NCBI RefSeq assembly: GCF_012396015.1
Contig: NZ_JAAXOQ010000002.1
Location: 124,001-188,000, forward strand
From: Tsukamurella spumae
GTDB taxonomy: Bacteria > Actinomycetota > Actinomycetes > Mycobacteriales > Mycobacteriaceae
Direction: 5' to 3'
Length of the DNA stretch: 64,000 bases
Shown: one piece after another, positions 1-64,000 of the stretch
How positions within the stretch are numbered: the stretch's first letter is position 1
Layout: each line of letters begins with the position of its first letter
Position numbers and translations under genes: made by a program
Notes under the pieces: model-generated
What the model was told of the DNA's origin: nothing
The model's database searches: none
The model's input: the letters and a program-made list of their open reading frames with translations, nothing else

Positions 1-1464
1 ACACCGACCGCGCAGCTGTTGGACGAGCGCTGGTCCGGCCGGATCAACGTGGGCGGCTGGGTCGATGGCGGGGGCGGTACGGCCGCCGTCGTCGAGCCCG
101 CGACCGGGGAGCAGCTGGGCACCGTCGGGCTGGCGTCCGCCGAGGACGTGGCCCGTGCCGCCGCGCTCGCGGCGCAGGCGCAGCGGGAGTGGGCGGCCCG
201 GCCCCCGCAGGAGCGGGCCGCGGTGTTGCGGCGCGCGGGTGACCTGTGGGCGCGGCACGCCGCCGAGGTGGAGCGGTGGGTCGTGCGGGAGGGCGGTTCG
301 ACGGCTCCGAAGGCGGCCCTCGAGGCGCACTTCGCGGCGGGGGAGTGCTTCGAATCGGCGGGACTGCCCTCGCATCCGGTGGGCGAGGTGCTCACCTCGA
401 ACGCGCCGCACTGGTCCTTCGCCCGGCGCCGGCCGGCCGGTGTGGTCTCGGTGATCGCACCGTTCAACTTCCCGCTGATCCTCGCGATCAGGTCCGTCGC
501 TCCGGCGCTGGGCCTCGGGAACGCCGTTCTCCTCAAGCCGGATCCGCGGACCGCCGTGTGTGGCGGCGTGACCCTGATGCGGATCTTCGAGGAGGCCGGC
601 CTGCCGCCGGGGGTGTTGTCGCTCCTCCCGGGCGGGCCCGAGGTCGGCGCGGCCGTCGTCGACGCACCGGAGGTGCGCGTGGTCTCGTTCACCGGGTCGA
701 CGGCGGCCGGCCGCAAGGTGGGCGAGGCGTGCGCGCGCAACCTCAAGCGGGCGCACCTGGAGCTCGGCGGCAACAACGCGCTGGTGGTGCTGCCCGGTGC
801 CGATCTCGAGAAGGCCGTGGCCGCCGGGGCGTTCGGCTCGTACCTGCATCAGGGGCAGATCTGCATGGCTACCGGCCGGCATCTGGTCCACGAGTCGCTG
901 TACGACGACTACGTCCGCCTGTTGGCCGCGAAGGCGGACGGGCTCTCCGTGGGTGATCCGGCCACGCAGCCGGTCGCCCTCGGGCCGATCATCGACGATC
1001 GGCAGGCCGACCGGATCGTCGAGGTGATCGACGAGGCCGTCGCCGCGGGGGCGACGATCGTCGCGGGCGGCACGCGGGACGGCCGATTCGTGCGCCCGAC
1101 CGTGCTCGCGGACCTGACTCCCGAGAATCCCGCGGTCACGGCTGAGATCTTCGGACCCGTCGCGCCCGTCCTGTCCTTCTCGACCGTCGACGAGGCGGTG
1201 GCGCTGGTGAACTCGTCGGACTACGGACTGTCCGTGGGTGTGCTGGGCGAGGTCGGGATGGCCATGGAGGTGGCCGATCGGGTGGCATCGGGCAAGGTGC
1301 ACATCAACGAGCAGACGGTCAGCGACGAATCGAACGCGCCCTTCGGCGGCGTGGGCGCCTCCGGTACCGGTTCCAGGTTCGGCGGTGCGACGGCGAACCT
1401 GGAGGCGTTCACCGAAACCCAGTGGCTCACCGTTCGTCCGACCATCGAGGAGTACCCACTGTGA
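1..1464 (+). CDS. Aldehyde dehydrogenase (benzaldehyde/vanillin dehydrogenase type), 5' end cut
   Basis: NAD(P)-dependent oxidation of an aldehyde to a carboxylic acid. The frame is open to the window edge, so the true start lies upstream; a TTG at 19 is only an internal candidate. 487 residues are visible, close to the usual 480-490. The family motifs are present: a Rossmann motif FTGSTAAGRKVG, the general-base Glu in LELGGNN and the catalytic Cys in GQICM (codon 862-864). The stop overlaps the GTG start of the PobA-like hydroxylase (GTGA), so the two are translationally coupled. That pairing suggests a 4-hydroxybenzaldehyde-like substrate whose acid is then hydroxylated. The substrate is inferred; the family is secure. 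Confidence 0.9.
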   Translation, partial: TPTAQLLDERWSGRINVGGWVDGGGGTAAVVEPATGEQLGTVGLASAEDVARAAALAAQAQREWAARPPQERAAVLRRAGDLWARHAAEVERWVVREGGSTAPKAALEAHFAAGECFESAGLPSHPVGEVLTSNAPHWSFARRRPAGVVSVIAPFNFPLILAIRSVAPALGLGNAVLLKPDPRTAVCGGVTLMRIFEEAGLPPGVLSLLPGGPEVGAAVVDAPEVRVVSFTGSTAAGRKVGEACARNLKRAHLELGGNNALVVLPGADLEKAVAAGAFGSYLHQGQICMATGRHLVHESLYDDYVRLLAAKADGLSVGDPATQPVALGPIIDDRQADRIVEVIDEAVAAGATIVAGGTRDGRFVRPTVLADLTPENPAVTAEIFGPVAPVLSFSTVDEAVALVNSSDYGLSVGVLGEVGMAMEVADRVASGKVHINEQTVSDESNAPFGGVGASGTGSRFGGATANLEAFTETQWLTVRPTIEEYPL

Positions 1465-2624
1465 TTCGCGTACCTGTCGTCATCGTCGGCGGCGGCCCGT
1501 CGGGCCTCATGGTGTCGCACCTGCTCGCGCGCACGGGCATCGACTCCGTCGTCGTGGAGCGCCGCGCGCGTGCGGAGATCTACGCCACCGGTCGCGCCGG
1601 CATCCTGGAGGCGGGAAGCGTTCGGCTGCTGGTGGATTCGGGAGTCAGCGATCGCGTGCTGCGGGAGGGCGATCGGCACGAGGGGATCGAGCTGCGGTTC
1701 GGCGGGCGCAGCCACCGCATCGACTTCGCCGATTTGGTCGGGCAGTCCGTGTGGCTGTACCCGCAGACGGAGGTGTTCGAGGATCTGGCGAACCGTCGGG
1801 CGGCCGACGGCGGCGCGGTGTACTACGGCGCGTCCGATGTGGAGGTCACCCCCGGTGACGACGGCGCGCGGGTTCGGTTCCTCGACGCGGACGGTGTCGA
1901 GCAGCTGGTCCACGCGGACTTCGTGGTGGGCGCGGACGGCTCGCGCAGCGAATCCCGCCGTCTCGTCCCCGAGTCGGACCGTGACTGGCGCCGCCATGAG
2001 TACCCGTTCGCCTGGTTCGGGGTGCTCACGCAGGCCCCGCGGAGCGCGGACGAGTTGATCTACGCGGACTCCGACCACGGCTTCGCGCTGATCAGCCAGC
2101 GCAGCGAGACGGTGCAGCGCATGTACTTCCAGTGCGACCCGTCGGAGCGTCCCGAGGACTGGGACGACGACCGGATCTGGGCCACCCTGCGGGAGCGGGT
2201 GAAAGGGAACGGTTTCGAGCTGCGTGAGGGGCCGATCATCGAGAAGACGGTGCTGCCCTTCCGCTCCGCGGTGCACGCGCCGATGCGGTACGGCCGCCTG
2301 CTCCTCGCCGGGGATTCCGCCCATACCGTTCCGCCCACCGGTGCGAAGGGCCTCAACCTCGCCCTGCACGACGCCGAGCTCCTCGCGGAGGCGCTCGCGG
2401 CGCAGCTCGCCGGCGACGACCGGGCCCTGGACGCGTATCCCGAGCGCGCGCTGGAGCGGGTGTGGAAGGCGCAGCACTTCTCGTACTGGATGACGACGAT
2501 GCTGCACCGCGCACCGGGTGCGTCGCCGTTCGAGAACGCGCGGCGGCGTGGGGAACTCGAGGCCGTCGTGTCGTCGCGACACGGCAGGGCCTTCCTCGCC
2601 GAGGCCTATACCGGCTGGGCCTAG
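1461..2624 (+). CDS. pobA: 4-hydroxybenzoate 3-monooxygenase-like flavoprotein
   Basis: FAD-dependent aromatic hydroxylase, 387 residues, close to the roughly 390 of PobA. The N-terminal VIVGGGPSGL binds the FAD ADP moiety, VVGADGSRS is the DG motif, and GDSAHTVPPTGAKGLN is the flavin-ribityl motif typical of p-hydroxybenzoate hydroxylases. GTG at 1461 is chosen because it overlaps the dehydrogenase stop as GTGA; a longer frame from 1422 would run back into that gene. In the expected pathway it converts 4-hydroxybenzoate to protocatechuate. No ring-cleavage genes are visible in the window. A related salicylate or 3-hydroxybenzoate hydroxylase is the alternative. Confidence 0.82.
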   Translation: MIRVPVVIVGGGPSGLMVSHLLARTGIDSVVVERRARAEIYATGRAGILEAGSVRLLVDSGVSDRVLREGDRHEGIELRFGGRSHRIDFADLVGQSVWLYPQTEVFEDLANRRAADGGAVYYGASDVEVTPGDDGARVRFLDADGVEQLVHADFVVGADGSRSESRRLVPESDRDWRRHEYPFAWFGVLTQAPRSADELIYADSDHGFALISQRSETVQRMYFQCDPSERPEDWDDDRIWATLRERVKGNGFELREGPIIEKTVLPFRSAVHAPMRYGRLLLAGDSAHTVPPTGAKGLNLALHDAELLAEALAAQLAGDDRALDAYPERALERVWKAQHFSYWMTTMLHRAPGASPFENARRRGELEAVVSSRHGRAFLAEAYTGWA

Positions 2625-3025
2625 CGGGCCTCGGCTCGCGCCCGTGCGACCGCGTCCTCCTTGATGGACTCGAACCGCGCACCCATCGCCGCCGCGAGCG
2701 CCTTCGCCGCCGACAGCGGGCGGACCATCACCATGAAGTCGTCGATCTTGCCCGCGTCGTTCACGTGGATGAAGTCGCACCCGTTGACGACGGTGTCGCC
2801 AATGACCGCTTCGAACAGGAGGGCGTGGTCGGCACCGTCGTTGATCTCCCGGACGTAGTGGAAGTCCTCGAACACGCCGAGCACGCCCCGCAGGATCGCG
2901 GCGGTGATGTGCCGGCCCTGGTAGGGCGTGAACGCCACGGGGCTGGTGAAGGTCACGTCGTCGGCCAGCAGGCCGTCGAAGGCCTCGCCGTCGCGGGCCT
3001 CGACCGCGGTGCGGAACTCACGCAT
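2621..3025 (-). CDS. SnoaL-like / NTF2-fold protein
   Basis: A 134-residue protein of the NTF2-like superfamily, with N-terminal MREFRTAVEARDGEAFDGLLADD and a following VTFTSPV strand of the kind seen in SnoaL and polyketide-cyclase-like proteins. Such folds bind or isomerise small hydrophobic molecules; the ligand is unknown. ATG 3025 is chosen because AGGAG lies six bases upstream. It is divergent from a PadR regulator across an operator-like inverted repeat, so it is probably the PadR target. Its stop shares a CTAG with the stop of the convergent pobA-like gene. Confidence 0.7.
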   Translation of the reverse strand: MREFRTAVEARDGEAFDGLLADDVTFTSPVAFTPYQGRHITAAILRGVLGVFEDFHYVREINDGADHALLFEAVIGDTVVNGCDFIHVNDAGKIDDFMVMVRPLSAAKALAAAMGARFESIKEDAVARARAEAR

Positions 3026-3033
3026 GGCATCTC

Positions 3034-3088
3034 CTAGTAAATAAATTGAGTAGGTACGCGGTCCGATTGTAGACAACTAATTGACTAG
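3034..3088. promoter_or_regulatory. Probable PadR operator between divergent genes
   Basis: An imperfect inverted repeat fills the short intergenic region. The left arm, 3034-3052, begins CTAGTAAATAAATTG. The right arm, 3070-3088, read in reverse complement begins CTAGTCAATTAGTTG. The arms match at 14 of 19 positions and are centred near 3061. The sequence is AT-rich compared with its surroundings and overlaps the -10 region (TAGAAT, 3086-3091) of the PadR gene. Autoregulation plus control of the divergent SnoaL-like gene is the likely role. Confidence 0.55.
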
Positions 3089-3098
3089 AATGGAAGGC

Positions 3099-3668
3099 AT
3101 GGCGCTCCGGCACGCGATCGAATCCACCCTCCTGGTGATGGGCGAGGCGTCGGGGTACGACCTGTCGAAGGAGTTCGACGGTGCCCGCGCCACCTTCTGG
3201 ATGGCCGCGCCGCAGCAGCTCTACCGCGAGCTGGACAAGATGGAGGCCGACGGGGTGATCGTTGCGCGGACCGTCGAGCAGGAGAAGCGGCCGAACAAGC
3301 GCGTGTTCCGCCTGACCTCGGCGGGCCGGGCCGAACTGCGGGAGTTCACCGCCGGATCACCGCGACAGACGGCGATCCGCGACGAGCTGATGGTCATGGT
3401 GCAGGCGATCGACGTGGCCGATCCGATCGCCGTGGGCGCGACGATCCGCGAGCGCCGCGAGGGCGCCATCGCCAAGCTGGCGTACTACGACCGGATCGAG
3501 CGCCGCTGGCTGGGCGAGCGGTCGCGCGAGCAGGTGCTGGCGGATCCGCACCTGGCCGGCCCCTACCTGACGCTGTTGCGCGGCATGCGATTCGAGCGCG
3601 AGAACCTGGATTGGTACGAGCTGGCGCTGCCCGTCATCGAGGCGCGCGCCGCCGGCTCCGGCCGCTAG
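3099..3668 (+). CDS. PadR-family transcriptional regulator
   Basis: 189 residues. An N-terminal winged helix begins MALRHAIESTLLVMGEASGYDL, the usual PadR opening, followed by an YRELDKMEADGVI recognition helix and wing, and a C-terminal dimerisation helix rich in Glu and Arg (the Vir_act_alpha_C region). ATG 3099 is preferred over in-frame ATG 3090 because TAGAAT ends seven bases before it, the spacing of a leaderless transcript. Targets are probably itself and the divergent SnoaL-like gene. The inducing ligand is unknown; phenolic acids are common for the family and would fit the aromatic genes next door. Confidence 0.8.
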   Translation: MALRHAIESTLLVMGEASGYDLSKEFDGARATFWMAAPQQLYRELDKMEADGVIVARTVEQEKRPNKRVFRLTSAGRAELREFTAGSPRQTAIRDELMVMVQAIDVADPIAVGATIRERREGAIAKLAYYDRIERRWLGERSREQVLADPHLAGPYLTLLRGMRFERENLDWYELALPVIEARAAGSGR

Positions 3669-3670
3669 GG

Positions 3671-4642
3671 TCAGCGCGCCACGTGCGGCATCAACGCGTT
3701 CGGCGGGATCCGGCCGAACGCCCCCGCGTTGTAGTCCTCCATCGCCTGGATCAGTTCGGCCTTGGTGTTCATCACGAACGGTCCGTACTGCGCCACGGGC
3801 TCCCGGATCGGCAGGCCGCCGAGGATCAGGACCTCCATGGCGGGTCGGTTCGAGTCCTGCGACTCGTCCGCGGCGACGGTGATCCGGTCGCCGGGGCCCA
3901 GCTGTGCGAGCTGGCCCTGGTGGATCGGTTGCCCGGCCGGACCGACGGTGCCGCGGCCGCTGAGCACGTAGACCAGCGCGTTGAAGTCGCGGTTCCACGG
4001 CAGCGAGGCCTGCGCGCCGGGGGCGATGGTGGCGTGCACGAAGTTGATCGGCGTGCGCGTGGAGCCGGGGCCGGCGTGCCCGTCGACCTCGCCCGCGACG
4101 ATCCGGATCAGTGCGCCGCCGTCCTGGGTCGTCACGAGCGCGGTCTGGCCGCCCTCGAGGTTCTGGTAGGCGGGGGTCGTGAACTTCTCCGACTTAGGGA
4201 GGTTCACCCACAGCTGGACGCCGTGGAAGGTGCCGCCGGATTCGACCAGCTCCGCCGGTGGCGTCTCGATGTGCAGGATCCCGGAACCGGCGGTCATCCA
4301 CTGGGTGGCGCCGTCGGAGATGAGTCCGCCGCCGCCGTGGCTGTCCTGGTGCTGGAACAGGCCGTCGATCATGTAGGTGACGGTCTCGAAGCCGCGGTGC
4401 GGGTGCCAATTGGTGCCCTTGGGCTCGCCGGGCTCGTACTCGACCTCGCCCATCTGGTCCATGTGGATGAACGGGTCGAGGTCGCGCGGGTGGACGCCGG
4501 CGAAGGCGCGGACCACGGGGAATCCCTCGCCCTCGTGGCCCCGCGGTCCGGTGGTGATCCTCCGGACGGGGCGCTGCGTGTCCGACGGTGCCGCCGCGGC
4601 GATGCGCGGCAGGGTCAGGGTGTCTGCGGTGACGGCGGGCAT
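3671..4642 (-). CDS. Pirin-family bicupin protein
   Basis: 323 residues with the pirin architecture of two cupin barrels. The first carries the metal ligands in HPHRGFETVTYMIDG and the HGGGG turn, followed by GSGILHIE. The C-terminal barrel contains a glycine-rich VLSGRGTVG turn. Bacterial pirins act as quercetin 2,3-dioxygenases or as redox-sensing regulators, so the substrate is open. GGAGG lies a few bases upstream of ATG 4642. It ends two bases from the convergent PadR gene. Confidence 0.85.
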   Translation of the reverse strand: MPAVTADTLTLPRIAAAAPSDTQRPVRRITTGPRGHEGEGFPVVRAFAGVHPRDLDPFIHMDQMGEVEYEPGEPKGTNWHPHRGFETVTYMIDGLFQHQDSHGGGGLISDGATQWMTAGSGILHIETPPAELVESGGTFHGVQLWVNLPKSEKFTTPAYQNLEGGQTALVTTQDGGALIRIVAGEVDGHAGPGSTRTPINFVHATIAPGAQASLPWNRDFNALVYVLSGRGTVGPAGQPIHQGQLAQLGPGDRITVAADESQDSNRPAMEVLILGGLPIREPVAQYGPFVMNTKAELIQAMEDYNAGAFGRIPPNALMPHVAR

Positions 4643-4789
4643 GTCGTCCTCCTCGATCGGCTGGTGACGCTGACACTACCATCAACCGGACCGCAGTCCG
4701 ATTGATTCCCGCGGGTGGGATGGGCGGTCGATGGGCGGGCGCACCGGACCGGAGACTGTCCACGGAGCGTGCCCGCTAGTGTCGGAGCC

Positions 4790-5644
4790 GTGACTCGTTC
4801 TGTGGGATTGGCCGTCTCGTACGACGGCACGGAGATCTTCTACGCCGACTTCGCGGACGGTGCCGACCCGGCGAAGCCGGCGTTCCTGCTGGTCCACGGC
4901 TGGTCGGCGAGCTCGGACTCCTGGGGTGCGTCGTTCATCGGTGAGCTGACCGCCGCCGGACATCGCGTGGTCGCCGTGGACAACCGCGGCCACGGCCGCA
5001 GCTCGGTCCCGGACTCCGAGCACCCGTACTCCACGGAGCGCTTCGCCGACGACCTCGCGGTGATCCGCCGCGACCTGGGCCTGACGCAGGTCATCCCCGT
5101 CGGCTGGTCCTACGGCGGCCTGATCATCGCCGACCACCTCGCCACGCACGGCACGGACGGGGTCGTGGCCGTCGGCCTCATCGGCGCCATCACGTCCATC
5201 GGCGGCTCCAAGGAGACCGGCCCGTTCCCCGGCGGCGTCACCGGCGAGTCCATGAACGCCGCACTCCCGGCCGCCCTGTCCGCGCACCCGGCCAAGGCGA
5301 TCACCGCCCTGGCGAAGCTGCGGATGCTGCCGCACGGCTTCGACCAGGACGCGCTCGGCCCCGTCGCCCAACAGCAGTTCGGCACTGCCCTGGCCACGCC
5401 CCCGGCCGTCCGCGGCGGGCTGTTCCGGCGCACCGTCGACCACGACGCGGACCTGGCGTCCTGGACCTTCCCCGTCCTGATCCAGCACGGCCGCGACGAC
5501 GAGGTGGTGGCACCGTCCACGGCCGAGCACCACGCTCGCGTCCTGCCGAGCGCAACCCTGTCCTGGTGGGACGGTGGCGGGCACGCCCCGTTCGTCGTGG
5601 ACCCGGCCCGCAGTGCCCGCGAACTCCTCGCACTGGCGCCGTGA
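4790..5644 (+). CDS. Alpha/beta-fold hydrolase
   Basis: A 284-residue serine hydrolase. The oxyanion-hole motif is LLVHGWSASSDSW, the nucleophile elbow is GWSYGG, and the catalytic His is in GGGHAPFV near the C-terminus, with the acid in the GRDDEVV loop. GTG 4790 is chosen because TAGTGT (4777-4782) stands seven bases upstream, consistent with a leaderless start. Esterase, lactonase or haloperoxidase-like activity is possible; the sequence does not settle the substrate. It lies just upstream of mshA but with its own promoter signal. Confidence 0.82.
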   Translation: MTRSVGLAVSYDGTEIFYADFADGADPAKPAFLLVHGWSASSDSWGASFIGELTAAGHRVVAVDNRGHGRSSVPDSEHPYSTERFADDLAVIRRDLGLTQVIPVGWSYGGLIIADHLATHGTDGVVAVGLIGAITSIGGSKETGPFPGGVTGESMNAALPAALSAHPAKAITALAKLRMLPHGFDQDALGPVAQQQFGTALATPPAVRGGLFRRTVDHDADLASWTFPVLIQHGRDDEVVAPSTAEHHARVLPSATLSWWDGGGHAPFVVDPARSARELLALAP

Positions 5645-5668
5645 TCGCACGGGGTTAAGCTGGACGGC

Positions 5669-6982
5669 GTGCCTACTGGTGAGTCCGCGGCCCCCGTGCC
5701 GCGCCGGATCGCGGTGCTGTCGGTGCACACGTCGCCGCTGGCCCAGCCCGGCACGGGCGACGCCGGCGGGATGAACGTCTACATCTGGCAGACCTCTCTC
5801 GAGCTCGCGAAACGCGGCATCGAGGTGGAGATCTTCACGCGTGCCACGGCGTCGACCGACCGACCGATCGTCGAGGCGGCGCCCGGCATCCGGGTGCGCA
5901 ACATCGTCGCCGGGCCCTTCGAGGGCCTGGACAAGACGGACCTGCCCGCGCAGCTGTGCGCCTTCGCCGCGGGCGTGCAGCGCGCCGAGGCCCGCGAGGA
6001 GCCCGGCTACTTCGACCTCATCCACTCGCACTACTGGCTCTCCGGCCAGGTCGGCTGGTTGGCCCGCGACCGCTGGGGCGTCCCGCTGGTGCACACCGCC
6101 CACACGCTGGCGGCGGTGAAGAACAACGCCCTCGCGATCGGTGACACCGCCGAGCCGCAGGCCCGCATCATCGGTGAGCAGCAGGTGTCCGACGAGGCGG
6201 ACCGGCTGATCGTCAACACCGAGGTCGAGGCGGGCCAGCTCGCCGCGATCCACGACGTGCCGCAGAGTCGCATCGACGTGGTGTACCCGGGCGCCGACCT
6301 GAACACCTACACGCCCGGTGACGGCACCGCGGCCCGCCGCGAGCTCGGCATCGCCGACGACGAGATCGTGCTCACCTTCGTCGGCCGCATCCAGCCGCAC
6401 AAGGCGCCCGATCTGCTGCTGCGCGCCGCCGCCCCGCTCATCCACGCGCACCCGGAGCGCCGGATCCGGGTCCTGGTGGTGGGCGGACCGTCGGGCACGG
6501 GCCTCGAGCGGCCCGACGCGCTGATCGCCCTCGCCCGCGAGCTCGCCATCGAGGACTCCGTGACCTTCGGGCCGCCGCGCCCGCCCGCGGGGCTGGCCGA
6601 GGTCTACCGCGCGTCCGACGTGGTCGTCGTCCCCAGCTATTCCGAGTCCTTCGGGCTGGTCGCCGTCGAGGCGCAGGCGTGCGGCACGCCCGTCGTGGCC
6701 GCGCGGGTGGGCGGGCTCCCGGTCGCGGTCGCCGACGGTGTCTCGGGTCGCCTCGTCGACGGCCACGAGCCGCAGGTCTGGAGCGCCGTCCTCGACGAGC
6801 TCACCGCGGACCCCGAACTGCGACATCGGCTTTCCGACGGTGCCGCCGCCCACGCCCGCCAGTTCTCCTGGGCGCGTACGGCCGACGGACTGCTGGAGAG
6901 CTACGGCAAGGCGATCGATGCGCGGCGCGCGGCGGCGCAGACGGTGCGCCGTCGGCGGCGCAGAGCGGGAGTGCGGGTATGA
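5669..6982 (+). CDS. mshA: D-inositol-3-phosphate glycosyltransferase, first step of mycothiol synthesis
   Basis: A GT4 glycosyltransferase that transfers GlcNAc from UDP-GlcNAc to inositol 3-phosphate. 437 residues, the expected length. The MshA-typical start [19 protein letters not shown] is present, with [11 protein letters not shown] and the C-terminal E-x7-E signature in [20 protein letters not shown] 5669 follows TAAGCT (5656-5661) by seven bases, a leaderless arrangement. Its stop overlaps the ATG of the YbjN-domain gene (ATGA), as in mycobacteria. Mycothiol is the main low-molecular-weight thiol of actinobacteria, which supports the taxonomic placement. Confidence 0.96.
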
Positions 6983-7527
6983 CGATGACGCCGGAGCAGG
7001 TCGAGGCGGCCCTCGACGAACGCGAACTCGACTTCGCGCGTCGCGAGGCCTCCGGCAGCGACGTGGCGCACTTCGTGATCGAGCTGCCCGGTGTCAAGAA
7101 GCTCAAGACCACCACGCTGCTCACGCTCGGGAAGCACGGTGCGCGGGTCGAGGCCTTCGTGTGCCGGCACGTCGACGAGAACTTCGAGGGCGTGTACCGC
7201 TATCTGCTGCAACGGAACCGGCGTCTGTACGGGGTCTCCTACACGCTGGACAAGGCGGGCGACATCTACCTGACCGGCCGGTTCGCCGAGGTCACCGAGG
7301 ACGAGCTCGACCGCGTCCTCGGTCAGGTGCTCGAGGCCGCCGACGGTGACTTCAACACCCTGCTCGAACTGGGCTTCTCCACCGCGATCCGCCGCGAGTT
7401 CGACTGGCGGATGGCGCGCGGCGAGCCGCTCTGGAACCTCAAGCCCTTCGAGCACATGCTTCCAGGGTTTCCGGAGTTCGAGCCGAATCCGTTGCCGGAG
7501 CGGAAGCGTCGGCCGAAGCGGGCGTAG
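6979..7527 (+). CDS. YbjN-domain protein, Rv0487-like
   Basis: 182 residues with a YbjN/type III secretion chaperone-like fold, occupying the slot of Rv0487 directly after mshA. The core runs from [19 protein letters not shown] through [17 protein letters not shown] to [12 protein letters not shown]. It has no signal peptide or membrane segment and is expected in the cytosol. Its role is unknown; the conserved coupling to mshA (ATGA overlap) hints at mycothiol or redox physiology. The last 89 bases overlap the convergent MFS gene. Confidence 0.8.
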
Positions 7528-8944
7528 CCCCCGCTCGCGGGATCGCCAGCGCGACCACCGCGGCGACGGCGGCCACGGCGCCGGCGATTACGAACGTACT
7601 GGTGAACGCCGACTCGGCGGGCAGTTCGACGGCGCGCGGGGTTCCCGCGCCGAGCGTGATGGTGGTGCGGGTCAGTACCGTGGCCATCACGGCGGAGGCG
7701 ACCGCGGTGCCCATCGAGCGCATGAGCGAGTTCAGGCCGTTCGCGGCGGCCGACTCGGTCTCCGGGACGTTGTTCATGATCAGTGCGGGCATCGCCGAAT
7801 AGGCCACGCCCACACCGCCGAACACGATCATCGAGCCGATCGAGAGCTTCCAGGTCGAGTCGGTCAAGCCGAGTAGTGCGATGTAGCCGACGGCCGACAT
7901 CGCGGCGCCGATCGCGAGCGTGCGCCGCGCCCCGATCCGCTGGGTGAGCACAGCGGATACGGGGGAGAGCGCCATCATCACCAGGCCGCCCGGCACCATC
8001 CACAGGCCGGCGCTGAGCATCGTCAGTCCCAGTCCGTAACCTGCGGCGCCGGGGATCTGGAGCAGCTGCGGCATCGTCAGCATGAGCGCGAACATCGCGA
8101 ACCCCACCATGATCGACGCGAGGTTGGTCAATAGGATCGGGCGCCGCGCCGCGATTCGCAGGTCCACGAGGGATTCGTCGGCACGAAGCTCCCACCATCC
8201 CCACGCGCCGAGGACGACGAGGCCGCAGACCGCACAGCCGACCGTGGCGGCCGAGGTCCAGCCCCAACTCTGCCCCTTGGTGATCGAGAGCAGTACGCAG
8301 ACCAGGCCGGTGCTGAGGCCGACGGCGCCGACCACGTCGAACCTGCCGGGGCTCCGGTTCGGCGATTCCGGGACCACGACGTACACCAGGCCGAGCGTGA
8401 CGACGCCCAGCGCGAGCGAGAACCAGAACAGCGTGTGGTAGTCGAAGTGCTCGCAGATGTAGGCGCCGAACGGAATACCGATCGCGCCGCCCACGCCGAG
8501 CATCGCCGACATGAGCGCGACGGCCCCGGGGATCTTGCGGGCGTGCAGCTCGTCGCGCATGAGCGAGATGCCCACGGGGACCAGACCCATCGCGAAACCC
8601 TGGAACGAGCGGCCCACCACGGTGAGCGGCAGCGTGTGCGCGAGGGCGCAGATCAGCGAGCCCGCGATGAGGCTCAGCAGGCTGGTGAGCAGGATGAGGC
8701 GCTTGCCGTACATGTCGCCGAGGCGGCCGGCGATCGGCATCGCGACGGACGAGGCCAACAGTGTGGAGGTGATGACCCACGACGCGTCGTCGGCGGAGGT
8801 GTTCAGTAGGTGCGGCAGCCTGCCGATGAGCGGCACCACCAGCGATTGCATGAGGGAGGCGAGGAGTCCGCCGAGGCAGAGGACGGCGATGAGGGCGCCG
8901 TCCGACGGAGCCCCGGCGCGGCCCTTTCGGAGCATGTCTGTCAT
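7439..8944 (-). CDS. DHA2-type MFS drug efflux transporter
   Basis: 501 residues with about 14 hydrophobic segments, the DHA2/EmrB-QacA layout. The motif-A-like loop reads [11 protein letters not shown], and motif C is suggested by [11 protein letters not shown]. These permeases export cationic drugs or metabolites by proton antiport. Start choice is uncertain: GTG 9001, ATG 8965, ATG 8944 and ATG 8935 are all in frame. 8944 is taken because a palindromic operator with a TAGTAT -10 lies at 8956-8974, which would put transcription start just ahead of it. The 3' end overlaps the convergent YbjN gene by 89 bases. Confidence 0.85.
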
Positions 8945-8955
8945 GCCGCCAGACG

Positions 8956-8974
8956 GTAGTTGCATACTACAACT
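8956..8974 (-). promoter_or_regulatory. Palindromic operator over the -10 of the DHA2 transporter
   Basis: AGTTGCATACTACAACT at 8958-8974 is an inverted repeat with arms AGTTG and CAACT. A second nested repeat GTAGT/ACTAC (8956-8960, 8966-8970) lies in the same bases. On the minus strand it contains TAGTAT, a good -10 hexamer. A repressor bound here would block transcription of the transporter. No regulator gene is adjacent. Confidence 0.5.
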
Positions 8975-9096
8975 CAGGCAAGCGGGTGCGTCGAGCGTCA
9001 CTCCGACGGGGGCGTCGTGACCTACGCCCGAAGTTGGTTATTACCAGTTCTGCTGATCTGCGGGTATTCGCCGCCCAGGGCTCCTACACTGGGCGC

Positions 9097-9876
9097 ATGG
9101 AAATCGTGATCCGCCCGACTCCCGCCGATGTCGCGGTCACCGCCGCCGATATCGTGGCCGAGCGCGTGCGCCGCGGCCCCGCGGTGCTCGGGCTGGCCAC
9201 CGGTTCCACCCCGCTCGCCACCTATCGCGAGCTCATCCGCCGACACCGCGCCGAGGGGCTGAGCTTCGCCGACTGCGTCTCGTTCAACCTCGATGAGTAC
9301 GTCGGACTGCCGAAGGGGCACCCCCAGAGTTACCGCGAGGTGATCCGCACGGAGTTCACCTCGCACATCGACATCCCGGACGCCGGGGTCGAGGGCCCGG
9401 ACGGCACGGCCGCCGACCTCGCCGCCGAGGCGAAGCGCTACGAGGACGCGATCAGGGCCGCGGGCGGCGTCGACGTGCAGCTGCTCGGTATCGGCACCGA
9501 TGGGCACATCGGCTTCAACGAGCCGGTCTCGTCACTCGCCTCGCGCACCCGTATCAAGACCCTCACGACGCAAACCCGCGAGGACAACGCGCGGTTCTTC
9601 GCCTCCATCGACGAGGTGCCCATCCACGTGCTCACGCAGGGGCTGGGAACCATCTCCGAGGCGGGGCACCTGCTGCTGCTCGCCACGGGCGAGGGCAAGG
9701 CCGAGGCGATCGCCGCCACCGTCGAGGGCCCCGTCGCGGCGATCAACCCCGCGTCGGTGCTCCAGCTCCACCCGCACGTCACCGTCGTCGTCGACGAGGC
9801 CGCCGCGTCGCGGCTGCGACTGAAGGACTACTACGTCCACGTGCTCGCCAACAAGCCGGCGAACCAGCCCCTCTAG
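9097..9876 (+). CDS. nagB: Glucosamine-6-phosphate deaminase
   Basis: Converts glucosamine 6-phosphate to fructose 6-phosphate and ammonia in the cytosol. 259 residues. The signatures are [27 protein letters not shown] with the catalytic Asp, and [18 protein letters not shown] 9097 follows TACACT (9085-9090) by six bases, giving a leaderless start; longer in-frame extensions have no support. No nagA or PTS gene is adjacent, so amino-sugar uptake must be encoded elsewhere. Confidence 0.93.
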
Positions 9877-9883
9877 GACCTCG

Positions 9884-9988
9884 GTGGGCATCGGCATGGT
9901 CCTCCTGCCGCTCCCGGGCGTGGCGACCGCGGCGGCCTTCGCGCTCGCTCCGCTCCTGCCCGCGAAGCAGGAGTCCCCCGCTCGTTAG
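9884..9988 (+). pseudogene. Possible C-terminal remnant of an MFS transporter
   Basis: A frame of 34 codons ending in TAG reads like a last transmembrane helix plus charged tail: hydrophobic VGIGMVLLPLPGVATAAAFA, then AKQESPAR. It sits between nagB and an intact MFS gene and has no ribosome binding site. The stop codon overlaps the -10 box (TAGAAT) of the next gene. It may be a decayed transporter tail, or chance in GC-rich DNA. Confidence 0.25.
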
Positions 9989-9997
9989 AATGGCGTA

Positions 9998-11128
9998 GTG
10001 ACCACGCGGCAGCTCGGCTTCGGCGCCCTCGCCGGGCTCGCGGCGGCGATGGGCCTCGGGCGGTTCGTCTACACGCCGATCCTGCCGCTCATGCAGGAGC
10101 AGACCGGCGTTTCGCCCGGCTCCACCGCGGTCGTCGCCACGTTCAACTACCTCGGCTACTTCCTCGGCGCGCTGGCGCTGGCGATCTGGCCCCGGCTGGC
10201 CCGCAGCCGGGGACTGCTGCGCGCCTCGCTGCTCGCCCTCGTCGTCAGCGAGGTGGCGATGGTGCTGGCCGTGAGCGTGCCGCTGTGGTCGGCCGTGCGG
10301 CTGATCGCCGGGCTCGCCAGCGCGGTCGTGTTCGTCTACTGCGCCGGCGCGGTCGCCGGGACCGCGGCGGCGGGCGTCGCCTTCTGCGGTGTGGGCGTGG
10401 GGATCGCGGTATCGGGGGTGCTCGTCGTCGGGCTCGGGGAGGTGGTCGGCTGGCGCGCACTGTGGTGGGTGGCCGCGCTGGCGACGGCCCTGTTCGGGTT
10501 GTTCGCGTGGCGGCTCCCGCCCGGCGCGCCCGGCCCCGTCGCCCGGCCCGACGGTGCGCCCGCGCCCCGGCCCAGCACGGCCGGGTGGGCCCTCGGAATC
10601 AGCTACTTCCTCGAGGGGCTCGGCTACATCGTGCTCGGCACCTTCCTGGTCGCCGCCGTGGCCGTCGGCGGGCGGCCCTGGGAGGGGCCCGCGGCGTGGG
10701 TGATCGTGGGGCTCGCCGCGGCGGTCTCGCCCCTGATCTGGGCGCGGCTGCGCCGATCCCGCTCCGCCGAGTCGTTGCTGGTGATCGCCCTGCTGCTGCA
10801 GGTGGTCTCGGCGGTGCTGCCCGCCCTCGTGCGCGGCCCGGCGGCCGCGGCGATCTCGGCGGTGCTGTTCGGCGGCACCTTCATCGGCGCGGTGATGCTG
10901 TCGATGGATGCGGGCGCGCGGATCGGCATTCCCCGGTCGGCCGCGGTGCTCACCGCCGGATACGGGATCGGCCAGATCCTGGGCCCGCTCGTCGTCGCGC
11001 CGATGCTCGGCGACGGCTACGACGCCGCCTTCCTCACCGCCGGCGGCGTGTTGGTGGTCGCCGCGGCGCTCGCCGCGGTGGTGCGCTGGACGGTGCCGGA
11101 GCACCGGGAGCGCGCCGGACACTCCTGA
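9998..11128 (+). CDS. YbfB/YjiJ-family MFS transporter
   Basis: 376 residues, about 12 hydrophobic segments and the compact size of the YbfB/YjiJ family. The opening GLAAAMGLGRFVYTPILPLM is characteristic of that group. The loop after helix 2 reads WPRLARSRGLLRAS instead of a full motif A, as is common in the family. GTG 9998 is six bases after TAGAAT (9986-9991), so it is probably leaderless. The substrate is unknown. Confidence 0.8.
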   Translation: MTTRQLGFGALAGLAAAMGLGRFVYTPILPLMQEQTGVSPGSTAVVATFNYLGYFLGALALAIWPRLARSRGLLRASLLALVVSEVAMVLAVSVPLWSAVRLIAGLASAVVFVYCAGAVAGTAAAGVAFCGVGVGIAVSGVLVVGLGEVVGWRALWWVAALATALFGLFAWRLPPGAPGPVARPDGAPAPRPSTAGWALGISYFLEGLGYIVLGTFLVAAVAVGGRPWEGPAAWVIVGLAAAVSPLIWARLRRSRSAESLLVIALLLQVVSAVLPALVRGPAAAAISAVLFGGTFIGAVMLSMDAGARIGIPRSAAVLTAGYGIGQILGPLVVAPMLGDGYDAAFLTAGGVLVVAAALAAVVRWTVPEHRERAGHS

Positions 11129-11154
11129 CCGCGGTGCGGGCGGGCCCGGTCGGT

Positions 11155-12153
11155 TCAGCGGCGGTGCAGCGTCCGCTCGGGGTAGCGCTCGCCCGCGGCG
11201 GAGAGCGCGGTGAGCTCCGCGACCTGGCCGTCGCTCAGCGGCACCGCCGCGGAGCCCAGGTTGTCCGCCAGGTGCTTGCGGCGCGCGGTGCCGGGGATCG
11301 GGACGATGTCGTCGCCCTGTGCGAGCACCCAGGCCAGCGCCACCTGGCCCGCGGTCACCGGCGCCCCGTCCGCCCCGGCGCCCGACGCGGTGAGGTCGGC
11401 GGCGATCGCGTCGATCCGGTCCACGAGCCGCAGGTTCGCCTCGAGGTTCTCGCCCTGCCAGCGGGGGATCGACCGGCGGAAGTCGTCGCCGCCCAGTGCC
11501 GCGGCGACGGCCTTGCGGTCCGCCGTGAGCAGGCCCCGGCCGAGCGGGCTGAACGGCACCAGGCCGGCGCCCACCTCGCGGGCGGCCTGCAGCGGGCCGT
11601 CCTCGACGTCGCGGGTGAAGATCGAGTACTCGGACTGCAGCGCGGCGATGGGGTGCACGGCGGCGGCCCTGCGGATGTCCTCGGCGCTCGCCTCGGACAG
11701 GCCCAGCGTGCGGACCTTTCCGGCCGCGACCTGCTCCGCCATCGCGCCGACGGTCTCCTCCACGGGCACCTGCGGATCGACGCGGTGCAGGTAGTAGAGG
11801 TCGATCACGTCGATGCCGAGGCGGCGCAGCGAAGCGTCGACGCACCCGGCCACGCGCTCGGGACGGCCGTCGAGCCCGACGGGCCTGGCGTTCTCGTCGT
11901 TGACGAAGCCGAACTTGGTGGCGAGGACGATCTCGTCGCGGTGCGCCTGCACGAAGGGGGCGAGGAACTCCTCGTTGGCGCCGTTGCCGTACATGTCGGC
12001 GGTGTCGTAGAGCGTGACGCCGGCGGCGAGGGCGGCTTCGAGCGTCGCGCGGGCCTCGTCGGGATCGGCCGAGCCGTAGGCGTGGCTCATGCCCATGCAG
12101 CCGAGGCCGAGGGCCGAGACCTGCAGGTCTCCGAGTGTGCGAGTGGGAAGCAT
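11155..12153 (-). CDS. Aldo/keto reductase
   Basis: A 332-residue NADPH-dependent carbonyl reductase with a TIM barrel. The catalytic tetrad can be placed: Asp and Tyr in LYDTADMYGNGANEEF, Lys in VLATKFGF and His in YLHRVD. The NADPH-binding C-terminal loop reads PIPGTARRKHL. AGGAG lies seven bases before ATG 12153. It follows the MerR gene with a one-base gap, so both share one transcript and the reductase is likely the regulator's target. Physiological aldehyde or ketone substrate unknown. Confidence 0.9.
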   Translation of the reverse strand: MLPTRTLGDLQVSALGLGCMGMSHAYGSADPDEARATLEAALAAGVTLYDTADMYGNGANEEFLAPFVQAHRDEIVLATKFGFVNDENARPVGLDGRPERVAGCVDASLRRLGIDVIDLYYLHRVDPQVPVEETVGAMAEQVAAGKVRTLGLSEASAEDIRRAAAVHPIAALQSEYSIFTRDVEDGPLQAAREVGAGLVPFSPLGRGLLTADRKAVAAALGGDDFRRSIPRWQGENLEANLRLVDRIDAIAADLTASGAGADGAPVTAGQVALAWVLAQGDDIVPIPGTARRKHLADNLGSAAVPLSDGQVAELTALSAAGERYPERTLHRR

Positions 12154-12154
12154 G

Positions 12155-12658
12155 TCAATTCTCCTGTGAGTCTTGGGGTTCGACGGTGTCGGCGGCCTCG
12201 GGGACGCAGGTTCCCAAGCCGCCGCCGTAGGTCGCGATCTTGTAGTCGATCACCGCGAGCGAGTAGTTGAGCTCCTCGATCTGCGCCGCGGTGCGGGCGC
12301 GGTGAGCCGTGAGCAGCGCGAGCCGGGCCGGGACGGTGGCGTCGCCACCGTCGACGAGGTGCACGTACTCGGTGATGTCCGCGATCGGCATCCCGGACAG
12401 GCGCAGTCGCGTCAGGAAGATCACCCGCGCGATGGCCTCCGGGCCGTACCGGCGGTGCCCGGCGCCGTCCCGGTCGACGGTGACCAGGCCGATCCGTTCG
12501 TAGTACCGCAGCGTGTGCCCGGAGACGCCCACGAGCTCGGCCAGTTCGGCGACGGTGAGCGGCCCCTCCTGCGCCGGCCCGGCGAGGATCGCCGCGGTGT
12601 TGGGCAGCGGTCCGCGCGAGCCGACGATGGCGGCGAGTTCTTCTGTATGTGCGACCAC
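12155..12658 (-). CDS. MerR-family transcriptional regulator
   Basis: 167 residues in the chosen form. The MerR winged helix is VAELAELVGVSGHTLRYYER, followed by IGLVTVDRDGAGHRRYG and a long dimerisation helix. A single Cys near the C-terminus (GLGTCVPE) is the only candidate redox residue. GTG 12658 is chosen because a TAGCGT -10 lies seven bases upstream and a MerR-type dyad fills the 19-bp spacer before it. A much longer upstream open frame overlaps the ROK gene and is spurious. It probably activates its own operon with the aldo/keto reductase. Confidence 0.85.
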   Translation of the reverse strand: MVAHTEELAAIVGSRGPLPNTAAILAGPAQEGPLTVAELAELVGVSGHTLRYYERIGLVTVDRDGAGHRRYGPEAIARVIFLTRLRLSGMPIADITEYVHLVDGGDATVPARLALLTAHRARTAAQIEELNYSLAVIDYKIATYGGGLGTCVPEAADTVEPQDSQEN

Positions 12659-12665
12659 GTGAGCA

Positions 12666-12696
12666 ACGCTAAGCCTTCGAGCGCGCTCTAAGTCAA
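12666..12696 (-). promoter_or_regulatory. MerR-type promoter with 19-bp spacer and dyad operator
   Basis: Read on the minus strand, the -35 is TTGACT (12696-12691) and the -10 is TAGCGT (12671-12666). They are separated by 19 bp, the overlong spacer typical of MerR-activated promoters. An 18-bp near-perfect dyad, CTTAGAGCGCGCTCGAAG (12692-12675), sits across the spacer with one mismatched pair. Transcription would start at or next to the GTG start codon. Confidence 0.75.
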
Positions 12697-12729
12697 GTGC
12701 GCTGGAGGCGATCGCGGGCGGGCTCCCGA

Positions 12730-13944
12730 CTACGACATCGTCCGGCGCGCCGGGAGCACCGTCGGATCGTGTACCAGCCGATCCAGCAGGACCCGCGCGC
12801 CGCCGCGCCGGGTGGCGCCGTACGGCTCCGTCGACGGATGCACCGGTACGCTCCGGCGGGGCCCGGCGAGACGTTCGTCGAGGACCGCCTGCACTCCCGG
12901 GGTGAGCCACTCTCCGAGCACCCCGAGCCAGCCACCGAGGATCACGGCATCGGGGTCGAAGATGTTCACCAGCGTCGTCACCGCGAGGCCCAGGTGTACC
13001 GACTGCTTCCGCAGGTCCTCGATGATGCCGCGGTGGCCGCGGACCGCGGCGGCGTGCACGAGGTCGGCGAGGAGCCGGGGGGTCGAATCCGGCGGCGGTG
13101 CGAGTGCCTCGCTGTGCCGCTCGGCGAGGGCGCGGATGCTGACGAACGCGGCGAGGCAACCCCGTGCGCCGCACGAACACCGCGGGCCGCGCGGATCGAC
13201 CACGATGTGCGCGAACTCGCCGCCGAGCCCCTGCGCGCCCAGGACCGATGATCCCGACACCGTCGCGCCGCCGCCCAGGCCCTCGTCGGCGAACAGCACC
13301 ACGAGGTTCTCGCGGCCGTGCCCGCGTTCGGCCTCGGCGGCGAGGTGGCCGAGCCGCTCGATCATCAGCGGTGCCGATTCCACGCCGACCGCCGACTGGA
13401 CCAGCCCGCCCAGGTGAACGTTCTCCCATCCGAGTGACGGTGCGGAATGGACGAGACCGCGGCTGCTGTTCAGTGCGCCGGGGATGGTGAGAACGATCCC
13501 GGCGCAGCCGTATCCGGAGGCTTCGAGATCGCCGATCATCACCCGGGTGGCGTCCGCCACCCGTCGCACGACCCGCGCCGGTACGAGGTCTCGTCGCTGC
13601 GTGATCGGTGCGGATGCGCCGGTGATCGGGGAGCCGCGCAGCGTGCTCGCCTCCAGCGTCACGCCGGTGGGCCCCACCTCGGCGGTGATCGCCGCGGTGT
13701 GCGCCTGATCGATGTCGAGCAGGGCGGTGGGGCGGCCCGCGCCGTCGCCCTGGCGGCTGCCCACCTCGTCGACCAGGCCGCGGGAGACGAGGTCGGCGAC
13801 CAGGCCGATCACCGTGCCGCGGTTGAGGCCGGTGCGCGTCACGAGGTCTGCGCGCGTCAATGGTCCGGCATCGGCCACCGATCGCAGCACCGCGCTCAAG
13901 TTGTTGCGGCGGAGCTCGAATCGATCGCGGCGCTCCGGGGGCAT
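12730..13944 (-). CDS. ROK-family transcriptional regulator (NagC/XylR type)
   Basis: 404 residues. An N-terminal winged helix (LTRADLVTRTGLNRGTVIGL) is fused to a ROK sugar-kinase-like domain. The zinc site CSCGARGCLAAF and the glycine loop EGLGGGATVSG are present. Such proteins repress sugar or amino-sugar genes and release DNA on binding the sugar. ATG 13944 stands six bases from TAGGAT on the minus strand, a leaderless start. It is divergent from the transporter-sulfatase operon, its probable target. It also occupies roughly the slot of the mycobacterial ROK gene near mshA. Confidence 0.88.
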   Translation of the reverse strand: MPPERRDRFELRRNNLSAVLRSVADAGPLTRADLVTRTGLNRGTVIGLVADLVSRGLVDEVGSRQGDGAGRPTALLDIDQAHTAAITAEVGPTGVTLEASTLRGSPITGASAPITQRRDLVPARVVRRVADATRVMIGDLEASGYGCAGIVLTIPGALNSSRGLVHSAPSLGWENVHLGGLVQSAVGVESAPLMIERLGHLAAEAERGHGRENLVVLFADEGLGGGATVSGSSVLGAQGLGGEFAHIVVDPRGPRCSCGARGCLAAFVSIRALAERHSEALAPPPDSTPRLLADLVHAAAVRGHRGIIEDLRKQSVHLGLAVTTLVNIFDPDAVILGGWLGVLGEWLTPGVQAVLDERLAGPRRSVPVHPSTEPYGATRRGGARVLLDRLVHDPTVLPARRTMS

Positions 13945-13985
13945 CTTTCGATCCTATCGTCGCGCGGCCTGCTCGGAAACGGGGA

Positions 13986-14014
13986 TTGTGGCCTGAGACA
14001 CACCGAGGTAGATT
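13986..14014 (+). promoter_or_regulatory. Promoter of the transporter-sulfatase operon
   Basis: TTGTGG at 13986-13991 and TAGATT at 14009-14014 are separated by 17 bp, a good sigma-70-like promoter. Transcription would start near 14021 and leave an untranslated leader of about 60 bases, unlike the many leaderless genes nearby. Confidence 0.55.
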
Positions 14015-14017
14015 AAG

Positions 14018-14067
14018 TCGGGCAACCCATCATAATTCCGATCGCCGATACTACGACGCTTGCCCGA
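14018..14067 (+). promoter_or_regulatory. Split inverted repeat in the leader of the sulfatase operon
   Basis: A perfect 8-bp inverted repeat, TCGGGCAA (14018-14025) and TTGCCCGA (14060-14067), brackets 34 AT-richer bases. It overlaps or lies just downstream of the expected start of transcription and ends seven bases before the GGAG ribosome binding site. It could be a ROK operator pair or an mRNA stem. Confidence 0.4.
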
Positions 14068-14082
14068 ACGAGTGGAGTGCTG

Positions 14083-15489
14083 ATGACAGACTCGGACCCC
14101 CTGGCCGTGGGAGCGGGGATGCTGGAGGGCTTCGACGTGGGCGGCACCAGTCGCGCCCGCAGGCGCGCGCTGTTCGTCGTGGCGGCCGGCATGTTCGTCG
14201 ACGGGTACGACCTGATCCTGCTCAGCGGCGCCCTCGTGCAGCTGCACCACGAGTGGGACCTCAGCGCCGGCCAGATCGGATTCCTGGGCGCTTCCACGTA
14301 TTTCGGATCGATGTTCGGGGCGATTCTGTTCGGCCACATCAGCGACAAGGTGGGCCGCCGATCCGTGTTCAATTGGACGCTCGTGAGTTTCCTCGTGATC
14401 TCGGTGTTGTCGGCGTTCGTGTCGGACGTGGGTCAGCTGACGGTCATGCGGATCCTGCTCGGAGTCGCCATCGGCGCCGAGATCGCGGCGGGATTCGCCT
14501 TCCTCGGCGAGATCTCACCGAGTCGCTCGCGAGGGGGCTGGGGCGGGGCGCTTCCGCAGATCACCTGGTCGCTCGGGGCGCTCGCCGCGATCTTCGTCGA
14601 TGCGCTCCTGCTCACGGTGGCCGGCGAGAACGCCTGGAGATGGATACTCGTCAGTGGGGCCGTCCCCGCGCTCATCGTCCTCGCGGCGCGGTGGTCGCTG
14701 CCCGAATCGCCCCGGTGGCTGCTGCTCAAGGGCCGTACCGACGAGGCCGCCCGGGCCCTGCGGTACTTCGGTGTCACGATGACCGCGGAGCAGCTCGGGA
14801 ACGCCGCACGCACCGTGCAGCGCTCGGTCGCGGAGACCGCTCGCTCGTCCGAGCTGCTGCGGGCCTCCCTCACCGGCCGGTACAAGCGCGTCGCGATTCT
14901 GGTGATCGTGCTCGTGGGGCCCGCTTCGCTGGTGGGCGGAGGATCCAGCATTCTCGGGCCGTATGTCTTCGATCAACTGGGGCATCTGACGCCGGTGCAG
15001 TCCGTGCTGTCGGGGTCGGTCATCTGGGTCGGCGCCCTCATCGGATCGGTGCTCTCGTTCAGTCTGATCGACCGGCTGGGTCGCATCCGCGCGTACACGA
15101 TCGGCCAGGTCGCTCTCTTCGTGATCTACCTCCTGATGATCACGATCGGGTTCGGGACCTGGCTGCTGGTGCCGATGTACCTGCTGTACGGCGTCTTCAA
15201 CTGGATGGTGGCGAGCGTCAACAGCGTGCTGCCCGCCGAGCTGCTGCCCACCGCGGTGCGCGGCTCCGTCACCGGGATCGCGCACGGCATCAACAGGCTG
15301 TGCAACGGCCTGGCCGTGCTGCTGGTCCCGGTCGGGCTGGAACTGCTCGGATTCCGGGCGGTGGTGGTGATCTGCGGAGCGATCGGCCTCCTGCTCAGCG
15401 CAGTCGCCTGGGCGAATCGACGCTACGACCCCGCGCGCAGATCCATCGACGAGGTCAGCGAGGGGATCGCGGCGGAGGGGAAGCCATGA
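14083..15489 (+). CDS. MFS transporter (sugar porter/AAHS-like) of the sulfatase operon
   Basis: 468 residues with about 12 transmembrane segments. The sugar/aromatic-acid porter motifs are visible: GHISDKVGRRSVF after helix 2, the PESPRWL motif after helix 6 and a second RLGRIR loop in the C-terminal half. ATG 14083 is chosen over GTG 14077 because GGAG is five bases upstream. It is the first gene of a four-gene coupled operon and probably imports the sulfated substrate or a product. Whether that is a sugar, a steroid or an aromatic sulfate is not resolved. Confidence 0.83.
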   Translation: MTDSDPLAVGAGMLEGFDVGGTSRARRRALFVVAAGMFVDGYDLILLSGALVQLHHEWDLSAGQIGFLGASTYFGSMFGAILFGHISDKVGRRSVFNWTLVSFLVISVLSAFVSDVGQLTVMRILLGVAIGAEIAAGFAFLGEISPSRSRGGWGGALPQITWSLGALAAIFVDALLLTVAGENAWRWILVSGAVPALIVLAARWSLPESPRWLLLKGRTDEAARALRYFGVTMTAEQLGNAARTVQRSVAETARSSELLRASLTGRYKRVAILVIVLVGPASLVGGGSSILGPYVFDQLGHLTPVQSVLSGSVIWVGALIGSVLSFSLIDRLGRIRAYTIGQVALFVIYLLMITIGFGTWLLVPMYLLYGVFNWMVASVNSVLPAELLPTAVRGSVTGIAHGINRLCNGLAVLLVPVGLELLGFRAVVVICGAIGLLLSAVAWANRRYDPARRSIDEVSEGIAAEGKP

Positions 15490-17078
15490 CGAACGTGGTG
15501 CTGGTGGTCGCCGACGACCTCGGCTACTCCGACCTGGGCTGTTACGGCGGCGAGATCCGCACCCCGCGACTCGACCGGATCGGCCGGAACGGCGTGCGCC
15601 TGAACAACTTCTACAACACGGCGCGGTGCAGTCCCTCGCGCGCCTCGCTCCTGACCGGCCTGCATCCGCACCGGACCGGCATCGGGGTGCTGACGAGCAA
15701 CGACGCCCCGCGCGGTTACCTGGGCAGTCTCAACGACAGTTGCCTGACCGCGGCGGAGGTCTTCGCGGACGGCGGCTACCGCACCGGACTCTCCGGCAAG
15801 TGGCACCTGTCCTCGCAGGTGTGGGAGGCCGACGATTCCTGGCCCACGCGCCGCGGGTTCCAGCACTTCTACGGCACCATCTCCGGCTGCGGCAGCTACT
15901 ACGCGCCCAGCACGCTGACCGTCGGGGAGGAGAACGCCGATGCGAGGATCGACCCCGGGTTCTTCTACACCGACTCCATCGCCGACGACGCCGTCGCGTT
16001 CATCGATCGGGAGGCGGGTTCGCCGTTCTTCCTGTACGTGGCGTTCACCGCCCCGCACTGGCCGCTCCACGCCGCGGAGGACGAGATCGCCTCCTACGAC
16101 GGTGTTTACGATGTCGGCTGGGACGAGCTGCGTCGCCGCCGGCTGGACCGGATGACGGCGGAGGGGGTGCTCCCGGTGGGGACCGCACTGAGCGACCGCG
16201 ATCCCGCCCAACCGGCCTGGGAGGACACCGACCACCGGGACTGGGAGGTCCGCCGGATGCAGACCTACGCCGCCATGGTCGAACGGATGGACGCGGGGGT
16301 CGGCCGGATCGAGGAGGCGCTGCGACGGCACGAGGTGTGGGACGACACCCTGTTCGTCTTCCTCTCCGACAACGGGGCATCCGCCGAGGAGATCGGCGAC
16401 GACCCGGAGTACCTGGCGGGGATCCGGGCCCGGCCCGAGATCTTTCCGAGTACCACCCGCGACGGCCGCGAGGTTCGGATCGGCAACCGCCCGAGCATCA
16501 CCCCCGGCGCCGAGGACACCTACGCGAGCTACGGGCAGCCGTGGGCGAACCTGTCGAACACACCGTTCCGGTTCTACAAGCGCTGGGTGCACGAGGGCGG
16601 GATAGCGACCCCGTTCCTCGCGCACTGGCCCGACGGCGGACTCGCGACGGGCACCGTCGTTTCCGATCCCGCGCAGCTGGTGGACGTCCTGCCCACCCTG
16701 CTCGACGCGACGGGTGTCCCGATGGCGGCGCAACGCCGGGGCGTGACGGTGCCGGAGCCGGCGGGGACCAGCCTGTTGGGCGCGCTCCGCGGCGCCGGCC
16801 GACAGCCGCGATCACAGTACTGGGAACACATCGGCAATGCCGCCGTCCGGGACGGCCGGTGGAAGTTGGTGCGGGAGTACCCCGGTCCGTGGGAGCTCTA
16901 CGACTTGCAGGACGATCGCACTGAGCTGCACGACCTTTCGGACCAGCGGCCCGATCTGGTGGAGGCGCTGGCGAGCAGATGGAGCGACTGGGCGAGCGTG
17001 AACGGGGTCAAGCCGTGGGACGAGGTGATCGCCCTGTACCGCGACCGTGGGCAGACGAGCACAGACGCGAAAGGATGA
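15486..17078 (+). CDS. Type I (formylglycine-dependent) sulfatase
   Basis: 530 residues of the alkaline-phosphatase superfamily, hydrolysing sulfate esters. The metal-binding ADDLGYSD opens the protein. Cys48 in CSPSR is the residue converted to formylglycine, and SGKWHL and FLSDNGAS supply further active-site ligands. There is no signal peptide, so it acts in the cytosol and the substrate must be imported. The start overlaps the transporter stop (ATGA), and the next gene encodes the maturase that makes formylglycine. The exact sulfate ester is unknown. Confidence 0.93.
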   Translation: MTNVVLVVADDLGYSDLGCYGGEIRTPRLDRIGRNGVRLNNFYNTARCSPSRASLLTGLHPHRTGIGVLTSNDAPRGYLGSLNDSCLTAAEVFADGGYRTGLSGKWHLSSQVWEADDSWPTRRGFQHFYGTISGCGSYYAPSTLTVGEENADARIDPGFFYTDSIADDAVAFIDREAGSPFFLYVAFTAPHWPLHAAEDEIASYDGVYDVGWDELRRRRLDRMTAEGVLPVGTALSDRDPAQPAWEDTDHRDWEVRRMQTYAAMVERMDAGVGRIEEALRRHEVWDDTLFVFLSDNGASAEEIGDDPEYLAGIRARPEIFPSTTRDGREVRIGNRPSITPGAEDTYASYGQPWANLSNTPFRFYKRWVHEGGIATPFLAHWPDGGLATGTVVSDPAQLVDVLPTLLDATGVPMAAQRRGVTVPEPAGTSLLGALRGAGRQPRSQYWEHIGNAAVRDGRWKLVREYPGPWELYDLQDDRTELHDLSDQRPDLVEALASRWSDWASVNGVKPWDEVIALYRDRGQTSTDAKG

Positions 17079-17974
17079 GCGAGGTGGTGGATCAGGCGCG
17101 GATCCCGGCCCAGGCCTTCGCGATGGGCGACGGTGCGCGTGATTCCTGCGGCCGGGACGGCGAGACGCCGGTGCACCCGGTGTGGCTCAGCGACTTCCGG
17201 ATCGATGCCACCGCGGTCACCAATGCCGCCTTCGCGGCCTTCGTGACCGCCACCGGCTACCGGACCGATGCAGAGCGCGCGGGGTCGTCGGCCGTCTTCC
17301 ACCTCATGGTCGAAGCCGATGATGCGGACGTGCTGGGCGCGCCCCCCGGTCTCGGATGGTGGCGCGCGGTCGCGGGCGCCGACTGGTGCCACCCGAGGGG
17401 GCCGCGGAGCACCGTCGACGGTCTGGCCGAGCACCCCGTGGTCCAGGTCTCGTGGAACGACGCGCAGGCCTATTGCGAATGGGCGGACAGATGCTTGCCG
17501 ACGGAGGCGCAGTGGGAGGCCGCCGCGCGTGGCGGCCTCCCGGGCAGGCGCTTCCCGTGGGGCGACGAACTGTCCGACGACGTTCTACAGCTCAACGTCT
17601 TCCGCGGCGAGTTCCCCGACGGCCCCGCCGACGACGGTGGGCCGGGGACGGTTCCGGTGCGGAGCTATCGGCCGAACGGCTACGGGGTGTGGCAGGCGGT
17701 GGGCAATGTCTGGGAGTGGTGCGCCGACGTGTTCTCGGCGGACACCTACGCCCGTGATCTCGCCTCGGGCCTCGTCGTGGACCCGACCGGTCCCGACGAC
17801 GGTGACGAGGATGTGCGGGTGCTGCGGGGCGGGTCCTACCTGTGTCACGACTCGTACTGCCGCCGCTACCGGAACTCCGCGCGCACCTGCAACACCCGCG
17901 ACTCGTCGGCGGGCAACATCGGGTTCCGCACGGTCAGCCGGCCCGCACCCGCCGTCGACGGGAATCGGGCATGA
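17075..17974 (+). CDS. Formylglycine-generating enzyme (sulfatase maturase)
   Basis: 299 residues of the SUMF1/FGE-sulfatase fold. This copper-dependent oxidase converts the Cys of CxPxR into formylglycine using oxygen. The catalytic cysteine pair is Cys257 and Cys262 in LRGGSYLCHDSYCRRYR, with the usual five-residue spacing, and CLPTEAQWEAAARGG and GNVWEWCAD are family blocks. ATG 17075 overlaps the sulfatase stop (ATGA). Gene order makes the upstream sulfatase its substrate. The intact Cys pair and the neighbour argue against an EgtB-like sulfoxide synthase. Confidence 0.93.
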   Translation: MSEVVDQARIPAQAFAMGDGARDSCGRDGETPVHPVWLSDFRIDATAVTNAAFAAFVTATGYRTDAERAGSSAVFHLMVEADDADVLGAPPGLGWWRAVAGADWCHPRGPRSTVDGLAEHPVVQVSWNDAQAYCEWADRCLPTEAQWEAAARGGLPGRRFPWGDELSDDVLQLNVFRGEFPDGPADDGGPGTVPVRSYRPNGYGVWQAVGNVWEWCADVFSADTYARDLASGLVVDPTGPDDGDEDVRVLRGGSYLCHDSYCRRYRNSARTCNTRDSSAGNIGFRTVSRPAPAVDGNRA

Positions 17975-18351
17975 GCGCGCGCCCGCAGCGGAGGCCGGAC
18001 TGGGTGTACCGCGACGGAACCGAACCCGATGAACGGTTCACCCTGGCGAACGAACGGACCTACCTGGCCTGGATCCGTACCTCGCTCGCCCTGATCGCGG
18101 GCGGCGTCGCGCTGCAGGCCCTGCCGGTGGCGCTGCACACGGCGGTCAGGGTCGCCGCGTCGGTCCTCCTGATCTGTGCGGGGGCGACGATTCCGCTGGG
18201 GGTGTGGATCCGCTGGGGGCGGGCGGAACGCGCCATGCGTACCGGCGAGCCGCTACCCGCGCCCACGTTGCTGGTGCCCCTTGCCGCGGTGGTCACGGGC
18301 GTGGGAGTCCTACTCCTCGTGGCCCTCGTCATGGCGCCCGGCGGCCGGTGA
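17971..18351 (+). CDS. DUF202/YidH-type small membrane protein
   Basis: 126 residues with three hydrophobic segments and the DUF202 signature ERFTLANERTYLAWIRTSLALIAGG. Function unknown for the family. It is the last gene of the sulfatase operon, with ATG 17971 overlapping the FGE stop (ATGA). It might help move sulfate or the substrate, or be a passenger. The 3' end overlaps the convergent ABC ATPase gene by 42 bases. Confidence 0.8.
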   Translation: MSARPQRRPDWVYRDGTEPDERFTLANERTYLAWIRTSLALIAGGVALQALPVALHTAVRVAASVLLICAGATIPLGVWIRWGRAERAMRTGEPLPAPTLLVPLAAVVTGVGVLLLVALVMAPGGR

Positions 18352-19146
18352 GGACCGTGCGGTCCAGCGCCCGTCCTGGCGGGTGATGCCGATCGGGTGG
18401 TCGAAGGCGTGGCTGATGGCCTCCGTGGTCAGCACGTCGTCCACCGCTCCCGCCGCGGTGATGCGGCCGTCGCGGATCAGCACGGCGTGCGTGGTGGTCA
18501 CGGGGATCTCCTCGAGGTGGTGGGTCACCAGGATCGAGGCGAGTTCGGGGTGGGCGCGCCGCGCACCGTCGACCGTGGTCAGGAGGCGCTCGCGCGCGGC
18601 GAGGTCGAGCCCGGTGGCCGGTTCGTCCAACAGCAGCAGCGCCGGGTCGCCCATGAGTGCTCGTGCGATGAGGGCGCGACCGCGCTCGCCCTGGGAGAGT
18701 GTCGGCCAGCGCGACTCGATGTGGCGCGACATCCCGAGGGTCTCGACGAGTTCCTCGGCGCGGGTGCGCTGCGCGTCGGTCGGAGCCCAGCGCGGTGGGA
18801 ACACCGGCGTGTTCGTCACGCCGGTGATGACCACGTCGCGCACCGTCAGCGGCTCGTCCAACCGGTGGCGCGGGTTGACGTGCCCGATGTGCGTGCGCAG
18901 CTCGCGCATGTCCACCCGGCCCAGGCGTTTGCCGAGGACGTCGACGGTGCCGCGGGTCGGGTGGGTGACCGCCCCGCACAGGCCGAGCAGCGTCGACTTA
19001 CCTGCGCCGTTCGCTCCCAGCAGGACCCAGTGCTCGCCCCGGCGTACGGTGAGGGAGACGTCGTCGAGGAGGTTGCGGCCGGTGCGCACCAGGTCCACGT
19101 GGTCGATGCTCAACACGTGCGGATCGTTCGTCGCGGTACCAGTCAC
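18310..19146 (-). CDS. ABC transporter ATP-binding protein without adjacent permease
   Basis: 278 residues of a single ABC ATPase. Walker A is GANGAGKST, the signature is LSQGERGRALIARAL, Walker B is ALLLLDEPATGLD, and the switch His is in LVTHHLEEIP. The signature lacks the usual LSGGQ form. GTG 19146 is chosen because GGAGGGG lies six bases upstream; GTG 19161 is the longer alternative. No permease or binding protein is next to it, so it may serve a transporter encoded elsewhere. Confidence 0.85.
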   Translation of the reverse strand: MTGTATNDPHVLSIDHVDLVRTGRNLLDDVSLTVRRGEHWVLLGANGAGKSTLLGLCGAVTHPTRGTVDVLGKRLGRVDMRELRTHIGHVNPRHRLDEPLTVRDVVITGVTNTPVFPPRWAPTDAQRTRAEELVETLGMSRHIESRWPTLSQGERGRALIARALMGDPALLLLDEPATGLDLAARERLLTTVDGARRAHPELASILVTHHLEEIPVTTTHAVLIRDGRITAAGAVDDVLTTEAISHAFDHPIGITRQDGRWTARSSPAAGRHDEGHEE

Positions 19147-19181
19147 AGTCCACCCCTCCACTCAATTGATTGGATGATTGT

Positions 19182-19940
19182 ATGACTTCCCATCGGTGGG
19201 ATCCATCCCAGTACCTCCGTTACGGCGACGAGCGCACGCGCCCGTTCCTCGACCTGATCGCCCGCGTCCCCGGTGACGCGCGCACCGTCGTCGACCTCGG
19301 GTGCGGGCCGGGCAACGATCTGCCGCCGCTGCGTGCCCGCTGGCCGGAGGCGGCCATCCACGGCATCGACTCCAGCCCGGACATGATCGACCGCGCCCGC
19401 GCCGACGTCGCAGACCCCCGCGCGACCTTCGCGGTCGGGGACGCCGCCGCGTGGCGCCCCGACGGCGCGCGGCCCGACGTGATCGTCTCGAACGCCATGT
19501 ACCAGTGGATCGATCGCCACATCGACCTCCTGCCCGCCGCCGCGGACGGTGCCGCACACGCGTTCGCCTTCCAGGTTCCGGGCAACCAGGACGCACCCTC
19601 CCACACGCTGCTCGCGACCGTGGCCGCGGAGTTCGGAATCACCGACTTCCGCCGCGTCGACGTTCGCGACCCCGCCGAATACCTCGCGGTGCTCCAGCGT
19701 CCGGGGTGGGACGTCGACGTCTGGGAGAGCACCTACCTGCACGTGCTCCAGGGACCCGACGCCGTCTTCGAGTGGATCTCCGGCACCGGCGCGCGCCCGG
19801 TGCTCGAACGGCTCGCCGGTGCCGAGCGCGAGGCCTTCATCGCGCGGTACAAGGCGGAGCTGAACATCGCTTACCCGCGAAGGGATTTCGGCACGGTGCT
19901 TCCGTTCCGCCGGATCTTCGCCGTCGCGGTCCGACGGTGA
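19182..19940 (+). CDS. tam: Trans-aconitate 2-methyltransferase
   Basis: 252 residues, a class I SAM-dependent methyltransferase that methylates trans-aconitate, a by-product of citrate metabolism. The SAM site is VVDLGCGPGNDLPPL with IDSSPDMI. Tam-typical blocks follow: SNAMYQWIDRH, FQVPGN and a C-terminal YPRRDFGTVLPFRRIF. ATG 19182 has a weak GGA seven bases upstream; the upstream TTG 19170 lies inside the control region of the divergent ABC gene. Confidence 0.85.
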   Translation: MTSHRWDPSQYLRYGDERTRPFLDLIARVPGDARTVVDLGCGPGNDLPPLRARWPEAAIHGIDSSPDMIDRARADVADPRATFAVGDAAAWRPDGARPDVIVSNAMYQWIDRHIDLLPAAADGAAHAFAFQVPGNQDAPSHTLLATVAAEFGITDFRRVDVRDPAEYLAVLQRPGWDVDVWESTYLHVLQGPDAVFEWISGTGARPVLERLAGAEREAFIARYKAELNIAYPRRDFGTVLPFRRIFAVAVRR

Positions 19941-19944
19941 CCGT

Positions 19945-20850
19945 TCACGCCATCTGATCGAGGGCGTAGTCCCGGAAGGCCCGGACGGCGCGGGGGAGCG
20001 CGACCTCGGGCCGCCAGATGAGACCCACTTCGCGGGTCGGCGCGGGGCCGGACATGGGCACCAGGACGAGTCCCGGCGGCCACAGCGGGTCCTCGTCGAC
20101 GGGGAGCAGGGCCACCCCGAGTCCGGCGGCGACCAGGCCGGCCACGGTGAAGGACTCGGAGGACTCGAAGGCGATCTGCGGCCGGAAACCCGCAGCGGCG
20201 CAGCGCTCCTCGAGGATCCGCCGCAGGCCGAACTCGGGGTGCATCGTGATGAAGTCCGCGTCGGCGGCCTCGGAGAGGTGCACGGACGGGCGCTCGGCCA
20301 GCGGGTGCCCCGCCGGCACGGCCAGCGCCAGGCGTTGCACCGCGAGCAGCCCGAAGGCGACGGCGCTCGTGGCGGGCCGCGGAGAGACGATCGCGAGGTC
20401 GGCCTCGTCGGCGAGCACCCGCTCGGTGACGGTCCCGGCGGCGAACTGCGACAGCTCGAAGCTCACCCGCGGCTCCTGCTGTCGGAAGCCGGAGACGAGC
20501 CGCGGCACCAGCGCGACGCCGAAGGAGTGCAGGAAGGACAGCCGGATCGTGCCCTGCGACGGGCTGCGCAGGTCCGCGATCTGCGCGCGGGCGGCCTCCA
20601 GCTCGGCGTGCGCGCGCCGCGCGTGGTCGAGGTAGATCTCGCCGCTCGCGTTGAGCGCGAGCCGCCCGTGCCGCCGGTCGAAGAGCGGTGCCCCGATGCC
20701 CGCCTCCAGTCGTGCGAGCGTGCGCGAGAGCGTCGGCTGGGTGATCCGCAGCGCCGCCGCGGCGTCGGTCATGTGCTCGGTCTCGGCCAGTGTGATGAAC
20801 CGAGCGAGGTCGTCCGACGTGCTCGGAACGGGCCTGCCGACTGCGGTCAT
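19945..20850 (-). CDS. LysR-family transcriptional regulator
   Basis: 301 residues. The N-terminal winged helix reads DAAAALRITQPTLSRTLARLE, followed by a linker helix and a two-lobed periplasmic-binding-like effector domain. It is divergent from an MFS exporter with a 71-base intergenic region holding a GGATC inverted repeat, so it most likely controls that transporter. The effector is unknown. It ends five bases from the convergent tam gene. Confidence 0.88.
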   Translation of the reverse strand: MTAVGRPVPSTSDDLARFITLAETEHMTDAAAALRITQPTLSRTLARLEAGIGAPLFDRRHGRLALNASGEIYLDHARRAHAELEAARAQIADLRSPSQGTIRLSFLHSFGVALVPRLVSGFRQQEPRVSFELSQFAAGTVTERVLADEADLAIVSPRPATSAVAFGLLAVQRLALAVPAGHPLAERPSVHLSEAADADFITMHPEFGLRRILEERCAAAGFRPQIAFESSESFTVAGLVAAGLGVALLPVDEDPLWPPGLVLVPMSGPAPTREVGLIWRPEVALPRAVRAFRDYALDQMA

Positions 20851-20865
20851 GCGTTATTTCTATCA

Positions 20866-20879
20866 GGATCAACAGATCC
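20866..20879. promoter_or_regulatory. Inverted repeat between lysR-type and MFS genes
   Basis: GGATC (20866-20870), AACA, GATCC (20875-20879) is a perfect 5-bp inverted repeat lying between the divergent LysR regulator and MFS transporter starts. On the minus strand TAGAAA follows, six bases before the LysR ATG. It is a plausible LysR recognition site, though it lacks a clear T-N11-A form. Confidence 0.4.
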
Positions 20880-20921
20880 ATGCATTTCACACATCGACGC
20901 TACGGGGGCAGGGTGGGCGCC

Positions 20922-22148
20922 ATGACCGCCACCGTCGACAGCATCGGGACCGCGCCGCTGCGGGCCGGGACGCCCGCGTACCGTCGGACCACCCTGGCGC
21001 TGTTCGTGGCGGGCCTGACCACCTTCGGCTCGATGTACTCGACGCAGGCCGTGCTCCCCGAACTGACCCGGGTCTTCGGTGCCGCACCGGCGGTCTCCGC
21101 GCTCGCGGTCTCCGCGACCACCGGCCTCCTGGCGCTCGCGATCATCCCCGTCAGCGCGCTGTCCGAGCGCTTCGGCCGGACCCGGGTGATGACGGTGTCG
21201 GCCGTCGCCGCAGTGCTGCTGGGCCTGGTCATCCCGCTCGCGCCGACCCTGCCGGTCCTGCTGGGCCTGCGTGCGCTGCAGGGGATCGCGCTCGCGGGCG
21301 TCCCCGCCGTCGCGATGGCCTACCTGGCCGAGGAGGTGGACGGGCGCGATCTCGGCGGGGCGATGGGGCGGTACGTCGCGGGCACGACGATCGGCGGACT
21401 GCTCGGTCGCGTCGTCACGGCGGTGGGGCTCGATGTCGTGGCCTGGCGCGGCGCGATGGAGGTCTTCGCCGTGGCGGCGGCGTTGCTCACGGTGGTGATG
21501 ATCCGCACGCTGCCCGCGTCGCGGTTCCATGTGCCGAAGTCGGTGTCGGTGGGAACGACGGTGCGCGGCATGCTCGGCCACCTTCGCCGACCGGAGCTCA
21601 CGACGCTGTTCGTCCTCGCCTTCCTGCTCATGGGCGGCTTCGTCAGTGTCTACAACTTCCTCGGATTCCGTTTGCTGGCAGCGCCGTTCGTGCTCGCGCC
21701 CGGCGTCGTGGGGCTGGTCTTCCTGATCTACCTCGCCGGCACCGTCTCCTCCGGTGCGGCGGGCCGGCTCGCGGACCGGGTCGGGCGCCGCCGCGTGCTG
21801 CTGGCCTCCATCGCGACGATGGGAGCGGGCCTGGCAGTCACGCTGCCGGATTCGACGCCCGCGGTGCTCGCCGGGATGGTCATCTTCACCGCGGGCTTCT
21901 TCGCGGCGCACAGCGTCGCGAGCGGGTGGGTCGGGCGGCTCGCGACCGAGCACCGCGCGGAGGCGTCGTCGGGGTATCTGTTCTGCTACTACGCCGGCTC
22001 GTCGGTGCTTGGCGCATCGAGCGGAGCGGCGTTCGCGGCGCTCGGCTGGACGGGGTTGGTGGTCGCGGTATCGGTCGCCGTCGTCGCGGCGTTCGTGCTG
22101 GTCGTCGTGGTTCTTCCTGGTTCGGCGAGCGGGTCCGGGGAGCGCTGA
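20922..22148 (+). CDS. MFS transporter (YnfM-like exporter)
   Basis: 408 residues with about 12 transmembrane segments. The N-terminal region TTFGSMYSTQAVLPEL and the loop LSERFGRTRVM are typical of the YnfM/YybF sugar- or drug-exporter group; a second loop RLADRVGRRRVLL lies at mid-protein. ATG 20922 is chosen; the upstream extension has no support. Divergent from its presumed LysR regulator. Substrate unknown. Confidence 0.82.
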   Translation: MTATVDSIGTAPLRAGTPAYRRTTLALFVAGLTTFGSMYSTQAVLPELTRVFGAAPAVSALAVSATTGLLALAIIPVSALSERFGRTRVMTVSAVAAVLLGLVIPLAPTLPVLLGLRALQGIALAGVPAVAMAYLAEEVDGRDLGGAMGRYVAGTTIGGLLGRVVTAVGLDVVAWRGAMEVFAVAAALLTVVMIRTLPASRFHVPKSVSVGTTVRGMLGHLRRPELTTLFVLAFLLMGGFVSVYNFLGFRLLAAPFVLAPGVVGLVFLIYLAGTVSSGAAGRLADRVGRRRVLLASIATMGAGLAVTLPDSTPAVLAGMVIFTAGFFAAHSVASGWVGRLATEHRAEASSGYLFCYYAGSSVLGASSGAAFAALGWTGLVVAVSVAVVAAFVLVVVVLPGSASGSGER

Positions 22149-22162
22149 GTAGCGTCGACGTC

Positions 22163-22939
22163 ATGCGCATCGGAGTACAGCTTCAGCCCCAGCACTTCAC
22201 CGAGTACCAGCAGCTGCGCGACGCCGTCGCCAAGCTCGAGGACCTGGGTGTCGACATCGTCTACAACTGGGACCACTTCTTCCCGCTCTCGGGCGATCCC
22301 GACGGCACGCACCTCGAGTGCTGGACGATGCTCGCCGCCTGGGCGGAACAGACCTCGCGGATCGAGATCGGCGCGCTGGTCACCTGCAACAGCTACCGCA
22401 ACCCCGACCTCCTCGCCGATATGGCGCGCACCGTCGACCACATCTCGAAGGGGCGCCTGATCCTGGGCATCGGCTCCGGCTGGTTCCAGCGCGACTACGA
22501 CGAGTACGGCTATCCGTTCGGCACCGCCGGCTCGCGCCTCGACGACCTCGGCACGGCGCTGCCGCGGATCACCGAGCGCTGGGCCAAGCTCAATCCCGCT
22601 CCCACGCGCGACATCCCGATCCTCATCGGCGGTGGCGGCGAGAAGAAGACCCTGCCGCTGGTGGCGCAGTACGCCTCGGTGTGGCACTACTTCGTGGACC
22701 TGGAGACGTACCGGCACAAGTCCACGGTGCTCGCCGAGGCGTGCGCGAAGATCGACCGCGATCCGAGGTCCATCACGCACAACGTCGCCATCCCGCGCGG
22801 CTCGAGCCCGGACGAGGCGATCGCCTTCGCCGAGCAGCTCGTGGCCGAGGGCGCCACGGAGTTCACCGCGGAACTCTCCGCGCCCGCCTTCGACTACACG
22901 GTCATCGAGGCCCTGCTGCGCTGGCGGGATTCCCAGTAG
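22163..22939 (+). CDS. LLM-class F420-dependent oxidoreductase
   Basis: 258 residues of the luciferase-like TIM-barrel family that uses coenzyme F420 or flavin. Supporting blocks are DIVYNWDHFFPLSGDPDG, the glycine-rich GIGSGWFQRDYDEYG and ILIGGGGEKKTL. ATG 22163 is seven bases after TAGCGT (22150-22155), again leaderless. The substrate is unknown. A much longer frame running through the upstream MFS gene is a shadow. Confidence 0.85.
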   Translation: MRIGVQLQPQHFTEYQQLRDAVAKLEDLGVDIVYNWDHFFPLSGDPDGTHLECWTMLAAWAEQTSRIEIGALVTCNSYRNPDLLADMARTVDHISKGRLILGIGSGWFQRDYDEYGYPFGTAGSRLDDLGTALPRITERWAKLNPAPTRDIPILIGGGGEKKTLPLVAQYASVWHYFVDLETYRHKSTVLAEACAKIDRDPRSITHNVAIPRGSSPDEAIAFAEQLVAEGATEFTAELSAPAFDYTVIEALLRWRDSQ

Positions 22940-22940
22940 G

Positions 22941-22988
22941 GGGACCTCCGTTCCGGCGGGCCGGGACCTGTGACCCGACGAAGGTCCC
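22941..22988 (+). promoter_or_regulatory. Three DosR-like boxes upstream of a flavin-binding gene
   Basis: Three GGGACCT-led sites lie within 48 bp: GGGACCTCCGTTCC (22941-22954), GGGACCTGTGACCC (22963-22976) and, on the minus strand, GGGACCTTCGTCGG (22988-22975). Each matches the mycobacterial DosR core GGGAC-N4-GNCCC imperfectly. The first two are 22 bp apart, two helical turns. The next gene is of a type found in the M. tuberculosis DosR regulon, which supports hypoxia or nitric-oxide control. Confidence 0.55.
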
Positions 22989-23060
22989 TGGTAGGTGCTG
23001 CCGGGAGAGATGAGAGTGGGGCGGCGGGCACCCTCCCGCACCCGACCCCAGGAGCGTGTC

Positions 23061-23474
23061 ATGGAACGTTTCACCGCTGGAACCACCGTCCTCGATCGTG
23101 AGCAGGCGACCGAGCTGTTGCGCCGGAAGGACGTCGGGCGCATCGTGATCGCGCTCGGGGGCGATGCCGAGATCTTCCCCGTGAACTACGTCCTCAGCGA
23201 GGCCGGCAATGTCCTGTTCCGGACGGGCCCGGGGAGCAAGCTCGCGTCGGCCGTCGTGGCGCAGGAGGTGGCCTTCGAGGTCGACGAGGTCGGTGGCGAC
23301 CAGGCCTGGAGCGTCATCGTCCGCGGGCCGGCGCGGGTGCGGACGGACTCGTCCGCCCTGTCGGTGACGGACGCACTGTCCCTGCGGCCCTTCATCGACG
23401 ACGGCAAGTACGAGGTCGTGGAGGTCCTCGCCGAACGGGTCACCGCCCGCGGCTTCGGTCGCACCTGGTCCTGA
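23061..23474 (+). CDS. Pyridoxamine 5'-phosphate oxidase-like flavin-binding protein
   Basis: 137 residues of the split-barrel flavin/F420-binding family. The strands [20 protein letters not shown], then [14 protein letters not shown] and [10 protein letters not shown] form the FMN-binding half of the fold. GGAG lies six bases before ATG 23061, so unlike many neighbours it has a leader. Small PPOX-like proteins such as Rv3129 belong to the DosR dormancy regulon, and three DosR-like boxes lie 70-120 bases upstream here. The reaction is unknown. Confidence 0.82.
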
Positions 23475-23542
23475 GTCGCCGGGACACCGGTCGGGACGTC
23501 CGCCGCTGCCGCGGGTGCCACCTCGCGGCCGACGATCGATCC

Positions 23543-25252
23543 ATGGACGGTGGAACCGAGACGATCGCCACGGATGTGGCACCCCAGCGGCGGCTGCGCG
23601 CCGTGCGCCCCGAACCCGCGCGCGGCAGGCCCACCGGAGGCTGGATCCGGGACCTCGTGGTCACCACGGACCACAAGACGATCGGCGTCATGTACATCGT
23701 CACGTCGATGCTGTTCTTCTTCGTCGGCGGCCTGATGGCCCTGATCATGCGGGGCGAGCTCGCGGAACCCGGCCTGCAGTTCCTCTCCACCGAGCAGTTC
23801 AATCAGCTGTTCACCATGCACGGCACGGTGATGCTGCTGCTGTACGCGACCCCGATCGCGTTCGGTTTCGCCAACTACCTCGTGCCCCTGCAGATCGGCG
23901 CGCCCGATGTCGCGTTCCCCCGGCTCAACGCCATCGGGTACTGGCTGTACCTGTTCGGCGGTCTCACCGCCTCGGCCGGCTTCATGGTCCCCGGCGGCGC
24001 GGCAGACTTCGGCTGGACCGCGTACACCCCGCTGTCCGATGCCGTGCACAGCCCGGGTGCCGGCGGCGACCTGTGGCTGATGGGGCTCACCGTCGGTGGG
24101 CTCGGGACGATTCTCGCGTCGGTGAACATGGTCACCACCGTGCTCTGCCTCCGCGCACCCGGGATGACGATGTTCCGCATGCCGATCTTCACGTGGAACA
24201 TGTTCGTGGTGAGCGTGCTCGCGCTGATGATCTTCCCGTTGCTGGCCTCCGCGCTGATCGGCCTGGAGGTGGACCGGCAGTTCGGCGCCCACCTCTTCGA
24301 TCCCGCCAACGGCGGAGCGGTCCTGTGGCAGCACCTGTTCTGGTTCTTCGGGCACCCCGAGGTGTACGTACTGGCCCTGCCCTTCTTCGGGATCGTGTCC
24401 GAGATCTTCCCGGTGTTCAGCCGCAAGCCGATCTTCGGCTACAGCGGTCTGGTGATGGCGACGCTCGCGATCGCGGCGATCTCGATGGCGGTGTGGGCGC
24501 ACCACATGTACGCCACCGGCGCGGTGCTGCTGCCCTTCTTCAGCTTCATGACCTTCCTCATCGCGGTGCCCACGGGCGTGAAGTTCTTCAACTGGATCGG
24601 CACGATGTGGAAGGGGACCATGACCTTCGAGTCGCCGATGCTGTTCTCGATCGGCTTCATCGTGACCTTCCTGTTCGGTGGCCTCACCGGCGTTCTCCTC
24701 GCCTCGCCGCCGCTCGACTTCCACGTCTCCGACACCTACTTCGTGGTCGCGCACTTCCACTACACGCTGTTCGGCACCATCGTCTTCGCGGCGTTCGCGG
24801 GCATCTACTTCTGGTTCCCCAAGGCCACCGGGCGCCTACTGAACGAGCGCCTCGCCCGTTGGCACTTCTGGCTCACCTTCATCGGCTTCCACACCACCTT
24901 CCTGGTGCAGCACTGGCTGGGCGCCGAGGGCATGCCGCGTCGCTACGCGGACTACCTCGACACGGACGGATTCACCACGCTGAACCAGATCTCGACGGTC
25001 GGCGCGTTCATCCTGGGCGCCTCGACGCTGCCCTTCGTGTGGAACGTCTTCACCAGCTACCGCTACGGCGAGGTCGTCACGGTCGACGATCCGTGGGGCT
25101 TCGGCAACAGCCTCGAGTGGGCCACCAGCTGCCCGCCGCCGCGGCACAACTTCACCGAGCTTCCCCGGATCCGTTCGGAGCGACCGGCGTTCGAGCTGCA
25201 CTACCCGCACATGGTCGAGCGGATGCGCGCGGAGAAGCACAGCTCGGGCTAG
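23543..25252 (+). CDS. ctaD: Cytochrome c oxidase subunit I (aa3 type)
   Basis: 569 residues, 12 transmembrane segments, the catalytic subunit that reduces oxygen to water with proton pumping. The low-spin heme ligand is in [15 protein letters not shown]. The CuB ligands with the cross-linked Tyr are in [12 protein letters not shown] and [12 protein letters not shown], and both hemes bind in [10 protein letters not shown]. It stands alone: no ctaC, ctaE or qcr genes are visible nearby, as is usual for actinobacterial ctaD. It lies downstream of the DosR-like box gene. Its stop shares CTAG with the convergent methyltransferase. Confidence 0.95.
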
Positions 25253-26100
25253 TCCGGCTCGTCGGCGGGAGTGAGCGTCACGACGCCACTCCAAGGGACA
25301 TCGCCCGGATCGCGGGGATCGGGCTGCGGCCCCGCGGCCAGACGGCGCGCCTCCGGGGAGTCGAGGCGGCCGAGGGCCACAGCGGCGGGGAACAGCGGAT
25401 CGATCCGCTCCGCACGCCAGCCGCGCTCCTCGAAATGAGCGACCCCGTCCGCGGGCAGGAAGCGCCACGGCGCGTGCCGCAGGATGCCCCGATTCCGTTC
25501 TGTCATCACAGATCCCACCCCGGAGGCGCTGAGGTCGAGGCACCAGCGGTCGACGCCGGCCGCGGCTAGGCCGTCCGCGAGCCCGTCGGCCGCGTCGGGG
25601 GAGAGGTACATGACCAGGCCCTCGGACAGCACCAGGATCCGCCGGTCCGTGAGGCCGGCCAGCAGGTCCGCGAGGCCGTCGCCGGCCAGGTCCAGCGGCA
25701 CCCGGCGGAGCAGGCAGCGGGGCGCCTCCGCAGCCAGGATCGCCGCCTTGTGATCCAGGATCGCGGGCAGGTCCACCTCGATCCACTCCAGGTCGGCCGG
25801 CAGGTCGAGCCGGTAGGGGCGGGCGTCGAGGCCAGCCCCAAGATTGACGACGGTGTCGCAGCCGTCCGCGATCGCCGCGGCGACGGCCTCGTCGATCAGG
25901 ACGGTCCGCGCGGTGAGGTACCAACCGTCGCCGCCGCCCGCGGCGGGCTCCGCGCCCTCCGCGATCGCCGCGCCCTCGGCGCCCGCGAGCCGCGCGGCGA
26001 ACGGGTCGTGGAACAGCGCGTCGGGGCGCGCGGTTTCGATGGCCCGATGGTGCGCGACCCATCGCGCGGTGTCGTCGACGGTGCCGATCAGGTCATCCAT
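25249..26100 (-). CDS. SAM-dependent methyltransferase, TIGR00027/leucine carboxyl methyltransferase-like
   Basis: 283 residues. The SAM motif is [19 protein letters not shown], followed by [10 protein letters not shown] and [11 protein letters not shown], the pattern of the LCM-like family expanded in mycobacteria. AGGAG lies upstream of ATG 26100; a longer in-frame version from 26163 would cover the operator region and is rejected. It is divergent from a TetR gene across two tandem operator-like sites, so it is probably TetR-repressed. Substrate unknown. Confidence 0.85.
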
Positions 26101-26107
26101 GCAGTCT

Positions 26108-26143
26108 CCTCTATAGATGTAGAGTCCTCTATGGTTATAGAGG
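26108..26143. promoter_or_regulatory. Two abutting 18-bp TetR operator sites
   Basis: The 18-bp sites lie side by side. Site 1 (26108-26125) begins CCTCTATAGATGTAGAG; site 2 (26126-26143) is CCTCTATGGTTATAGAGG, with perfect 7-bp arms around GGTT. They match at 14 of 18 positions. They fill the gap between the divergent methyltransferase and TetR genes and contain the only AT-rich -10-like bases there. Confidence 0.65.
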
Positions 26144-26165
26144 AACGAGTGGACGGAGGGCAAGC

Positions 26166-26735
26166 GTGGACGAGCGGCGGACCGCGATCTGTGGGGCGGT
26201 GCTGGATCTCGCGGCGGAGGGCGGCAACCGGGCCGTCACGCACGGCGCCGTCGACAAGCGGCTGGGGCTGCCGAAGGGCTCGACGTCGTACTACTACCGC
26301 ACTCGCACGGACCTGCTCACCGCCGCGATCGGGCACCTGAGGGCGCGGTCGCGGGCCGCGTTCGACGCCGACCTGCCGGGCACCGTCGACCCCGATGCCG
26401 CGGCGGATCTGATGGCGCACCAGCTGCACCTGCTCCTCACGGACCGCCGGCGCGACGCCCTCGCCCGGTACGCGCTGGCCCCCGACGCCGCGGCGGAGGG
26501 GCTAGCGGCGGGCCTCGCCACCTGTCTCTTCTCCGTGCCGCTGGCCGCGGGTCTGTTCGAGGCGCTGGGCACCGTCGAACCCGAGCGGGCCGCGGCCGAC
26601 CTCGTGAGCCTGCTCGAGGGCCTGCTGTTCGACCGGCTGTACGGCGCCCGGTCGTTGGCGGCCTCGAGCACGCCGCGGGAGAGCGTCGCGGACCTGCGTG
26701 CGCCGATCGTCCGGGCGTTAAACTTCCCCGCATGA
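26166..26735 (+). CDS. TetR-family regulator
   Basis: 189 residues with an N-terminal HTH in which [29 protein letters not shown] forms helices 2-4. The C-terminal ligand domain is alpha-helical and Ala/Leu rich. GTG 26166 follows a GGAGGG ribosome binding site. It is divergent from the methyltransferase, and its stop overlaps the gpm ATG (ATGA), so some gpm expression may read through from this promoter. Confidence 0.85.
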
Positions 26736-27478
26736 CATACGGCACCCTGATCCTGCTCCGTCACGGCGAGAGCGAGTGGAACGCGTCCAACCAGTTCACC
26801 GGCTGGGTCGATGTGGCCCTCACGGAGAAGGGGCGCGGCGAGGCGAAGCGCGGCGGCGAGCTGCTCAAGGAGGCCGGCCTGCTGCCGGACATCCTGTACA
26901 CCTCGCTACTGCGCCGCGCGATCACCACCGCGAACATCGCGCTGGACGCGGCCGACCGGCACTGGATCCCCGTGGTCCGCGACTGGCGCCTCAACGAGCG
27001 CCACTACGGCGCGCTGCAGGGCCTGAACAAGGCGGAGACCAAGGAGAAGTACGGCGACGAGCAGTTCATGCTGTGGCGCCGCAGCTACGACACCCCGCCG
27101 CCCGCGATCGACCCGGCGAACAAGTACAGCCAGACCGCCGACCCGCGGTACGCGCACCTGCCGCAGGTGCCGCTCACCGAGTGCCTGCTCGACGTGGTCA
27201 AGCGCTTCATCCCCTACTACCAGGCCGTCATCGAGCCTCAGGTGGCACAGGGGAAGACGGTGCTCGTGGCGGCGCACGGCAACTCGCTCCGCGCGCTGGT
27301 CAAGCATCTCGACGGCATCTCCGACGCCGACATCGCGGCGTTGAACATCCCCACCGGCATCCCGCTGACCTACACGTTCACCGAGGACGGCACCGTCGCC
27401 AACCCGGGCGGCACCTACCTCGACCCCGAGGCCGCCGCCGCGGGTGCCGCTGCGGTCGCCAACCAGGGCGGCAAGTAG
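26732..27478 (+). CDS. gpmA: 2,3-bisphosphoglycerate-dependent phosphoglycerate mutase
   Basis: Glycolytic enzyme interconverting 3- and 2-phosphoglycerate. 248 residues, the standard length. The phospho-acceptor His11 is in [10 protein letters not shown], with [16 protein letters not shown] and the second catalytic His in [15 protein letters not shown]. In mycobacteria gpm1 also stands just upstream of senX3-regX3, though without the TetR gene overlapping its start here. Confidence 0.97.
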
Positions 27479-27548
27479 CCGGATTTTCGGTACCGCCCCT
27501 TAGGTTCTCCTCAGGCGGGTCTACGGACAACGGGATAACGTGGGTCAC

Positions 27549-27845
27549 ATGGCCGACGTGACTGTGACTCATTCCCCGGAACGCGAGCGCTACGTACTGA
27601 CCGTGGACGGCGAGCAGGCGGGCTACCTCGACTACGTGGACGAGGTCGACGTCCGACTGCTCACCCACACCGTGGTGCACGAGACGCACGCCGGGAACGG
27701 CTACGCGGCGGTCCTCACCAAGGCGGCGCTCGACGACGTCCGGGACTCCGGGAAGAAGGCCCGCGCCGTGTGTTCCTACGTGGCGAAGTACGTCGTGAAG
27801 CACCCCGAGTACGCCGATGTTGTCGAGGTGGCCGCCGACCGGTAA
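27549..27845 (+). CDS. Small GNAT-like N-acetyltransferase (YjdJ type)
   Basis: 98 residues, the length of the minimal GNAT domain proteins. HTVVHETHAGNGYAAVLTKAALDDVR carries the acetyl-CoA pyrophosphate-binding turn (Q/R-x-x-G-x-G/A form, here HAGNGYA), followed by VCSYVAKYVVKHPEY. ATG 27549 is taken; GTG 27540 is three codons longer. Substrate unknown. It lies between gpm and senX3 with no overlap. Confidence 0.75.
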   Translation: MADVTVTHSPERERYVLTVDGEQAGYLDYVDEVDVRLLTHTVVHETHAGNGYAAVLTKAALDDVRDSGKKARAVCSYVAKYVVKHPEYADVVEVAADR

Positions 27846-27851
27846 CCGGTT

Positions 27852-27869
27852 GTTCACCAGTCGTTCCCG
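27852..27869 (+). promoter_or_regulatory. RegX3/PHO-type box upstream of senX3
   Basis: GTTCACC (27852-27858), AGTC, GTTCCCG (27863-27869) is a direct repeat with an 11-bp period, the layout of PhoB/RegX3 sites. It ends 27 bases before the TACACT -10 of senX3, a position suited to activation. It indicates autoregulation of senX3-regX3. Confidence 0.6.
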
Positions 27870-27908
27870 ATGTGAAAGATCAGCCGGAATCCTGGGTACA
27901 CTGACCGC

Positions 27909-29105
27909 GTGACTGTGGTCCTGTGCGTGGTGTCCGCCTTGGCGGGCGCACTCATCGGATGGCTCGCGCGCAGGGTCCGGCGGCGGGCCGCGGCCCCCGC
28001 GGAGACCGGCCCCACCCGGATGACGGTGGCCGAGTTGCACCGCGCCGTGATCCGGGACTCGCCCACCGCGCTGGTGGTGGTGGACAGGTTCCGCGACGTG
28101 ATCCTGTGCAATGCCCGCGCCGAGGAGTTCTCCCTCGTGCGCGAGCAGCTCCTCGACGATCGAATGTGGGCGGCCGCGTCCCGCGTGCTCGAGACCGGGG
28201 CGCCCCGCACCGTCGAACTGACGATCTCGCGCCGGTCCGATCGCGCGAGCATCGCCGTGCGCTGCCACGTGGATCTGATCCGCGGCGCCCAGCCCGACGA
28301 GCAGTACGCGGTGCTCTACGCCGACGACGACACCGAGAACCAGCGCATGGAGGCCACCCGCCGCGACTTCGTGGCGAACGTCTCGCACGAGCTCAAGACG
28401 CCGGTCGGTGCGATCGGGCTGCTGGCGGAGGCCCTTCTGGAGTCCGTCGACGATCCGGAGGCGGTGCAGCACTTCGGCTCCCGCGTTCTGGTCGAGTCGA
28501 CCCGCATGGGCAACATGGTCAACGAGCTGATCGCCCTCTCCCGGCTGCAGGGCGCGGAGAAGCTGCCCGACCTCGGCGGCGTCGAGGTCGACGATGTGGT
28601 CGGCGAGGCCGTCGCCCGCGCTCAGGTAGCCGCGGAGGCCAGCAACATCTCGCTGATCGTCGACGAGCCCTCCGGCCTGGAGATCCGCGGCGACGACACG
28701 CTGTTGCTCACCGCCCTGTCGAACCTCATCTCCAACGCGATCGCCTACTCGCCGCAGAACACGCAGGTCTCGATCAGCCGGCGCCTGCGTCCCGCGACCG
28801 GTCCCGGCGGCACCGCCACGGTGGAGATCGCCGTGACCGACAGGGGCATCGGCATCGCCCCCGAAGACCAGGAGCGAGTGTTCGAGCGCTTCTTCCGCGT
28901 CGATAAGGCGCGGTCCCGGATGACGGGCGGGACCGGGCTCGGTCTCGCCATTGTCAAACACGTCGCCGCGAACCACGGCGGCACCATTAGGCTCTGGAGC
29001 AGACCGGGCATGGGATCGACCTTCACGCTGGTACTGCCGGCGCTGGGCGACCCGGAACCGCAACCTGCGGAGCGCGATGACCACAGTGAGGATGTACTGC
29101 GGTGA
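27909..29105 (+). CDS. senX3: Phosphate-responsive sensor histidine kinase
   Basis: 398 residues. An N-terminal membrane segment (VVLCVVSALAGALIGWLA) and an Arg-rich stop-transfer are followed by a PAS-like region, then the dimerisation box NVSHELKTPVGAI with phospho-acceptor His160. The ATPase N, G1 and G2 boxes are NLISNAIAYSP, DRGIGIAPEDQ and GGTGLGLAIVKH. GTG 27909 is six bases after TACACT (27897-27902). It signals phosphate limitation to RegX3 and overlaps regX3 by four bases. Confidence 0.95.
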   Translation: MTVVLCVVSALAGALIGWLARRVRRRAAAPAETGPTRMTVAELHRAVIRDSPTALVVVDRFRDVILCNARAEEFSLVREQLLDDRMWAAASRVLETGAPRTVELTISRRSDRASIAVRCHVDLIRGAQPDEQYAVLYADDDTENQRMEATRRDFVANVSHELKTPVGAIGLLAEALLESVDDPEAVQHFGSRVLVESTRMGNMVNELIALSRLQGAEKLPDLGGVEVDDVVGEAVARAQVAAEASNISLIVDEPSGLEIRGDDTLLLTALSNLISNAIAYSPQNTQVSISRRLRPATGPGGTATVEIAVTDRGIGIAPEDQERVFERFFRVDKARSRMTGGTGLGLAIVKHVAANHGGTIRLWSRPGMGSTFTLVLPALGDPEPQPAERDDHSEDVLR

Positions 29106-29791
29106 CACACGTACTGATCGTCGAGGACGAGGAGTCGCTCGCCGACCCGCTCGCGTTCCTGCTCCGCAAGGAGGGGTTCGAGACCACGGTCGTGGGCGAC
29201 GGGGCCGAGGCCCTGCGGCACTTCGACGCCGCCGGCGCGGACATCGTGCTGCTCGACCTGATGCTGCCCGGCATGAGCGGCACCGATGTGTGCAAGCAGT
29301 TGCGCGCACGCTCGTCCGTGCCGGTCATCATGGTGACGGCACGCGACAGTGAGATCGACAAGGTCGTGGGGCTCGAGCTGGGCGCCGACGACTACGTCAC
29401 CAAGCCCTACTCCGCCCGCGAGCTCATCGCGCGGATCCGCGCCGTGCTGCGGCGCGGGGCCGATACCGCGGCCGCCGACGGACTGGACGACGGCGTCCTC
29501 GAGGGCGGGCCGGTACGGATGGACGTCGAGCGGCACGTCGTCACCGTCGGGGGAGAGGCGGTGACCCTGCCGCTCAAGGAGTTCGACCTGCTCGAGTACC
29601 TGCTGCGCAACAGCGGCCGCGTGCTCACCCGCGGGCAGCTCATCGACCGGGTCTGGGGCGCCGACTACGTGGGTGACACCAAGACCCTCGACGTGCACGT
29701 CAAGCGCCTGCGCAGCAAGATCGAGGCGGACCCGGCCAATCCCAAGCACCTGGTCACCGTCCGCGGCCTGGGCTACAAGCTCGAGCCGTAG
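29102..29791 (+). CDS. regX3: Phosphate-responsive response regulator
   Basis: 229 residues of the OmpR/PhoB family. The receiver domain has the acidic pair in IVEDEESLAD, phospho-acceptor Asp52 in VLLDLMLPG and Lys in VTKPYSAREL. The C-terminal winged helix includes LKEFDLLEYLLRNSGRVLTR and VDVHVKRLRSKIE-like residues. It overlaps senX3 as GTGA, leaving no room for the intergenic repeats found between these genes in the M. tuberculosis complex. A hairpin terminator follows. Confidence 0.96.
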   Translation: MTHVLIVEDEESLADPLAFLLRKEGFETTVVGDGAEALRHFDAAGADIVLLDLMLPGMSGTDVCKQLRARSSVPVIMVTARDSEIDKVVGLELGADDYVTKPYSARELIARIRAVLRRGADTAAADGLDDGVLEGGPVRMDVERHVVTVGGEAVTLPLKEFDLLEYLLRNSGRVLTRGQLIDRVWGADYVGDTKTLDVHVKRLRSKIEADPANPKHLVTVRGLGYKLEP

Positions 29792-29801
29792 TTCGGGACC
29801 G

Positions 29802-29820
29802 CCGTCGCGTTCTGCGACGG
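29802..29820 (+). terminator. Hairpin after regX3
   Basis: CCGTCGC (29802-29808), a five-base GTTCT loop and GCGACGG (29814-29820) make a perfect 7-bp stem ten bases after the regX3 stop. It has only a short T-containing tail, as is common for actinobacterial terminators. Confidence 0.6.
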
Positions 29821-29833
29821 TTCCTCGCTTGAC

Positions 29834-29844
29834 TGGTAAGACCA
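29834..29844 (+). promoter_or_regulatory. FadR/GntR-type operator
   Basis: TGGTAAGACCA fits the FadR-subfamily consensus TNGTNNNACNA exactly and is a perfect 4-bp inverted repeat. It lies immediately upstream of the -35 of the GntR gene, indicating autoregulation. Confidence 0.7.
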
Positions 29845-29845
29845 C

Positions 29846-29874
29846 TTGACCACCGGACCGGATCGATCTATGGT
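29846..29874 (+). promoter_or_regulatory. Promoter of the GntR gene, leaderless
   Basis: TTGACC (29846-29851) and TATGGT (29869-29874) are separated by 17 bp. The ATG at 29881 is six bases beyond the -10, so transcription should start at the start codon. Confidence 0.65.
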
Positions 29875-29880
29875 TCCGGC

Positions 29881-30606
29881 ATGGAACTGAGTGCGGTGAC
29901 CCGGCGGTCCGTTGCCGACGAGGTGCACGATCAGCTGCTGAACCAGCTGGTCAGCGGCGCGGCGCCGGTCGGCTCGCGGCTGCCCAGCGAGCGCAAGCTG
30001 GCGGAGGCTCTCGGCGTCTCGCGCCCCGTCGTCCGGGAGGCGATCGCGCGCCTCGCGACGTCGGGGCACGTCGAGGTCCGGCAGGGCGACGGGGCGATCG
30101 TCAACGACGTGACCCGCACGGGCGGGCTCGACCTGCTGCCGCACCTGCTCGTCGCCGTGCCCGACGGTGCCGTCGTCGACCCGTCCGTGGTGCGCAGCGT
30201 GCTCGAGGTGCGGGAGTACCTCGGGCCGTGGATCGCCGAGAAGGCGGCGGCGCGCGCCGCGGACGCCCTGGCCGAGCCGCTCACCGCGGCACTGGCCGCG
30301 GTCGAGGCCGCCCCGACCGGACCGGCGCAGCAGGCCGCGGCCCTCGCCTACTGGGAGCACCTCGTCCGAGGTGCCGATTCGATCGCGATGACGCTCATCT
30401 TCAACGGCATGCGGCGGGTCTACGAGCCGATGCTCGGCATCGTCGCCGACGCCGTCGCGGCCGCCGAACCCGCGGACCGCTACCGCGCACTCACCACGGC
30501 AGTGCTCGACGGTGACGCGACGGCCGCCCGCGCCGCGGCGACGGCGGTTCTCGGCGGCGCCACCGGCGTCCTGGGCGGGTTACTCGACCGGATGGAGCAG
30601 TCATGA
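29881..30606 (+). CDS. FadR-type GntR transcriptional regulator, Rv0494-like
   Basis: 241 residues. The winged helix contains GSRLPSERKLAEALGVSRPVVREAIARL, and the C-terminal all-helical FCD domain binds the effector. Rv0494, in the same slot after senX3-regX3, is a fatty-acid-responsive FadR-type regulator. Here the stop overlaps the start of a membrane hydroxylase (ATGA), so control of lipid modification is likely. The promoter carries a consensus FadR-type operator. Confidence 0.88.
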   Translation: MELSAVTRRSVADEVHDQLLNQLVSGAAPVGSRLPSERKLAEALGVSRPVVREAIARLATSGHVEVRQGDGAIVNDVTRTGGLDLLPHLLVAVPDGAVVDPSVVRSVLEVREYLGPWIAEKAAARAADALAEPLTAALAAVEAAPTGPAQQAAALAYWEHLVRGADSIAMTLIFNGMRRVYEPMLGIVADAVAAAEPADRYRALTTAVLDGDATAARAAATAVLGGATGVLGGLLDRMEQS

Positions 30607-31289
30607 CATCGACCGATCGCACGGCCCGGCGCGGTGTCACCCTCGCCGCCGCGGGCCGCGAGTTCCTGCGCCACCCGACGCCGTGGATGATCCTGGCGTT
30701 CCTCCTCGGCACCCTCGTCGCCCGCGTGCTCGTCGGTGGGGGAGGCCTCGTCGACCTGTGGGCCCCGCTGGTGTTCGCCGCGCTGTTCCCGTTCCTGGAG
30801 TGGGTGATCCACGTCTTCGTCCTGCATTGGCGACCGCGCACCGTCGGGCCGATCACGCTGGACACGCTGCTCGCGCGCGACCACCGGCGGCACCACGCGG
30901 CGCCCCGCGACGTGGACCTGGTGTTCATCCCGACCCGCGTGCTGCCGTGGGTGATCGTCGGCCTCGGCATCGCCGCACCGCTCGGCGTGGGCGCGCTGAT
31001 CGGCGCCCCGGTGCCCGCGACGCTGACCTTCATGCTGGTAGAAGCGGTCTTCCTGCTCGGCTACGAGTGGACCCACTACCTCGTGCACACCGACTACAAG
31101 CCGCGCGGCCGGGCGTACAAGGCGGTCTGGCGCAGCCACCGATTGCACCATTTCAAGAACGAGCACTATTGGTTCTCGGTCACCACGTCGGGCACCTCCG
31201 ACCGGGTGCTGGGCACCTACCCGGACCCCGGAACCGTCGAGACCAGCCCGACGGCCAAGAACCTGCACGGGCTGGACGAGCTCGCTTAG
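30603..31289 (+). CDS. Fatty acid hydroxylase/sterol desaturase-superfamily membrane protein
   Basis: 228 residues with about four transmembrane segments and the di-iron histidine clusters of the superfamily: HVFVLH, DHRRHHAAP, THYLVHTDY and HRLHHFKNEHYWF. It would hydroxylate or desaturate a lipid in the membrane using oxygen. It is coupled to the GntR regulator and probably lipid-responsive. Its last 15 bases (codons for DELA and the stop) are duplicated 1.3 kb downstream, marking one edge of an inserted segment. Confidence 0.85.
   Translation: MTSTDRTARRGVTLAAAGREFLRHPTPWMILAFLLGTLVARVLVGGGGLVDLWAPLVFAALFPFLEWVIHVFVLHWRPRTVGPITLDTLLARDHRRHHAAPRDVDLVFIPTRVLPWVIVGLGIAAPLGVGALIGAPVPATLTFMLVEAVFLLGYEWTHYLVHTDYKPRGRAYKAVWRSHRLHHFKNEHYWFSVTTSGTSDRVLGTYPDPGTVETSPTAKNLHGLDELA
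31275..31289 (+). repeat. Left copy of a 15-bp direct repeat
   Basis: GACGAGCTCGCTTAG forms the end of the hydroxylase gene including its stop. An identical copy lies at 32605-32619, with the unrecognised gene between. The core CGAGCTCG is palindromic. Confidence 0.8.
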
Positions 31290-31310
31290 CGCCCCGCTGA
31301 CGGAGGGGCG
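31290..31310 (+). terminator. Hairpin after the hydroxylase gene
   Basis: CGCCCC (31290-31295), nine-base loop, GGGGCG (31305-31310) directly follows the hydroxylase stop. It lies inside the inserted segment, ahead of the unrecognised gene. No T-run follows. Confidence 0.45.
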
Positions 31311-31346
31311 GCATTGTCGATCCCGTTCCCTTGTAGCATCCCGTCT

Positions 31347-32597
31347 GTGGGGTGCTACGACGTGAACTGCGCAGTTACGGGTGTGAGCCTGACCTACACC
31401 GAGGCCGCGATGGTGATCCTCAGTCGCGCGCCGGGTGGCGTGTACCGACCGGCGGCGCTGCCGATGATCGGCGGCTACGACTATTACGGTGGCATCACTC
31501 CCGACGACAGCCGGAACACCGAGATCATTGCGGCCGGAATAGCGCAGGCGACGAAGTCCGGGAGGTACTGGACGGACGACGGCTGGCCGCCCGACGGCTG
31601 GGATCCTTCGATTCATCAGGTCATCGGCAACCTGGTTCGAAACATGTCTGATTGGCTGGGGCTCTACGAAGGGGCCGAGCCCACTTCGGGTTCCGGGACC
31701 ACGTTCGACGGCATTCCCCTGGTCTTCGCGCTCATCGCGCGCCCTGTATGGGATGCGATCGTCGCTGAGTGTGCTGTCGAAGTCGACGTCGACCGCGCTT
31801 TCATCGATGTCTTCGGCGATGAGCCGTTGCCGCGTGCGCTGTACGGCTCCGGGGGTTCGGCGCCGAGGTCCGAGCTGATCGCGCTTGCCGCGGTGGACCG
31901 CTTCCTGACTGCGCGCGGTATGCGCTGGCAGTCGCATGCGGACGGGCTCGCCGCAGTCGGCTTCGGTGGGCAGCACACCCACGGGGAGATGCTCGCCTGG
32001 CTGAGCGACGCCCGGACCCGGTTCGCGGGCGATCGAGTGATGCTTGCCGGAATCGAGGCCTACGCAGCGGTTCTGACCGCCAGGATCGCCGAGCTCGAGG
32101 ACGGCGGTCCGCCGGCCGCTGCTGAGCCGCTCGATGCGCCGACGGCGCCGGGTACGACGAGCCCGCACGGAGACCTTCGGCCGACCGCGTCGGTGACGTG
32201 CGGGGTCCACCAACTCGAGGGACTCACCGCGTGGATGCCCACCTGGGCCGTTGAGACGGATCTCAACGCGCCCGATGGTGCCGTTCAGGCCAGTCGCGCG
32301 GGGCTGACTGTTCGGGTCACAGGGGTCTATCTCGTCACCGCACAGATGCCGTGGGAGGGAGCGCGCGGTGGAGAGGGCCTGATGTGCAAGGTGTACGCCG
32401 AGGGCATGCAAATCCTGGAAGCGACCGACATAGCCATGACGTGGGAGAACGTCAGCGTCATCTCGGGCCTCGTTCCGCTTACCGCTGGCCAGCGGATCAG
32501 CCTGAGCCTCATCCACTCCGGGTCTGGTGCAATTGCCGTCGGTGGACCGATTCAGGGAGGGGTGCAGGCACGCCTGGCCATGGCAAGGATGGCGTAG
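31347..32597 (+). CDS. Unrecognised protein with C1q/TNF-like C-terminal region
   Basis: 416 residues, no confident family. The N-terminus GCYDVNCAVTGVSLTYTEA has a paired-Cys motif resembling a zinc-like knuckle. The middle is mixed alpha/beta without a signal peptide. A Pro/Ala-rich linker near residue 270-285 leads to about 120 residues patterned like a jelly-roll: VTGVYLVTAQMPWEG, VYAEGMQILEATD and LTAGQRISLSLIHSGSG recall C1q-like trimer domains of surface or phage proteins. GTG 31347 follows TAGCAT by seven bases; TTG 31314 is a longer alternative. Codon use is less GC-biased than in neighbours, and a 15-bp direct repeat flanks the gene. Confidence 0.6.
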   Translation: MGCYDVNCAVTGVSLTYTEAAMVILSRAPGGVYRPAALPMIGGYDYYGGITPDDSRNTEIIAAGIAQATKSGRYWTDDGWPPDGWDPSIHQVIGNLVRNMSDWLGLYEGAEPTSGSGTTFDGIPLVFALIARPVWDAIVAECAVEVDVDRAFIDVFGDEPLPRALYGSGGSAPRSELIALAAVDRFLTARGMRWQSHADGLAAVGFGGQHTHGEMLAWLSDARTRFAGDRVMLAGIEAYAAVLTARIAELEDGGPPAAAEPLDAPTAPGTTSPHGDLRPTASVTCGVHQLEGLTAWMPTWAVETDLNAPDGAVQASRAGLTVRVTGVYLVTAQMPWEGARGGEGLMCKVYAEGMQILEATDIAMTWENVSVISGLVPLTAGQRISLSLIHSGSGAIAVGGPIQGGVQARLAMARMA

Positions 32598-32604
32598 CGC
32601 CGAC

Positions 32605-32619
32605 GACGAGCTCGCTTAG
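32605..32619 (+). repeat. Right copy of the 15-bp direct repeat
   Basis: A second GACGAGCTCGCTTAG, seven bases after the stop of the unrecognised gene. It includes the TTA that is the reverse-strand stop of the Rv0495c-like gene. With only one copy, the hydroxylase and that gene would end overlapping at TTAG. Confidence 0.8.
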
Positions 32620-33455
32620 AGCTCCACGTACTTCATGTCGTAGCTCTGCCGTTCCGTGGCCGCCGCGGTGGCGGGGTGCACGGCGACGAGGGAATCCTTG
32701 CGCGCCGCGCACTCGCGGGCCAGGGTCTCGTAGGCGCGCTCGCCGAGCAGCTCGGTCAGCTCCGGTGCGTAGCTCTGCCAGACCTGCTGGGCTCCGACGT
32801 GCGCCTCGGGCGAGCCGGAGCAGTACCACTGCAGGTCGAGTCCGCCTGCGCCCCAACCCCGCCGGTCGTATTCGCCGATCGTGGTGCGCAGGATCTGCTC
32901 GCCGTCCGGCCGCTCGACCCACTCCTGGGTGCGCCGCACCGGAAGTTGCCAGCAGACATCGGGTTTGACGGTGAGCGGCTCAACCCCGGTGCGCAGCGCC
33001 ATCGCGTGCAGGGCGCAGCCCTCCCCGCCCGCGAACCCGGGCCGGTTGAGGAAGATGCAGGCCCCGTCGTACCGGCGCGTGCGGATCGCGGGCTCGTCGT
33101 CGAGGTCGTCGTCCTCGAGGTATCCCTTCTTGCCCAGGCCCTTCGACCGGAACTGCCAATCGGTGTCCGTGAGCTTCGCGACGGCCTTCTTCAGCCGCTT
33201 CTTGTCGTCCTTGTCGGAGAGGAAGGCGCCGTGGCTGCAGCAGCCGTCGTTCTCGCGGCCCGGCTCGATCCCGTGGCACGAGCTGGTGCCGAACACGCAC
33301 GTCCAGTGGGAGAGCAGCCACGTCAGGTCCGCAGCGATCAGGTGCTGCGGATCGGCGGGATCGGTGAACTCCAGCCACTCGCGCGGGAAGTCCAGCGGTA
33401 CTTCCGGAACGGGCCGCCGCACGCCGGGCATGGGAAGGTCGGTCACGGTGCCCAC
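32616..33455 (-). CDS. Conserved Cys-rich protein, Rv0495c-like
   Basis: 279 residues in the slot between the GntR and ppx genes occupied by Rv0495c in M. tuberculosis. It has clustered cysteines in [31 protein letters not shown] and VCWQLPVRR, suggesting a bound metal or Fe-S site. It has no signal peptide. Function unknown. GTG 33455 and GTG 33446 are both possible starts; neither has a ribosome binding site. Much longer open frame upstream on this strand overlaps ppx and is a shadow. Confidence 0.75.
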
Positions 33456-33479
33456 GGTAGTCGGGTCTAGATTGGCGTC

Positions 33480-34439
33480 GTGAGATTGGGAGTACTCGAC
33501 ATCGGGTCCAATACGGTGCACCTGCTGGTGGTCGATGCGCACTGGGGCGCGCATCCGACTCCGATGAGCTCGACCAAGGCCACGCTGCGGCTGGCCGAGA
33601 AGATCGAGCCGAGCGGCCGCCTGAGCCAGGTCGGCGAGGACGCACTGGTCTCGTCCGTCGCCGAGTTCACCAACATCGCCACGAGTTCGGGCTGCGCGCA
33701 GGTGATGGCCTTCGCCACCTCCGCGGTGCGCGACGCCAGCAACACCGACAGCGTCCTCTCCCACGTCAAGGCGGAGACGGGCGTCGACGTCGAGGTGCTC
33801 TCCGGCGCCGACGAGTCGCGCCTGACCGCGTTGGCGGTGCGCCGCTGGTACGGCTGGAGCGTCGGCCGGGTGCTCAACATCGACATCGGCGGCGGTTCGC
33901 TGGAGATGAGCAACGGTGTCGACGAGGAGCCCGATGTCGCGCTGTCGCTGCCGCTGGGCGCGGGCCGGGTCACCCGCGAGTGGCTGCCCGAGGACCCGCC
34001 GGGCCGCCGCCGGGTGAGCATGCTGCGCGACTGGCTCGACGCCGAGATCGCCCCCGGCGCGGAGCGCCTGCTCGCGGCGGGGGTGCCGGACATGGTCGCG
34101 GGCACGTCGAAGACGATGCGCACGCTCGCCCGCCTGACGGGGGCCGCGCCCTCCTCCGCCGGACCGCGGATCAAGCGCACCCTCACCGCGAGCAGCCTGC
34201 GCCAGCTCATCGGATTCATCAGCCGGATGACGGCGGCCGACCGGAAGGAGCTCGAGGGGCTCAGTTCCGATCGCGCGGGGCAGATCGTGGCCGGCGCGCT
34301 GGTGGCCGAGGCGGCGATGCGGGCGCTGAAGGTCGAGGCGCTGGACATCTGCCCGTGGGCGTTGCGCGAGGGCGTGATCCTCCGATATCTCGATACGCAG
34401 GCGGGTTTCACGCCGGAACACAGCGGTAAAGTCCAGTAA
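33480..34439 (+). CDS. ppx: Ppx/GppA-family exopolyphosphatase
   Basis: 319 residues, matching Rv0496 (Ppx1) in length and position. This short actinobacterial form degrades short-chain polyphosphate or (p)ppGpp-related substrates. The ASKHA phosphate motifs are [26 protein letters not shown] and [14 protein letters not shown] 33480 lies six bases after TAGATT (33468-33473), leaderless. It shares a TCTAGA core with the divergent Rv0495c-like promoter region. Confidence 0.9.
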
Positions 34440-34600
34440 ATGCTGTGCGTAAGATGGTAGATCGCCGCGCGCGCCGTCACGGTCGCGGTGCGGTGAAGAA
34501 GTAGAATCTGCGAGAGACCACATTGGCGTGTGTGGCGGTTGTGACAACACCGGCGTACGCGCGGCCCACGGGGCCGACGAACCACAGGACGGTGACGTGC

Positions 34601-35692
34601 ATGAGCGAGGAGCGAAGGATTTCGTTGGCGGAGCTGCTCGCCAGGGATGGCGGCACCCCACCGGCGTCGGGCGGTCGCCGTCGGCGCCACCGCGGCGGCG
34701 AGAACTCGGTCACCGTCGCCGAGCTGACCGGGGAGATCCCCGTCGTCCGCGACGACCAGCCGGCTCCGCAGGTCGCCGAGGCGGCGCAGGCCGTGCAGTC
34801 CGACGGTGCGCCGCAGGCCGTCGACTCGTACGCCGCTGACGCGCAGGCCGTCGAAGGGGCCGCCGCGGCCCCGGCAGAGGTGGTCGCCGAGCCCGTCCAG
34901 CCCACCGAGCCCGTCCAGCCCGCGGCCCAGGCCGCGCCGAGCGAGGAGGAGCCGATCACCTCGTCGTTCCTGGCCGCGGCCGTCGGACGGGCCCGCGAGG
35001 AGGAGGCGCCAGCGGAGCCCGCGGCGCAGGACCTCGCGGACGGCGCCGAGGGCGTCGACGTCGTGCACCACACCGACGAGGGGCACGTCGAGGAGAACTT
35101 CGCGTGGTCGCGCTGGGATCAGGCCGAGGCGCCGATCATGGCGACCGCCGATTTCAACACCGCGCAGGTCCGCGAGCGGCAGGCCCGCTTCGCGGAGATC
35201 GAGACGGACGACACCGTCGACGTGGCCCCCGCGACCGACGTCCCGGAGCCCGCGGAGGCTGAGGCGGCACCGTCGGTCCCGGACACCGGACGGATGAGCG
35301 TCGCGCAGATCGACGAGGCCCGCGCCGCGCTCGACGCCGAGAGCACCCCCGACTTCCTCGCGGACTCCGCGGATCACGAGGACGACGACGAGGACGATGC
35401 CGAGAAGGCGACCGGGGCGGGACGCGGCTGGCTCGTGCTCGCGGCGGAGGTCGTGCTCGGCATCGCCGCCGGCGCCGGCCTGTTCTTCGGCTTCTTCAAG
35501 CTGTGGAACTGGGGCGGCGGTATGGCGACCATCGCGCTGACGGTCGTGCTGGCCTTCATCGTGATCATCGGCATCGTGACCTTCACGCACTTCCTGCGCA
35601 GGACCACCGACTACCTGACGTTGGGCCTGGCCCTCCTCGTGGGCCTGGTGATCACGTTCGGGCCGCTGCTCATGTCGCTCGGCGCGAGCTGA
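34601..35692 (+). CDS. Conserved membrane protein with long acidic N-terminus, Rv0497-like
   Basis: 363 residues. It opens with [18 protein letters not shown] and a basic RRRRHRGG stretch. A long Ala/Pro/Glu-rich disordered region runs to about residue 270, and three transmembrane segments follow at the C-terminus (around [36 protein letters not shown] and [13 protein letters not shown]). It is in the Rv0497 slot. The topology suggests a large cytosolic domain anchored at the membrane. Function unknown. The 161 bases before it hold no gene I can support. Confidence 0.8.
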
Positions 35693-35706
35693 GTGATCTC
35701 GGCCAC

Positions 35707-36552
35707 GTGAGCGGGATCGCGGTCGGCCTGTCGACCGCCTCGGTCCACCCCGAGAAGCTCGAGGACGCGTTCCGGTACGCCGCCGAGGTCGGCTACGACG
35801 GTGTCGAGCTCATGGTCTGGCACGAGACGGCGAGTCAGGACATCGCCAACGTGGCGGGGCTGTCGATGCGCTACGACATGCCGGTGCTGTCCGTTCACGC
35901 GCCCTGCCTGCTCATCAGCCAGCGGGTGTGGGGATCCGATCCCCTGGTCAAGCTCGGCCGGGCGGTCACGGCCGCGGAGGATCTCGGGGCGGACACCGTC
36001 GTCGTGCATCCGCCGTTCCGGTGGCAGCGGCGCTACGCGGAGAACTTCGTCGACCTGGTGAGCGAGCTCGAGGACGGCAGCAATGTGGCGGTCGCCGTGG
36101 AGAACATGTTTCCGCTGCGGTTCGACGTGCTCCGCCGCGGCGAGTCCGTCGAGCGGCTCAAGCGGCGCGGCAACCCGGGCACCGCGGTCTCGGCCTTCGC
36201 ACCGTCGATCGACCCGACGGACGTGGGCTACACCAACTACACCCTGGACCTCTCGCACACCGCGACCGCGGGCGTCGACGCGCTCGCGCTCATGGACCGC
36301 ATGGGCGAGGGCCTGCGCCACCTGCACCTCACCGACGGACTCGGCGCCGCCGTCGACGAGCACCTCGTGCCCGGTCACGGCACCCAGCCGGCCGCCGAGG
36401 TGTGCCGTCGGCTCGCCGCGTCCGGCTTCGACGGGCACGTGATCCTCGAGATCGCGACCGGCTCGGCGAAAACGACCGGCGAGCGACGTGCGATGCTCAC
36501 GGAGGCGCTGGAATTCGCGCGGGAGCACCTGCGCGTCGCCCCGGCCGCCTGA
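35707..36552 (+). CDS. Sugar phosphate isomerase/epimerase-family protein, Rv0498-like
   Basis: 281 residues of the xylose-isomerase-like TIM barrel. The strands include IAVGLSTASVHPEKLEDAFR, YDGVELMVW, metal ligands in VVHPPF, VAVENMFPL and LDLSHTATAG, and LHLTDG near the end. GTG 35707 gives the family start just after the Rv0497-like gene. AP-endonuclease-like or sugar isomerase activities are both possible. Confidence 0.85.
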   Translation: MSGIAVGLSTASVHPEKLEDAFRYAAEVGYDGVELMVWHETASQDIANVAGLSMRYDMPVLSVHAPCLLISQRVWGSDPLVKLGRAVTAAEDLGADTVVVHPPFRWQRRYAENFVDLVSELEDGSNVAVAVENMFPLRFDVLRRGESVERLKRRGNPGTAVSAFAPSIDPTDVGYTNYTLDLSHTATAGVDALALMDRMGEGLRHLHLTDGLGAAVDEHLVPGHGTQPAAEVCRRLAASGFDGHVILEIATGSAKTTGERRAMLTEALEFAREHLRVAPAA

Positions 36553-36592
36553 CTCCCCGGAACCTCCGGGGCGTCCCGGTAAGGAGCGCAGG

Positions 36593-37417
36593 ATGGCATT
36601 GTTCGCGGACCTCGTGTCGGTCACGGCGGCCCCGGGCGGTTACACCGCCGAGATCGACCCCACCTGGTCGGTCGGCAAGAAGGTCCACGGGGGCGCGCTG
36701 CTGGCGGTGACGGCCTCGGCCGCGCAGGCCGCCTACCGCGACGGGGGCGACGGTGCCGACCCCTCCGTCGTGCCCGTGGTCGTCTCGGCCGAGTACCTCG
36801 GAGCGCCCGACCCGGGCACCGTCGAACTGCGGACCCGGGTGAGCAAGCGGGGTCGCACCACCTCGGTCGTGAACGTCGAGGCGGTGCAGGGCGACCGCGT
36901 GTACGTCCAGGCGGCGGTGACACTGGCGCAGCGCGACAGCGGCGACGAGCGCTACCGCGAGCCCAACCCGCTCGACGACATGCCGGCGACCCCGTCCGAC
37001 GACGCCCTCGCCTGGGACGCCGACCATCCCGCGGCCAAGATCTTCAAGGTGGGCCGGGTCGCGGAGGTCCACTACGACGCGGCGACGCTGCCCGTGGCGG
37101 AGGGGCGCACCGGCCCCGCCGAGACCCGCGGCTGGGTGCGGTTGCGCGAGGAGCCGCTGTCGGGCCTGTTCGCCCTGCTCGCCACCGACATCTCGCTGCC
37201 CGTGGTGGCCAACCTCGGCGGCATCGGGTGGGCGCCCACGCTCACGCTGACGGCGTCGGTGCGCCGCGAGCCGGCCCCGGGTTGGCTGCGCTTCCGGGCG
37301 TCCGCGCCCGTCGTCGGGCAGCGCTGGTTCGAGGAGGATCACGTGCTGGTCGACGAGTCCGGGCAGGTCGTCGCGACCTCCCGGCAGCTGGCGATGATGC
37401 CGGTCTCGAACCCCTGA
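36593..37417 (+). CDS. Thioesterase-superfamily (TesB-like double hotdog) protein, Rv0499-like
   Basis: 274 residues. Two hotdog-like halves are indicated by WSVGKKVHGGALLAVTASAAQ, PVVVSAEYLGAPDPGTVELR and, in the C-terminal half, WAPTLTLTASVRREPAPGWLR. Such proteins hydrolyse acyl-CoA or simply bind acyl groups. AAGGAG six bases upstream supports ATG 36593. Position matches Rv0499 directly before proC. Confidence 0.8.
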   Translation: MALFADLVSVTAAPGGYTAEIDPTWSVGKKVHGGALLAVTASAAQAAYRDGGDGADPSVVPVVVSAEYLGAPDPGTVELRTRVSKRGRTTSVVNVEAVQGDRVYVQAAVTLAQRDSGDERYREPNPLDDMPATPSDDALAWDADHPAAKIFKVGRVAEVHYDAATLPVAEGRTGPAETRGWVRLREEPLSGLFALLATDISLPVVANLGGIGWAPTLTLTASVRREPAPGWLRFRASAPVVGQRWFEEDHVLVDESGQVVATSRQLAMMPVSNP

Positions 37418-37449
37418 ACGACCCCACGACCCTTGGAGGAGGACTTTTC

Positions 37450-38259
37450 ATGAGTGAGAACATCGCGCTGATCGGCGGCGGGCGGATCGGGGAGGCGCTG
37501 CTGGGCGGCCTCGTCGCCGCGGGCTACGAGCCCGGATCGCTGACCGTCGTCGAGCCCCACGCGGGCCGCGCCGGCGAGCTGTCCGAGCGGTACGGCGTCC
37601 GTGCCGTCGCGGGAATCGGAGAGGCGGTCGACGGTGCCGGGCTCGTCGTGATCGCCGTCAAGCCCGACGTGGTGTCGGCGATCCTGCCGGACATCGCGGC
37701 CGGGCTGCGGGACGGCGCCGTCGTGGCCTCCGTGGCCGCCGGAGTGCCCACCGCGGCCTACGAAGCGGTGCTGCCGGCGGGGACCCCCGTCGTGCGGGTC
37801 ATGCCGAACACGGCGATGCTCGTCGGCAAGTCGATGAGCGGCGTCTCCGGCGGCCGGGATGCCACGGAGGGGCACGTGGCGCTCGTCCGGTCGGTGATGG
37901 AGGCCGTCGGCGAGGTGCTGGTGGTACCGGAGTCGAAGCTCGACGCGGTGACGGCGCTGTCGGGCTCCGGGCCCGCGTACGCCTTCCTCGTCGCCGAGGC
38001 GATGATCGACGCCGGCGTGGATCTGGGGCTCACCCGGGACCAGGCCACGACCCTCGCCACGCACACCATCGCGGGCGCAGGTGCACTAATGGTTGAGACT
38101 TCTCCGTCGCCGACCGAGCTCCGGGCGGCGGTGACTTCCCCCGGCGGTACCACGGCGGCAGCGATCCGCGAACTGGAGAAAAATGGTCTCCGACCTGCGT
38201 TTTATGCGGCGACGCGGGCCTGTGCTGAGCGATCGGCCGAGCTCGGGCGCAGCACCTAG
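37450..38259 (+). CDS. proC: Pyrroline-5-carboxylate reductase
   Basis: Last step of proline synthesis, NAD(P)H-dependent. 269 residues. The N-terminal Rossmann motif is ALIGGGRIGEALLGGL, VMPNTAMLVGKSMSGVS is a family block, and the C-terminal signature is PGGTTAAAIRELEKNGLR. GGAGGAG precedes ATG 37450. In the Rv0500 slot. Confidence 0.96.
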   Translation: MSENIALIGGGRIGEALLGGLVAAGYEPGSLTVVEPHAGRAGELSERYGVRAVAGIGEAVDGAGLVVIAVKPDVVSAILPDIAAGLRDGAVVASVAAGVPTAAYEAVLPAGTPVVRVMPNTAMLVGKSMSGVSGGRDATEGHVALVRSVMEAVGEVLVVPESKLDAVTALSGSGPAYAFLVAEAMIDAGVDLGLTRDQATTLATHTIAGAGALMVETSPSPTELRAAVTSPGGTTAAAIRELEKNGLRPAFYAATRACAERSAELGRST

Positions 38260-38387
38260 AACCTTCGGTTAGCTCACTCCCGTCGCATTATTCCCATTGG
38301 TACCGCTAAGCTGCTCGAAGCACGTGCGTGTCAGGTCCGCCGGAGGGGAAGCCGGCGGCGCGACATGTGCCGGAGGTTAGGGAATTC

Positions 38388-38633
38388 ATGGCGTCTGCAA
38401 ACAAGAACAGCAAGCCCGCCGAGATCGGTGCCGGAGCTCAGGCTCCCCAGGCAGCCGGCTCGTCGTTCCTGACGGTGGCCGAGGTCGCCACCCTCATGCG
38501 GGTGTCGAAGATGACGGTCTACCGCCTGGTGCACAACGGGGAGCTCCCCGCGGTGCGGGTGGGTCGGTCCTTCCGTGTGCATGAGAAGGCTGTGCACGAC
38601 TACCTGCAGACCTCGTTCTTCGACGCGGGCTAG
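38388..38633 (+). CDS. Small helix-turn-helix DNA-binding protein, BldC/excisionase type (Rv0500A-like)
   Basis: 81 residues. A single winged helix, FLTVAEVATLMRVSKMTVYRLVHNGELPAVRVG, followed by SFRVHEKAVHDYL. Proteins of this size and order after proC are conserved across actinobacteria and resemble the developmental regulator BldC. ATG 38388 is chosen, with AGGG five bases upstream; the GTG frame from 38328 adds a poorly conserved N-terminus. Confidence 0.85.
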   Translation: MASANKNSKPAEIGAGAQAPQAAGSSFLTVAEVATLMRVSKMTVYRLVHNGELPAVRVGRSFRVHEKAVHDYLQTSFFDAG

Positions 38634-38794
38634 GCCCCGCCGAAGGGCGTCAGCGGTGATCGTGGCCCGGGCGGATTTCGCCTGGGCCACTGCGCCGGGT
38701 AAAGTAGAAGCCTGCTGCGTGGACGCGGGGGCTCTTTCCGTACCCGGCCACCGCGCACGATCATGGCAATTCGATAGAGAGACGTGAGGAACCC

Positions 38795-38896
38795 ATGGGT
38801 TCAGTGATCAAGAAGCGCCGCAAGCGCATGTCGAAGAAGAAGCACCGCAAGCTGCTCCGCCGCACCCGGGTGCAGCGTAGGAAACTCGGCAAGTAG
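38795..38896 (+). CDS. Small ribosomal protein bS22 (AURKAIP1/COX24 domain), 33 residues
   Basis: The frame [20 protein letters not shown] and onward is 33 residues, almost entirely Lys and Arg, ending GK. It corresponds to Rv0500B and to the bS22 protein seen in mycobacterial 30S structures, where it lies near the decoding region. GAGGA precedes ATG 38795, and a strong terminator follows. It is easily missed because of its size. Confidence 0.93.
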
Positions 38897-38920
38897 GCCT
38901 TCTGGTCACACTTTCATGAG

Positions 38921-38945
38921 AGCCCGCCCAGGACATGGGCGGGCT
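38921..38945 (+). terminator. Strong hairpin terminator after bS22
   Basis: AGCCCGCCC (38921-38929), a seven-base loop and GGGCGGGCT (38937-38945) form a perfect 9-bp GC stem followed by TTCGTGTTT. It is the clearest intrinsic terminator in the window and separates bS22 from the epimerase gene. Confidence 0.9.
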
Positions 38946-38971
38946 TTCGTGTTTCCGGTTACTCTTCAGTA

Positions 38972-40063
38972 ATGAGTGAGTCGGCCGTCAGTGCGCCGCG
39001 CGTCGTCATGGTGACGGGCGCGTCCACCTTCGTGGGCGGCTACCTCGTGCGCCGGCTCGCCCAGCGGCCGGACATCGAGCGCGTGATCGGGGTCGACGCG
39101 GTGCCGCCGACCAAGGCGCTGCACCGGCGGATGGAGCCCGCAGAGTTCATCCGCGTCGACTACCGCAGCCACGTCTTCGGCAAGATCATGGCGACCAACG
39201 AGGTGGACACGGTGGTCCACTGCTCCACCTCGGTCACCGACAACCACTTCCCCTCGGCGTCCACGAAGGACGCGATCGTGTTCGGCTCGATGCGGGTGTT
39301 CGCGGCCTGCCAGAAGTCGGAGACGGTTAAGCGGGTCGTCATGCGCTCCTCGACCCAGGTGTACGGCTCCGGATCGCGCAACCCCGCGCTGGTCACCGAG
39401 GATCTGGTCGGCGGCGCCGCCGCGAGTGGCCACCCGCGTGACCTGCTCGACGCGGAGGCCTACGCCCGCAGCATGGCCCGCCGTCGTACCGACATCGACC
39501 TGACGGTGATGCGGCTCGCCCCCATCCTCGGCCCCAACATCGAGACCCTGCTCGGTTCGCTGTTCGAGCGGCCCGTGGTGCCCTCGATCATCGGGCGCGA
39601 CGCCCGGCTGCAGCTGCTGCACCAGGACGACGCGCTGGGCGCGCTGGAGCACGCCGTGGTCGCGGGGAGGGCGGGCACGTTCAACATCGCCGGCGACGGT
39701 GCCATCTCCATGTCGCAGGCCATTCGCCTGTCGGGGCGGATGCCGCTCCCGGTGGTCAAACCCGCCTTCGGGCCGGCCGTCGCCGCTATCCGCGGCCGGG
39801 GTCGGTACACGACCGACAAGGTGCAGCTCGCCTACCTCAGCTTCGGCAACGCCTTCGACACGACGCGCATGCGGCAGGACCTCGGCTTCGCGCCGCGGTT
39901 CACCACGCGCCAGGTGATGGAAGACGTCGCCCGCCACGGCCCGGCAGAACCTACAATCGGTGTGGAGTCGATCGTGGGCGTCGAGCAGCGGGTCACGGCC
40001 CTGGCTCGACGGTTCGCGGGAATCGGCTCTTCAGGACGGCACGGCTGGACGGTAGATCAATGA
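38972..40063 (+). CDS. NAD-dependent epimerase/dehydratase (extended SDR), Rv0501-like
   Basis: 363 residues. The Rossmann motif VMVTGASTFVGGYLVRRL opens the protein, and a long substrate domain follows. The usual YxxxK is weak: STQVYGSG is present but the catalytic Lys is not evident, with AEAYARSMARR in its place. ATG 38972 lies six bases after TACTCT (38960-38965), leaderless. It overlaps the acyltransferase gene (ATGA). Annotated galE2 in mycobacteria, but the substrate is unproven. Confidence 0.8.
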   Translation: MSESAVSAPRVVMVTGASTFVGGYLVRRLAQRPDIERVIGVDAVPPTKALHRRMEPAEFIRVDYRSHVFGKIMATNEVDTVVHCSTSVTDNHFPSASTKDAIVFGSMRVFAACQKSETVKRVVMRSSTQVYGSGSRNPALVTEDLVGGAAASGHPRDLLDAEAYARSMARRRTDIDLTVMRLAPILGPNIETLLGSLFERPVVPSIIGRDARLQLLHQDDALGALEHAVVAGRAGTFNIAGDGAISMSQAIRLSGRMPLPVVKPAFGPAVAAIRGRGRYTTDKVQLAYLSFGNAFDTTRMRQDLGFAPRFTTRQVMEDVARHGPAEPTIGVESIVGVEQRVTALARRFAGIGSSGRHGWTVDQ

Positions 40064-41127
40064 CCAACCCATCAGGCTCACAGCACGCGAAGGTGCTGCA
40101 GTTGCCCGTGTCCATCGACACCGCCCGCAGCGAGGGACGCGAGCGCGCGCAGCAGCGGCACCCGTCCGCCCTCACCGGCACCCCCGCCCCGTCGGCCCCG
40201 GCCCGTGAGGCCACGGTGCACGCCCTCAACCCCGACTACCTGGCCGCGGCGCAGCCCGCCGAGCCCGGCCCGGGGTGGCGCGAGCGCGCCGCGGAATCGG
40301 TGGTCGACGGTGCCGCCTTCGTCCGTGAGCGCCTCACCGGCGACTACGACATCGACCCCTTCGGTTTCGATCCGCACCTCACCGACGCCGTGTTCCTGCC
40401 GGCGTTGCGCCCGATGTACGACAAGTGGTTCCGGGTGGACTCCACGGGCACCGAGAACCTGCCCCGCGAGGGCGGTGCGCTGCTGGTGGCGAACCACTCC
40501 GGCGTGATCCCGCTGGACGGGCTGATGTCGGCCGTCGCAGTGCACGACAACCATCCGGACCAGCGCCATCTGCGGCTGCTGGCGGCGGACCTGGCGTTCG
40601 AGTACCCGTTCATCGGCGAGGTCGCGCGCAAGATGGGCGCCACCGTCGCCTGCAATGCCGACGCGGAGGCACTGCTCGCCCGCGGCGAGCTCGTGGCGGT
40701 GTGGCCCGAGGGGTTCAAGGGCATCGGCAAGCTCTACCGCGACCGGTACAAGCTGCAGCGCTTCGGCCGGGGCGGTTTCGTGACCGCCGCGATCCGCGCG
40801 CAGGTACCGATCATCCCCGTGTCCATCGTGGGCGCCGAGGAGATCTACCCGATGCTGGCGGACGTCAAGCCCGTCGCGCGTCTGCTGGGCCTGCCGTACG
40901 CGCCGATCACGCCGCTGTTCCCGTGGCTCGGACCGCTGGGCATGGTCCCGCTGCCGTCGAAGTGGCACATCGAGTTCGGCGAGCCGATCGCGACGGACCA
41001 CTTCACCGAGGCCGATGCGGACGATCCCATGGTCGTCTTCGAGCTCACCGACAACGTGCGCGAGACCATCCAGCAGTCGCTGTACCGCATCCTCGCGCGC
41101 CGGAAGAACATCTTCCAGGACTTCTAG
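40060..41127 (+). CDS. Lysophospholipid acyltransferase (PlsC/LPLAT family), Rv0502-like
   Basis: 355 residues. A disordered N-terminus of about 100 residues precedes the acyltransferase domain with the NHSGVIPLDGLM block (a variant of HX4D), VAVWPEGFKGIGK and VPIIPVSIVGAEE. It transfers an acyl chain to a glycerolipid or glycolipid at the membrane. Coupled to the epimerase by ATGA. Downstream lies the left arm of the inverted-repeat unit, whose palindrome could act as its terminator. Confidence 0.87.
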   Translation: MTNPSGSQHAKVLQLPVSIDTARSEGRERAQQRHPSALTGTPAPSAPAREATVHALNPDYLAAAQPAEPGPGWRERAAESVVDGAAFVRERLTGDYDIDPFGFDPHLTDAVFLPALRPMYDKWFRVDSTGTENLPREGGALLVANHSGVIPLDGLMSAVAVHDNHPDQRHLRLLAADLAFEYPFIGEVARKMGATVACNADAEALLARGELVAVWPEGFKGIGKLYRDRYKLQRFGRGGFVTAAIRAQVPIIPVSIVGAEEIYPMLADVKPVARLLGLPYAPITPLFPWLGPLGMVPLPSKWHIEFGEPIATDHFTEADADDPMVVFELTDNVRETIQQSLYRILARRKNIFQDF

Positions 41128-41187
41128 GTCCGAGGTCCGCCTCGGCAGCCCGACGGTGTCCTTCCGCTCCGGTGCGGACCGTGCCCG

Positions 41188-41271
41188 GGGCGGACCGCGG
41201 TCCACAGATCGGTCTTGCTTCTTCATAACGTTGCAACGTTATGAAGAAGGTGAACCGATAGCGGCAGATCC
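41188..41271 (+). repeat. Left inverted repeat with 32-bp perfect palindrome
   Basis: Contains GGGCGGACCGCGGTCCAC at its outer end and ACCGATAGCGGCAG at its inner end. Between them a 32-bp perfect palindrome spans 41218-41249, with half CTTCTTCATAACGTTG. The repeat aligns with the reverse complement of 42255-42339 with a few mismatches and short indels. Confidence 0.85.
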
Positions 41272-41354
41272 GGGAGTCGACGAACCGCATCGGGGTTTCC
41301 CGTCGATGAGCCAGAATGCAGGTGGACGGCGTGGGGGCGCCGACGGGGGTGAAC

Positions 41355-42278
41355 ATGGCTGACGATGAGCCGGTCGAATTCCGGCATCGCGACGAGCTGT
41401 TGGCGCTGGGTGCGACCGATCGGCAGATCCGCGTCTGGCAGCAGAAGAACAGAATGACCCGCGTGTGGCGCGGCGCCTACCACCTCGGTGGGCGATTGCC
41501 GCCGTGGGAGGAGTTGCGGCTCAGCGCGATCGCCGCCGCGCAGAGATCGAGCGACGCGACGGTACTCAGTCACGCGGCAGCGGCCGCGGTGCACGGGATG
41601 GCGACACTGAACTCCGATTGGAAGACAGTCGACTTCACGTGTGACGGCGTGCGCGGCGGAACGAAGCGGGGGCGCCGCAGACTGCACGTCCGGCGATTGG
41701 ACGCGGAGGACGTCGTGGTGGTCGACGGGGTGACGGTGACGTCGATCGCGCGCACTGCGCTCGATCTCGCTCTGGCCGGCGACTTCGTGGCGGCGGTCTG
41801 TGCGCTGGACGCGGCGTTGCGGATGGGGGTCGTGCGGGCGGATCTGGAGGCGGCGATAGCGAGGCTGGGCCGGCGTCAGGGGATCGCGAATCTGCTTGCG
41901 GCGCTGGAGGAGGCGTCGCCGCTGTCGGAATCCGTCGGCGAGTCGCGCAGCCGAGCGCTGATGCTCAAGTGGCCCGAGATCCCGCGCCCGGAGCTGCAGC
42001 GGGAGCTCTTCAACGAAGCGGGCGCTCTCGAGGCGCGGGTCGACTTCTTGTGGGCCGAGCGCGTGGTCGGCGAGTTCGACGGCAAGGGGAAGCAGGAGGG
42101 CGGCTTCACCTCGGAGCAGCGGATCCAGCGCGACAGCCTGCTGATGAGCCGGAACCTGTACCCGACGCACTGGGACTGGGACGACTGCGAGGAACCCGAC
42201 CGCCTCCGGAACAGGCTCCACGACGCCCTCGGGCCCTTCGGTCTGCTGCTCGACGGATCCTGCCGCTATCGGTCCTGA
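41355..42278 (+). CDS. AbiEi-like antitoxin-domain protein with DUF559/VSR-type nuclease-like C-terminus
   Basis: 307 residues. The N-terminal winged-helix AbiEi-like part has RDELLALGATDRQIRVWQQ and MTRVWRGAYHLGG, then LSHAAAAAVHGM and VDGVTVTSIARTALDLA, the usual order in actinobacterial proteins of this type. The C-terminus ARVDFLWAERVVGEFDGKGK retains a D-x(n)-E-x-D-G-K pattern like PD-(D/E)XK nucleases. No AbiEii-type toxin gene is adjacent. ATG 41355 has a GGGGGTG upstream; ATG 41316 is longer. The gene is enclosed by large inverted repeats. Confidence 0.72.
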   Translation: MADDEPVEFRHRDELLALGATDRQIRVWQQKNRMTRVWRGAYHLGGRLPPWEELRLSAIAAAQRSSDATVLSHAAAAAVHGMATLNSDWKTVDFTCDGVRGGTKRGRRRLHVRRLDAEDVVVVDGVTVTSIARTALDLALAGDFVAAVCALDAALRMGVVRADLEAAIARLGRRQGIANLLAALEEASPLSESVGESRSRALMLKWPEIPRPELQRELFNEAGALEARVDFLWAERVVGEFDGKGKQEGGFTSEQRIQRDSLLMSRNLYPTHWDWDDCEEPDRLRNRLHDALGPFGLLLDGSCRYRS

Positions 42279-42339
42279 CTCTGCATAACGCTGCAGCGTT
42301 ATGCAGAGTCAGGACTGATCGGTGGACCGCGGTCCGCCC
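42255..42339 (-). repeat. Right inverted repeat with 44-bp perfect palindrome
   Basis: Mirror of the left repeat. A perfect 44-bp palindrome (42272-42315) has the core CATAACGCTGCAGCGTTATG, against CATAACGTTGCAACGTTATG on the left, so the core differs by a compensated base pair. It covers the last codons and stop of the AbiEi-like gene and would form a strong hairpin in its mRNA. Confidence 0.85.
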
Positions 42340-42351
42340 GGAGGACGGCTG

Positions 42352-42439
42352 CCGGAGGGGCGGCACCGTCGGGCTTGCGCGGGTGAGACGGCGCCCGAGC
42401 CGGAGGGTGGCACCGTCGGGCTTGCGCGGGTGAGACGGC
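42352..42439. repeat. Two direct copies of a 40-bp sequence
   Basis: 42352-42392 and 42400-42439 are near-identical, period 48, differing only at GGGGCGG versus GGGTGG. Each contains GGCACCGTCGGGCTTGCG and ends GGGTGAGACGGC. They lie between the inverted-repeat unit and the stop of the HAD phosphatase gene. No coding function seen. Confidence 0.8.
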
Positions 42440-42449
42440 TGCGCGACCG

Positions 42450-43343
42450 TCAGTCGTCGCTGAAGTGCTTGATCAGCGCGGCTGCGCCGCCGATGGCGAC
42501 GCCGACGCCGATGGCGGTGGGGACGCCGATCTTGGCGGCCTTGCGGCCGGTGCGGTAGTCGCGGATCTCCCAGCCCCGAACCCGGGCGACATCACGCAGG
42601 TCGGAATCCGGGTTGATGGCGACGGCGGTGCCGACCAGGGAGAGCATCGGCACGTCGTTGTGGGAGTCGCTGTACGCGGTGCAGCGCTTGAGGTTCAGGC
42701 CCTCGCGGATCGCCAGCGACCGCACGGCGTGGGCCTTGCCGAGGCCGTGCAGGATGTCGCCGACGAGCTTGCCGGTGAAGACACCGTCCTGCGACTCGGC
42801 CACCGTGCCGAGCGCGCCCGTCAGTCCCAGCCGGTCCGCGATCGTCTGCGCCAGCTCGACCGGGGTGGCGGTGACCAGCCACACCTGTTGGCCGGCGTCG
42901 AGGTGCATCTGCGCCAGCGCGCGGGTACCGGGCCAGATCTTGTCGGCGATGATCTCGTCGTAGATCTCCTCGCCGACGGCCTTGAGCTCCTCCGTCGAGC
43001 GGCCGGCGATGAAGGACAGCGCCTTCTCGCGACCCGCGGCCACGTCCTCGCTGTTCTCCTTGCCGGTGAGCCGGAACTTGGCCTGCGCCCACACGGCCGA
43101 CGCGAGGTCGGAGTAGCTGAAGTAGTTGCGTGCGGCCAGGCCACGGGCGAAGTGCACGATCGACGCGCCCTGGACCATTGTGTTGTCCACGTCGAAGAAG
43201 GCGGCGGCCGTCAGATCCGGCAGCACCGCGCCGTCCTCGCGGCCCTCCTTCTCGAGCAGGAGCGAGTGTGCGGCATCGGCGCTCGCCTCGCCCGCCGCGC
43301 TCTGCCGACGTTCGTCAGCGCTGGCCTGGTCGGACAAGGGCAC
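42450..43343 (-). CDS. HAD-superfamily IB phosphatase (SerB-like, Rv0505c type)
   Basis: 297 residues. The nucleophile motif [13 protein letters not shown] is followed by [11 protein letters not shown] (motif II), a Lys in LNLKRC and the acidic motif [13 protein letters not shown]-terminal hydrophobic tail ([20 protein letters not shown]) may anchor it in the membrane. It is annotated SerB1 in mycobacteria but the family also includes lysophosphatidate-type phosphatases, which would fit the acyltransferase next door. GTG 43343 is the longest start; TTG 43337 has a better-placed GGGAGG. Confidence 0.83.
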
Positions 43344-43402
43344 CTCCCGCGTTGCGTGGTCTTGTCCAACCTTAGCGCTCGCGCCTTTGTCACACTGAGT
43401 GC

Positions 43403-43645
43403 ATGGCTGTCATCACACTCCTCACCCGTGAGGGTTGCGGCATGTGCGCCCGTGCGCACGACGAGCTCACCGCGCTCCGCGCCGAGGTGCCCTTCGACTA
43501 CGAGCAGCTGGACGTCGACGCGCCCGGCAACACCGAACTGCGCGGCGAGTACGGCGACATGCTGCCGGTGGTTCTGCTCGACGGCCGGCAGCACAGTTAT
43601 TGGGAGGTGGACATCACCCGGCTGCGGGCCGATATCCTGGGCTGA
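43403..43645 (+). CDS. Glutaredoxin-like thioredoxin-fold protein, Rv0508-like
   Basis: 80 residues with a CGMC redox-active motif near the N-terminus ([15 protein letters not shown]), the cis-Pro in MLPVVLLDG, and a C-terminal helix. A DUF836-type small thiol-disulfide protein. It immediately precedes the heme operon as in mycobacteria. Partner unknown. Confidence 0.87.
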
Positions 43646-43743
43646 AGAGCTGCACGGGCGGCACTCGGTGTCACCCGTGCGGGTGAGGTCAGGCTGGGCG
43701 CGTTTTCCCATTTCAGGGGATGCGGGGTACCGTGCCTGTACGG

Positions 43744-43764
43744 GAAACTACGGACTGTAGTTTC
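43744..43764 (+). promoter_or_regulatory. Palindrome upstream of hemA
   Basis: An 8-bp perfect inverted repeat, GAAACTAC (43744-43751) and GTAGTTTC (43757-43764), around GGACT, lies about 30 bases before the hemA start. It is AT-richer than its surroundings. It could be the operator of a redox or heme regulator. Confidence 0.5.
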
Positions 43765-43794
43765 TTCCGTGAGATCTTCGAAGGAGCAGCGAGG

Positions 43795-45132
43795 GTGTCG
43801 GTTCTGCTGTTCGGCGCGTCGCACCGCAGCGCGCCGGTGTCGGTGCTGGAGAAACTGGCCATCACCGAGACCGATCGTCCCAAGGTGCTGGCGCAGCTCA
43901 TGGAGTCGCCCCACATCGACGAGGTCATGGTGGTCACCACCTGCAACCGGATCGAGATCTACGCCGTCGTGGAGGCCTTCCACCCCGCGCTGGAGGCCGT
44001 CTCCGACGTGCTGTCCGCCCGGTCCGGCCTCTCCATCAACGAGCTCAGCAAGCACGCCTTCGTCCGCTACTCCGAGGCCGCGGTCCAGCACCTGTTCTCG
44101 GTCGCGAGCGGCCTCGACTCGATGGTCGTGGGCGAACAGCAGATCCTCGGCCAGATCCGCGGCGCGTACGCCGCGTCCGACGAGAACCAGGTCGCCGGCC
44201 GGGTCGTCCACGATCTCGCACAGCGCGCGCTGCACGTCGGCAAGCGCGTGCACACCGATACCGGCATCGACAAGGCCGGCGCGTCCGTGGTCTCCGTGGC
44301 GCTCGATCGCGCCCAGAGCGTGCTGTCCGCCCAGGGCGGCTCGCTGCGGCGCGCCGTCGTGGTCGGCGCCGGCGCCATGGGCGGTCTCGCCGTCGCGCAC
44401 CTGGCTCGCGCCGGGGTCGCCGATGTCACCGTCGCCAACCGCACGGAGGACAAGGCCGCCCGCCTGGCGCAGGCGGCACTGGACGCCGGGGTCGACGGTG
44501 CGCGGTCCGTCCCGATGGAGGGCATCGTCGACGCGCTCGTCGACGCCGATGTGCTCATCGCCTGCACCGGCGCGGTCGGCAGCGTGGTGAGCCTCGCGGA
44601 CGTGCACTCGGCGCTCGCGCAGCGCACCGTCGGCAGTGACCTGGTGGTCTGCGATCTCGGCCTGCCCCGCGACGTGGAACCCGCGGTCGTCGGGCTGCCG
44701 GGCGTCACCGTCATCGACATCGACGCGCTCTCGCGCGAGCCCGGCACGCAGGCCGCCGCCGAGGACGCCGAGAAAGCGCGCGGCATCGTCTCCGACGAGC
44801 TGGCCGAGTACCTCTCGGCCCAGCGTTCCGCCGAGGTCACCCCCACGGTGACGGCGCTGCGCCGTCGCGCGGCCGAGGTCGTGGAGGCCGAGCTGCTGCG
44901 CCTCGACTCACGCCTGCCGGGCCTGGAGGGCACGGACCGGGACGAGGTGGCGCAGACGGTGCGTCGCGTCGTCGACAAGCTCCTGCACGCCCCGACGGTG
45001 CGCGTCAAACAGCTCGCGGCGACGCCCGGCGGCGATTCCTACGCCGAGGCGCTGCGCGAACTCTTCGAACTCAAGCCGGGCGCCACTGGCGTCGTCTCCG
45101 CAACCGAAGGATCCGACGACCGAAGTGTCTGA
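43795..45132 (+). CDS. hemA: Glutamyl-tRNA reductase
   Basis: First committed step of C5-pathway tetrapyrrole synthesis, reducing glutamyl-tRNA to glutamate 1-semialdehyde. 445 residues. The catalytic Cys is in [21 protein letters not shown] is a family signature, and the NADPH domain has [15 protein letters not shown] 43795 is chosen, eight bases after GAAGGAG. An upstream extension to 43720 would include the palindromic operator. Confidence 0.96.
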
Positions 45133-46075
45133 AGTGGCCACGCAACCCGTCCCGAATCCCATCCGCATCGGCACCCGCGGCTCGCTGCTCGCGACCACGC
45201 AGGCCGGCACCGTGCGTGACGCTCTGATCGCGCAGGGGCACCCCGCCGAGCTGGTCATCGTGGCCACCCCCGGCGATCTGAGCTCCGATCCGGTCGAGCG
45301 GATCGGCGTGGGCGTGTTCACCTCCGCGCTGCGCGACGCCCTCGCCGCCGGTGAGGTCGACGTGGCCGTGCACTCGTACAAGGACCTGCCCACCGCGCCC
45401 GACGACCGGCTCCTGCTGGCCGCCGTGCCGACCCGGGAGGACTCCCGCGACGCCCTCGTTGCGCGCGACGGATTGGTGCTGGGTGAGCTGCCGGCGGGCT
45501 CCGTGGTGGGCACGTCCAGCCCGCGGCGGGCGACACAGCTTACTGCACTGGGTCTGGGTTTGGAAATCCGCCCCCTACGAGGCAACCTTGACTCTCGGTT
45601 ACGCAAAGTAGCGGACGGTGAACTCGACGCGATCGTGGTCGCCCTCGCCGGACTCAAGCGGATCGGTCGCCAGAACGAGGTGACGGAAGCGCTCGACCCG
45701 GTGCAGATGCTGCCCGCGCCCGCTCAGGGTGCACTCGCAGTGGAGTGCCGACGCGACGATGCGGAACTGCATTCCGTGCTCTCCGGCCTGGACGATCCGG
45801 TCACGCGCGCGGCGGTCTCCGCCGAGCGCGCCCTCCTCGCCGAGCTGGAAGCCGGGTGTACCGCGCCTGTCGGTGCGATCGCGGAGGTCGTCGAGTCCCT
45901 CGACGACGACGGTCGGATCTTCGAGGAGCTGTCACTGCGGGGCGTCGCCCTCGCGGCGGACGGCTCCGACTCGGTCCGGGCCTCCGTGGTCGGTCCGGTG
46001 GGCGACGCCGACGCGTTGGGCATCGCGTTGGCACGGGAGCTGCTCGACCTGGGCGCACGCGACCTGCTCGCGTAG
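45125..46075 (+). CDS. hemC: Porphobilinogen deaminase (hydroxymethylbilane synthase)
   Basis: 316 residues. It polymerises four porphobilinogens on a dipyrromethane cofactor bound to Cys245 in [25 protein letters not shown] and [12 protein letters not shown] are family blocks. It overlaps hemA by eight bases; GTG 45134 is an in-frame alternative start. Confidence 0.96.
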
Positions 46076-46101
46076 CACCCGCAACTACTGGGAGCCGATA
46101 C

Positions 46102-47823
46102 ATGAGCCGCATTGCACAGACCGCGAAGGCCGACACGGCAGCCGACACCGACGCGGTGTCCACCCGCGCCGCCGCGAAGGCGAACAAGCCGGCCCGGGGC
46201 CGCGCGACGGTGCCGGGGCGCATCACCTTCGTGGGTTCCGGCCCGGGCGATCCGGGTCTGCTCACCCTGCGTGCAGAGCAGACTATCGCGGGCGCCCGGA
46301 CGGTCTTCACCGACCCCGACGTTCCGCAGACCGTCCTCGACATCGTGGGGTCCGCCCTGCCCGTCGAGCCGATCGACACCGAGGAGGACGGCGCCGACAC
46401 GGCCTCCGCCTCCGCGGCGAAGGGCCGCAAGAGCGAGCCCGCGTTCCGCAACCCCGCCTCCGTCGCGCCCGCGCTCGGCGAGCCGGCCGAGGTGGCCAAG
46501 ACGCTGCTCGCGCAGGCCCGTCACGGGCACGACGTCGTGCGTCTGGTCGCGGGCGACCCGCTGTCCTCGGACGCGGTGCTGGCCGAGGTCAACGCCGTCG
46601 CCCGGACGCAGATCGCCTTCGAGATCGTCCCGGGCCTCGCACCCGCGACCGCCGTCCCCACCTACGCCGGAATGGCGCTGGGCTCGGCGCACACCGAGGC
46701 CGACGTGCGCGGCGAGGTCGACTGGGCGGCGCTGGCCGCGGCACCGTCGCCCCTGGTCCTGAGCGCGACCGCCGAGCACCTGGCCGACACCGCCTCCGCG
46801 CTGGTCGAGAACGGCCTCGCGCCGCAGACCCCGGTGGCCGTGACGGCGCACGGCTCGACCTGCAAGCAGAAGACCGTCGAGGCGACTCTCGCGACGCTCA
46901 ACGAGGCCGGCGCCGGACTACCGGGCCCGCTCGTGGTCACCGTCGGCAAGGTCGTGGGCCAGCGGAGCAAGCTCTCCTGGTGGGAGTCGCGCGCGCTGTA
47001 CGGCTGGACCGTGCTCGTGCCCCGCACCAAGGACCAGGCCGCCGAGATGTCGAACCGGCTACGCAGCCACGGGTCGATCCCGATGGAGGTCCCGACCATC
47101 GCGGTCGAGCCGCCCCGCAGCCCCGCCCAGATGGAGCGCGCGGTCAAGGGCCTCGTCGACGGTCGCTACCAGTGGGTGGTCTTCACCTCCACGAACGCCG
47201 TGCGCGCCGTGTGGGAGAAGTTCATCGAGTTCGGTCTGGACGCCCGTGCCTTCTCCGGCGTGAAGATCGCCTGCGTCGGCGAGCAGACCGCCGCGAAGGT
47301 CCGCGCCTTCGGCATCGAGCCCGAGCTGATCCCCACCGGTGAGCAGTCCAGCCTGGGCATGCTCGAGGTCTTCCCGCCCTTCGACGACGTCTTCGACCCG
47401 GTCAACCGGGTCCTGCTGCCCCGCGCCGACATCGCCACCGAGACCCTCGCCGAGGGCCTGCGCGACCGCGGCTGGGAGATCGACGACGTGACCGCGTACC
47501 GCACGGTGCGGGCCGCGCCGCCCCCGGCCTCGACCCGCGAGATGATCAAGACCGGCGACTTCGACGCGGTCTGCTTCACCTCGAGCTCGACGGTGCGGAA
47601 CCTGGTCGGCATCGCCGGCAAGCCGCACGCCCGCACCATCGTCGCGTGCATCGGCCCGAAGACGGCCGAGACCGCGATCGAGTTCGGTCTGCGGGTGGAC
47701 GTGCAGCCCGAGACCGCGTCGGTCGAGGACCTGGTCGAGGCGCTGGCCGCACACGCGTCCCGGCTCCGCGCCGAGGGTGCCCTGCCCCCGCCGCGGAAGA
47801 AGCCGCGCCGCTCGCGCTCCTGA
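46102..47823 (+). CDS. hemD: Fused uroporphyrinogen-III C-methyltransferase-like/uroporphyrinogen-III synthase
   Basis: 573 residues, two domains. The N-terminal half resembles SUMT/CobA with ITFVGSGPGDPGLLTLRAEQ, VVRLVAGDP and VPGLAPATAVPTYAGMAL. The LVVYMG-type motif is replaced by LVLSAT, so methyltransferase activity is doubtful. The C-terminal half from about residue 300 is HemD: LVPRTKDQAAEMSNRL, VVFTSTNAVRA and CFTSSSTVRNL. The same fusion is found in mycobacteria (Rv0511). GGGAG seven bases upstream supports ATG 46102. Confidence 0.92.
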   Translation: MSRIAQTAKADTAADTDAVSTRAAAKANKPARGRATVPGRITFVGSGPGDPGLLTLRAEQTIAGARTVFTDPDVPQTVLDIVGSALPVEPIDTEEDGADTASASAAKGRKSEPAFRNPASVAPALGEPAEVAKTLLAQARHGHDVVRLVAGDPLSSDAVLAEVNAVARTQIAFEIVPGLAPATAVPTYAGMALGSAHTEADVRGEVDWAALAAAPSPLVLSATAEHLADTASALVENGLAPQTPVAVTAHGSTCKQKTVEATLATLNEAGAGLPGPLVVTVGKVVGQRSKLSWWESRALYGWTVLVPRTKDQAAEMSNRLRSHGSIPMEVPTIAVEPPRSPAQMERAVKGLVDGRYQWVVFTSTNAVRAVWEKFIEFGLDARAFSGVKIACVGEQTAAKVRAFGIEPELIPTGEQSSLGMLEVFPPFDDVFDPVNRVLLPRADIATETLAEGLRDRGWEIDDVTAYRTVRAAPPPASTREMIKTGDFDAVCFTSSSTVRNLVGIAGKPHARTIVACIGPKTAETAIEFGLRVDVQPETASVEDLVEALAAHASRLRAEGALPPPRKKPRRSRS

Positions 47824-47844
47824 CCGTCAAGTAGGCTGGGAGAC

Positions 47845-48837
47845 ATGACGTTCCCCCACGTGCGGCCGCGCCGGCTGCGCACCACGCCCGCCGTCCGGCG
47901 GCTCGTCGCCGAGGTCTCGGTGGAGCCCCGGCAGCTCGTGCTGCCGATGTTCGTGCGCGACGGGATCGACGCTCCGGCGCCGATCTCGTCGATGCCGGGC
48001 GTCGTCCAGCACACCGTCGACTCGCTGCGTGCCGCGGCCGAGGAGGCGGTCCGGGCCGGGGTCGGCGGGATCATGCTGTTCGGGGTCCCCGACGATGCCG
48101 ACAAGGACGCCGAGGGCAGCGTCGCGTGGCAGCCCGACGGGGTGCTGAACCGGGGCCTGCGCGCCCTGCGCGAGGATCTCGGCGACGCGACGGTGATCAT
48201 GGCCGACACGTGCCTGGACGAGTTCACCGCGCACGGTCACTGCGGGGTGCTCGACGGTGCCGGGCGGGTGGACAACGACGCCACCCTGGAGCGCTACGCG
48301 CTGATGGCGGTGGCGCAGGCCGACGCCGGGGCGCACATGCTGGGGCCGTCGGGGATGATGGACGGCCAGATCGGCGTGATCCGGTCCGCGCTGGATTCCG
48401 TGGGCCACCAGGACGTCTCGATCCTCGCGTACACCGCGAAGTACGCCTCCCCGTTCTACGGTCCGTTCCGCGAGGCGGTCGGCTCGTCGCTGGTGGGGGA
48501 CCGTCGGACGTACCAGCAGGACGCGGCGAACCGGCGGGAGTCGTTGCGCGAGTTGGAACTCGACCTCGCCGAGGGTGCCGACCTGGTCATGGTCAAGCCC
48601 GCGATGAGCTACCTGGACGTGCTGGCCGACGTCGCCGCCGCTTCCCCGGTTCCCGTTGCGGCGTACCAGATCTCGGGGGAGTACTCGATGATCACGGCGG
48701 CCGCGCAGAACGGCTGGATCGACCGTGACGCCGCGATCCGCGAGTCGCTGCTGTCGATCCGCCGCGCGGGCGCGGACATCGTCCTGACCTACTGGGCCAC
48801 CGAGGCCGCGGGGTGGATCGCGAGGGGAACGTGGTGA
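47845..48837 (+). CDS. hemB: Delta-aminolevulinic acid dehydratase (porphobilinogen synthase)
   Basis: 330 residues. It condenses two aminolevulinates to porphobilinogen. The two active-site lysines are in [15 protein letters not shown] and [13 protein letters not shown], and [15 protein letters not shown] holds the metal-site region with an Asp/Cys pattern typical of the Mg-dependent type. TAGGCT stands seven bases before ATG 47845, so it may also be transcribed alone. Last heme gene in this cluster. Confidence 0.96.
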
Positions 48838-48892
48838 CCGTGAGCCGCCTGCACGGCGCTCCGGCACCTGGTCGGGCAGAGGGAGCGCAGTG

Positions 48893-49474
48893 GTGAACAT
48901 GCAGCACCAGGGTCCCGTCTGGCCCGGTCCCGGGCCGCAGCCGCCCACGTGGCCCGCGCCGCCGCCCGCACCCGCGCCGCCGCGCGGTCCCCGGCCCGAC
49001 GACGTGAAGCTGTCCGTGCAGCTGTGGATCTTCGTGGTCCTCGCGTCGGTGGTGTCCCAGGTGGCGAAGGCGGTCATCGGCCGCGGCTCCGACGCGGTGC
49101 GCGAGGAGTTCGCGGCGATGCAGAAGGGCGACGGCACCTTCGCGAAGATCAACCGCGAGCAGTACAAGACCTTCGAGCAGTTCGACAACAGCGTGTTCCT
49201 GTTCGCGCTCGTGGCAGTGGCCTTCGGCGTGATCGTGGTCGGGCTGCTGGTGTTCTTCCTGTGGCGGGGCCAGGGGTGGTCCCGCGTGGTACTGCAGTTC
49301 GTCGCGGCGTTCGTACTGGTGCAGGGCGTGCTGGGGTTCTTCTCCGGCGAGGCGGAGATCGCGGTGCCGGCGATCCTGGCGGCGATCGCGGTGGTCGGCG
49401 CGATGATCACGGCGAACAGCCGGGACGCGCTGGAGTACTTCAATCCGGGCACGATCGCGGGGGCACGCCGGTGA
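48893..49474 (+). CDS. Membrane protein with Pro-rich N-terminus
   Basis: 193 residues. A Pro-rich cytosolic leader (PGPQPPTWPAPPPAPAPPRG) is followed by four hydrophobic segments, around VQLWIFVVLASVVSQVAK, FLFALVAVAFGVIVVGLLVF, VVLQFVAAFVLVQGVLGFF and ILAAIAVVGAMI. GTG 48893 lies seven bases after GGGAG; GTG 48890 and ATG 48899 are alternatives. It is in the place of the Rv0513-Rv0514 genes after hemB. Function unknown. Confidence 0.75.
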   Translation: MNMQHQGPVWPGPGPQPPTWPAPPPAPAPPRGPRPDDVKLSVQLWIFVVLASVVSQVAKAVIGRGSDAVREEFAAMQKGDGTFAKINREQYKTFEQFDNSVFLFALVAVAFGVIVVGLLVFFLWRGQGWSRVVLQFVAAFVLVQGVLGFFSGEAEIAVPAILAAIAVVGAMITANSRDALEYFNPGTIAGARR

Positions 49475-49959
49475 GCGACTCCGTCCCCCGGTACGCCGAG
49501 CGCGGCCTCTCCCGTGTCTGGCTGCTCCTGGTCCCGCTGGCGACGGTCGCGATGATCGTGACCCAGTGGCTGCTCGCCGGTCGCACCTCGGAGTGGTGGA
49601 TCTGGCTGCTGTTGGGCCTGGCCACGCAGGGGTTCGTCTGGATGCAGGTCACCGCCGGCCGCACCCACGTGTCGGTCGAGCTGACGGACGACGAACTGCG
49701 GTGCGGCGAGGAGAGCATCCCCGTCGCCGAGATCGCGCGGATCCTCCCCGGGAAGGCACCGGATCACCCGAAGAAGGCCAAGCCGGAGGACTTCCCCGCG
49801 TGGTCCTCGGCCCGCGCGATGGGGCGGCTGAGCCAGGTGCCGCGCCGTCGGTACGGCATGGGGCTGCAACTCACGGACGGTTCGACGGTGCAGGCCTGGG
49901 CCCGCAACGACTACGCCCTGCGCGCCTCCCTGGAGCCCCTGCTCACGAAGGCGGGATGA
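49471..49959 (+). CDS. Two-TM conserved membrane protein, possibly DUF3093-like
   Basis: 162 residues. Two transmembrane segments near the N-terminus (VWLLLVPLATVAMIVTQWLL, WWIWLLLGLATQGFVW) are followed by a small beta-rich domain with HVSVELTDDELRCGEESIPVAEI and GMGLQLTDGSTVQAWARN, a PH-like pattern. GTG 49471 overlaps the previous stop (GTGA). Function unknown. The 3' end overlaps the convergent TetR gene by 17 bases. Confidence 0.72.
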   Translation: MSDSVPRYAERGLSRVWLLLVPLATVAMIVTQWLLAGRTSEWWIWLLLGLATQGFVWMQVTAGRTHVSVELTDDELRCGEESIPVAEIARILPGKAPDHPKKAKPEDFPAWSSARAMGRLSQVPRRRYGMGLQLTDGSTVQAWARNDYALRASLEPLLTKAG

Positions 49960-50515
49960 GCCCGGTGACGGCCCGGCTGATCTGATCGGCCGCAAGGTCG
50001 ACGGGGCCGCGCGGCCCCAGCAGGTGGCTGACGGTGAGGCGGACGAAGACCTCGACGGCACCGTCGGGCACCCGGGCGGGGAGTGCCTGCGCGACCGCGG
50101 CGATGGCCCGGTCGAGCACGGCCGACGGGTCCGTGGTGAGCAGGGGGAGCAGGTCGGCGTCGCCGCGGTCGCCGGCCAGGATGGACTTGAGCAGCGCGTT
50201 GTCCGCACCGTACTCGAGTGCGAAGGTCGCGGCGGCCGCGAATCCGGCGGGGAGGTCGCGGGGGTGCTCACCGAGCCGCGCGACGACGCCGGCGAGGTAG
50301 CCGTCCGTCTCCCGGGCGATGAGCGCGCGGGCCACCTCGTCGCGGGCGCCGACGGCCTTGTAGAGCGCCGTGCGGCTGACCCCCACCCGCTTGGCGATGA
50401 GCGACATGTTCACCGCGCCCCAGCCCTCGTCGTGGACCAGATCGCGGGTGGCGTCCAGCGCGCGGTCGCGTAGCAGCTGCTTGACCTCGGTCTGGAAGCT
50501 CGCGGGGGCACTCAT
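49943..50515 (-). CDS. TetR-family regulator
   Basis: 190 residues. HTH region: GWGAVNMSLIAKRVGVSRTALYKAVGARDEV. The C-terminal domain is helical and Ala-rich. ATG 50515 is preferred over 50530. It is divergent from the ChoD-like oxidoreductase, with a 19-bp dyad in the promoter between them, so it most likely represses that gene. The ligand could be a sterol, by analogy only. Confidence 0.86.
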   Translation of the reverse strand: MSAPASFQTEVKQLLRDRALDATRDLVHDEGWGAVNMSLIAKRVGVSRTALYKAVGARDEVARALIARETDGYLAGVVARLGEHPRDLPAGFAAAATFALEYGADNALLKSILAGDRGDADLLPLLTTDPSAVLDRAIAAVAQALPARVPDGAVEVFVRLTVSHLLGPRGPVDLAADQISRAVTGLIPPS

Positions 50516-50553
50516 GTCGCCAGCGTACATCTAGTCGAAGTCTGTGCGCATGG

Positions 50554-50582
50554 TTGACAGATCAGCCTGATGTGTAATCAAA
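50554..50582 (+). promoter_or_regulatory. Promoter with embedded TetR operator upstream of choD-like gene
   Basis: TTGACA (50554-50559) is a consensus -35; AT-rich bases at 50575-50582 provide the -10 but its exact hexamer is unclear. A 19-bp dyad ACAGATCAGCCTGATGTGT (50557-50575) spans the spacer. Its arms ACA-N-ATCAG and CTGAT-N-TGT are symmetric, with one mismatched pair. Confidence 0.65.
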
Positions 50583-50648
50583 TGGAACACGACAGTGATT
50601 CATGTCACCCGGCGACCGCCCCGCCGTGGAGGACCGAAGGAGACCACC

Positions 50649-52394
50649 ATGTCCAGCTCAGCCGCCCCCGCCCCCGCCGAAACGACCGACTACGACGTGC
50701 TCGTCATCGGATCCGGCTTCGGCGGGTCCGTCACCGCCCTGCGTCTCACGGAGAAGGGCTATCGCGTCGGCGTGCTCGAGGCGGGCAGGCGGTTCGCGGA
50801 CGAGGACTTCGCCAAGACCAGCTGGGACCTGCGCAAGTTCGTCTGGATGCCGGCGCTGGGCCTGTACGGCATCCAGCGGATCCACATGCTGCGCGACTGC
50901 CTGATCCTGGCCGGGGCCGGCGTGGGCGGCGGATCGCTGAACTACGCCAACACGCTGTACAAGCCCCCGGCCTCGTTCTTCGAGGACGATCAATGGGCCG
51001 GGATCACGAACTGGTTCGACGAGCTCTCGCCCTTCTACGACCAGGGCCGCCGGATGCTCGGCGTCGTCCAGAATCCGCACATGACGCCCGCCGACGAGAT
51101 CGTCAAGCAGGTCGCCGACGACATGGGTGCGGGCGACACCTTCATCCAGACCCCCGTGGGTGTGTACTTCGGAGAGCCCGGAAAGACCGTTCCGGATCCC
51201 TTCTTCGGCGGCGCCGGCCCCGATCGCACCGGCTGCATCGAGTGCGGCGAGTGCATGACCGGCTGCCGGTGGGGCGCCAAGAACACGCTGGTCAAGAACT
51301 ACCTCGGGCTCGCCGAGCGGGCGGGCGCGCAGGTGCACCCACTCACGACGGTGACCGACGTGACGCAGCTCGTCGACGGCACCTGGGCGGTGTCGACGGT
51401 GCGCTCCGGCGCGAAGGTCCGCAAGCGTCGGCGCACCTACACGGCGCAGCACGTCGTCTTCGCGGCCGGCACCTGGGGCACGCAGCAGCTGCTGCACCGG
51501 CTGCGCGACACCGGCGCGCTGCCCGAGCTCTCGGATCAGGTCGGCGTGCTCACGCGCACGAACTCCGAGTCCATCCTCTCCGCGGTCCGCATGACGGTGG
51601 ACAAGGAGCTGGACCTCACGCGCGGCGTGGCGATCACCAGCTCCTTCCATCCGAGCAGCGACACCCACGTCGAGCCGGTGCGCTACGGCAAGGGCTCGAA
51701 CGCGATGGGCATGCTGCAGACGCTGATGACCGACGGCGGCGGCCGCGTGCCGCGCTGGCTGAAGTTCCTCGGCACCGTCGTGCGGCACCCGCTCGCGTTC
51801 CTGCGCGTGCTGCTCGTGAACGGGTGGAGCGAGCGGACGATCATCGCGCTCGTCATGCAGAACCTCGACAACTCGATCACGACCTTCACCAAGCGCGGGC
51901 TGTTCGGCCGGAAGATGTCCTCGCGCCAGGGGCACGGGGAGCCGAATCCCACGTGGATCCCGTTGGGCAACGAGGCGACCCGCCGGATCGCCGACAAGAT
52001 CGACGGTGCCGCCGCCGGCACCTGGGGCGAGGTCTTCAACATCCCCATGACCGCGCACTTCCTCGGCGGATGCGCGATCGGTGAGGACGCGTCGCGCGGC
52101 GTGATCGATCCCTACCACCGCGTGTACGGCTACCCGACGCTCAGCGTGGTCGACGGCTCCGCCGTGTCCGCGAACCTCGGAGTGAACCCGTCGCTGACCA
52201 TCACCGCGCAGGCCGAGCGGGCGGCGGCGCTGTGGCCCAACAAGGGTGAGGTGGACACCCGTGCGCCGCAGGGCGAGCCCTACCGCCGTATCGCGCCCGT
52301 CGAGCCGCGGCGGCCCGTCGTGCCCGCGAACGCGCCCGGTGCCCTGCGCCTGCCGATCGTCGAGATCCGGCGGGGTGAGCAGGTCATCGGTTAG
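50649..52394 (+). CDS. choD: GMC-family oxidoreductase, ChoD (cholesterol oxidase)-like
   Basis: 581 residues, close to the 578 of mycobacterial ChoD. The FAD motif VLVIGSGFGGSVTALRL is followed by GAGVGGGSLNYANTLY and the C-terminal LSVVDGSAVSANLGVNPSLT block. Cys196, 199, 202 and 206 form CIECGECMTGC, an exact CX2CX2CX3C cluster of [4Fe-4S] type. AAGGAG six bases upstream supports ATG 50649. No N-terminal signal peptide. Sterol substrate is inferred from similarity. Confidence 0.85.
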   Translation: MSSSAAPAPAETTDYDVLVIGSGFGGSVTALRLTEKGYRVGVLEAGRRFADEDFAKTSWDLRKFVWMPALGLYGIQRIHMLRDCLILAGAGVGGGSLNYANTLYKPPASFFEDDQWAGITNWFDELSPFYDQGRRMLGVVQNPHMTPADEIVKQVADDMGAGDTFIQTPVGVYFGEPGKTVPDPFFGGAGPDRTGCIECGECMTGCRWGAKNTLVKNYLGLAERAGAQVHPLTTVTDVTQLVDGTWAVSTVRSGAKVRKRRRTYTAQHVVFAAGTWGTQQLLHRLRDTGALPELSDQVGVLTRTNSESILSAVRMTVDKELDLTRGVAITSSFHPSSDTHVEPVRYGKGSNAMGMLQTLMTDGGGRVPRWLKFLGTVVRHPLAFLRVLLVNGWSERTIIALVMQNLDNSITTFTKRGLFGRKMSSRQGHGEPNPTWIPLGNEATRRIADKIDGAAAGTWGEVFNIPMTAHFLGGCAIGEDASRGVIDPYHRVYGYPTLSVVDGSAVSANLGVNPSLTITAQAERAAALWPNKGEVDTRAPQGEPYRRIAPVEPRRPVVPANAPGALRLPIVEIRRGEQVIG

Positions 52395-52397
52395 CGG

Positions 52398-52877
52398 CTA
52401 CGGCAGCCAGGCGGGGTGGGTGTCGCCGCGGAGCGCGGCGAGGCCGCGGTGCACGCGCTCGGTCTGCCGGACGGACATCGGCGGGAGCGTGGTCGGCGAG
52501 AACCAGGCGATCTCCACTGATTCGTCGTCGGCGACGTGCGCCTCGCCGGAGACGTACCGGCACAGGAACAGGATCGTGAGGTACTGCGCCGCATCGCCGT
52601 TCGGGTAGCGTACCGGCTCGTCGGTGCGCAGCGCGAGCAGGTCGAGCACCTCCGCCTCGACGCCCGCCTCTTCCCGGATCTCCCGGACGATCGCCTCCGC
52701 GGGTTGCTCTCCCGGCTCGAGGATGCCGGCGATCGACGCCCACTCGCCGGTGTCGGCACGCCGACCGAGCAGGACCTCGCCGGCCTCGTTGACGACCACC
52801 GCCGCGACGCCCGGCAACCACAGCAGATCGGTGCCGATCTTCTCGCGGATGCTGCGGACGTACTCGGGAATGGGCAT
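52398..52877 (-). CDS. NUDIX hydrolase
   Basis: 159 residues. The Nudix box GILEPGEQPAEAIVREIREEAGV is intact (positions of the G-x5-E-x7-REUXEEXGU pattern), preceded by VAAVVVNEAGEVLLGRRAD. It hydrolyses a nucleoside diphosphate linked to X; NADH or a damaged nucleotide are typical. It ends three bases from the convergent choD-like gene. Confidence 0.92.
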   Translation of the reverse strand: MPIPEYVRSIREKIGTDLLWLPGVAAVVVNEAGEVLLGRRADTGEWASIAGILEPGEQPAEAIVREIREEAGVEAEVLDLLALRTDEPVRYPNGDAAQYLTILFLCRYVSGEAHVADDESVEIAWFSPTTLPPMSVRQTERVHRGLAALRGDTHPAWLP

Positions 52878-52917
52878 GCTTGTCAGCGTACGTAACGATC
52901 CGATCGGGAGGGGTGCC

Positions 52918-54039
52918 GTGCTGCAGGAGCTTCTTGAGCGCGAGGTGGCGCTGGGGCCGCTTCCGGGCGCCGTGGCCGCGTTGGACGATCAGGCGGGACT
53001 CGAGGTGGTCGTGGCGGGTGAGCGGGCGCCGGGCGTCGCGATGACCCGGGACACCGTCTTCCGCATCGCCTCGATCGGCAAGCCGATCCTCGCCGCTACC
53101 GCGCTCGTGCACGTCGAGCGGGGCACTGTCGGCCTCGACGACCCGGTGTCGCGGTGGCTGCCCGAGCTCGCCGAGCCTCGCGTCCTGCGCGACCCCAGCG
53201 GCCCGCTGGACGACACCGTGCCCGCCGTCCGGCCGATCACCGTGGGGCACCTGCTGTCCTTCACCGGCGGACTGGGCATGATCTCCGACTTCTCCGCGCC
53301 GCTGATGGGCGCCCTCTTCGGCGAGCTGCATCAGGGGCCGGCCGACCCGCTCGGCACCCCGCCGCCTGACGAGTGGCTCGCCCGCGCCGCGCGGATCCCG
53401 CTCGCACACCAGCCGGGGGAGGGGTGGACCTACAACACCGGCGCGGACGTCCTGGGCGTCCTGCTCGCGCGCGCCACGGGAGGCACGCTCGGCGAGGTGC
53501 TCGACGATGCCGTCCTCGTGCCGCTCGGCATGTCCGACACCGCCTTCCGCGCGACCGATGCGATGCGCCCGCGGCTCGGCGACGCCGTGATGACCGGTCC
53601 CGACGGGCTCGCGGTCGTCGACCCGGCCGACGGTGCCTTCGTCCCGCCGCCGGTCTTCGAGTCCGGCGCCGGCGGCCTGCTCTCGACGCTGGACGATCTG
53701 CTCCGGTTCGGCCGGATGCTCCGGGGCGGAGGCGAATTCGACGGTGTCCGCGTGCTCGGCACCGATTCCGTGGCGGCGATGACGGCCGTGCAGGTACCGC
53801 CGCAGCCGGGCGATGTCTTCCTCGACGGCGCGGCGTGGGGCTACGGCGGGGCGGTCGACGTGGACCGGGCGCATCCGTGGAGCGTCCCCGGCCGGTACGG
53901 CTGGGTCGGCGGATCGGGGACGGCTCTGTACTTCTATCCGGATACGGGCCGGGTCGCGGTGTGGCTCGGGCAGTTGCAGTTGGCGGGGCCCTCCGAGTTC
54001 GGTGCCATCGGGCGTTTCCTGACGACCGCGGCCGGGTGA
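52918..54039 (+). CDS. Serine hydrolase of the class C beta-lactamase/esterase family
   Basis: 373 residues with the penicillin-binding fold. The nucleophile is in RIASIGKPILAAT (S-x-x-K), the Tyr region reads GWTYNTGADVLG, and GWVGGSGTALYF stands where the KTG-like third motif is expected. No signal peptide, so a cytosolic esterase or D-aminopeptidase-like enzyme is more likely than a beta-lactamase. GTG 52918 follows GGGAGGGG by five bases. Confidence 0.83.
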   Translation: MLQELLEREVALGPLPGAVAALDDQAGLEVVVAGERAPGVAMTRDTVFRIASIGKPILAATALVHVERGTVGLDDPVSRWLPELAEPRVLRDPSGPLDDTVPAVRPITVGHLLSFTGGLGMISDFSAPLMGALFGELHQGPADPLGTPPPDEWLARAARIPLAHQPGEGWTYNTGADVLGVLLARATGGTLGEVLDDAVLVPLGMSDTAFRATDAMRPRLGDAVMTGPDGLAVVDPADGAFVPPPVFESGAGGLLSTLDDLLRFGRMLRGGGEFDGVRVLGTDSVAAMTAVQVPPQPGDVFLDGAAWGYGGAVDVDRAHPWSVPGRYGWVGGSGTALYFYPDTGRVAVWLGQLQLAGPSEFGAIGRFLTTAAG

Positions 54040-54058
54040 GGCCCGGGCTGGCGCAAAA

Positions 54059-54075
54059 ATACCCCTAGGGGGTAT
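54059..54075 (+). promoter_or_regulatory. CsoR-like copper operator
   Basis: ATACCCCTAGGGGGTAT is a perfect inverted repeat (arms ATACCCC and GGGGTAT around TAG), the form recognised by CsoR-family Cu(I) repressors. It is about 65 bases ahead of the CopZ-like gene. Confidence 0.8.
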
Positions 54076-54139
54076 GGTTGATTCGACGGTGCGCCGGATC
54101 ATGAGAGGTCACAGGCCCGTCCGAGATGAGGAGTGGAAG

Positions 54140-54346
54140 ATGGCAGTGGAGAGCACCTACACCGTGACCGGGATGACCTGCGGGCACTGCGCGGCGTCGG
54201 TCCGGGAGGAGATCTCGGAGATCGGCGGCGTCACGAACGTGGACGTGAACGTCGAGACCGGCGCCGTCACCGTCGCCAGCGACGCCGAGCTGACTCGCGA
54301 GGCCGTCGAGGCCGCGGTGAAGGAAGCCGGTTACGCGCTGGTCTGA
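54140..54346 (+). CDS. copZ: Copper chaperone, heavy-metal-associated domain
   Basis: 68 residues, a single ferredoxin-like HMA domain. The Cu(I) site is GMTCGHCAASV and the rest follows the family: ISEIGGVTNVDVNVETGAVTV and VKEAGYALV. ATG 54140 is chosen with GGAAG just upstream. The CsoR-like operator predicts induction by copper. The usual partners, CopA ATPase and csoR, are not adjacent. Confidence 0.9.
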   Translation: MAVESTYTVTGMTCGHCAASVREEISEIGGVTNVDVNVETGAVTVASDAELTREAVEAAVKEAGYALV

Positions 54347-54369
54347 CCTCGACCGGCTACGGTTGAGGC

Positions 54370-54993
54370 ATGTCTGAGCAGGGTTTCGGGGATTTCGAGT
54401 TCGAGCGCAAGTTCTTCGTGCGCGAGATCCCCGAGGCCGCTGCACTCGACCCGGCGCCCACGCTCATCGTGCAGGCGTACCTGTTCGCCGCCGACGGATA
54501 CGCGGTCCGGGTGCGCGTCCAGGGGCCGGCACCGTCGGAACTGACCGACGATCCCGGTGCGCTCATCGACGCCCTCGCGGACGCGACCACCGGCACGATG
54601 GCGGCCAAGGGGCCGGCCGTGAGCGGCACCCGCTACGAGGCCGAGCGCGAGCTCGATGCACTGGTGGCGGGCCAGATCGTCCGCCGCGCGGAACACGTGG
54701 TGGCGAAGGTGCGCTACTCGATGTGGCTCGGCGAGGACGGCTGGATCATCGACGACTTCCTCGGCGCCAACGCGCCGCTCGTCATGGCGGAGGTAGAGCG
54801 CGGCGGCCCCGTCGTCGACCTCGCGATCCCCGACTTCTGCGCCACCGAGGTGTCCGAGGACGACCGGTTCCGCAACGAATACCTCGCCCATATCCCCTTC
54901 GGCGGCTGGTCGGACGCCTACGCCCGCGAGCTCGCGCTCCTCGGCCCGCGGTTCGTGCACTCCCTCGGTGAGAACCGTCTCGGTGGGGTCTGA
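54370..54993 (+). CDS. CYTH-domain protein (triphosphate tunnel metalloenzyme)
   Basis: 207 residues. The EFERKFFV start is the ExExK signature of CYTH enzymes, which bind triphosphate in a beta-tunnel. VRVRVQG, AKGPAVSGTRYEAERELD, AKVRYSMW and MAEVERG supply the charged tunnel strands. Activity could be inorganic triphosphatase or thiamine triphosphatase; adenylate cyclase is less likely. ATG 54370 is six bases after TACGGT (54358-54363), leaderless. Confidence 0.85.
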   Translation: MSEQGFGDFEFERKFFVREIPEAAALDPAPTLIVQAYLFAADGYAVRVRVQGPAPSELTDDPGALIDALADATTGTMAAKGPAVSGTRYEAERELDALVAGQIVRRAEHVVAKVRYSMWLGEDGWIIDDFLGANAPLVMAEVERGGPVVDLAIPDFCATEVSEDDRFRNEYLAHIPFGGWSDAYARELALLGPRFVHSLGENRLGGV

Positions 54994-55063
54994 CGCGCGA
55001 GTCAGGGATTGCCAAGCCGTCGCCAACCGGTCCGTGGCAGCATGACCTCCGTGAGGAGGGGTG

Positions 55064-57349
55064 ATGTTGCAAACGGGTGATGACTTCGCCGGATACCGGA
55101 TCGAGCGACTGCTCGGTGCGGGAGGCATGGGAGAGGTCTACGTCGCGCGGCACCCGCGATTGCCGCGGTCCGACGCGCTCAAGGTGCTGCCGCCGCAGTT
55201 CGCCTCCGATCCGCAGTTCCGCGCGCGGTTCGAGCGGGAGGCGGATCTCGCCTCGTCGCTGTCGCATCCCGCGATCGTCAAGGTCTTCGACCGGGGCGAG
55301 TTCGAGGGGCGGCTGTGGATCGCGATGGAGCTCGTCGACGGGCTGGACCTGTCGCGGCGGCTGCGCGAGCAGGGTCGACTCGCGCCGAAAGAGGTCGCTG
55401 ACAGCATCGGTGCCGTGGCGGGCGCCCTGGATTACGCCGCCGACCGTGGTCTCGTGCACCGGGATGTGAAGCCCGCCAACATCCTGCTGAGTACCGACGG
55501 GCACGTCATGCTCACGGACTTCGGCATCGCGCGGATGGGGTCGGAGACTTCAGAGCTGACGGGGACCGGCGTCACCGTCGGAACGCTGAGTTACGCGTCA
55601 CCCGAACAGCTCCGGGGCGAGCAGTTGGACGGTCGGTCCGACCAGTACTCGCTGGCGTGTACCGCGTACCAGCTCCTGGTAGGGGAGGCTCCATTCCAGA
55701 ACAGCAACGCCGCCATCGTGATCGGCTCGCACCTGACCTCCCCGCCGCCGTCCGCGGTTGCGCTGCGGCCCGAGCTGTCGCCGGATGTCGACGACGCACT
55801 GCGGAGGGCACTGTCGAAGTCTCCGGCTGATCGCTTCGATTCGTCGGCGGACTTCGCCGCCGCGCTTGATGCGGGGCTCCGCGAGACCGCGATAGCGGCT
55901 CCGCCGACGGTATCGCCCGCCGTTCCGCCTGTCGCGCAGCCGCGTCCGGCCGACGATGACCCTGATCGCACGCTCCTTCGGGGCGAGCAACAGCCTCTCG
56001 CCGCTCCAGCGGATTCGCGACCCCGTGGCCGACGAAAGCGGAACGCTCTCGCGGCGGCCGCGGTCGTGGTGCTGCTGGTGGTGGTTGCCGGTGGATACGC
56101 CGGATATCGATGGGTTCAGTCGGACGACCCGACGAGTGGGCTTACGCAGGCCCCGACGGCCGAGGCGGCCGCTATGCCGCGGACCTCGGTCTCTCCGTTG
56201 CTGCCGTCATTAGAGAACAAGCCCGAGGGCTGGCGTTGGAGAGTCACTACGGGGCCAACGACGCCGACGTTTTTGGCCGCCGACGAGAAGACCGCGGTCT
56301 TCAAGGGCGGAACCTACGACCAACCACTGATCATTGTCGTCGACCCGGCGACCGGCAAGATCCGGCGTGAGCCGATCCCGTACGACGGTGCGGACTACAA
56401 GTGCGCGCTCCGCGCTTCTAAGCTCGCCTGCGCGGATTCTCCGATGGGATCGTCCGCCTGGCGGGGCACGGTCCTCGACGTCGAAACCGGCGCGCTGACT
56501 CGACTCGGTGAAGTCCCAGGGCCCGGGATTGCATTCTTGGGCGACGGTGTCGTGGTAGTCGGCGCTGCCGGCAAGGAAGCCACCCTTTACCGCCCGGACG
56601 GAACCGTGATGTCGCGGCTCGCCGGCACCTCGGTGAAGGTCTACCCGACCGCAGGATTGGCTGTCACAGTCACCAGTCCGGCTGGCTCGGACCCGTTCGC
56701 GAAGGGACAGCTCCGTGTCCTCGCCGCGGACGGACGGGTGATCTTTCAGCGCGATCTCGCCAAGAACGAGAACCCCACGATCAGCGGATCCGCCACCGGG
56801 GTGCTTCTGACGACCGCGTCGGGAGCACTGCAGGTGGTGGATCGCAACGGTGCGGTGAAGGACGTGGCGGCGGGTTGGAAGGCTGCGAGCGACGACTGCA
56901 ACTGCGACGCACCGGTATCGCCCCTTCCAGTCGTGTACCAGGAGGTCGGTGGCCAGATCGTCGTCGGCACGGTCAATCCCGCGACAGGGAACCTGCTGTG
57001 GGCTCGCAGTATGTTTGCCGATCGGGCGAAGGGACGTCCAGGCAACTGGTATGTCCGGGTCACGGGTGTGGGGACCAAGGTGCTCGCTACGTACTACCAG
57101 TTGTCGTCGGACTCGTCGGGAGCAAACCCGACCGAGTTGTGGGATGCGTTCACAGCGGACGGAGGAGCCCTGTTGGCATTCGGTGACGTCATCGGCACCG
57201 ACGGTCAGCGGGTGCTCATTACGGATCGAAGCAGGCGCCTCTTCCCCGCCGTGGCAAACAAGCCACCGGACTTCTGGTCGTTGAGTCTGGATGGGACGGC
57301 TCGTGCCGCCGGCGGCGGCGCGTACGTCGGAAACGGACGGGTCATCTGA
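55064..57349 (+). CDS. Receptor-type Ser/Thr protein kinase with extracellular PQQ-like propeller
   Basis: 761 residues. The cytosolic kinase domain (about 1-270) has GAGGMGEVY, the Lys in ALKVL, HRDVKPANI and DFGIA, all intact. A juxtamembrane linker follows, then a transmembrane segment near residues 328-350 and about 400 extracellular residues of repeated VxDxxTG-like strands (VVDPATGKIR, VLDVETGALTRLG, VNPATGNLLW). These suggest a PQQ-type beta-propeller sensor. ATG 55064 follows GAGGAGGGG. The sensor half uses more A/T-ending codons than its neighbours. Confidence 0.9.
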   Translation: MLQTGDDFAGYRIERLLGAGGMGEVYVARHPRLPRSDALKVLPPQFASDPQFRARFEREADLASSLSHPAIVKVFDRGEFEGRLWIAMELVDGLDLSRRLREQGRLAPKEVADSIGAVAGALDYAADRGLVHRDVKPANILLSTDGHVMLTDFGIARMGSETSELTGTGVTVGTLSYASPEQLRGEQLDGRSDQYSLACTAYQLLVGEAPFQNSNAAIVIGSHLTSPPPSAVALRPELSPDVDDALRRALSKSPADRFDSSADFAAALDAGLRETAIAAPPTVSPAVPPVAQPRPADDDPDRTLLRGEQQPLAAPADSRPRGRRKRNALAAAAVVVLLVVVAGGYAGYRWVQSDDPTSGLTQAPTAEAAAMPRTSVSPLLPSLENKPEGWRWRVTTGPTTPTFLAADEKTAVFKGGTYDQPLIIVVDPATGKIRREPIPYDGADYKCALRASKLACADSPMGSSAWRGTVLDVETGALTRLGEVPGPGIAFLGDGVVVVGAAGKEATLYRPDGTVMSRLAGTSVKVYPTAGLAVTVTSPAGSDPFAKGQLRVLAADGRVIFQRDLAKNENPTISGSATGVLLTTASGALQVVDRNGAVKDVAAGWKAASDDCNCDAPVSPLPVVYQEVGGQIVVGTVNPATGNLLWARSMFADRAKGRPGNWYVRVTGVGTKVLATYYQLSSDSSGANPTELWDAFTADGGALLAFGDVIGTDGQRVLITDRSRRLFPAVANKPPDFWSLSLDGTARAAGGGAYVGNGRVI

Positions 57350-57393
57350 CGCGGGTGTAGCCGACGTCACGCTCCATTTCCTACCTCGGGCGG

Positions 57394-57434
57394 TTGACGG
57401 GGCCTGTAATAACGCTGTTAACTTAACGGCGTTA
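57394..57434 (+). promoter_or_regulatory. Promoter with two tandem TetR-type operators before mmpL
   Basis: TTGACG (57394-57399) serves as -35. Two 11-bp inverted repeats, TAACGCTGTTA (57410-57420) and TAACGGCGTTA (57424-57434), lie 14 bp apart across the likely -10 region. Together they also make a larger dyad. The TetR gene at the end of the operon is the obvious ligand. Confidence 0.65.
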
Positions 57435-57459
57435 TCACAACTCTCCCGGAGGTCGGACG

Positions 57460-59622
57460 ATGATCGACGCACTCACGCGACTGGTCGCGCGGCGCGCCAA
57501 GGCGGTGCTGCTGCTCGCGGTGATCCTGCTGGCGGGGCTCGGCCTCGCAGGCGCGGGTGTCGCCGACAAGTTGCAGGCCGGCGGCTACGTCGACCCGCAG
57601 GCCGAGGCCATGCAGACCTACAACCACATGGCCGACGACTTCCACCGCGGCGGCCTCCCGCTCGTGCTCGCGGTGTCCGTGCCCGAGGGGCAGGAGGGCC
57701 CGGCGTCCGCCTACGGCCGTGACCTGGTCGACCGGCTCAAGGGCGACGGGCGGGTCGAGAGCGTGGTCGACGGCTTCTCCGCGCCGACCCCGATGCTGCT
57801 CAGCGAGAACAAGCGCACCGTGCTCATCGTCGCCTCCATCGCCGGTGGCGAGTCGCAGGCGCCGCTCAACGCGAAGGCCATCGTCGAGAACCTCCCCGGG
57901 GCGCCGTCGCCCGTCACGATGACGCCCGGCGGCCAGGCCTACAGCTACGCGCAGATCAACGACCAGTCGTCGAAGGACCTGCTCGTCGCCGAGGCGGTCG
58001 CCATCCCGATCACCTTCCTCGTGCTGGTGTGGGTGTTCGGCGGGCTTGTGGCGGCGGCCATCCCGGTCCTCATCGGCATCGCCGCGATCATCGCGACCAC
58101 CGGCATCCTGCGTGCCTTCACGGCCATCACCGATGTCTCGATCTTCGCGCTCAACCTCACCACCGCGATGGGCCTGGCGCTCGCGATCGACTACACGCTG
58201 CTCGTCCTCAGTCGCTACCGCGAGGAGGTGGCCGCAGGCGGTGACAGGCCGGAAGCGCTGCGCCGCACCATGAACACCGCCGGCCGCACGGTGATCTTCT
58301 CCGCCGTGATCGTCGGTCTCTCACTGGCCGCGATGGCGATCTTCCCGATGTACTTCCTGCGCTCGTTCGCGTACGCGGGTGTGGCGGTGGTGGTCTTCGC
58401 GGCGCTCGCCACGCTCGTCCTCACGCCCGCGATCCTCACCGTCCTCGGCGACCGGGTGGACGCCCTGAAGATCGGCCGGCGCGGGCCCGAACCCGACCCG
58501 CACGACAGCCTCTTCTACCGCTTCACCCGCGGCGTGCTGCGGCGCGCCGTTCCGGTCGGCCTGGCCCTCATCGCGCTCCTGCTGGTGCTCGGAAGCCCGT
58601 TCCTCAGTGTTCATTTCGGCTTCCCCGATGACCGCGTGCTCCCGGCCTCGGCCTCCTCGCACCGAGTGGGCGACATCATCCGCGAGGACTTCGCGGAGGA
58701 CTCCGCGGGCCAGGTCTCCGTGATCCTCACGGAGAAGGTCGACGACGATGCCGTGGCCGACTACGCCGCGCGCCTATCGACCGTGGAGTCGACGGGCACG
58801 GTGGTCGCGCCGACCGGCACCTACCTCGGCGGGCACCGGATCGCCGACGGCGACCCGACCGCCAGGGCGTCGAACGGCACCGTCCTGGTGACGGTTTCGT
58901 CGAAGCTCGACCCCCTGGCCCGTGCCGCATCGGATCAGCTCGACCGGCTGCGTGAGGTCCGCGCGCCGGCTCCGACCTCGTTCGGCGGGTCGGCCCAGCT
59001 CAACCGCGACTCGGTCCAGTCGATCCTCGACACCCTGCCCCTTGTCCTGCTCGTGATCGCGGTGACCACGTTCATCCTGTTGTTCCTGCTCACCGGCAGC
59101 GTCGTGCTCCCGCTCAAGGCGCTGGTGATGAACGTGATATCGCTGTCCGCGATGTTCGGCGCGCTGGTGGCGATCTTCCAGTGGGGGTGGCTGGACGGCC
59201 TGGGTACGGTGCCCGGCGGGCTCATCGCCAACGTGCCCGTGCTGATGTTCTGCATCGCCTTCGGCCTGTCCATGGACTACGAGGTGTTCCTGCTGTCGCG
59301 GATCAAGGAGTTCTGGGATCACTCGCCGACGCACGACCGCGCCGCCAACGACGAGGCCGTGGCGATGGGCATCGCCCGCACCGGACGCGTGGTCACCGCC
59401 GCGGCGCTGCTGATGGCGATCGTGTTCGCGGCCATCGGATTCGCGGGCGTGTCCTTCATGAAGATGTTCGGCGTGGGCATGATGATCGCAGTCCTGTTGG
59501 ACGCCACCCTGATCCGCATGCTGCTCGTGCCCGCGTTCATGCGCGTGGCGGGGACCTGGAACTGGTGGGCGCCCGCCCCCCTCAGGCGCCTGCACGACCG
59601 CGTCGGCCTGCGAGAGTCGTAG
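57460..59622 (+). CDS. MmpL/RND-superfamily transporter
   Basis: 720 residues, 12 transmembrane segments in two repeats, each with a large extracytoplasmic loop. The proton-relay motifs AIDYTLLVLSRYREE in the first half and SMDYEVFLLSRIKE in the second are characteristic of MmpL proteins. These move lipids or siderophores across the inner membrane. No mmpS partner is adjacent. GGAGG lies before ATG 57460. It forms an operon with the following TetR gene, five bases on. Confidence 0.93.
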   Translation: MIDALTRLVARRAKAVLLLAVILLAGLGLAGAGVADKLQAGGYVDPQAEAMQTYNHMADDFHRGGLPLVLAVSVPEGQEGPASAYGRDLVDRLKGDGRVESVVDGFSAPTPMLLSENKRTVLIVASIAGGESQAPLNAKAIVENLPGAPSPVTMTPGGQAYSYAQINDQSSKDLLVAEAVAIPITFLVLVWVFGGLVAAAIPVLIGIAAIIATTGILRAFTAITDVSIFALNLTTAMGLALAIDYTLLVLSRYREEVAAGGDRPEALRRTMNTAGRTVIFSAVIVGLSLAAMAIFPMYFLRSFAYAGVAVVVFAALATLVLTPAILTVLGDRVDALKIGRRGPEPDPHDSLFYRFTRGVLRRAVPVGLALIALLLVLGSPFLSVHFGFPDDRVLPASASSHRVGDIIREDFAEDSAGQVSVILTEKVDDDAVADYAARLSTVESTGTVVAPTGTYLGGHRIADGDPTARASNGTVLVTVSSKLDPLARAASDQLDRLREVRAPAPTSFGGSAQLNRDSVQSILDTLPLVLLVIAVTTFILLFLLTGSVVLPLKALVMNVISLSAMFGALVAIFQWGWLDGLGTVPGGLIANVPVLMFCIAFGLSMDYEVFLLSRIKEFWDHSPTHDRAANDEAVAMGIARTGRVVTAAALLMAIVFAAIGFAGVSFMKMFGVGMMIAVLLDATLIRMLLVPAFMRVAGTWNWWAPAPLRRLHDRVGLRES

Positions 59623-59627
59623 ACGCC

Positions 59628-60305
59628 ATGGCAGCGGAGCGCCGGCGGCGCAGCAAACGCGGGGACGGTGACCGTCTCGGTGCCGACATCCTGGACGCGG
59701 CCACGGAGCTGCTGGTCGAGACCGGCAGCGCCGAGGCGGTCTCGATCCGCGCGGTGGCGCAGCGGGTCGGCGTCACCCCACCGTCGATCTACCTGCACTA
59801 CGCGGACAAGAACGCGCTCCTGGACGCCGTCGTCGCGCGGTATCTGGAGCGGCTCGACGATGCCCTGCGGGTGGCCGATACCGGTGCCGCCACAGCGCTC
59901 GACGCGGCGCGTGCGCAGGGGCTCGAGTTCGTGCGCTTCGCGCTGGACAACCCCGAGCAGTACCGACTGGCGTTGATGGATCCGTCGGACTCCGCCTCCG
60001 ACGTGGACGTGATGCTGGGCAACGCGACCTTCGGTCATTTGGAGGAGACGGTGCGGCGTCTGCAGGACGCGGGCTTCTATCCGCCGGGCGATCCGCGGCC
60101 GATAGCCCTGCAGATGCTCACGATCGCGCACGGGGTCGCCTCGTTGCTCGTCGCCAAACCGTTCCTGCCGTGGGGGGACCCGATCGAGTACGCCGACCGC
60201 GTGATCTGCGGGGCGTGCCTCGGCATCGCCCTCACGGCCGGCATGGACGAGTTGCCGAGCACCGCCGAGGCTCTCGGGCTGGTTCGCGCACTGCGCGAGG
60301 GCTGA
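59628..60305 (+). CDS. TetR-family regulator of the mmpL operon
   Basis: 225 residues. HTH: AVSIRAVAQRVGVTPPSIYLHYADKNALL; a TetR_C_13-like ligand domain follows. ATG 59628 is five bases after the mmpL stop, so both genes are co-transcribed and the product probably represses the operon at the tandem sites before mmpL. Confidence 0.87.
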   Translation: MAAERRRRSKRGDGDRLGADILDAATELLVETGSAEAVSIRAVAQRVGVTPPSIYLHYADKNALLDAVVARYLERLDDALRVADTGAATALDAARAQGLEFVRFALDNPEQYRLALMDPSDSASDVDVMLGNATFGHLEETVRRLQDAGFYPPGDPRPIALQMLTIAHGVASLLVAKPFLPWGDPIEYADRVICGACLGIALTAGMDELPSTAEALGLVRALREG

Positions 60306-60307
60306 CC

Positions 60308-60327
60308 GGTCCGCGGGGCGACGGACC
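60308..60327 (+). terminator. Hairpin between the TetR gene and metN
   Basis: GGTCCG (60308-60313), an eight-base loop and CGGACC (60322-60327) form a perfect 6-bp stem three bases after the TetR stop. There is no T-run. Confidence 0.5.
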
Positions 60328-60406
60328 TCTCGGATCAGCCTGACCGCAACCGTTCTGTCGCGGCGCCCGATGCCGCACTGTGTTCCTCACATCGCGAGGA
60401 GGACAG

Positions 60407-61402
60407 ATGATCGAGGTGCGGAACCTCACCAAGACCTACGGGTCGGGAGCCACGGCCGTGTCGGTGCTGCGGGACGTGGGTTTCACTGTGGCGGCGGGCG
60501 AGATCTTCGCCGTGGTCGGTCCCAGTGGCTCCGGGAAGTCGACGCTCGCACAGTGCTTGAACCTGCTGGAGCGTCCGACGAGCGGCACCGTCGTGATCGG
60601 CGGGCAGGACCTGACGGCCCTGCCGGAGAGGGAGCTGCGGGCGGCCCGTCGCCGGATCGGCACCGTCTTCCAATCCTCGAGTCTGCTGCGCCGGCGCACC
60701 GCAGCGGAGAACGTGGCACTCCCGCTGGAGTACTTGGGCGTGACCAAGGGAGAGACGCGGGCGCGCGTCGCCGAGCTGCTCGACCGGGTGGGGCTGGCGG
60801 ACAAGGCCGCCCACTACCCGCACCAGCTCTCCGGCGGCCAACGTCAGCGGGTGGGGATCGCCCGAGCGCTGGCGCTGCGGCCCAAGGTGCTGCTCTCCGA
60901 CGAGGCCACGTCCGGCCTCGACCCCGATGCCACCGCTCAGTATCTCGATCTGGTCCGCGACGTGCGCGATGAGTTGGACCTCGCCGTCGTGCTGATCACC
61001 CACGAGATGGACACCATCGTCCGTGTCGCCGACAGCGCGGCCCGCCTCGACCACGGCGTTCTCGCAGAACACGGCGCCCTCGTCGACCTGCTGACGGACC
61101 CGGGATCGGTTCTGGGACGGACTCTGCGCTCCGCGGGCCCGGCGGCGACGGCACCGTCGGGCCAGACGAGGGTGCGCCTGACCTACGACACCGCGGTGCG
61201 GCCCGACTGGCTCAGCTCAGTGACGATCGGCACCGGTGCGGCGGTCGCGCTGCTGTCGGCCTCCGTGCAGGCGGTGGGAGGCGTGACCGTCGGCACGGTC
61301 ACCATCGGCGTCGACGACGGTGACCTGGCTCGCGTCCTCGAGGCCGTTCGAGCCCTCGGGCTGCGTACCGACACCGCGGTGCCCGAGGCGGTGGCCGCAT
61401 GA
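60407..61402 (+). CDS. metN: Methionine ABC importer, ATP-binding subunit
   Basis: 331 residues. ABC domain with GPSGSGKSTL, LSGGQRQRVGIARAL and VLLSDEATSGLD; the last is the MetN-typical Walker B. A C-terminal NIL regulatory domain follows (VRLTYDTAVRPDWLSSV, VGTVTIGVDD), which senses methionine and inhibits transport. GAGGAGG precedes ATG 60407. It overlaps metI (ATGA). I did not recognise an S-box or SAM-IV riboswitch in the 80-base leader. Confidence 0.93.
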   Translation: MIEVRNLTKTYGSGATAVSVLRDVGFTVAAGEIFAVVGPSGSGKSTLAQCLNLLERPTSGTVVIGGQDLTALPERELRAARRRIGTVFQSSSLLRRRTAAENVALPLEYLGVTKGETRARVAELLDRVGLADKAAHYPHQLSGGQRQRVGIARALALRPKVLLSDEATSGLDPDATAQYLDLVRDVRDELDLAVVLITHEMDTIVRVADSAARLDHGVLAEHGALVDLLTDPGSVLGRTLRSAGPAATAPSGQTRVRLTYDTAVRPDWLSSVTIGTGAAVALLSASVQAVGGVTVGTVTIGVDDGDLARVLEAVRALGLRTDTAVPEAVAA

Positions 61403-62109
61403 CCTCGCTCGCGTCCGGGATCACGGTGCCGCTGGGTGAGATCCCCGATCTGGTGCTACCCGCACTGCGCGACACGGTGATCATGGTCGGCCTCGTCATG
61501 GTGATCGTCCTCGTCGTGGGCGTCCCGCTCGGCGCTCTCGTGCACAACCTCGCGCCCGGCGGACTGCTCGCGAGACCGGCTCTGCACCAGCCGCTCACGT
61601 GGGTGATCAGCATCGGGAGGTCGCTGCCCTTCCTGGTGCTCATGACGGCGATCATCCCGTTCACCCGGTTCCTCACGGGTACGAACATCGGTATCGCCGC
61701 GGCCGTGGTGCCCATGTCGATCGCCGGGATCGCCTTCTTCGCCCGGATCGTCGAGAACAGCCTGCGTGCCCTGCCGCCGGAAGTGGTCACCGTGGCCAAG
61801 GCCTCCGGCGGGTCGAACGCGCAGATCATCTGGGGTGCACAGATCCCCGAGGCGCTGCCCGGCATCGTCGGCGGACTGACGATCAACACCATCGCCATGA
61901 TCGAGTACTCGACCATCGCCGGCACCATCGGCGCCGGCGGCCTCGGCTACGTCGCCGTGACGTACGGCTATCAGCGGTTCGACCACGGCGTCATGATCGC
62001 CACCATCGCCGTGCTCATCGTCGTGGTCACCTCCATCCAGCTCGCCGGTGACGCCCTGGTGCGGCACCTCTCCCCCGAACAGACCGTCTTCCGAAAGGCT
62101 CTCGCATGA
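61399..62109 (+). CDS. metI: Methionine ABC importer, permease subunit
   Basis: 236 residues with five to six transmembrane segments. The EAA loop that docks on MetN reads VAKASGGSNAQIIWGAQIPEALPGI. Overlaps both metN and metQ by four bases, so the three proteins are made in fixed ratio. Confidence 0.94.
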   Translation: MTSLASGITVPLGEIPDLVLPALRDTVIMVGLVMVIVLVVGVPLGALVHNLAPGGLLARPALHQPLTWVISIGRSLPFLVLMTAIIPFTRFLTGTNIGIAAAVVPMSIAGIAFFARIVENSLRALPPEVVTVAKASGGSNAQIIWGAQIPEALPGIVGGLTINTIAMIEYSTIAGTIGAGGLGYVAVTYGYQRFDHGVMIATIAVLIVVVTSIQLAGDALVRHLSPEQTVFRKALA

Positions 62110-63023
62110 GCGACACTGAAACCCCCACGCCCGCAGCCCCTCCGGCTGATGACCACGGATTCACCACTCGCGGCTCGCGTCGTCCGGTGATCATCGGTGC
62201 CGTGGTCCTGGTGGCCCTCGTCGTCGCCGGCTTCGTCGGCTGGCGCGTCTTCGGCGGCTCCGGGACGAACACCGCCAACGAGACCGCGGGCGCCACTCTG
62301 CTGGTCGCCACCACGGAGGGCAATGCCGCGGAACAGGCACTGATCGAGTTCGTCGCGAAGGACGTGGCTCCGAAGCACGGGATCACGATCGCCTTCAAGG
62401 GTCTCGCGGACTCCACGACCATCAACCGTGCCGTCAGCGAGGGCGAGGTGGCTGCGACCGTCTACCAGCACAAACTGTGGCTCGGTCAGGTCCTGCAGGC
62501 GAATCCCGACTTCCGTGAGGAGGCCGCCACGCCCGTGTTCCGGTGGGGCTTCGGCCTGTTCTCGGACAAGTACACCGATCCCAAGCAGTTGCCGCAGAAC
62601 GCCAAGGTCTCGCTCTACTCGGATCCGGCGAACGAGGCGCAGGGGCTGTGGTTCCTGGAGCGCGCCGGGCTGATCACGCTCAAGCCCGAGGTCAACAAGT
62701 GGCAGGCGACCGTCAAGGACATCGCGACGAACCCGAAGAACCTGCAGTTCACCCTGCTCGATTTCGCCGCGCAGACCCGTGCACTGCCGGATCTCGACGC
62801 CGCCGTCGGGTACACGGAGTACTACCTCGCCGCGGGAGTGGGCATCGAGAAGGAGATCTTCGCACCGCCCGCCCCGGATGAGTTCGCCGGCCAGCTCACC
62901 ATCGGCTCGAAGTGGAAGGACACCGAGAACATCAAGAATCTGGTGGCGGCCTTCAAGGACCCCGCGGTGCAGGAGTTCCTGCGCACGGATCCACGGGTGA
63001 AGAACATCCTGCTTCCGCTGTAG
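62106..63023 (+). CDS. metQ: Methionine ABC importer, substrate-binding subunit
   Basis: 305 residues of the NlpA/MetQ family: VATTEGNAAEQALIEFVAKD, the Tyr-containing ATVYQHKLWL and LFSDKYTDPKQLP. The N-terminus has a hydrophobic segment (VIIGAVVLVALVVAGFVGW) after about 27 residues but no lipobox Cys. It is therefore anchored by an uncleaved helix, unlike the lipoprotein form of most Gram-positive MetQ. Confidence 0.93.
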   Translation: MSDTETPTPAAPPADDHGFTTRGSRRPVIIGAVVLVALVVAGFVGWRVFGGSGTNTANETAGATLLVATTEGNAAEQALIEFVAKDVAPKHGITIAFKGLADSTTINRAVSEGEVAATVYQHKLWLGQVLQANPDFREEAATPVFRWGFGLFSDKYTDPKQLPQNAKVSLYSDPANEAQGLWFLERAGLITLKPEVNKWQATVKDIATNPKNLQFTLLDFAAQTRALPDLDAAVGYTEYYLAAGVGIEKEIFAPPAPDEFAGQLTIGSKWKDTENIKNLVAAFKDPAVQEFLRTDPRVKNILLPL

Positions 63024-63068
63024 CGCGGGCTCCGGGGAGGTCCACCAGGGGCGTGATCGTCGTCATGC

Positions 63069-63097
63069 TTGCCCACTGATGTGATGCGCATTACACT
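63069..63097 (+). promoter_or_regulatory. Sigma-70-like promoter of the symporter gene
   Basis: TTGCCC (63069-63074) and TACACT (63092-63097) with a 17-bp spacer. Transcription would start about 45 bases before the ATG, leaving a leader with an imperfect GGAAA/TTTCC stem. Confidence 0.65.
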
Positions 63098-63148
63098 GCA
63101 ACACGGGTTTCATCGCAGGAAACCTGTTTTCCAGCAGTGGGAGTTCGG

Positions 63149-64000
63149 ATGGGTCACAGTGTTCCGGCCATCGCCAATTCGGCGATCGTCATCGCGTACC
63201 TCGTCGCCATGCTCGCCTTCGGGTGGTGGGGCAAGAGCAGGACCAAGGACAGCGCTGACTACCTCGTCGCAGGTCGCAGGCTCGGGCCGCTCCTCTACAC
63301 GGGAACGATGGCCGCGGTCATCCTCGGCGGGGCGTCCACGGTCGGCGGCGTGGGCCTGGGCTACAAGTTCGGGATATCGGGAGCATGGCTGGTCATCGCG
63401 ATCGGCACCGGAGTATTCGTGCTCAGCGTGTTCTTCGCGGGCACGATCCAGCGGCTGCGGGTGTACACGGTCGCCCAGATGCTGACGCTGCGCTACGGCA
63501 ACCGAGCCACGCAGTTCTCGAGCGTGATCATGCTCGCGTACACGCTGATGCTGTGCGCCACCTCGACGGGCGCGTACGCGACGATCTTCGTCGTGCTGTT
63601 CGGCTGGGACCGCTGGGTGGCCATCGTCATCGGCGGCATCATCGTGGTCGTCTACTCCACCGTCGGCGGGATGTGGTCGATCACCCTGGCCGACCAGGTG
63701 CAGTTCGTGATCAAGACCGTCGGCGTGTTCCTGCTCATGCTGCCCTTCTCGATGCACTCCGCCGGCGGACTCGGCGCGATGCGCGAGCGCCTCGACGCGT
63801 CCTTCTTCTCCTGGACCAGCATCGGGACGCAGACCATCATCACCTACTTCGTCGTCTACACCCTGGGAATCCTGATCGGCCAGGACATCTGGCAGCGCGT
63901 CTTCACGGCCCGCACTCCGCAGGTCGCCCGGTGGGGTGGCATCAGCGCCGGCGTGTACTGCGTGCTCTACGGCATCGCGGGCGCGATGATCGGAATGGCT
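63149..64000 (+). CDS. Sodium:solute symporter (SSS family), 3' end cut
   Basis: 284 residues visible, open to the window edge; full members are about 450-550. Several transmembrane segments are present. The family pattern includes DYLVAGRRLGPLLYTGTMAA, a glycine-rich VILGGASTVGGVGLGYKFG and STVGGMWSITLADQVQFV, the SSS signature region. GGGAG precedes ATG 63149. Substrate cannot be told; location after metNIQ does not by itself indicate an amino acid. Confidence 0.9.
   Translation, partial: MGHSVPAIANSAIVIAYLVAMLAFGWWGKSRTKDSADYLVAGRRLGPLLYTGTMAAVILGGASTVGGVGLGYKFGISGAWLVIAIGTGVFVLSVFFAGTIQRLRVYTVAQMLTLRYGNRATQFSSVIMLAYTLMLCATSTGAYATIFVVLFGWDRWVAIVIGGIIVVVYSTVGGMWSITLADQVQFVIKTVGVFLLMLPFSMHSAGGLGAMRERLDASFFSWTSIGTQTIITYFVVYTLGILIGQDIWQRVFTARTPQVARWGGISAGVYCVLYGIAGAMIGMA

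Follow-up and report, generated by a model that had tools for sequence, protein, structure and literature searches.

A gene of Tsukamurella spumae and the two palindromic repeats that enclose it probably represent one copy of a REPtron-like unit, in which a dedicated nuclease gene is bracketed by two inverted, lineage-specific hairpin repeats (hereafter referred to as arms) that also occur dispersed as solo copies, the dispersal being driven by the nuclease. The unit lies in a stretch of 64,000 nucleotides of contig NZ_JAAXOQ010000002.1 (the window). We observed its anatomy, the wide bracketing of its gene family by arms, the co-divergence of arms and protein, the solo copies, the presence or absence of the cassette between species, and purifying selection on the window gene.

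Anatomy of the cassette

The window gene (41355-42278, forward strand) encodes a protein of 307 amino acids which, according to the ORF list, a family alignment, structure and profiles, comprises an AbiEi-like winged helix and core and a C-terminal EDxHD/Vsr-like nuclease domain; an upstream ATG at 41316 is a possible alternative start. To its left lies a palindromic arm (41192-41267) with the outer end GGACCGCGGTCC and the inner end AGCGGCAG, and to its right lies the second arm in inverted orientation (42260-42335), which contains the stop codon of the gene. Both arms were delimited by sequence and folding, the left one also by solo copies elsewhere in the genus, and these ~76 bp are the unit common to the window arms and the solo copies. 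Over 89 nt (41179-41267 and 42260-42348) the arms are 81% complementary, which bears out the inverted repeats that the original prediction had placed around an AbiEi-like gene. The perfect palindromes that it had described, one of 32 bp with the centre TTGCAA in the left arm (41218-41249) and one of 44 bp in the right arm (42272-42315), can be read directly from the sequence and are seen in the folds. When folded as DNA, as had been proposed along with these claims, both arms proved far more stable than shuffled DNA (z -5.7 for the left and -9.0 for the right arm, against 200 shuffles). The inverted-repeat score around the window gene was 110, the next-best of the 39 window genes tested reaching 36. 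A search of Rfam matched nothing in 40900-42600.

The cassette is flanked by an acyltransferase gene (40060-41127) and a convergent gene for a HAD phosphatase. Beyond both arms, the sequence has a convergent, terminator-like stem with its left half, GCCCGACGGTG, at 41148-41158 and its right half, which can be compared with an empty site described below, at 42364-42374. Just right of the right arm, near-identical direct copies of 35 nt (GGGCGGCACCGTCGGGCTTGCGCGGGTGAGACGGC; 42358-42392 and 42405-42439) each include this outer stem.

The encoded protein

The C-terminal domain of the window protein (residues 193-297; 41931-42245, forward strand), which carries the conserved D230 and E240-F-D-G-x-x-K246, folds like the EDxHD homing endonuclease I-Bth0305I (3r3p), and the rest (residues 4-188; 41364-41918, forward strand) is AbiEi-like (6y8q, Rv2827c). 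Residues D230, E240, D242 and K246 are invariant in an alignment of homologues. The protein thus appears to be an AbiEi-like part fused to a putative nuclease, the catalytic assignment being drawn from fold and conservation.

PADLOC returned an AbiEi match for the window protein, the resemblance to a defence protein being confined to the AbiEi part. The reading as a defence cassette, put forward in the original prediction, is not supported. Nothing usable was obtained for it from Pfam or NCBIfam, and a profile search of PDB sequences gave no credible match. Among ten homologues, L103 alone passed the cut-off of Pfam AbiEi_4; this homologue had no match among phages and matched three plasmid records, all from Tsukamurella tyrosinosolvens. 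One family member is annotated 'AbiEi family antitoxin'. The gene family is common, with a match at E<=1e-15 in 120 of 150 genomes of the order.

These features raise the question of whether the arms are operator or recognition sites of a protein with a role in regulation or defence, whose AbiEi part would autoregulate through them while its nuclease acted on foreign DNA. The PADLOC match is in keeping with such a role, as is the binding of promoter inverted repeats by AbiEi-family antitoxins described in PMC7319586. However, autoregulation needs no second full arm downstream of the stop codon, no toxin gene was found beside the window gene, whose neighbours are those for the acyltransferase and the HAD phosphatase, and the arm motif attains a REP-like copy number in the genus designated g19 (see below). 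We regard this role as distinctly unlikely.

Inverted arms around homologous genes

To score bracketing, we aligned the DNA upstream of each gene to the reverse complement of the DNA downstream of it, with a threshold score of 32, which corresponds to the 99th percentile among 5338 pairs mismatched across genera; the highest scores of this control (up to 590) are inflated, presumably because some records overlap or are nearly identical. Inverted arms (score >=32) were found around 54 of 79 named actinobacterial homologues and were absent by this test from the other 25, locus L182 of the 80 named loci having been left out because it ends at the gene. For neighbouring genes of 68 of the named loci, with some windows cut by locus ends, the threshold was reached in three of 119 cases, the highest score being 41. 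The original prediction had suggested that the same arms might be sought around other AbiEi-like genes; inverted arms are indeed there in 54 of 79 cases, but with a sequence particular to each lineage.

Of the 30 best-matching further loci of the order, 28 were counted (L230 and L235, truncated by contig ends, were left out) and 20 reached 32, as did 15 of 20 weaker matches, two of them helped by simple sequence. The score of 32 was also reached by 27 of the 38 distant Tsukamurella paralogues that were scored, but the control within this genus had a 95th percentile of 38 because it contained orthologous sites. We then considered the 65 elements with an arm score >=45 out of 92 loci (64 after dropping one duplicate). 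The palindrome score of the left arm was matched by <=1 of 100 shuffles in 48 of the 65. Flanking genes were convergent in 19 of the 33 elements whose neighbours could be classed by a simple rule, a raw proportion.

Divergence of the arms with the protein

The nearest homologues in Tsukamurella, with 53-73% identity (G015, G003, G005, G014, G010 and G008), lie at other sites, each with its own inverted arm pair of a different sequence. Those of G015, G003 and G005 have a common site and a common arm type, those of G010 and G008 are broken by stops, and G002 has a truncated copy that retains just the left arm. Among the 64 elements, arms were shared in 24 of 25 pairs with proteins at least 70% identical, in 4 of 135 pairs at 50-70% identity, in none of 1728 pairs at 30-50% and in none of 128 pairs below 30%. 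The 65 elements fell into 51 families without a shared 12-mer. These results show that the arm is not a fixed motif but diverges with the protein.

The original prediction had noted a compensated base pair between the two palindrome cores and read it as selection on the fold. We examined 21 arms, namely the 10 cassette arms and 11 of the 15 solos described below, the four incomplete solos being left out. Changes on both sides of the pairing occurred in 46 cells, as compared with 22.6 in shuffles and with 2-8 when the pairing was slid. The two-sided changes are therefore general, but selection might be acting on a hairpin, on termination or on a protein site with symmetry, and the pattern is thus also compatible with the terminator and the regulatory readings.

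The arm centre was TGCA in 19 of 60 arms against 2.3 expected, an enrichment that is not universal. A fourfold motif per arm was considered as a universal feature and rejected; of 25 arm families, 17 had an outer/inner repeat with p<=0.05, but the window's own family had p 1.0.

Presence and absence of the cassette

The HAD neighbour gene was present in 16 of 16 Tsukamurella genomes searched. A cassette with both arms occupied the window site, in the same orientation, in five of them (G000, G006, G007, G009 and G013). The site was empty in seven (G001, G002, G004, G008, G011, G012 and G014), where the acyltransferase end and the HAD stop are <=330 bp apart and the gene is missing from the interval, and contained other sequence in four (G003, G005, G010 and G015). 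The predicted discrete cassette with hairpin ends is thus one that is present or absent at this site depending on the Tsukamurella species. The empty site of G002 contains a terminator-like hairpin, CCGACGGTGC...GCACCGTCG, with a stem similar to the sequence that directly adjoins the outer ends of the arms where the cassette is present. Across the 10 pairs among the five cassette-bearing genomes, the window gene had dN/dS values of 0.10-0.19 and is under purifying selection; the term 'non-autonomous', which had been applied to the cassette, is not supported for a unit that encodes its own putative nuclease under such constraint.

One Gordonia site was counted in 12 genomes, the stretches L290-L293 around it being left out. 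Six lacked the element, their flanking genes being 60-172 bp apart, two had other genes, and four had the element or a related one. Occupied and empty sites belong to different species, and no insertion was encountered that was recent, exact and clean at its junctions; inspection of five loci by eye revealed no target-site duplication.

A candidate for the exact empty site of a Gordonia solo was rejected as not clean, since G194 has a ~49-kb insert at the spot and G190 has the same right end. The ends of this stretch (G194:C37:4647-53411) look like inverted terminal repeats by eye, and G195 has a solo arm at the spot instead. Locus L279 (G195), compared with L280 (G190) and L281 (G194), lacks the left arm and ~40 bp outside it, with the boundary at the arm's inner border. 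A dihydrofolate-reductase-like gene (by eye) lies between the right arm and the flank in G190 (L280) and G195 (L279) and is absent from G194 (L281).

Solo arms dispersed in genomes

We read 15 solo arms in Tsukamurella, 11 of them comprising the full unit with both ends and four incomplete. Together the 15 represent about six distinct loci as judged by their flanks, partly grouped by eye. Solos occurred in all five genomes with the window-site cassette and in three of the 11 without it, with 1-3 found per genome in these eight. These counts are lower bounds because part of the first-look candidates was scored, which applies likewise to the initial Gordonia arm search.

One solo lies in the window genome itself (G000:C56). 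Among the 14 genomes read at its spot, the solo was present in G000 and G009, G015 had an apparent remnant of its outer end beside another hairpin, and ten had either a short spacer or hairpins of unrelated sequence; in G006 no right flank could be located within the sequence read. This place (G000:C56 ~164366) and the orthologous ones (L397-L410) constitute a convergent intergenic spot at which unrelated hairpin repeats are found in different Tsukamurella species. A hairpin family, GTGAATCCACGG..., recurs at several of the orthologous spots, and such repeats are possibly arm families of other elements.

It could be argued that the arms are no more than terminators acting in both directions, which insulate the gene as well as the convergent genes beside it, and that gene conversion keeps the left and right ones alike. 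The stop codon within the right arm, the convergent neighbours of 19 of 33 classifiable elements and the location of the window genome's own solo at a spot with unrelated hairpins in other species all speak for this idea. On the other hand, mirrored flanks are rare for neighbouring genes of the same loci (3 of 119), the sequence of the arms goes with the lineage of the gene, and copies that match it are found dispersed. The original prediction had counted palindromes at many loci without a linked cargo against itself. Solo arms do exist, and the best-read one is at a terminator-like hairpin spot, but plain terminators do not account for the widespread bracketing of the gene family by both arms. 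We therefore consider it unlikely that the arms are simply terminators, while at least a side role in termination is favoured by the location of the stop codon in the right arm and by the hairpin-rich spot at G000:C56.

In Gordonia, strong matches to a 74-nt arm were confined to three of 59 genomes, those with the cognate element (G190, G194 and G195), which had 3, 5 and 6 further places, respectively, beyond the element's own arms. Weak matches to related arms came from G165, G183 and G215, which carry related elements, and 53 of the 59 genomes had no match. All but one of the solo places were common to another of the three genomes (one match, L346, was made by eye), suggesting that movement is slow or past.

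Arms were also seen next to other genes in Gordonia. Two arms 0.75 kb apart bracket a non-family gene (an esterase by eye) in G195 (L343 ~1745-2626, G195:C1:46546-47425; L348), and the pair is also present in G194. A VapBC-like toxin-antitoxin pair (by eye) lies against a solo arm in G194 (L349 ~430-1205, G194:C83) with the junction at the arm border; G190 and G195 lack this pair at the aligned position.

Each of the 13 genomes of genus g19 contained 40-148 hits to the arm motif of this genus, corresponding to roughly 20-75 hairpins per genome, as against 0-1 hits to the backward pattern. Ten genomes outside g19 had 0-5 hits (backward 0-3), and one genome of a neighbouring genus had 13. In the examples read, the g19 solo is a 20-bp stem around a variable loop of ~18 nt, and the motif is REP-like in both abundance and form. 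The g19 genomes G148, G154 and G160 have only weak homologues of the gene yet 40-90 motif hits, indicating that the repeats can outlast or exceed the matching gene. An arm pair on C11 of G148 flanks an apparent biotin carboxylase gene unrelated to the family; paired solos can therefore bracket other genes. In the same genome, which still has 90 motif hits, a gene copy between two arms is split over two frames (L391, G148:C14:68300-70400).

Hairpin ends of this kind are like those of IS200/IS605 and REP, and the arms and cassette might accordingly depend on a different transposase, for example a RAYT, that carries them along in trans. A Y1_Tnp match in one g19 genome (G113) is compatible with this, but in a search for that transposase family only, Y1_Tnp was absent from 13 of 14 genomes, and the arms co-diverge with the present gene. 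RAYT/Y1 was rejected as the mover, and we regard transport in trans as highly improbable.

A possible mechanism and comparison with known systems

For a REPtron-like unit with its own nuclease, we infer four steps: binding of the arms by the protein, cleavage, cleavage-driven dispersal and termination by the arms. The AbiEi-like part would most likely sit as a dimer on inverted half-sites of the ~60-76 bp palindrome, and the EDxHD-type domain would nick or cut either the hairpin DNA or target sites. Through repair of the cut, copies of arms, and on rare occasions of the complete cassette, might then arise in intergenic sites; arms would be tolerated there because they may also end transcription. 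As for precedents, AbiEi proteins bind inverted repeats, those in promoters in the case of the antitoxins (PMC7319586), and I-Bth0305I forms a dimer on its target, which is nearly 60 bp long (PMC3943268).

The architecture, a gene with inverted hairpin ends, matches that of REPtrons and so agrees with the predicted likeness to elements moved by single-strand transposases. In PMC3733652 and PMC3116915, REPtrons, with RAYT (TnpA-REP) and REPs or REPINs, and TIRtrons are likewise described as having one gene bracketed by inverted palindromic repeats, a lineage-specific repeat type, dispersed hairpin-forming solos and, in some cases, an overlap of gene end and repeat. Palindromes are dispersed in the genome here too, at low copy number in Tsukamurella and Gordonia. 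In contrast to REPtrons, the enzyme is not a Y1 HUH transposase but, by structure and profiles, an AbiEi protein with a nuclease-like domain, and the arms are ~60-80 bp, as compared with 20-40 bp for REPs.

We know of no EDxHD homing endonuclease with terminal palindromes. These enzymes share with the window protein the Vsr-like catalytic fold, and I-Bth0305I (3r3p) binds as a dimer a ~60-bp target of arm-like size, but here the domain is fused to an AbiEi-like part and chromosomal, with no intron or intein seen; the known ones are mostly phage enzymes, according to PMC3943268. AbiEi antitoxins of type IV toxin-antitoxin systems (6y8q, Rv2827c) have the winged helix and core fold, and known members bind inverted repeats; the window protein differs by its extra nuclease-like domain, and no AbiEii nucleotidyltransferase toxin gene lies beside its gene. 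Searches of the open-access literature (PMC), judged by titles and abstract starts, yielded no paper on such a gene/hairpin pair. Since the enzyme is not the one that defines REPtrons, and no homing endonuclease or AbiE system with such arms came up in these open-access searches, the system, whose mobility is itself deduced, is probably new.

More tentatively, as an idea that is plausible but falls a little short of likely, we propose a class of REP-like mobile repeats in actinobacteria that is maintained by an AbiEi/homing-endonuclease fusion, with dispersal by a metal-dependent nuclease rather than a HUH transposase and with nuclease and hairpin co-evolving in each lineage. The RAYT transposase is the dedicated partner that has been described for REP-type repeats, which are widespread; a second, unrelated partner, if true, would mean that the gene-plus-hairpin arrangement evolved independently. 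It would also provide a hypothesis for the function of a gene family common in the order (120 of 150 genomes), and the many natural enzyme/palindrome pairs would lend themselves to testing how such proteins choose their DNA sites.
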